Shown here: positions 1 through 21,749 of the stretch, piece after piece
Layout: every line of letters begins with the position of its first letter
Numbering within the stretch: the first letter of the stretch is position 1
Virus record (IMG/VR): IMGVR_UViG_3300003621_000027
Span: 5,517 to 27,265 of that record
Direction: 5' to 3' (one strand)
Length of the DNA: 21,749 bases
DNA from: a virus
Translations under genes and position numbers: made by a program
The notes under the pieces: model-generated
Told to the model about the DNA's origin: nothing
Seen by the model: the letters and a program-made list of their open reading frames with translations, nothing else
Databases searched by the model: none

Positions 1-3000
1 TCTTCAGCCGAAGAAAGAATACGTAACTTTAAATATAAACTAGATTTAATTGAGAGTTACCAAAATAATTTAGATCTACTTTCTTCTTCAAATTATACAG
101 GACAAGGTATAACAGGGAGTAAAGAATATTATGAAAATCTTATTAAAGGTGTAATTAATAATTTAGATCACTACGAAAGACACTTATTCTATACTAATTC
201 ATCTTCTGCATGGCCTAAGAGTAATTCAACTAAACCTTTCATAAATCAACCATCCTCAACTACAGAAGCAACAGAATGGTATAATACAGAATTACAAAGT
301 GCAATTCGTTATGATGCACAAAACGTTGATATATTAACTAATACAATACCTTCATACCTTAAAGAAGATCCTGCAAACCAACCATATGAATTATTCATTC
401 ATATGATAGCACAGCATTTTGACAATCTATGGTTATATACAGATTCTGTTTCTAAAAAATATGATGCAGACAATAGGTTAGATAGAGGGGTATCTAAAGA
501 CTTAGTAGAAGAATTACTAAAAAACTTTGGAGTTAAACTATACACAAGTAATAAATCAGCAGAAGATCTATTCAAATACTTTACTGTTAATTCTTATGAT
601 ACACAAGGAGAGTACTTATCTGATAGAGATGGTAGAGCTGGAATAATAAAATCTAACCAAGATCAATTATCTCAAAACGATTATCAAAAAGAGATTTATA
701 AAAGAATCTACCACAACCTTCCTCTACTATTAAAAAGTAAAGGTACGGAAAGAGGATTAAGAGCATTAATAAACTGTTTTGGAATACCTTCTGATATACT
801 TAAAATTAAAGTATACGGAGGACAATCCACAGAAGACTTACCATTTTACGGAGGAGAGCAAGCCTGGACCGGTTCTTTAGATAAGGTACGATTAGATAAT
901 ACAGGTAGTATAGTAGAAGGAAACACACTATCCTTTTATACAAGTATATCAAATAAAGAAAATATCTACACTAACGACTTACATAGAATAGAAGTAGGAT
1001 TCTCACCTTCAGATAATATTAATAATTACATAGTATCACAATCCAATATATTATTTCCAAATAGTACTTTTAATATTGACAACTATATAGGGGATCCAAG
1101 AGATATAAAAACAAATAAGTACAGCGATTTACAGGAATATGCTAAAGAAATCTTCGATAACGTAGATAAATATAACTTGAAGGATTTTGTTAGGTTGATT
1201 AAATTCTTTGATAATGTAGTATTTAGAATGGTTCGAGACTTTGTTCCTGCTAGATCTGTAACAGATACAGGAGTAATAATTAAACCGCATCTTTTAGAGA
1301 GAAGTAAGCATACATCTCCTATAATGACTTGGACACAACCTGAATATAGTGGTTCAATAGATACTGCTTTTATAACAGGGTCTAACGGAGGAGCTTATAA
1401 AAACATAGGAAATGGAGCAGAAGGTACATTATTTAATAAAGAATCTTCTACTAGTACATCCTACTACATACAGACCCCAATAGGAAGAAAAGGTACTAAT
1501 GATAAGAGAAATGATCAGCCTAAGTTCAATGGAGAGTTACATCAATCAAATATAAAAATTACAAATGGTGAATTAAATAAAAATAATCCATTTAAAAATT
1601 TAGAGTATTCTAATGTAAAATATAAAGTACAGTTTTTCAAAGATGCACCATCAAATGCATGTACATTAGAAACTACTGATCTAACTAGACTTATAATAGA
1701 CCCAGATAGTACAAATAGTAACTTTACTAACTATAACTTAGGTAATATGTTTGAAGGTGCTACTAGGCTGTATGATTACGAGGTTGAAACAGAGGGAATT
1801 ACAGTTGCTCTAACAGGAGATACTACAACGTATAACTTTTTACAACAAGGGTACAGCCAATACCAAGTATTTCAAGTCACTGCATACCATCAAGAAAATG
1901 ATACCCTATTTGAAGGAGAATGTGAGAATACAAGAGAAGCTATAATTGTATCATGTAACTTAGCTTTATTACAAAACACAATACCACCACAAATAACACC
2001 TAACCAATCCTATAACTTGACTACCTGGTGGAACCGCAGCAACTCCCCAAATACTGCAGTATCGTACATAATAAACGAAGTTTCTTACCAACCGGAACAG
2101 GTTGAAGATTTTACATTTCCTTTAAATATATATGGAGAAGAACCTAATATAAACATAAAGATTCAAGATAATAATAACCCAAATTGTAATATAGAAACAT
2201 CTATTCCTTTTAATAGTTGTACTATTGGACCTTTAAATAATATTTTTAATACTAACAGTAATGGAGAGTATATCTTCCCGTATGGATTTGGAGGAGTATA
2301 TGAAGATTTTACAACATTTAGATTCAGATTAAGTTGGTGTAGTGATGCACTATCATTATTTAATTTCGGCACCATAAGCGGTTGTTCAGGTACATCCTAT
2401 ATTGGTAATTGGGTCGAAGTCGATCCTACTAAACCAATAAGAACAGAAAATCTGGATGACCTTTTAGAGGATTATCCTGAAGCAAACGCTGTAGACCCGA
2501 ATAGTTCGTCTACATCTGCAGGTTATGATACATTTAAAAAGATTCAAAGTTTTCTAAGTTCAAATGATAACCCATACCTAACATACTCGAAAATTTCCTT
2601 AAGATTTGAAGCAATAAATAGTGAAAATTGTACTTTAATTAATCCATATAGTATAAGTGTAGGAACAGCTACATTTCAACCAACTTACAACGAATTTCAA
2701 CTTTACTACAATAGTATAGTAGATAACGCATGCTGTGAAAGTACAACATTAACAGTGTTTACAGAAGCTGAAACAGCAAGTGAATTTTTTACACATAAAT
2801 TAACAGACATTCAAGCTGGAACTATTACTCTACCTGTACTACCTCCTGCTATCTTCATTGAAGACCCACAAGAGGTAGATAACCCAGAATATGCACCAAC
2901 AGGTTGGTACACTGACGGAAATATATCTAGGTATTGGACAAAAGATACCGGTTTTTGGAGCTATTCATCATCAGACCCAGCCCCCTTTAGTACTACGTAT

Positions 3001-3042
3001 ATCCATTGTAGTGATAGTAGGTATGGTGAATGTCCTTTGTAG
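1..3042 (+). CDS. Large baseplate/distal-tail structural protein, 5' end missing
   Basis: The frame is open from base 1, so this gene starts before the window; the ATG at 403 is internal, because 134 in-frame codons without a stop precede it. 1013 residues are visible. Conserved-looking stretches (residues counted from base 1) include LTNTIPSYLKED near 112-123, MIAQHFDNLW at 135-144, DADNRLDRGVSKDLV near 155-169, KSKGTERGLRALI near 245-257, NIDNYIGDPRD near 358-368 and LIKFFDN...VPARS...HLLER near 399-434. From memory these occur together in a structural protein family of marine and Bacteroidota phages; the KGT segment also recalls tail protein I-type baseplate proteins. The rest, from about residue 560, is Cys-containing, low in Lys/Arg and probably made of beta domains. 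The last 115 residues resemble modules at 15673-16548 and 17379-20501. The exact baseplate role is inferred. Confidence 0.75.
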   Translation, partial: SSAEERIRNFKYKLDLIESYQNNLDLLSSSNYTGQGITGSKEYYENLIKGVINNLDHYERHLFYTNSSSAWPKSNSTKPFINQPSSTTEATEWYNTELQSAIRYDAQNVDILTNTIPSYLKEDPANQPYELFIHMIAQHFDNLWLYTDSVSKKYDADNRLDRGVSKDLVEELLKNFGVKLYTSNKSAEDLFKYFTVNSYDTQGEYLSDRDGRAGIIKSNQDQLSQNDYQKEIYKRIYHNLPLLLKSKGTERGLRALINCFGIPSDILKIKVYGGQSTEDLPFYGGEQAWTGSLDKVRLDNTGSIVEGNTLSFYTSISNKENIYTNDLHRIEVGFSPSDNINNYIVSQSNILFPNSTFNIDNYIGDPRDIKTNKYSDLQEYAKEIFDNVDKYNLKDFVRLIKFFDNVVFRMVRDFVPARSVTDTGVIIKPHLLERSKHTSPIMTWTQPEYSGSIDTAFITGSNGGAYKNIGNGAEGTLFNKESSTSTSYYIQTPIGRKGTNDKRNDQPKFNGELHQSNIKITNGELNKNNPFKNLEYSNVKYKVQFFKDAPSNACTLETTDLTRLIIDPDSTNSNFTNYNLGNMFEGATRLYDYEVETEGITVALTGDTTTYNFLQQGYSQYQVFQVTAYHQENDTLFEGECENTREAIIVSCNLALLQNTIPPQITPNQSYNLTTWWNRSNSPNTAVSYIINEVSYQPEQVEDFTFPLNIYGEEPNINIKIQDNNNPNCNIETSIPFNSCTIGPLNNIFNTNSNGEYIFPYGFGGVYEDFTTFRFRLSWCSDALSLFNFGTISGCSGTSYIGNWVEVDPTKPIRTENLDDLLEDYPEANAVDPNSSSTSAGYDTFKKIQSFLSSNDNPYLTYSKISLRFEAINSENCTLINPYSISVGTATFQPTYNEFQLYYNSIVDNACCESTTLTVFTEAETASEFFTHKLTDIQAGTITLPVLPPAIFIEDPQEVDNPEYAPTGWYTDGNISRYWTKDTGFWSYSSSDPAPFSTTYIHCSDSRYGECPL

Positions 3043-3088
3043 GTAATTAGAGTAGAAGGAGAATTAAATTAAAAGAATATTAAAAACA

Positions 3089-4297
3089 ATGACTGAGAGT
3101 ACATTTATAGATTTACATTTTACTAGCGGGGAGTTAAATAAACCTCATGTTATACATTTAAATGTAAATGAAGTGGAGAATACAACACCAAGGCAAGGAG
3201 TAATTAAAAGTCTGATTGTATCTGTAGATGCATTTTCAATTAACGGACAGAGTGATAATACGTACATAGAAGGGATACTGGAACAGATAGAGACAGTAAG
3301 ATTTACTTTTGAGGAAATAGTATTTAATATGAACATACTATCTAAAACATACTATCCAGCCAGAAATCCATTTTTCTACTTCGTAATAGACCCAGTTTAT
3401 ATTCCAAATATCGATGATGCAGATATATTTGAATCTACGATCAAAGATATTACATTTACACCTTTCCTTCAAGATGTGCAATTTGGGTTTAGTGAATATA
3501 ATCCTCTTATAAGTAATGCAGAGTTAAACAGGAAATCAAAAACCCTAATGACTTCCGATAAATCAGAAAGAACAAACACACCGGTTAATATAGATGCGCT
3601 ATTAAACTTAACAGCAGATAAAGCATCAATACAAGATTCAATGTACTCCGATACAGGATGGATTAACGCAAGATATAACGGGAGTAAAACATCGGCATTA
3701 GAAAGTGCAGGAATAGCGCCAACTATAGCAGGACGTACATTTACAGGAGAGGTATTCTCATCAGACAGTGATACAGATTATATATGCGCTTTAGAAAATA
3801 GGGTTAAACAGGAGTTATTTCATACTGCAGAAACCGAACTACCTACATCTACATTAAGCGACTTAGAACTAACATTAACACAACCATTCGGCCCAGGACA
3901 GACTCAAATTACATTCTCTACTAATAATTCCTCAGATTTCTTAAGCATAGGGGATGTTTTAGTAACTTTTAGAGAATATCTAGATGGCACCTCAATACCG
4001 GAATATGTAAGAGTTGTTTCAATTTCAAAAAGCGGTAAACAAGCAATAGTAGTTAGAGACATCTACAAAAATTGGGTAATATTACCAATATCAACTTTTG
4101 CTATAGACACCGTATTTACGAAAGTCAACAGATTCGATATATTTAGATTTGGAACAGGACAGAATAGAATACAGTTAGTTAATAACTCAAGGATTTATGT
4201 GGAAGGTAATAATACAATAGTTGACACGGATGACTTCGGGTTAATTACTTCTTCATCTCAATGTCCGTACATAGGGTATATAGTAGATCAGACATAA
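3089..4297 (+). CDS. Probable virion structural protein, role unknown
   Basis: A 402-residue acidic protein with no signal peptide or membrane segment. A central stretch near residues 184-198 (DSMYSDTGWINARYNG, followed by SKT) matches a motif I recall from structural proteins of marine tailed phages; it is followed by GRTFTGEVFSSDSDTDYICAL. The C-terminal third alternates hydrophobic and polar residues as in a beta domain. The start is the first ATG after the upstream stop. AGAAGGAG lies about 27-35 bases upstream, too far to act as a Shine-Dalgarno sequence; the bases just before the ATG are A-rich. Its place between a baseplate-like gene and other structural genes, on the same strand, supports a tail role. 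I cannot name the family. Confidence 0.7.
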   Translation: MTESTFIDLHFTSGELNKPHVIHLNVNEVENTTPRQGVIKSLIVSVDAFSINGQSDNTYIEGILEQIETVRFTFEEIVFNMNILSKTYYPARNPFFYFVIDPVYIPNIDDADIFESTIKDITFTPFLQDVQFGFSEYNPLISNAELNRKSKTLMTSDKSERTNTPVNIDALLNLTADKASIQDSMYSDTGWINARYNGSKTSALESAGIAPTIAGRTFTGEVFSSDSDTDYICALENRVKQELFHTAETELPTSTLSDLELTLTQPFGPGQTQITFSTNNSSDFLSIGDVLVTFREYLDGTSIPEYVRVVSISKSGKQAIVVRDIYKNWVILPISTFAIDTVFTKVNRFDIFRFGTGQNRIQLVNNSRIYVEGNNTIVDTDDFGLITSSSQCPYIGYIVDQT

Positions 4298-4317
4298 TAA
4301 AATAATAAAATAATAAT
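4294..4317 (+). repeat. 8-bp tandem repeat (ATAATAAA) x3
   Basis: Three copies of an 8-base unit, the last with one change, span the stop codon of the 3089-4297 gene and the start of the gap. This is simple AT-rich sequence and supplies extra stop codons; no function is claimed. Confidence 0.6.
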
Positions 4318-4321
4318 TTAA

Positions 4322-4333
4322 GATATTTATAAT
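4322..4333 (+). promoter_or_regulatory. Candidate promoter element GATATTTATAAT
   Basis: The 54-base gap before the gene at 4352 contains GATATTTATAA, which occurs again exactly at 8926-8936 in another gap. It includes TATAAT at 4328-4333, a match to a sigma-70 type -10 box, 19 bases before the ATG. Read on the other strand, TATTTATA is TATAAATA, the T4 late promoter core. In sequence this AT-rich such matches arise easily, so this is a weak call. Confidence 0.3.
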
Positions 4334-4351
4334 ATATAGAAAAATACTAAA

Positions 4352-5011
4352 ATGGGATATTTAGATAATTCAATAGTTACGGTTGATGCAATATTGACTA
4401 AAAAAGGTAGGGAACTACTTGCAAGAGGAGATGGCTCCTTTAAAATAACTCAATTCGCTCTTTCTGATGATGAGGTAGATTATACCCTGTATAATCCAAC
4501 ACATCCTTTAGGTTCGGCTTACTATGGACAAGCGATAGAAAACTTGCCATTATTAGAAGCTTTTCCTGATGAGACTCAAATCATGAAATATAAATTAACT
4601 ACACTACCTAGAGGAACCGCTAAACTACCTATTCTAGATATCGGATATAGTTCAATTAGATTAAAACAAGGAGCATCTCTAGCTATAACTCCTCAAACAT
4701 TAAACTACTTAGGTTCAACTCAAACCTTTGAAGCAGGAGGTTATGTAGCAACAATAGCAGATACTAGAGTATTACAGACATACAACGGAGTAGGGATAAA
4801 CACACCAGAAGCAGAGAGGTTAAACTCTACCACTACTTTAGGTACTAATGTTTCTAAAACAGTTATAGGTACATCAATCAACTTAACTGCAACTACTATT
4901 AACACGTTATTTGCAGGACAATCAACATTACAGACAACTATCACAGTGATAGGAAGAGATTCAGGAGCTAGAGTAACTGTACCAATCACAATCGTAAAAG
5001 TAAATAATTAA
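4352..5011 (+). CDS. Conserved phage structural protein (MGYLDNSIVTVDAILTKKGR family)
   Basis: A 219-residue protein. The N-terminal half is of a type I recognise as strongly conserved among marine tailed phages: MGYLDNSIVTVDAILTKKGR at 1-20, then ELLARGDGSFKITQFALSDD, the region DYTLYNPTHPLGSAYYG, and NLPLLEAFPDETQIMKYKL at about 64-82. The C-terminal half (from about 110) is Thr/Ile/Val-rich and looks like an Ig-like or beta-sandwich domain ending in VPITIVKV. There are no membrane segments. The family is usually annotated as a virion structural protein without a defined role. It is followed after 6 bases by the next gene, so the two are probably co-translated or at least co-transcribed. 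The protein is complete. Confidence 0.75.
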   Translation: MGYLDNSIVTVDAILTKKGRELLARGDGSFKITQFALSDDEVDYTLYNPTHPLGSAYYGQAIENLPLLEAFPDETQIMKYKLTTLPRGTAKLPILDIGYSSIRLKQGASLAITPQTLNYLGSTQTFEAGGYVATIADTRVLQTYNGVGINTPEAERLNSTTTLGTNVSKTVIGTSINLTATTINTLFAGQSTLQTTITVIGRDSGARVTVPITIVKVNN

Positions 5012-5017
5012 TAAGAT

Positions 5018-6028
5018 ATGTCATTTAAAAGATTAGATCCAGAAGATATTTCAATAAGTGCTGAATCAGTAGTTGCGCCATTATGGTCAACAGATACTAA
5101 ATACTTAACATCCTTCCATACATCATCAGATCAAGTAGCAGCAAATACAGGAAATTATTTTTACGAAATATACGAAAACGAAACAGGGACAACAACCCAA
5201 GCAAACGTACAATTTGCTATCGCTTATGGTGATAAATTAGGTAGAGGATCTGTACCATATAATACGAATGTATCATCTAAATCACCATCATCAACTATTT
5301 ACGGACAGTATAGAAACTTAATTTTCGGAGACGAAGAAACAGGGTTCGTTTTTGGGACATATGAATCTGAATACATATATGTAATGAGTGTGGATAGAGC
5401 CAGATACAAGGAGAAACTACTACCAGGTTCTTTTAACTTAAAATTAACAAATGGTAATAGAACTTTACATCTAACAGATAATAGTGCCGATTTAACTACT
5501 GTATCTTATGTAGATGCAGGTCGAGTATATGACATTATAAGCGGCTCAGATGGATCATCTTGGGATGGAGGTAATGGATTTACTACTAATCACGGAAGCT
5601 ACGGTAAATTCTTACCAGATGTTGGTATAGTAGTCCTTAACGGAACTGCTCTGAATTTAGACACATCGGAAGGTGTAAATATCGGTAATGATGATGCAAC
5701 AGACGGTTCTGCTAACAATTTAGGTAAGTTTTACAATGCAATTAAAAATGGAGCAAGTGGTTCACTACAATCAGAAGAGACTATTTCTTCTAACTACGTA
5801 TTTGTAAGAGTTCGAAATAGTGAATTTAACTACTCAACCAATCCTTCAAACATAACAAGCTCAGGAGAACTACGTCACGATGTAATGATCAATACTCCTC
5901 AAGCATATATTACAACAGTAGGATTATATAACGACAATAACGATCTATTAGGGGTAGCTAAACTATCTAGACCACTTCTTAAAGACTTTACAAAAGAGGC
6001 TTTAGTAAGAATCAAACTAGATTATTAA
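5018..6028 (+). CDS. Probable tail structural protein, paralogue of next gene
   Basis: A 336-residue protein. The N-terminus reads MSFKRLDPEDISISAESVVA and resembles opening segments of structural proteins in marine phages. The middle has RARYKEKLLPGSFNLKL near 127-143 and GKFLPDVGIVVLNG near 196-209, a pattern (a 'PGSF' strand followed by a 'G-hydrophobic' strand) that recurs in the next protein. The C-terminus has NSEFNYSTNP at 267-276 and YITTVGLYND at 297-306, followed by LLGVAKLSRPLLKDF. The last part is clearly shared with the protein at 6032-7156. It starts 6 bases after the previous stop and ends 3 bases before the next start. The role is likely in the tail or baseplate; the precise function is unknown. 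Confidence 0.72.
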   Translation: MSFKRLDPEDISISAESVVAPLWSTDTKYLTSFHTSSDQVAANTGNYFYEIYENETGTTTQANVQFAIAYGDKLGRGSVPYNTNVSSKSPSSTIYGQYRNLIFGDEETGFVFGTYESEYIYVMSVDRARYKEKLLPGSFNLKLTNGNRTLHLTDNSADLTTVSYVDAGRVYDIISGSDGSSWDGGNGFTTNHGSYGKFLPDVGIVVLNGTALNLDTSEGVNIGNDDATDGSANNLGKFYNAIKNGASGSLQSEETISSNYVFVRVRNSEFNYSTNPSNITSSGELRHDVMINTPQAYITTVGLYNDNNDLLGVAKLSRPLLKDFTKEALVRIKLDY

Positions 6029-6031
6029 TGA

Positions 6032-7156
6032 ATGAGTGCTTACAAAAAACTAAATCAACAGGATGCATATATATCGACTTATTCCGCCCGTAAATCATGG
6101 ATAGCTAGCGGTAGTCAATATACAGATCTTGGTATACAGAATATATTTGGACTATCAGGTTCAGGAGCATATATACCTGATTCCTCCGATAATACATACG
6201 GAGGAAATATAGCCAATTCTGGAAGCACTACTTTTAATAAGAGGTTAGTTTTTGAAAGCAACCACCACCTATACTACAGTCAATTCAACAACTCAGAATT
6301 AACTACATCTTCTTCTTATGAGAATTACCTACAATCATCTTACGAAGTTAGCGGTTCTAGACAGTTAAATTCTAGAGTAGCTATTTTTTCTTTGCCAAAA
6401 GAAGTTTACGGAACTCATATAGAACCTAAATCTATTTCTATTCTACCTGATTTAAAGTATGGAAGCGATCCACAAGATGGTAGTTATGATAACTATGTAC
6501 TAGATAGTTATGCAACAGAAACAGGTGAGGATTCATTTGATATAGAAAATAATCTATATATAGAAAACACAGATTTTCTATTTGAAACATCTGCTGATAA
6601 CTGCACACTTAACGATCCAGACTACATACAAGATGAATCAACATACGTGAATGAAACCTCAGAAGGAGGAGGTGAATATTTAGATACAACTACAGTACCT
6701 AAAAGTTGTAATGAAATAGTAGACGATGGAGAAGGAAGATTATATTTTAAATACTCATCTCCTAGAGTCTATGTAGGTAATGTAATTTATCCACACGGAC
6801 AAATTATTATAACAGATGAAAAAATAGCAGTGTATTATAATGTATACTTTGACGCTATATTAAGATGGAAATCAAATCTACCAATATACACGCATAATTA
6901 CCACTGTAGGATTAAGACCGGAGAATTTAACCACACTTTAAATAAGACAGCTTTAAAAACAGCAGATGGACAGATAGCAAATAATGTTTCTGGATCAACT
7001 TTTCAACCATATATTACAACAGTAGGTCTATATAATGATGCTAATGAATTAGTAGCTGTAGGTAAGCTAGGACAACCACTTCCTAAATCAGCAGAAACCG
7101 ATACAGTTATAGTCACTAAGCTGGATATGAATTTTGGAGTAAACAGATTAGGTTAA
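6032..7156 (+). CDS. Probable tail structural protein, paralogue of previous gene
   Basis: A 374-residue protein with the same plan as its upstream neighbour. SLPKEVYGTHIEPKSISI near 120-137 matches the neighbour's 'PGSF' region, VGNVIYPHGQIIIT near 248-261 matches its 'LPDVGIVVL' region, GEFNHTLNKTA lies at 297-307 and YITTVGLYND at 327-336, followed by VAVGKLGQPLPKS. The two genes share a 19-base identical run encoding this part. The central 150-230 region is acidic, low in similarity and specific to this copy. The start at 6032 is 3 bases after the previous stop; an out-of-frame ATG at 6028 overlaps that stop but opens another frame. This reads as a tandem gene duplication with divergence of the middle, consistent with two related subunits of one tail structure. 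Confidence 0.72.
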   Translation: MSAYKKLNQQDAYISTYSARKSWIASGSQYTDLGIQNIFGLSGSGAYIPDSSDNTYGGNIANSGSTTFNKRLVFESNHHLYYSQFNNSELTTSSSYENYLQSSYEVSGSRQLNSRVAIFSLPKEVYGTHIEPKSISILPDLKYGSDPQDGSYDNYVLDSYATETGEDSFDIENNLYIENTDFLFETSADNCTLNDPDYIQDESTYVNETSEGGGEYLDTTTVPKSCNEIVDDGEGRLYFKYSSPRVYVGNVIYPHGQIIITDEKIAVYYNVYFDAILRWKSNLPIYTHNYHCRIKTGEFNHTLNKTALKTADGQIANNVSGSTFQPYITTVGLYNDANELVAVGKLGQPLPKSAETDTVIVTKLDMNFGVNRLG

Positions 7157-7168
7157 TATTTATATAAG
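7155..7168 (+). promoter_or_regulatory. Candidate promoter element AATATTTATATAAG
   Basis: Directly after the stop of the 6032-7156 gene, the 54-base gap carries TATTTATA, as do the gaps before 4352 and 8949. It lies 54 bases before the ATG at 7211. The gap has no convincing terminator hairpin; the best stem, GTAG-TAT-CTAC at 7180-7190, is only 4 bp. Confidence 0.22.
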
Positions 7169-7210
7169 TATTTAGTAGGGTAGTATCTACGACCATAAAA
7201 GATTAAAAAA

Positions 7211-8914
7211 ATGAGTATAATTCTTAGAACAAACAAAGGAAAGGCTTTATCTTACGATGAAATGGACAGGAACCAATCACAGTTCTTCTATTCAAGTTCA
7301 CTTCATAATGATAATACAAGACTAAGACTACACTATACAGGGAGTGAGAACTTGGATACTGCTACAGAAGACTACGGTCCTAACAGGTATCAGGAAATAA
7401 ACCTACCCGCTCTTAATACAGATAGCTTAACAGCAACTGCAGCAGGAAATACAGGAGATATACAATTTAATACCGATGGCCAATTCGATGCTCTTGGTTC
7501 TTTTAAATTTGATAGAGCACAAAAATTCTTGGGTATCGGAACAGGTACCCCTGAGGAAAAATTAGATATACATGGAGAAGGATCCGGTGGAGCTTCTATA
7601 AACCTTAAAGGTAGTAATAATCCTTTTAATGAAGCACATACCAGACACGCTAGTATAAATTTCTACGAAAGTAGTACCTATATAGGGCAGATAGGAAGAG
7701 TGGATAGTACTACTAACGACCTATATTTTACAAACAACTTCCCGAAAGATGAAGGATTTGGAAAAGTGCATATTGGAATAGGAACAGCAAAAATCAATCC
7801 TTCAGACCCCCCAAACAGTAGATATGACAACGCAGATAATATTGTAGCAGCTACATTCACAAGAACTAGTGAAGGTATATCTAGAGTAGGTATTGGAACT
7901 AAAATACCAAACAGACAGTTAAGTTTAGTAGGGGAAGAAGGAATAGGAATCTCACCATCAGGGGACGACAAACTACAATCTTTTCTATCCCCATTACCAT
8001 TCAGTATATACAGCTCAGAAAACGGAGATGGAAAAAGAGACCTGATACCTAACAATTCAGAACCTAGAGGATTATTCATATCATCTCCAACACAGACTAA
8101 TGGAGGTAACATAGTAGTAGCTATTAACACCGATAGTCAAAATAAAAATGAAGGATTTAATATTATTAATTCATTTGCAGGAGAACATACAAACTCCGAA
8201 GTAATATTTAGTGCACAAGCAAGCGGTAAGGTAGGTATTAATACTAATTTTCCTTCTGATGTAGGATTAACAGTAGAAGGACATATAGAAACTTCAGAAA
8301 CACTTAAAGTTGGTACACTAGACGACGGTGCATCAGATTCAACAAGTGCAGTAGTTGCTACTTCAACTGGTTTATTTCAAAAAATAGCAGCAGCACCAGT
8401 ACCTATAGGAGGAATTATAATGTGGTCTGGTACAATTGCAAATAAGCCTGCAGGTTGGGAACTATGTGATGGTGAAACATATAATGGAATAACAGCACCA
8501 GATTTGAGAAACAAGTTTATAGTAGGTGCAAATGCAGATAATGGAGGAGCAGCTAAAACAACTATAGAGGGTACAGCTAAAATAACTGGAGGTTCAAAAG
8601 ATGCAGTTGTAGTTTCACATACACATGGAGGAACTACCGCCAGCTCTAACGCATCCCACAGTCACAAAACTTTCGGAGAATCAAATAACCAGACACTATC
8701 AAATAACAACTACCCTACACTAGCACACAGTACAGGAGGAAATGCTGGATACAGGATACATGGTAGTACAGGAGCAGCTACATTAGGTAAAACATCAACT
8801 GAATCAGCAAACCACAACCACACTTTTACTACAAACAGTACAGGTGTAGATGGAGATAATAAAAACCTACCACCATACTACGCTCTAGCATTTATAATAT
8901 ATGTAGGAGCATAA
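7211..8914 (+). CDS. Tail fibre protein with tail-collar domain
   Basis: A 567-residue fibre protein. The N-terminal 45 residues (GKALSYDEMDRNQ...YSSSLHNDNTRLRLHY) align with the start of the next gene's protein and are probably the domain that fixes it to the tail. Residues 106-121 (LGIGTGTPEEKLDIHG) and about 226-240 are GIGT-P repeats found in many fibres. Residues 397-440 (VPIGGIIMWSGTIANKPAGW, then ELCDGETYNGITAPDLRNKFIVGA) are a tail-collar domain like that of T4 gp12 and lambda-type side-tail fibres. Three His pairs follow at HTHGG, SHSHKTF and NHNHTF, ending in LPPYYALAFIIYVGA; in gp12-like proteins such histidines bind a metal ion in the receptor-binding trimer tip. It is therefore a likely receptor-binding protein. 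It is complete and the domain call is firm. Confidence 0.88.
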   Translation: MSIILRTNKGKALSYDEMDRNQSQFFYSSSLHNDNTRLRLHYTGSENLDTATEDYGPNRYQEINLPALNTDSLTATAAGNTGDIQFNTDGQFDALGSFKFDRAQKFLGIGTGTPEEKLDIHGEGSGGASINLKGSNNPFNEAHTRHASINFYESSTYIGQIGRVDSTTNDLYFTNNFPKDEGFGKVHIGIGTAKINPSDPPNSRYDNADNIVAATFTRTSEGISRVGIGTKIPNRQLSLVGEEGIGISPSGDDKLQSFLSPLPFSIYSSENGDGKRDLIPNNSEPRGLFISSPTQTNGGNIVVAINTDSQNKNEGFNIINSFAGEHTNSEVIFSAQASGKVGINTNFPSDVGLTVEGHIETSETLKVGTLDDGASDSTSAVVATSTGLFQKIAAAPVPIGGIIMWSGTIANKPAGWELCDGETYNGITAPDLRNKFIVGANADNGGAAKTTIEGTAKITGGSKDAVVVSHTHGGTTASSNASHSHKTFGESNNQTLSNNNYPTLAHSTGGNAGYRIHGSTGAATLGKTSTESANHNHTFTTNSTGVDGDNKNLPPYYALAFIIYVGA

Positions 8915-8925
8915 GAATAAAATCA

Positions 8926-8937
8926 GATATTTATAAC
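8926..8937 (+). promoter_or_regulatory. Candidate promoter element GATATTTATAAC
   Basis: The 34-base gap before the gene at 8949 holds the same 11-base GATATTTATAA as the gap at 4322. It begins 23 bases before the ATG. The support is its repetition in gaps; I did not count every in-gene occurrence. Confidence 0.3.
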
Positions 8938-8948
8938 AAAGACATACA

Positions 8949-11321
8949 ATGGCAATACCTGGATTAACATATAGACTAGAGAAAGGAACATCTTTGACAC
9001 ATACAGAGATGGATAACAATTTTAGATCAGTTATTCACTCTAGTTCTATACACGACGGTGGCGATACTCTAAGGCTTCACTTCGATACTGATATTGCTAC
9101 AGACTATTACACTGTACCGTTAAACGGAGGAACAGGAGGACTTACCATACAGGATAATATTAACAATAGAATAGTTACTGCTACCGGTACATCAGGTCTA
9201 GTACAAGGAGAAGGTAACTTCACTTTTGATGGATCCGTTGTAGGTATTACAGGTAGAATTAGTCAAGATGATGGTGATAATAACGTACTAATAGGATCAG
9301 AAGCAGGAGATAGTATATCCGGGGCTACACAAAATACAGGAATAGGTTACCAGACTAGTAAGAACTTAACAGGAGATAATAATACATCTTTAGGTTACGG
9401 TTCTTTGAAGAATGCTTTAAATTCAAGTGATACAGTTGCTTTAGGTTCTAATTCACTTCTAACACTAAGTAACGGGGATTCAAACGTATCAATAGGTGCA
9501 AATTCAGGAATAAACCTAACAGGTGGGTCAGGTAATGTACATTTGGGTAATGGTGCAGGACCTGCTAGTTCAACAGCAGAGTCTAATAAACTTTACATAA
9601 ATAATCAAGCATCAGATACTCCTTTAATATTAGGAGATTTTTCTACAGGTGAAATAAATATAGAAGGAGGAGTAACAGCAAATTCATTTACCGGTTCATT
9701 TAAAGGTGATGGATCCGAATTAACAGGTTTAACAGTAACCCAGGAATGGGATGGAACAAGAGATGGTGATGCAGAAATTACCGGTTCTTTTACAGTTTCC
9801 GGTTCATCTGTAAAAGTTGACTTCACAAACGTAAACTCTATATCAGGTTCAATCTTCTCTGGGTCGTTCGTAGGAGACGGGTCTGGGTTAACAGGACTTA
9901 GTGTAGAATCTGAATGGGATGGAACAAGAGATGGTGATGCGGAAATAACAGGTTCATTTATAGTATCAGGATCAGATCCAACTATAGATTTGAAAGGGGT
10001 TACAATCGTAGATGAGAATATTAAAATACATAATTTAAATTCTACTTCTTTAGGAATTGGAGAAGGTTCGTTATCTAATGCTGATTCAACAAATGCTCTT
10101 AACGGAATAGCTATAGGAATTAATGCCGCCAATCAAGCAACAGGACGTAACCTAGTAACTATAGGAAACTACTCAGGTCAATTATCAGGAAATTGTTCAA
10201 CCTTAGTAGGATACCTAGCAGGTAGAAACAATAGTGGATGTCATAACGCAGCCCTAGGTACCGGTACATTAGGAGGAACAGGTAACGGTAAGCATAATAC
10301 TGCTATAGGTTCAATAAGTCAAAACGCAATCACTTCCGGTATACACAATACTTCAATAGGTTATCGCTCACTTAGATCAACCACTACCGGTAATTATAAT
10401 ACATCTGTAGGAACTACTACACTATATTCCTTGAATCAGGATGATAATGGAAATACTGCAATAGGAGCTTATGCAGGGTATAATGTTAAAGGTTCAAATA
10501 ACGTATTTTTAGGATATCTTGCAGGTCCTACTAATTTTACTTCTAATATAGACAATAAACTATACATTAATAACGCAATCTCTGACACACCTTTAATATA
10601 TGGTGATTTTTCAACCGGTCAAGTAACGGTATATAATGAGGTTTCCGCTTCTGCATTTTCAGGTTCCTTTCACGGTAATGGAGCTAATTTAACAGGAGTT
10701 GAATGGGATGGTACTCGAGATGGTGATGCAGAAATAACCGGTTCTTTTACGGTTTCTGGTTCATCAGCGATAGTAGATTTTACCGATACCTTAGAAATAT
10801 CCGGTTCAATTTTCTCCGGGTCATTTGTAGGAGACGGAAGTGGATTAACAGGAATAGAGACAGAATGGGATGGAACAAGAGATGGTGATGCAGAAATAAC
10901 TGGTTCCTTAATAGTATCAGGAGCAATAGATGCAGTAGGATCAGTAACAATAGCATCTGAAGGATATCCAGGTTTACCGGGGGTAGAATTAATACACTTT
11001 CATTCTTCTAGTCTAGTAGGAAATCACGATTTATATACATTTCCTATAGATAGTTCTACAGGATATACAGGTATAAAAGTTGATTATTCACTTTCAAACA
11101 CAAATGAATCAGAGAAAAAAGTAGGAACATTATTTGGGGGATGGGATCAAGCAGGTAACTCTACAATTAATGACACATATACCTTCCCAGATTTTGCAAT
11201 TAATACTACATCCTTTTCTATAGATGCTTCTTCAACTACGGAAGCTGTATTGAAGTTAGATGCATCAATAGGTACATATGATGTTAATATGTTAATAACT
11301 GCTTTCAAAAGACAAGTATAA
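8949..11321 (+). CDS. Tail fibre/adhesin with YadA-head-like repeats
   Basis: A 790-residue protein. Residues 8-47 (RLEKGTSLTHTEMDNNFRS...SSIHDGGDTLRLHF) match the N-terminal domain of the upstream tail-collar protein. Two blocks, about 112-235 and 366-553, consist of repeats of the N-T-x-I-G-x-x-A type seen in the heads of trimeric autotransporter adhesins; both end in NKLYINN...DTPLI.GDFSTG, a pattern common in Bacteroidota proteins. EWDGTRDGDAEITGS occurs four times (residues 266, 322, 585, 639), each with GSF(V)GDGSGLTG spacers around it. The last 115 residues (from about 675) form a separate domain ending in GTYDVNMLITAFKRQV. A trimeric fibre with beads-on-a-string architecture is likely; the receptor is unknown. 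It is complete. Confidence 0.82.
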   Translation: MAIPGLTYRLEKGTSLTHTEMDNNFRSVIHSSSIHDGGDTLRLHFDTDIATDYYTVPLNGGTGGLTIQDNINNRIVTATGTSGLVQGEGNFTFDGSVVGITGRISQDDGDNNVLIGSEAGDSISGATQNTGIGYQTSKNLTGDNNTSLGYGSLKNALNSSDTVALGSNSLLTLSNGDSNVSIGANSGINLTGGSGNVHLGNGAGPASSTAESNKLYINNQASDTPLILGDFSTGEINIEGGVTANSFTGSFKGDGSELTGLTVTQEWDGTRDGDAEITGSFTVSGSSVKVDFTNVNSISGSIFSGSFVGDGSGLTGLSVESEWDGTRDGDAEITGSFIVSGSDPTIDLKGVTIVDENIKIHNLNSTSLGIGEGSLSNADSTNALNGIAIGINAANQATGRNLVTIGNYSGQLSGNCSTLVGYLAGRNNSGCHNAALGTGTLGGTGNGKHNTAIGSISQNAITSGIHNTSIGYRSLRSTTTGNYNTSVGTTTLYSLNQDDNGNTAIGAYAGYNVKGSNNVFLGYLAGPTNFTSNIDNKLYINNAISDTPLIYGDFSTGQVTVYNEVSASAFSGSFHGNGANLTGVEWDGTRDGDAEITGSFTVSGSSAIVDFTDTLEISGSIFSGSFVGDGSGLTGIETEWDGTRDGDAEITGSLIVSGAIDAVGSVTIASEGYPGLPGVELIHFHSSSLVGNHDLYTFPIDSSTGYTGIKVDYSLSNTNESEKKVGTLFGGWDQAGNSTINDTYTFPDFAINTTSFSIDASSTTEAVLKLDASIGTYDVNMLITAFKRQV
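9744..10907 (+). repeat. Four in-frame EWDGTRDGDAEITGS repeats
   Basis: Copies start at 9744, 9912, 10701 and 10863. The first pair is 168 bases apart and the second 162. The pairs surround the second YadA-head-like block. Copies 1 and 3 keep nearly the same protein over about 50 residues while differing at many third positions, and even in Ser codon family (tct versus agt), which points to an old duplication kept by selection on the protein. Confidence 0.8.
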
Positions 11322-11324
11322 ATA
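11317..11324 (+). promoter_or_regulatory. TATAAATA, candidate T4-type late promoter
   Basis: An exact match to the T4 late promoter core on the coding strand overlaps the stop codon of the 8949-11321 gene, 17 bases before the ATG at 11334. Tail genes are late genes, so the type fits, but no gp55-like sigma gene is visible here and the local sequence is very AT-rich. Similar TATAAA boxes precede the starts at 12638 and 15673. Confidence 0.3.
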
Positions 11325-11333
11325 AAATAGAAC

Positions 11334-12620
11334 ATGGCTAATCAACAAATTTTTAATAATACTCTCATAATCACAGGAAGCGTTACTGCTTCTGAAGGAT
11401 TTTACGGGGACGGTTCCAATGTTACAGGAGTTGTAAGCTCTTCTTATGCTACTACTTCATCATATGCACATTTTGCAGTCTCTGCATCACATGAGATTAC
11501 TTTTGAAGTATCCTCATCACATGCTTTAAAAGCAGATCAAGCCGATTCTGTTGCATTTGAAGATATAACCGATAAGCCAACTTTAATATCCAGTTCTTTA
11601 CAATTTAACGATTTAACATCTCCTTTCACCGGTTCATTTACTGGTTCTTTTACAGGAGATGGTACTAATTTAACTGGAGTAGTTCACGGAACAGGTTCGA
11701 CTAACTACCTACCTATATGGGAAGATAGTACTACTATAATCTCTTCATCTATATCAAGTACTATAAATGGTAGTGGAACTGTACTAACTAGATTCAATAA
11801 TGCAGATAGGATTATAATTGATAAAAACTCTAGTATAACAAGCGGAGATCCAGCCTTTAATATTAGTCAAGATGGTGCTTCTAAAGTAGAGTTTGGATGG
11901 GACGATGATGGTGACGGCTTTGGATTTATATATAACTACTCAGGGGAAGGTTTGAAATTCGGTACTGCAGGGGCAAATCCAATTATGTTCTTAAAACCTA
12001 ATTCTGCCGAAATAACTGGTAGTTTAGATGTGACAGGTAGTGTAATAGTATCTGAAAAAGTAGGTATCGGAGAAACTGATCCTGATTCTATACTACATTT
12101 GAAAGGAGATACACCTGAAATAAAAGTAGAATCAACAGTTATATCACCTAATACTCTTTCCAGTAAAATAGGATTTTATGGTGGAAATGATACTAATATA
12201 GAATTAGCAAGCATTAGAGCTACTGAATACTCCTCAGGCGGTATTGGTGGAAAATTTAGTATCTTTACAACTACAGATCCCAGTACTCCAACAGAGCGTA
12301 TATCTATTGATTCCTTTGGTTATATAGATATGACAGGAGAGTTAAGAATGGACGGTGATGTAGATGTGACAGGCGGTATAACAGTTAATGCCGGTTCCAA
12401 TACCACACAAGCATTAGAAGCTACCGGTTCTCTAAACATAACAGGATCACTAGAATTATCTGGAAGTCTAAATATATCAGGTAGTCTGGTAGTTGACGGA
12501 CCAATAACCAGTACAGTTTTTGAGAATAGTTACGAAGATGACGCAGAAGCTGCAGCAGCAGGTGTACCTCTTTATGGGATGTATAGGTACTATGATTTAA
12601 TAGTCGTAAGAATAGTATAA
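11334..12620 (+). CDS. Repeat-rich tail fibre protein
   Basis: A 428-residue protein. The N-terminal part has GFYGDGSNVTGV near 22-33 and a run of SSYATTSSYAHF/VSSSHAL repeats. Residues 85-116 (ISSSLQFNDLTSPFTGSFTG, then SFTGDGTNLTGV) copy a module present twice in the next gene. The middle has KVGIGETDPDSILHLKGD near 242-259, a variant of the GIGT-P repeat. ATGSLNITGSLELSGSLNIS near 363-382 is a short beta repeat typical of trimeric fibre shafts. The last 30 residues (YEDDAEAAAAGVPLYGMYRY, then YDLIVVRIV) form a compact end domain I recall from many phage fibres. There is no S74 or collar domain. It starts 12 bases after the previous gene and is complete. It probably forms an accessory fibre or a shaft segment next to the longer fibre. 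Confidence 0.78.
   Translation: MANQQIFNNTLIITGSVTASEGFYGDGSNVTGVVSSSYATTSSYAHFAVSASHEITFEVSSSHALKADQADSVAFEDITDKPTLISSSLQFNDLTSPFTGSFTGSFTGDGTNLTGVVHGTGSTNYLPIWEDSTTIISSSISSTINGSGTVLTRFNNADRIIIDKNSSITSGDPAFNISQDGASKVEFGWDDDGDGFGFIYNYSGEGLKFGTAGANPIMFLKPNSAEITGSLDVTGSVIVSEKVGIGETDPDSILHLKGDTPEIKVESTVISPNTLSSKIGFYGGNDTNIELASIRATEYSSGGIGGKFSIFTTTDPSTPTERISIDSFGYIDMTGELRMDGDVDVTGGITVNAGSNTTQALEATGSLNITGSLELSGSLNISGSLVVDGPITSTVFENSYEDDAEAAAAGVPLYGMYRYYDLIVVRIV
11586..11681 (+). repeat. Fibre module B, copy shared with next gene
   Basis: This 96-base stretch encodes ISSSLQFNDLTSPFTGSFTG plus SFTGDGTNLTGV. It matches 13061-13156 and 13340-13435; against the latter an uninterrupted 26-base run is identical (caatttaacgatttaacatc plus tccttt). 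Confidence 0.8.
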
Positions 12621-12637
12621 AAAATAAAAATTAAAAT

Positions 12638-15600
12638 ATGGCAAGATCTTTAACGATTGGAAATTTAAAAGTAATAGGTTCCACAAAAGGTTCTTCTTTT
12701 ACCGGCTCTTTCTTTAGCGGTTCTTTTATAGGAGATGGAACTGAAATTGAAGGAGTATTATTTGATAATATAGCAGATAAACCAACTTTAGTATCAAGTT
12801 CTATCCAAATAGATCATGACCAAACTACTAATTTTGAAGCAGATGAGCATTTTCTGCAAGAAGATATTACAACTGTAGGAACAGTTACTACCGGAAATGT
12901 AGATGCAATTCTACCTTCTAATACAGTATCAAGTTCTATCCAAGTAGATCATGACCAAACTACTAATTTTGAAGCAGATGAGCATTTTACTCAAGCTGAT
13001 ATAATAGAAGTAGGAATAGTAACAACCGGAAATGTAGATGCAATTCTACCTTCTAACTTAATATCTAGTTCATTACAATTTAATAATTTAACCTCTCCTT
13101 TTACCGGTTCATTTACCGGTTCTTTTGTAGGAGATGGATCTGGTTTAACCGGAGTAGAAGCTGATTCTGTAGCATTTGACGACATAACCAGCAAACCAAC
13201 ATTAGTATCAAGTTCTGCTCAAATAGATCATGATCAAACTACTAATTTTGAAGCAAATGAGCATTTTACTCAAGCTGATATAACAGAAGTAGGAATAGTA
13301 ACAACCGGAAATGTAGATGCAATACTACCATCTAACTTAGTATCTAGTTCATTGCAATTTAACGATTTAACATCTCCTTTTACCGGTTCATTTACCGGTT
13401 CTTTTGTAGGGGATGGTACTAATTTAACCGGAGTAGGATCAGTGACTAGTATAGGAACAACTTCTCCATTGACAGGAGGTCCAATTACAGACACAGGTAC
13501 AATCGGTATAACACAAGCAACAACTTCTACAGACGGATACCTTTCTTCAACTGATTGGAATACTTTTAACGATAAAACAACTTGTATAGGGACTGTAACA
13601 TCGGTAGGAGGAACAGGAACAGTAGCAGGTATTACCTTATCAGGTACAGTTACCGATTCTGGAAATTTAACTTTAGGAGGTACTTTCTCTACTACTACTT
13701 CATCTATATCAGACTTCGATACTGGAGTCGGTACAATCATAGATGGGTGTGGATTTACAACTGGTACTGGAACAGTTACAGGAACAGGTGTCAATAATCA
13801 AATTGCAACATGGAATACAACTTCAGAATTAGATGGAAGTTCAAATTTGACTTTTGATGGGAGTACTTTAAACATAGACGGGGATACGAAAACAAACACT
13901 CTTCTTGTAAATACTTCCTCTCCTATAGCAAATTCAATAATTACATTAAAGAAAGCAAATACTTCTACTGATACAGATGTAGGCTTATTTTACGATATTA
14001 CTAAAGAAAACACAACAGATAGTGTATCAGAAAGTTATGGAGTCGTTAATAGAGTGGATAGTACTACTGATTTCAATAACAGAGGAATAATAACTCAAAA
14101 TAATATAGGTAGAGTTACAGGAGCAGGTAACTTTAGTTACATATATCCTTCCTACAATCAGGCATCTATTAAAGGTGCAGGAACAGTTGGTACCGTTATT
14201 GCAGGTGTAAATGAAACTTCATTAAATAACGCTAGTGGTACTGTTAATTACCTGTGGGGAACACATACAGAAGTGCAATTAACTGCAGGTACAGCAGGAG
14301 AAATTAGCTTACTTAACTTCGATTTTGATCAATCTGCCGGTACTACAATAACAGGAGATTTCCAGTATATTAATATATCAAATGATCAACCTGTATCCAA
14401 TATAGGTGGGACAGCTAGAGCATTGAATATAGAAAGTAACCTACCATCATTCTTCTCAGGAAGTATAGGGATAGGTACCAATACCCCTAATGATAAATTA
14501 GATGTTGCAGGTTTTATAAGAACTACAGGTGACGATGGAGGTTTACTAATAGGTCATGGATCTGGAGGATATGGTATAAAAATAGGTAGAGGAAGGATAG
14601 GAGATGGTCTTGCTTATCTAGATTTTATAGGCTCAGAAGATCCTTCAGGAGGAACATACGACACTAGGTTTTTTAAAAACCCAGGTGATAATGGTAATTT
14701 TGACATTAATCATAATGGAACAGGGCATTTTGCAATTAACGCTACAGGAGGAGGTGACATTTTACTTTTAAATGGCAACGTAGGTATCGGAACGACTAGT
14801 CCTGGGTCTAAACTTGAAGTTGCAGGAGATACTGCTAATGCTTTGTTAACTTTAAAATCTAACAGTGGAGGATCCAATGATTCTTTCATGAGGTTTTATG
14901 ATGAAGCTACTGGTCCTTCTTATTCAGTTGGACTGGATTCTAGTGATTCAAAGTTTAAAATTGCTTTTGATTTTGATGGTGACTCTTTAACAACTGGTAC
15001 AGCATTAGTTATAGATACGGGGGGTAACGTAGGTATCGGAACAGATAGCCCAGACCCTAATTATAAACTTGATGTTGATGGACATATATCAGGAAATCAC
15101 TTACATTTAGGTAACTTTCTTTACTGGGGTTCTTTTACAGGGGGTGTTCAAGGAGCAAGTCTTGAATCTTGGCCTGAGGTTAGGACAGTTTTAAGAAGTG
15201 ACAACCCACGACTAGAATTTTATATGGGGCACTCTCCAGAAGGAGTAGGACTCGCAATGACACTAACATCAACAGGAAAATTAGGTATAGGAGTTAGTAA
15301 CCCTAATGAAAAACTAGAAGTAGATGGTAACATCAAAACTGTTGCAATGACAGCAACAGGAGATATTACAGCTAATGACTTTATAACAACTTCAGACAGA
15401 CGTCTAAAATCAAATATACAAGAGATTACTAATGGTTTAGAAACTCTGAAACAATTTACATCATATGAATATGAAAAAGATAATAGACAAGATGCTGGTT
15501 TTATAGCACAGGAAGTAGCAGAAGCTATCCCATATGCTGTATTTACTAATGATGAAGGAATGTTAAGTATGTCAGATAGACCAGTAATAGCTCATATGCA

Positions 15601-15658
15601 TAAAGCTATACTTGAACTAGAGAAACGTATTAAAAATATAGAAAATCATTTAATCTAA
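12638..15658 (+). CDS. Long tail fibre with C-terminal S74 chaperone domain
   Basis: A 1006-residue fibre protein. Residues 52-266 are modules in the order A-A-B-A-B: a 45-residue unit VSSSIQ.DHDQTTNFEADEH and a GSFTGSFVGDG unit. Next come GSVTSIGTTSPLTGGPIT and TDGYLSSTDWNTFNDK (about 267-313), a motif common in fibres. Four GIGT-P-KLDV-G repeats lie near 610, 715, 798 and 882. Residues 919-1006 begin SDRRLKSNIQEITNGLETLK, followed by AGFIAQEVAEAIP and a short coiled coil (ILELEKRIKNIENHL). This is the Peptidase_S74 intramolecular chaperone. In characterised endosialidase-type members it helps the fibre trimerise and is then cut off just before the Ser of this motif; here that would be before Ser919, leaving a 918-residue fibre. 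No enzyme domain is visible. It is complete, and the chaperone call is firm. Confidence 0.9.
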   Translation: MARSLTIGNLKVIGSTKGSSFTGSFFSGSFIGDGTEIEGVLFDNIADKPTLVSSSIQIDHDQTTNFEADEHFLQEDITTVGTVTTGNVDAILPSNTVSSSIQVDHDQTTNFEADEHFTQADIIEVGIVTTGNVDAILPSNLISSSLQFNNLTSPFTGSFTGSFVGDGSGLTGVEADSVAFDDITSKPTLVSSSAQIDHDQTTNFEANEHFTQADITEVGIVTTGNVDAILPSNLVSSSLQFNDLTSPFTGSFTGSFVGDGTNLTGVGSVTSIGTTSPLTGGPITDTGTIGITQATTSTDGYLSSTDWNTFNDKTTCIGTVTSVGGTGTVAGITLSGTVTDSGNLTLGGTFSTTTSSISDFDTGVGTIIDGCGFTTGTGTVTGTGVNNQIATWNTTSELDGSSNLTFDGSTLNIDGDTKTNTLLVNTSSPIANSIITLKKANTSTDTDVGLFYDITKENTTDSVSESYGVVNRVDSTTDFNNRGIITQNNIGRVTGAGNFSYIYPSYNQASIKGAGTVGTVIAGVNETSLNNASGTVNYLWGTHTEVQLTAGTAGEISLLNFDFDQSAGTTITGDFQYINISNDQPVSNIGGTARALNIESNLPSFFSGSIGIGTNTPNDKLDVAGFIRTTGDDGGLLIGHGSGGYGIKIGRGRIGDGLAYLDFIGSEDPSGGTYDTRFFKNPGDNGNFDINHNGTGHFAINATGGGDILLLNGNVGIGTTSPGSKLEVAGDTANALLTLKSNSGGSNDSFMRFYDEATGPSYSVGLDSSDSKFKIAFDFDGDSLTTGTALVIDTGGNVGIGTDSPDPNYKLDVDGHISGNHLHLGNFLYWGSFTGGVQGASLESWPEVRTVLRSDNPRLEFYMGHSPEGVGLAMTLTSTGKLGIGVSNPNEKLEVDGNIKTVAMTATGDITANDFITTSDRRLKSNIQEITNGLETLKQFTSYEYEKDNRQDAGFIAQEVAEAIPYAVFTNDEGMLSMSDRPVIAHMHKAILELEKRIKNIENHLI
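12791..13435 (+). repeat. A-A-B-A-B direct repeats in long fibre gene
   Basis: Unit A (135 bases, 45 codons) occurs at 12791-12925, 12926-13060 and 13205-13339. Unit B (96 bases) occurs at 13061-13156 and 13340-13435, with a 48-base spacer after the first. The two B units share an identical 38-base run, and the ends of the second and third A units differ at only a few bases over about 78. All units stay in frame. Confidence 0.88.
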
Positions 15659-15672
15659 TATAAAGTAAGAAT

Positions 15673-16548
15673 ATGCCTAAAGTACCTTCTACAGGACCTT
15701 TTAAAATGTTTGATACAGGGTCCACCGAAAATCCTAGATCAACTTCTATAAGAGGGTCTCAAAAATACAATGCTCAAGATAATGTTGAAGGTAATACTAA
15801 ATTTTCTGAAAATATAGCAGATGCTCAAATACCCTTATTCGACCCAGCCTATGCCGGAGATGTAGATACTTTAGATGATATAACAAAATCCTCTCAATGG
15901 AGAGGATACCCACAAGAGGTATCGTGTTATGATTGTAGCTTTGAAGAGACTGGAGATCCAAGTATAAGAAATGTAACCTACGCTTGTTCGGTCTTAGACC
16001 CTCAAGTACTCTATAATATCACATTAGAAGGAACCGTTAGTGCTCCTAATGGATCTGTTACAAAACAAGTAACAGCAGGAACTACAGTTACAGGTACCAT
16101 AACTAATGTTGAAAATCCCCCTGAACAATTTATAGGATGGAGTTTTACACCAGATGGCTCTACAGGTATATTATCAACTAGTACATACTTTACCCGTCTT
16201 GTAGATGAGGATATAACAATATACGCCTTAGTAGGTTTATCTAATGCTGTAGTATTAAATTTCTGTTATTACTCCAATCTTAGTTATAATACAATATGTG
16301 GTAGCTGTGATACAACTAAGAACGTATACTTTAATAGAGTAGACTTTGAAACAAACCCTATCGAGGATTTAATATGGTATGAGAACTTGGCATTAACAGT
16401 AAAATCTGACGAAGGTTACTATAGGAGAAAATCATCAACTAATAACGCAATAGACGACACTATTTATTTTGTATCAGGGTCAAGTTACCCAACCCCAGGT
16501 GCAGCTAATGTCTTCGATACTTGCGGTGAATTTATTTATTGTAGTTAA
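15673..16548 (+). CDS. Probable fibre-associated protein with InlB-like repeat
   Basis: A 291-residue protein. The N-terminus has PSTGPFKMFDTGSTENPRST, loosely like the 'P-x-SGP-I' opening of many phage structural proteins. Residues near 126-187 (SVTKQVTAGTTVTGTITNVE ... FIGWSFTPDG ... DITIYALVG) resemble the Listeria-Bacteroides (InlB B) type repeat, in which a 'GW' core is followed by a V-YA strand. From about 195 there are five cysteines in a module ending DEGYYRRKSSTNNAIDDTIY ... CGEFIYCS. This module is similar in kind to the end of the 1-3042 protein. There are no membrane segments. The gene follows the long fibre by 14 bases and is followed after 2 bases by the next gene. A virion surface role is inferred; the exact function is unknown. 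Confidence 0.65.
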   Translation: MPKVPSTGPFKMFDTGSTENPRSTSIRGSQKYNAQDNVEGNTKFSENIADAQIPLFDPAYAGDVDTLDDITKSSQWRGYPQEVSCYDCSFEETGDPSIRNVTYACSVLDPQVLYNITLEGTVSAPNGSVTKQVTAGTTVTGTITNVENPPEQFIGWSFTPDGSTGILSTSTYFTRLVDEDITIYALVGLSNAVVLNFCYYSNLSYNTICGSCDTTKNVYFNRVDFETNPIEDLIWYENLALTVKSDEGYYRRKSSTNNAIDDTIYFVSGSSYPTPGAANVFDTCGEFIYCS

Positions 16549-16550
16549 TT

Positions 16551-17363
16551 ATGGCAAGATATTTTAGAGTAACGATTGGAACAAAGTTAAATTCACTATT
16601 CTCTATAGTATACGATACTGTAACAGATATAGGAAATTTTAACCACACTGCGTTTATATACAATAGAGAACAAAATACTTACCGTTCTGCTGTAAATGTA
16701 ACATACAATGAATTAACCCAATATAATTATGCAGTTGTACAGACTGATGATGATGTACATAAGTTAAAAATATTAGACGAGAATGGATACTGTGATGGAT
16801 GTCTTAGCCAAGAATTAGGTTCTCCAATCAGCTCAGGAAACCCTGCTTCAACCGCTAATATATTCATCTACAATTATGTATCTAATTCAAGTGGTGCAAG
16901 TTTTCCCACTTACTATGGTATGCCTACAAATTATAGTTGGAATGCAGGGCAATCTGTAACGGACGGTACAGGTACAGGTAAAGTACACGGTGTTACAAAT
17001 AATTCAGACGAGACTGTTTACATAAGGTTAAAAGCTAAAACAACAAGTAGTGGTACATACTACCCGGATGCAGTAGCTGAGATACTTTTCGATGGAAATA
17101 GTGGTAATAGTTACCTATATGTCGGTACTATAGGAGGAACTCAGAATATATCCCCCGGAGGTGGTACTCTTACGAATTCCTCACCACAGTATTCTGGGAA
17201 CACATATTGGACTTTAGGTCCAGGAAAATCGATAGCTTTTGGTATACATCCAGGCTACTATACTGCTAATTCTAGGGTAAGTGATATCATGTACACTCTT
17301 GCTTTCAGTACCAGTGATTCAGTTTTAAGTACTCAAACTGAGATATCTAACTATCAATCATAA
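16551..17363 (+). CDS. Hypothetical virion protein, Gly/Ser/Thr-rich
   Basis: A 270-residue protein that I do not recognise. The first 85 residues (RVTIGTKLNSLFSIVYDTVT ... YAVVQTDDDVHKLKIL) look like a separate small domain. CDGC follows at about 84-87. The rest, about 105-270, is Gly/Ser/Thr/Tyr-rich with alternating hydrophobic strands (ETVYIRLKAKT, AVAEILFDGNSG, GPGKSIAFGIHPGYY), as expected of a beta-sandwich carbohydrate-binding or fibre-tip domain. There are no signal peptide or membrane segments. It starts 2 bases after the previous stop and ends 15 bases before the next gene, so it very likely belongs to the same transcript. Its place between fibre-type genes suggests a virion surface role; that is inference only. 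Confidence 0.6.
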   Translation: MARYFRVTIGTKLNSLFSIVYDTVTDIGNFNHTAFIYNREQNTYRSAVNVTYNELTQYNYAVVQTDDDVHKLKILDENGYCDGCLSQELGSPISSGNPASTANIFIYNYVSNSSGASFPTYYGMPTNYSWNAGQSVTDGTGTGKVHGVTNNSDETVYIRLKAKTTSSGTYYPDAVAEILFDGNSGNSYLYVGTIGGTQNISPGGGTLTNSSPQYSGNTYWTLGPGKSIAFGIHPGYYTANSRVSDIMYTLAFSTSDSVLSTQTEISNYQS

Positions 17364-17378
17364 TTAATGAAATAAGAT

Positions 17379-20300
17379 ATGGCTACAACTACATTTACAT
17401 TTAATAGAAGTGATTTCACAAGTAATTCACCTAGTTGGGGATCAAGCGACGAATATAGCTCAGGTTTGAGATTTAACACAGTTACAAAAACACTTAAATT
17501 AGATAATACAGGTTATGGGAGAGGAGTATTCCAATTATCTATTCCTTCAGGCGTAGATTTTGGTTCAATACATTTTAATACTCCTAACGAGAGTATAGTT
17601 TCTGTCTCTGATGAAATCAATGGTTTATATGAATTATGTAACTATGAAGGTAATATCTTAACAAAGAAATTTACTGAAGATGGTAGTCCAAGTAGTGGTA
17701 CAAAAACATATTATGTAATATATAATGGAGATCCTGAGAGGGTAACTGAGTATTTAAATATTTCAATAGCATTAGCTAAAAATAGAAGCATACCATCTAA
17801 TAATGTATCTATAACTTTAACATATACTTGTTTAGAAAGTGTATTATATGAATATACAACAGGGGTACACACCTACTCGGCATATGATGCTAAAGCAGGT
17901 AGTTCGAGCTTAACGACTAAACTCTACTCTTCTTCATCAATAAATAACTGGGGTAGTGGAACTAGTGTATATAGTAGTCCGTATTTTAACAACCCTGCCT
18001 TACCTTATTTTTATGGATATAATGGAAAAGTATACAGAGTAGGGGACCCATGGTCTCGAAGTTATGGGCTTAAATTTAGGTATGAGACAAGAGTTACTTG
18101 GCATTGGTTTTTAAAAAGGAGAGTTAATTCCAAAAGAGTGACATTAGGTCCTATGGAGACTTTAGATTTAGGTACTAATGGAAATCAACCAACATCTCAT
18201 GCATGTATAGAACCTACAATGAGAAATGTGGGTAAAATCACAACCATTTACAATAACGACTCAGTACTTGATCAACCACAACAGTACCGTTACTACATGG
18301 GGTATGATGCTTCAAATCAAAGAAATTCAAACGATAGTGTTTTCACCACATATTCATTAGCTAAGAAAAAACATTTTCCTATAACAGGTTTAATGCACGT
18401 ATTTAGGAAGTTTACAAGGGGTATTGTAAATGGGTACAATAGAAGCTGGGATGGAGATGTAAATTGGGCTGCAATCGCTGGAGGAACCGGTGTAGCATTA
18501 GTAGCTACATTATTAGGCGATTCTATATTTCAATTTGCAAACTCATTCCTTAGTACCATACCAGGACCATTCCCTGCACTTAATGCAACCGGATTATGGT
18601 CCGCCGCAGGACTATCTACAGCTTTTTTCATAGTCGCAGCAATCTTTATAATATGGAAATTAATTTCATTCTTTTCTCCTAAAACTCACCACTACCAGGA
18701 AAAATGTAAGTCTTTTCTACACCATTTTACTAATACACCTTATATTGGAACAGGAGATACTCTATATAGGGATGATGACTTATCTATTGCAATTGATGGA
18801 TACTACTGTGACGGTGTATACTACTATAGACAACAATCAAACTCAATTAACTCAAAACAACTATCTTCCAGTAATGTATTTGTTGCAGAAGATAAACCAT
18901 TACAGTTTTTATACTCCCTACCTGCAGATTCTCCAACATTAGTTGAAGATTGGCAGAAACTAGTATTACTACCTTACATGTCAGGTAAACCATTACCATA
19001 TTGTGGAGGAAGTACAATCTACTACAGTCAAGCTTTATCACATACTGTAACAGTACAGTGTTGTAATTTAGAAGATTGCAGTGAACCTGTAGAAATAAAC
19101 CTACCATACGGTGCAGTTACAAGCTGTATTAGTCAAGCAGATGCTGATAATCAAGCTATAGCTCAATTCCAAGCAGCTATTGATTATGCCGATGACCACA
19201 GTGTATATAGTGTTACTATAAATGATGAATTTATTGGACAATTAGATGTTAATTTTACTCATGAAATAAAAGAAGAAGACAACCCAACCTCAGTTGCATT
19301 ATTTTACGACAAGAGAGAAACCTCATCAGTTACTACAGGTACTATACTTTATCAAGATATATCAGGCTGTCAAAAAGCATTTCCAGGATACTACAGTACA
19401 CCAGGGGATAATTACCCTAAATTATATTATAAAGTAGAAAATGGTACAATAACTTCTATTTTAACCCAAAGTGCTGCAAGTAGTACAACCACCACCACCG
19501 GAGAGACTATAATAAAAACAGATGAAGAAAGAAGTAGTAACTGGTACTTGAAGGCTAGTTCAAGACAACCTTTAGATACTTTTTTACATAACAAGAATAG
19601 TAGGACATTTGAAGCTATAGATTTACTCACAACATCGGAGTATACTCTTAGTGCCGGCCGTATAATACGTGATACTTATACAGATGGTTCATTTAAGAAG
19701 TACGGTTCTTATAATACTAACGGTATAACATCAACAGCTGTTACAGAACAGGGAACAGGGTGGTATGCACCTATAGTTCCATGGAAACCTGAATCAGAAG
19801 ATTTATTCTTTTACCAAAATTCACTAACACCATTTTCAGGAGGAACAAGAACTACTACTATTGATGGTCTTGGTCTAACACAATTATGTGATGGAAGTAA
19901 TACCGGTAACACGTACTACCATGATGGTTTAAATTCACTACCATCTATAGGGGATAGAATATTTAATACCGATACTGTAAATGATCCAACACCTGATGGA
20001 TATATAAAATATACATCTGATTTATATATGGAAATTAAAAACGGAATAATGGTACAGAGCTATAGTTGTGGATCATCCGGAGAAGATGATACACCACCAG
20101 CCGAACCAAACACATTAATACTTACAAAAACATCTGTTGGTAGCTTGCCAAATACTTATCAAGTTATTCTTGCTGATAATAATAGTTATACTGCCCAAAC
20201 TCTTACATACAGGTGGACATTTGTAGGTCAGGAAGGTGATTTAGAAGCAACAGTATATTATGATGAACCTAACGATAACCCAGATGCAGGTCAGATTGCA

Positions 20301-20501
20301 CGCTCTGAAACATATACTACACCTATATTATCCTCAACATTTAATGAAGGAGATTCTCTTGCTTTCTATATCCCATTTTTAATTACAGGAGGAAATGCAA
20401 CAACTCTAGAATTTGAATTTGAACTAATTACTGCATCAGTAGATACTGTGCCTACTAGTCCAGGCAATAAAGAAACTGTTTTCTACCAGCAACAATATTA
20501 A
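17379..20501 (+). CDS. Large structural protein with two central membrane segments
   Basis: A 1040-residue protein, not assignable to a named family. Residues 1-350 are polar, beta-like and Tyr-rich. A basic stretch (KKKHFPITGLMHVFRKFTR, about 329-347) precedes two hydrophobic segments: about 363-388 (WAAIAGGTGVALVATLLGDS) and about 405-430 (GLWSAAGLSTAFFIVAAIFI). Between them is a short Pro/Gly loop, and after them a basic His/Lys patch (PKTHHYQEKCKSFLHHF). Residues near 560-600 carry CCNLEDC and TSCISQADADNQAIAQFQAA, which recalls DUF5977 of Bacteroidota. Two Cys- or Gly-rich modules follow near 660-697 and 835-898 (SLPSIGDRIF ... YMEIKNGIMVQSYSC). The C-terminal 130 residues form another beta domain. 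Membrane segments are unusual in a fibre; possible roles are membrane contact during DNA entry or a host-surface protein. It is complete. Confidence 0.68.
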   Translation: MATTTFTFNRSDFTSNSPSWGSSDEYSSGLRFNTVTKTLKLDNTGYGRGVFQLSIPSGVDFGSIHFNTPNESIVSVSDEINGLYELCNYEGNILTKKFTEDGSPSSGTKTYYVIYNGDPERVTEYLNISIALAKNRSIPSNNVSITLTYTCLESVLYEYTTGVHTYSAYDAKAGSSSLTTKLYSSSSINNWGSGTSVYSSPYFNNPALPYFYGYNGKVYRVGDPWSRSYGLKFRYETRVTWHWFLKRRVNSKRVTLGPMETLDLGTNGNQPTSHACIEPTMRNVGKITTIYNNDSVLDQPQQYRYYMGYDASNQRNSNDSVFTTYSLAKKKHFPITGLMHVFRKFTRGIVNGYNRSWDGDVNWAAIAGGTGVALVATLLGDSIFQFANSFLSTIPGPFPALNATGLWSAAGLSTAFFIVAAIFIIWKLISFFSPKTHHYQEKCKSFLHHFTNTPYIGTGDTLYRDDDLSIAIDGYYCDGVYYYRQQSNSINSKQLSSSNVFVAEDKPLQFLYSLPADSPTLVEDWQKLVLLPYMSGKPLPYCGGSTIYYSQALSHTVTVQCCNLEDCSEPVEINLPYGAVTSCISQADADNQAIAQFQAAIDYADDHSVYSVTINDEFIGQLDVNFTHEIKEEDNPTSVALFYDKRETSSVTTGTILYQDISGCQKAFPGYYSTPGDNYPKLYYKVENGTITSILTQSAASSTTTTTGETIIKTDEERSSNWYLKASSRQPLDTFLHNKNSRTFEAIDLLTTSEYTLSAGRIIRDTYTDGSFKKYGSYNTNGITSTAVTEQGTGWYAPIVPWKPESEDLFFYQNSLTPFSGGTRTTTIDGLGLTQLCDGSNTGNTYYHDGLNSLPSIGDRIFNTDTVNDPTPDGYIKYTSDLYMEIKNGIMVQSYSCGSSGEDDTPPAEPNTLILTKTSVGSLPNTYQVILADNNSYTAQTLTYRWTFVGQEGDLEATVYYDEPNDNPDAGQIARSETYTTPILSSTFNEGDSLAFYIPFLITGGNATTLEFEFELITASVDTVPTSPGNKETVFYQQQY

Positions 20502-20578
20502 TTGGAAAACAGGTAAACTAGTAATTTAGTTGTAAGTTAAGATGATATTTACTATATTAGTATACTAACTATATAAAC
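20502..20578 (+). promoter_or_regulatory. 77-base gap with palindrome and candidate promoter
   Basis: This is the largest gap in the window. It holds GATATTTA at 20544-20551, a weak stem (AACTA/TAGTT with a 6-base loop near 20516-20531), the perfect 12-base palindrome TTAGTATACTAA at 20557-20568, and TATATAAAC just before the ATG. It probably separates the tail cassette from the glycosyltransferase gene. There is no GC-rich hairpin with a T run, so no clear terminator. Confidence 0.4.
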
Positions 20579-21454
20579 ATGACAGTTATATTTCACATTG
20601 AAGGAGGATTAGGTAAACATATAATGGCTACTGCACTCTTAAAAGTAATCAAAAAACACCACCCTAAAGATAAAATACATGTAGTATGTGCATACCCGGA
20701 TGTATTTAAACATAATCCTGCAGCTTTTCAAGTACATCAAAACGGACAGCATGGTGCTTTTTATAAAAATCATATTAAAGGTAGAGAGAGTGAAACTAAA
20801 ATATACTTTGCCGATCCCTACACCCAATCTGATTATATCCTAGAACAGGATCATTTATTTAATATATGGGCAAATCAATGGGGGATGAAATATGAAGGTG
20901 AAACACCTCAAATATACCTCACTAAATCAGAGATAGATTATTTTAAACCATTCTATCAAACTGAAAAACCAATCCTTGTCATACAACCGAATGGTGGTCC
21001 GGCTAATTTAGCATATAATTATTCCTGGACTAGAGATATACCGGAACCGGTCGTCTTAAAAGTAATAGAAGAATTTAAAGCTACTCATACTATAGTTCAT
21101 ATAAAAAGAGAAGATCAAAAAAAATACCCGGATACATTACAAGCCTTGGATGGATTTCGAAGCATAGCTATTTTATTACAACTTTCAGATAAGAGGTTAC
21201 TAATAGATTCTTTTTCACAGCATCTAGCAGCTGCTTTTAATTTACCATCTACAGTATGTTGGGTTACTACCAAACCAGAGGTATTTGGTTATGAAATGCA
21301 TACAAATATTAAAGCAAATGACTTTACTCTTAATGTAGATTTCCCTAATAACCTTTACCAACCATTTGCATTGTCTCAAGATATCACATCATGTCCTTAC
21401 CAAAAATTAGAGGATATATTTGATATAAATAAAATTATTAAATCATTAAAATAA
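20579..21454 (+). CDS. Glycosyltransferase family 9-like protein
   Basis: A 291-residue protein of the ADP-heptose:LPS heptosyltransferase type (GT-B fold, family 9-like). The N-terminus HIEGGLGKHIMATALLKVIK (6-25) matches the family opening 'GGIGDhl-at-l-aLk'. PILVIQPNGG (131-140) is the start of the second Rossmann domain, and DKRLLIDSFSQHLAAAFNLP (204-223) matches the family's donor-site stretch 'IG-DSg-mHlAaAl--P'. It is shorter than the usual 320-360 residues. It would transfer a sugar from a nucleotide donor to an acceptor; the acceptor is unknown. There is no signal peptide, so it is a cytoplasmic enzyme. It follows a 77-base gap and its stop overlaps the next start by one base. Acceptors could be host surface glycan or a virion protein. 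The family call is good; the substrate is open. Confidence 0.8.
   Translation: MTVIFHIEGGLGKHIMATALLKVIKKHHPKDKIHVVCAYPDVFKHNPAAFQVHQNGQHGAFYKNHIKGRESETKIYFADPYTQSDYILEQDHLFNIWANQWGMKYEGETPQIYLTKSEIDYFKPFYQTEKPILVIQPNGGPANLAYNYSWTRDIPEPVVLKVIEEFKATHTIVHIKREDQKKYPDTLQALDGFRSIAILLQLSDKRLLIDSFSQHLAAAFNLPSTVCWVTTKPEVFGYEMHTNIKANDFTLNVDFPNNLYQPFALSQDITSCPYQKLEDIFDINKIIKSLK
21424..21431 (+). promoter_or_regulatory. TATAAATA, candidate late promoter
   Basis: A second exact coding-strand match to the T4 late promoter core, inside the 3' end of the glycosyltransferase gene (Asp-Ile-Asn-Lys codons), 30 bases before the ATG at 21454. It may be due only to AT-rich codons. Confidence 0.22.
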
Positions 21455-21749
21455 TGACTGATCCAGTTTGGACATATAATAGCCTTCCAGTATACTCAAT
21501 AGAAAATATGCCGGAAAATACATACGGATTTATCTACGAAGTAAATCACATACCTACAGGTAAAAAGTACATAGGTAAAAAAGTACTTTATTTTGAAAGA
21601 AATAAGAAATTAGGTAAACGAGAATTACAGGCTTTAAAAGAAGAGAGAAAAGCAAAAGGAATAGGAGGTAGAACACCACTGAAAAAGAAAGTAGTAACTG
21701 AATCGGACTGGAAAACCTACTATGGTTCTCAGAAAGAAATCCTTAAACT
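21454..21749 (+). CDS. GIY-YIG-like nuclease family protein, 3' end missing
   Basis: 98 codons are visible before the window ends. The start ATG shares its A with the stop of the glycosyltransferase gene (TAATG). The protein reads MTDPVWTYNSLPVYSIENMP, then ENTYGFIYEVNHIPTGKKYI and GKKVLYFERNKK. GFIY...KKYIG is the two-strand signature of the GIY-YIG nuclease fold with the first Gly-Ile-Tyr changed to Phe-Ile-Tyr. A Lys/Arg-rich stretch follows, then VTESDWKTYYGSQKEI. I recall this ESDWK-Y-GS arrangement from small putative endonucleases of T4-like and marine phages. Arg residues after the YIG strand could be catalytic; the metal-binding Glu expected further on is not in the window. It could be a free-standing homing endonuclease or a DNA-processing enzyme. 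Activity cannot be judged from the part visible. Confidence 0.7.
   Translation, partial: MTDPVWTYNSLPVYSIENMPENTYGFIYEVNHIPTGKKYIGKKVLYFERNKKLGKRELQALKEERKAKGIGGRTPLKKKVVTESDWKTYYGSQKEILK

Follow-up and report, generated by a model that had tools for sequence, protein, structure and literature searches.

A candidate family of phage tail adhesins carrying a hydrophobic helical insert between two beta-rich bodies

The way in which tailed phages cross envelopes such as that of the Bacteroidota is poorly known, and the search for membrane-active phage parts usually turns to tape-measure or internal proteins. In the tail knob protein gp9 of phi29, the membrane-active L loops are packed into a bundle of helices in the mature tail and, after ejection, lie outside as a hydrophobic helix barrel (PMC6542822). 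The 1,040-aa protein described here resembles gp9 as a probable distal tail protein that is rich in beta structure and has an internal hydrophobic helical insert. The tail of phi29 is short and non-contractile, in contrast to the T4-like contractile baseplate and the exchangeable C-terminal adhesin of the present case, and no homology to gp9 was detected by sequence (Pfam, PHROG, NCBIfam, PDB) or with Foldseek (E<=0.001, PDB and BFVD). The T6SS prePAAR effectors, which work with Eag chaperones, likewise place hydrophobic segments destined for the target membrane on a contractile apparatus (PMC7773334), but our family has no PAAR, toxin domain or common chaperone gene, and its segments are internal. 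Among the stalk domains listed for bacterial fibrillar adhesins is DUF5977 (PMC8286594); a single such module, above the curated cut-off, occurs in our protein, whereas the remainder of the 1,040 residues is unrelated to these adhesins and scans of bacterial genomes with short motifs gave no relative. The T4-like and immuto-type fibres (collar and S74-tipped), both kinds of which are encoded just upstream, share with it the cassette, the strand and the modular exchange of C-termini; in contrast to it, the cassette neighbours lack an internal membrane-type segment, and its residues 1-840 match no fibre family in Pfam and PHROG searches.

The window, i.e., the whole stretch of DNA that was analyzed, comprises 21.7 kb of a 27.7-kb record of an uncultured virus, in which gp25-like and gp6-like baseplate genes are present. 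The gp6-like wedge shares 62% identity with its counterpart in the complete 160-kb isolate Flavobacterium phage immuto, and the gene order runs parallel in both: wedge, small baseplate proteins, collar fibre, spike-like proteins, and then a GIY-YIG gene. In immuto the GIY-YIG gene directly follows the last fibre, whereas in the window four extra ORFs (291 aa, 270 aa, 1,040 aa and 291 aa) lie between the two, in a cassette downstream of the gp25/gp6-like genes. A gp6-type wedge was found in 7 of 12 family-member records searched, at 30-45% identity. The phage is contractile-tailed with a T4-like baseplate, and its host is probably a member of the Bacteroidota.

Table 1. Features of the 1,040-aa protein and of neighbouring genes (window coordinates).
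Feature	Position	Strand	Basis or remark
Tail adhesin-like protein, 1,040 aa, new family	17379..20501	+	conserved part ~residues 1-840
N-terminal beta-rich body, residues 1-336	17379..18386	+	AlphaFold pLDDT mostly 70-95; family identity 37%
Hydrophobic helical insert, residues 337-433	18387..18677	+	AlphaFold helices; hydrophobicity kept 31/31
Hydrophobic segment 1, residues 361-379, weaker, Gly/Ala-rich	18459..18515	+	KD19 peak 1.61
Hydrophobic segment 2, residues 403-436, strong	18585..18686	+	KD19 peak 2.29; predicted helix 413-431
Second conserved beta-rich body, residues 434-840	18678..19898	+	opens with FLHHFTN..PYI and GYYCDGVYYY motifs; many invariant residues; model ordered 435-815
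DUF5977 module, residues 548-600	19020..19178	+	PF19404 E=2.7e-8, 34.7 bits vs cut-off 25
YHDG..PxxGD module, residues 811-898	19809..20072	+	37% identity over 87 aa to L085; phmmer 3e-11
Variable C-terminal region, residues 841-1040	19899..20498	+	pLDDT <50; unrelated binding modules in other members
S74 chaperone-tipped tail fibre	12638..15658	+	PF13884 E=2.2e-12; upstream of 1,040-aa gene
291-aa cassette protein	15673..16548	+	phmmer 1e-8 to L182 neighbour -2, same relative place
Companion gene, 270 aa	16551..17363	+	HMM built from other loci, E=4.9e-12

A sequence-only reading of this DNA had left the protein without a family. That holds for the databases: PHROG and NCBIfam gave no match, no solved relative was found by sequence in the PDB, and the sole Pfam match was DUF5977, which covers 53 of the 1,040 residues and is present in 19 of 28 family members. 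Single members gave a PHROG match to a tape-measure family (6.6e-5) and NCBIfam matches to parasite surface antigens; both were read as noise from the hydrophobic segments. A family could nevertheless be built from contigs of uncultured viruses. The scan of viral contigs with the whole protein returned no homologue, a failure of sensitivity, as a query restricted to the residues around the insert later retrieved nine full homologues in IMG/VR (36-41% identity); the lack of a match between the window protein alone and 37 records is weak evidence owing to the same low sensitivity of the query. A profile built from the nine homologues gave 40 loci on contigs of up to 322 kb, and after merging of duplicates the aligned set held 30 members plus the window protein (31 in total, in 14 groups below 50% identity). 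All 30 come from uncultured-virus contigs. A tblastn search of isolated phages with three members found no homologue, and only weak matches came from the single DUF5977 module, the YHDG module and the insert region. The plasmids searched held no relative, nor did 84,980 bacterial and archaeal genomes in two pattern scans, whose short exact or degenerate motifs distant relatives could escape; on the latter result, within the reach of such motifs, a host or prophage origin of the family was set aside. The 1,040-aa protein thus appears, as judged from sequence, to be a member of an undescribed family of phage attachment proteins.

The sequence-only reading had also noted two hydrophobic segments in the middle of an otherwise polar, beta-rich protein. 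In a Kyte-Doolittle scan over 19 residues both are seen, segment 1 at about 361-384 (peak 1.61, V361-L379) and segment 2 at 403-436 (peak 2.29 near A415), and 1.60 is the highest value in any other ORF of the window, reached by one short stretch in ORF 15673-16548. The loop between the segments contains no K or R and one D or E. Glycine-zipper enrichment was considered for segment 1 and dropped, the count being close to that of shuffled sequences (8/17 vs 7.5 expected). Since the maxima in shuffles of the whole protein averaged 1.50, with 2.62 as the 99.9th percentile, a peak of 2.29 in a protein of this length is unusual and, on a single sequence, not decisive. Chance hydrophobicity, which the window sequence alone would allow, is excluded by conservation in the family.

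In all 31 members the global hydropathy maximum falls in the insert (range 1.93-3.71), and the 19-residue core of segment 2 carries 0-1 charges in every one of them. Mean pairwise identity is 17% within the insert, vs 37% before and 39% after it. That hydrophobicity is kept while sequence is lost points to a segment that is either of membrane type or fully buried. The connecting loop has 7 charged residues per 100, vs 21 and 30 in the flanks. The basic clusters that had been reported on both outer sides are present in the window protein, VFRKFTRGIVNGYNR before the segments and SPKTHHYQEKCK after them; in the family as a whole the outer flanks carry charges, with no specific excess of basic residues on the N-terminal side (K+R 9.8, D+E 11.7 per 100), so that basic residues on both flanks are a trait of the window member. 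Segment 1 is the weaker of the two family-wide: it scores 1.17-2.45 in representatives and below 1.5 in several, which is marginal for a membrane helix, and it could be re-entrant instead of spanning. In one branch (L210:7973-8668, residues ~330-561, and also L211, L214, L216 and L219) the insert reaches about 230-240 residues, among them an unbroken run of 100-123 without any charge, and contains a segment of KD 3.7. In this it is closer to a tape-measure or pore segment than to a plain hairpin.

The chief rival to membrane entry is that the insert is a structural element only, its helices forming in a trimer or hexamer a permanently buried bundle that joins the two bodies without membrane contact. 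We regard this as unlikely, though still deserving serious weight. Neighbours of the protein in the cassette include fibres, which as a rule are trimers, and the AlphaFold models are of the monomer only; moreover, L085, a relative that lacks the segment, still has an adhesin at the corresponding place. Against such a bundle, the hydrophobic cores are uniform over 30-44 residues, up to KD 3.71, and their low helical moment (0.01-0.22) is not that of an ordinary amphipathic coiled coil. More than 17% identity would be expected of a conserved bundle, and the insert varies in length from about 105 to 240 residues. Nor does any neighbouring cassette protein use such a device: an internal segment of at least 1.9 was found in 0 of 127 distinct neighbouring proteins of at least 250 aa. 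Such segments are unusual for a virion fibre, as the sequence-only reading had remarked.

AlphaFold models of the monomers were obtained for two members, the window protein (28 sequences) and L196, and bear out the beta-rich character. The window model has ordered beta-rich bodies at 1-340 and 435-815 and no confident structure past 816; the insert is modelled as helices at 337-344, 346-353, 359-367, 373-379, 382-393 and 413-431, with pLDDT below 50 over 359-417. The L196 model (mean pLDDT 79.5) has the same layout, with 375-440 as almost the sole stretch of low confidence. Burial of both segments in a folded core, named beforehand as the outcome that would speak against a membrane role, is not what these two monomer models show; in both, the insert is a low-confidence helical part outside the two ordered bodies. 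Foldseek searches returned no match at E<=0.001 for the window model (PDB and BFVD) or the L196 model (PDB), and the best weak matches, mostly to beta-sandwich or sugar-binding folds, were set aside as all lie above 1e-3.

Family conservation ends near residue 840. Beyond this point the members carry different binding modules, often after Thr-Pro-rich stretches: Laminin_G_3 (L195, L209), Fib_succ_major (L186, L189), a DUF5122 propeller (L186), SprB (L171) and Cadherin (L208), with lectin and FISUMP types among them. With its exchanged C-terminal binding modules the 1,040-aa protein looks like a receptor-binding tail protein. In phages that differ widely, the family genes have baseplate and adhesin genes as neighbours, and we infer strongly that the protein is located in the virion. 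For compact cassettes we dropped the notion that it is the only adhesin of the phage, because an S74 fibre is encoded elsewhere in at least one of these records. The variable C-terminus, together with the precedent of hydrophobic segments borne by a contractile machine for a target membrane (PMC7773334), might be taken to mean that the insert carries part of the protein across the host envelope in the manner of prePAAR effectors, the C-terminus being the delivered effector. This we consider very improbable: the C-terminal modules identified are binding modules, with no toxin or enzyme domain above the curated cut-off in Pfam, the insert is internal and not N-terminal, and searches of Pfam, PHROG and NCBIfam gave no match to PAAR, Rhs or VgrG.

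On these grounds we put forward, tentatively and as something close to an even call, that the protein is a virion tail or baseplate adhesin whose insert enters a membrane of the host envelope during infection. The two beta-rich bodies (residues 1-840) would hold the protein on the tail, and the exchangeable C-terminus would bind the cell surface. The helical hydrophobic hairpin (337-433) between the bodies would presumably be packed away in the free virion, within the core of an oligomer or on a partner; receptor binding would release it to enter the envelope membrane, where it could anchor the tail or open a path for the tube or the DNA. The gp9 loop of phi29, though unrelated, is a precedent for a device of this kind. 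Insertion at entry, one of the two roles that had been suggested from the sequence, is the best of the readings compared here, and we hold membrane entry with only moderate firmness. To our knowledge, an adhesin-borne hairpin that enters the envelope after binding is an entry step not described for T4-like tails. Contrary to membrane entry from the virion, a segment of such strong hydrophobicity, synthesized in the cytoplasm, should draw membrane targeting, and no chaperone gene common to all members was found. Small genes of 71-79 aa lie directly 3' of the adhesin in L167 (10658-10873), L170 (10678-10893), L197 (11387-11626) and L207 (10987-11217); they apparently belong to different families and are possible candidates for chaperones that shield the insert.

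The expected encounter with membrane-targeting factors would fit better with the other suggested role, in which the infected cell makes the protein and displays it in its membrane or anchors it there, for example to block superinfection or keep tail assembly at the membrane, and it is not an entry part of the virion. Charged flanks around a two-segment hairpin whose loop is nearly free of charge also have the look of a cytoplasmic-side membrane anchor. However, the hydropathy scan revealed no N-terminal hydrophobic signal segment, the gene lies among baseplate and adhesin genes, and the positive-inside rule would keep both bodies in the cytoplasm, where exchangeable ligand-binding C-termini make no sense. 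We therefore judge display in the host membrane improbable and retain envelope insertion at entry as the preferred reading. Whether these proteins form a widespread, undescribed class of contractile-phage adhesins in which one protein both recognizes the surface and inserts into the membrane is more doubtful; we hold it possible. If so, a family of exchangeable receptor-binding proteins with a built-in insert would place membrane entry on the adhesin, account for the failure of fibre annotation to pick up such proteins, and make uncultured aquatic phages a clear test case.

The family gene is accessory. With its profile, neither the complete 160-kb genome of immuto nor the 40.7-kb contig of L085 yielded a member, and further large records from the wider group (162, 173, 168 and 131 kb) gave none either. 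L085 is the closest relative found (95% identity in the GIY-YIG protein), and at the corresponding place (L085:2909-5485) it encodes a different adhesin of 858 aa, with many DUF5122 propeller repeats and no hydrophobic segment, that shares with the window protein only the 87-residue YHDG module; the place therefore looks like an adhesin swap site. Given its absence from immuto and L085, the family protein cannot be a universal entry part, and as the trait is dispensable in sister phages, any membrane action would presumably serve particular hosts or receptors. The identities of the family protein do not parallel those of the wedge: relative to the window, the L167 group has about 41-43% in the adhesin-family protein and about 30% in the wedge, whereas L205 has 33% and 45%, respectively. 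This comparison of sequences suggests transfer of the family gene between phage lineages.

At many family loci a second gene with a conserved N-terminal module adjoins the family member, and the companion at 16551-17363 shares this module with the genes next to family members in other phages. It is of the SGPFNIYY type, and in other phages the companions have total lengths of about 265 to 1,650 aa. The companion is best regarded as a putative, undescribed modular partner of the adhesin family. The window and L182 have in common the order fibre, 291-aa-like protein, companion, family member. At about seven loci (L194, L196, L205, L210, L211, L214 and L216) the order starts with small baseplate proteins, companion and family member, followed by a gene of about 104 aa, a GIY-YIG-like gene and a primase-like gene, the last two named by their resemblance to immuto genes. 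A position at the end of the fibre cassette, as described for the window, thus recurs at these loci and does not extend to all members.

Between the adhesin and the GIY-YIG gene of the window lies a gene on the plus strand (20579-21454) for a 291-aa protein whose sole match is phrog_8954, of unknown function. It is 96.6% identical in L085 and 74-76% identical in L093-L095 and L099, and the product looks like a putative glycosyltransferase. The gene that follows (21454-21747, plus strand), like L003:1071-1556, is a GIY-YIG gene of the SegE type (PF19835), which is labelled NAD synthetase in immuto and in phrog_447, a probable case of spreading misannotation.
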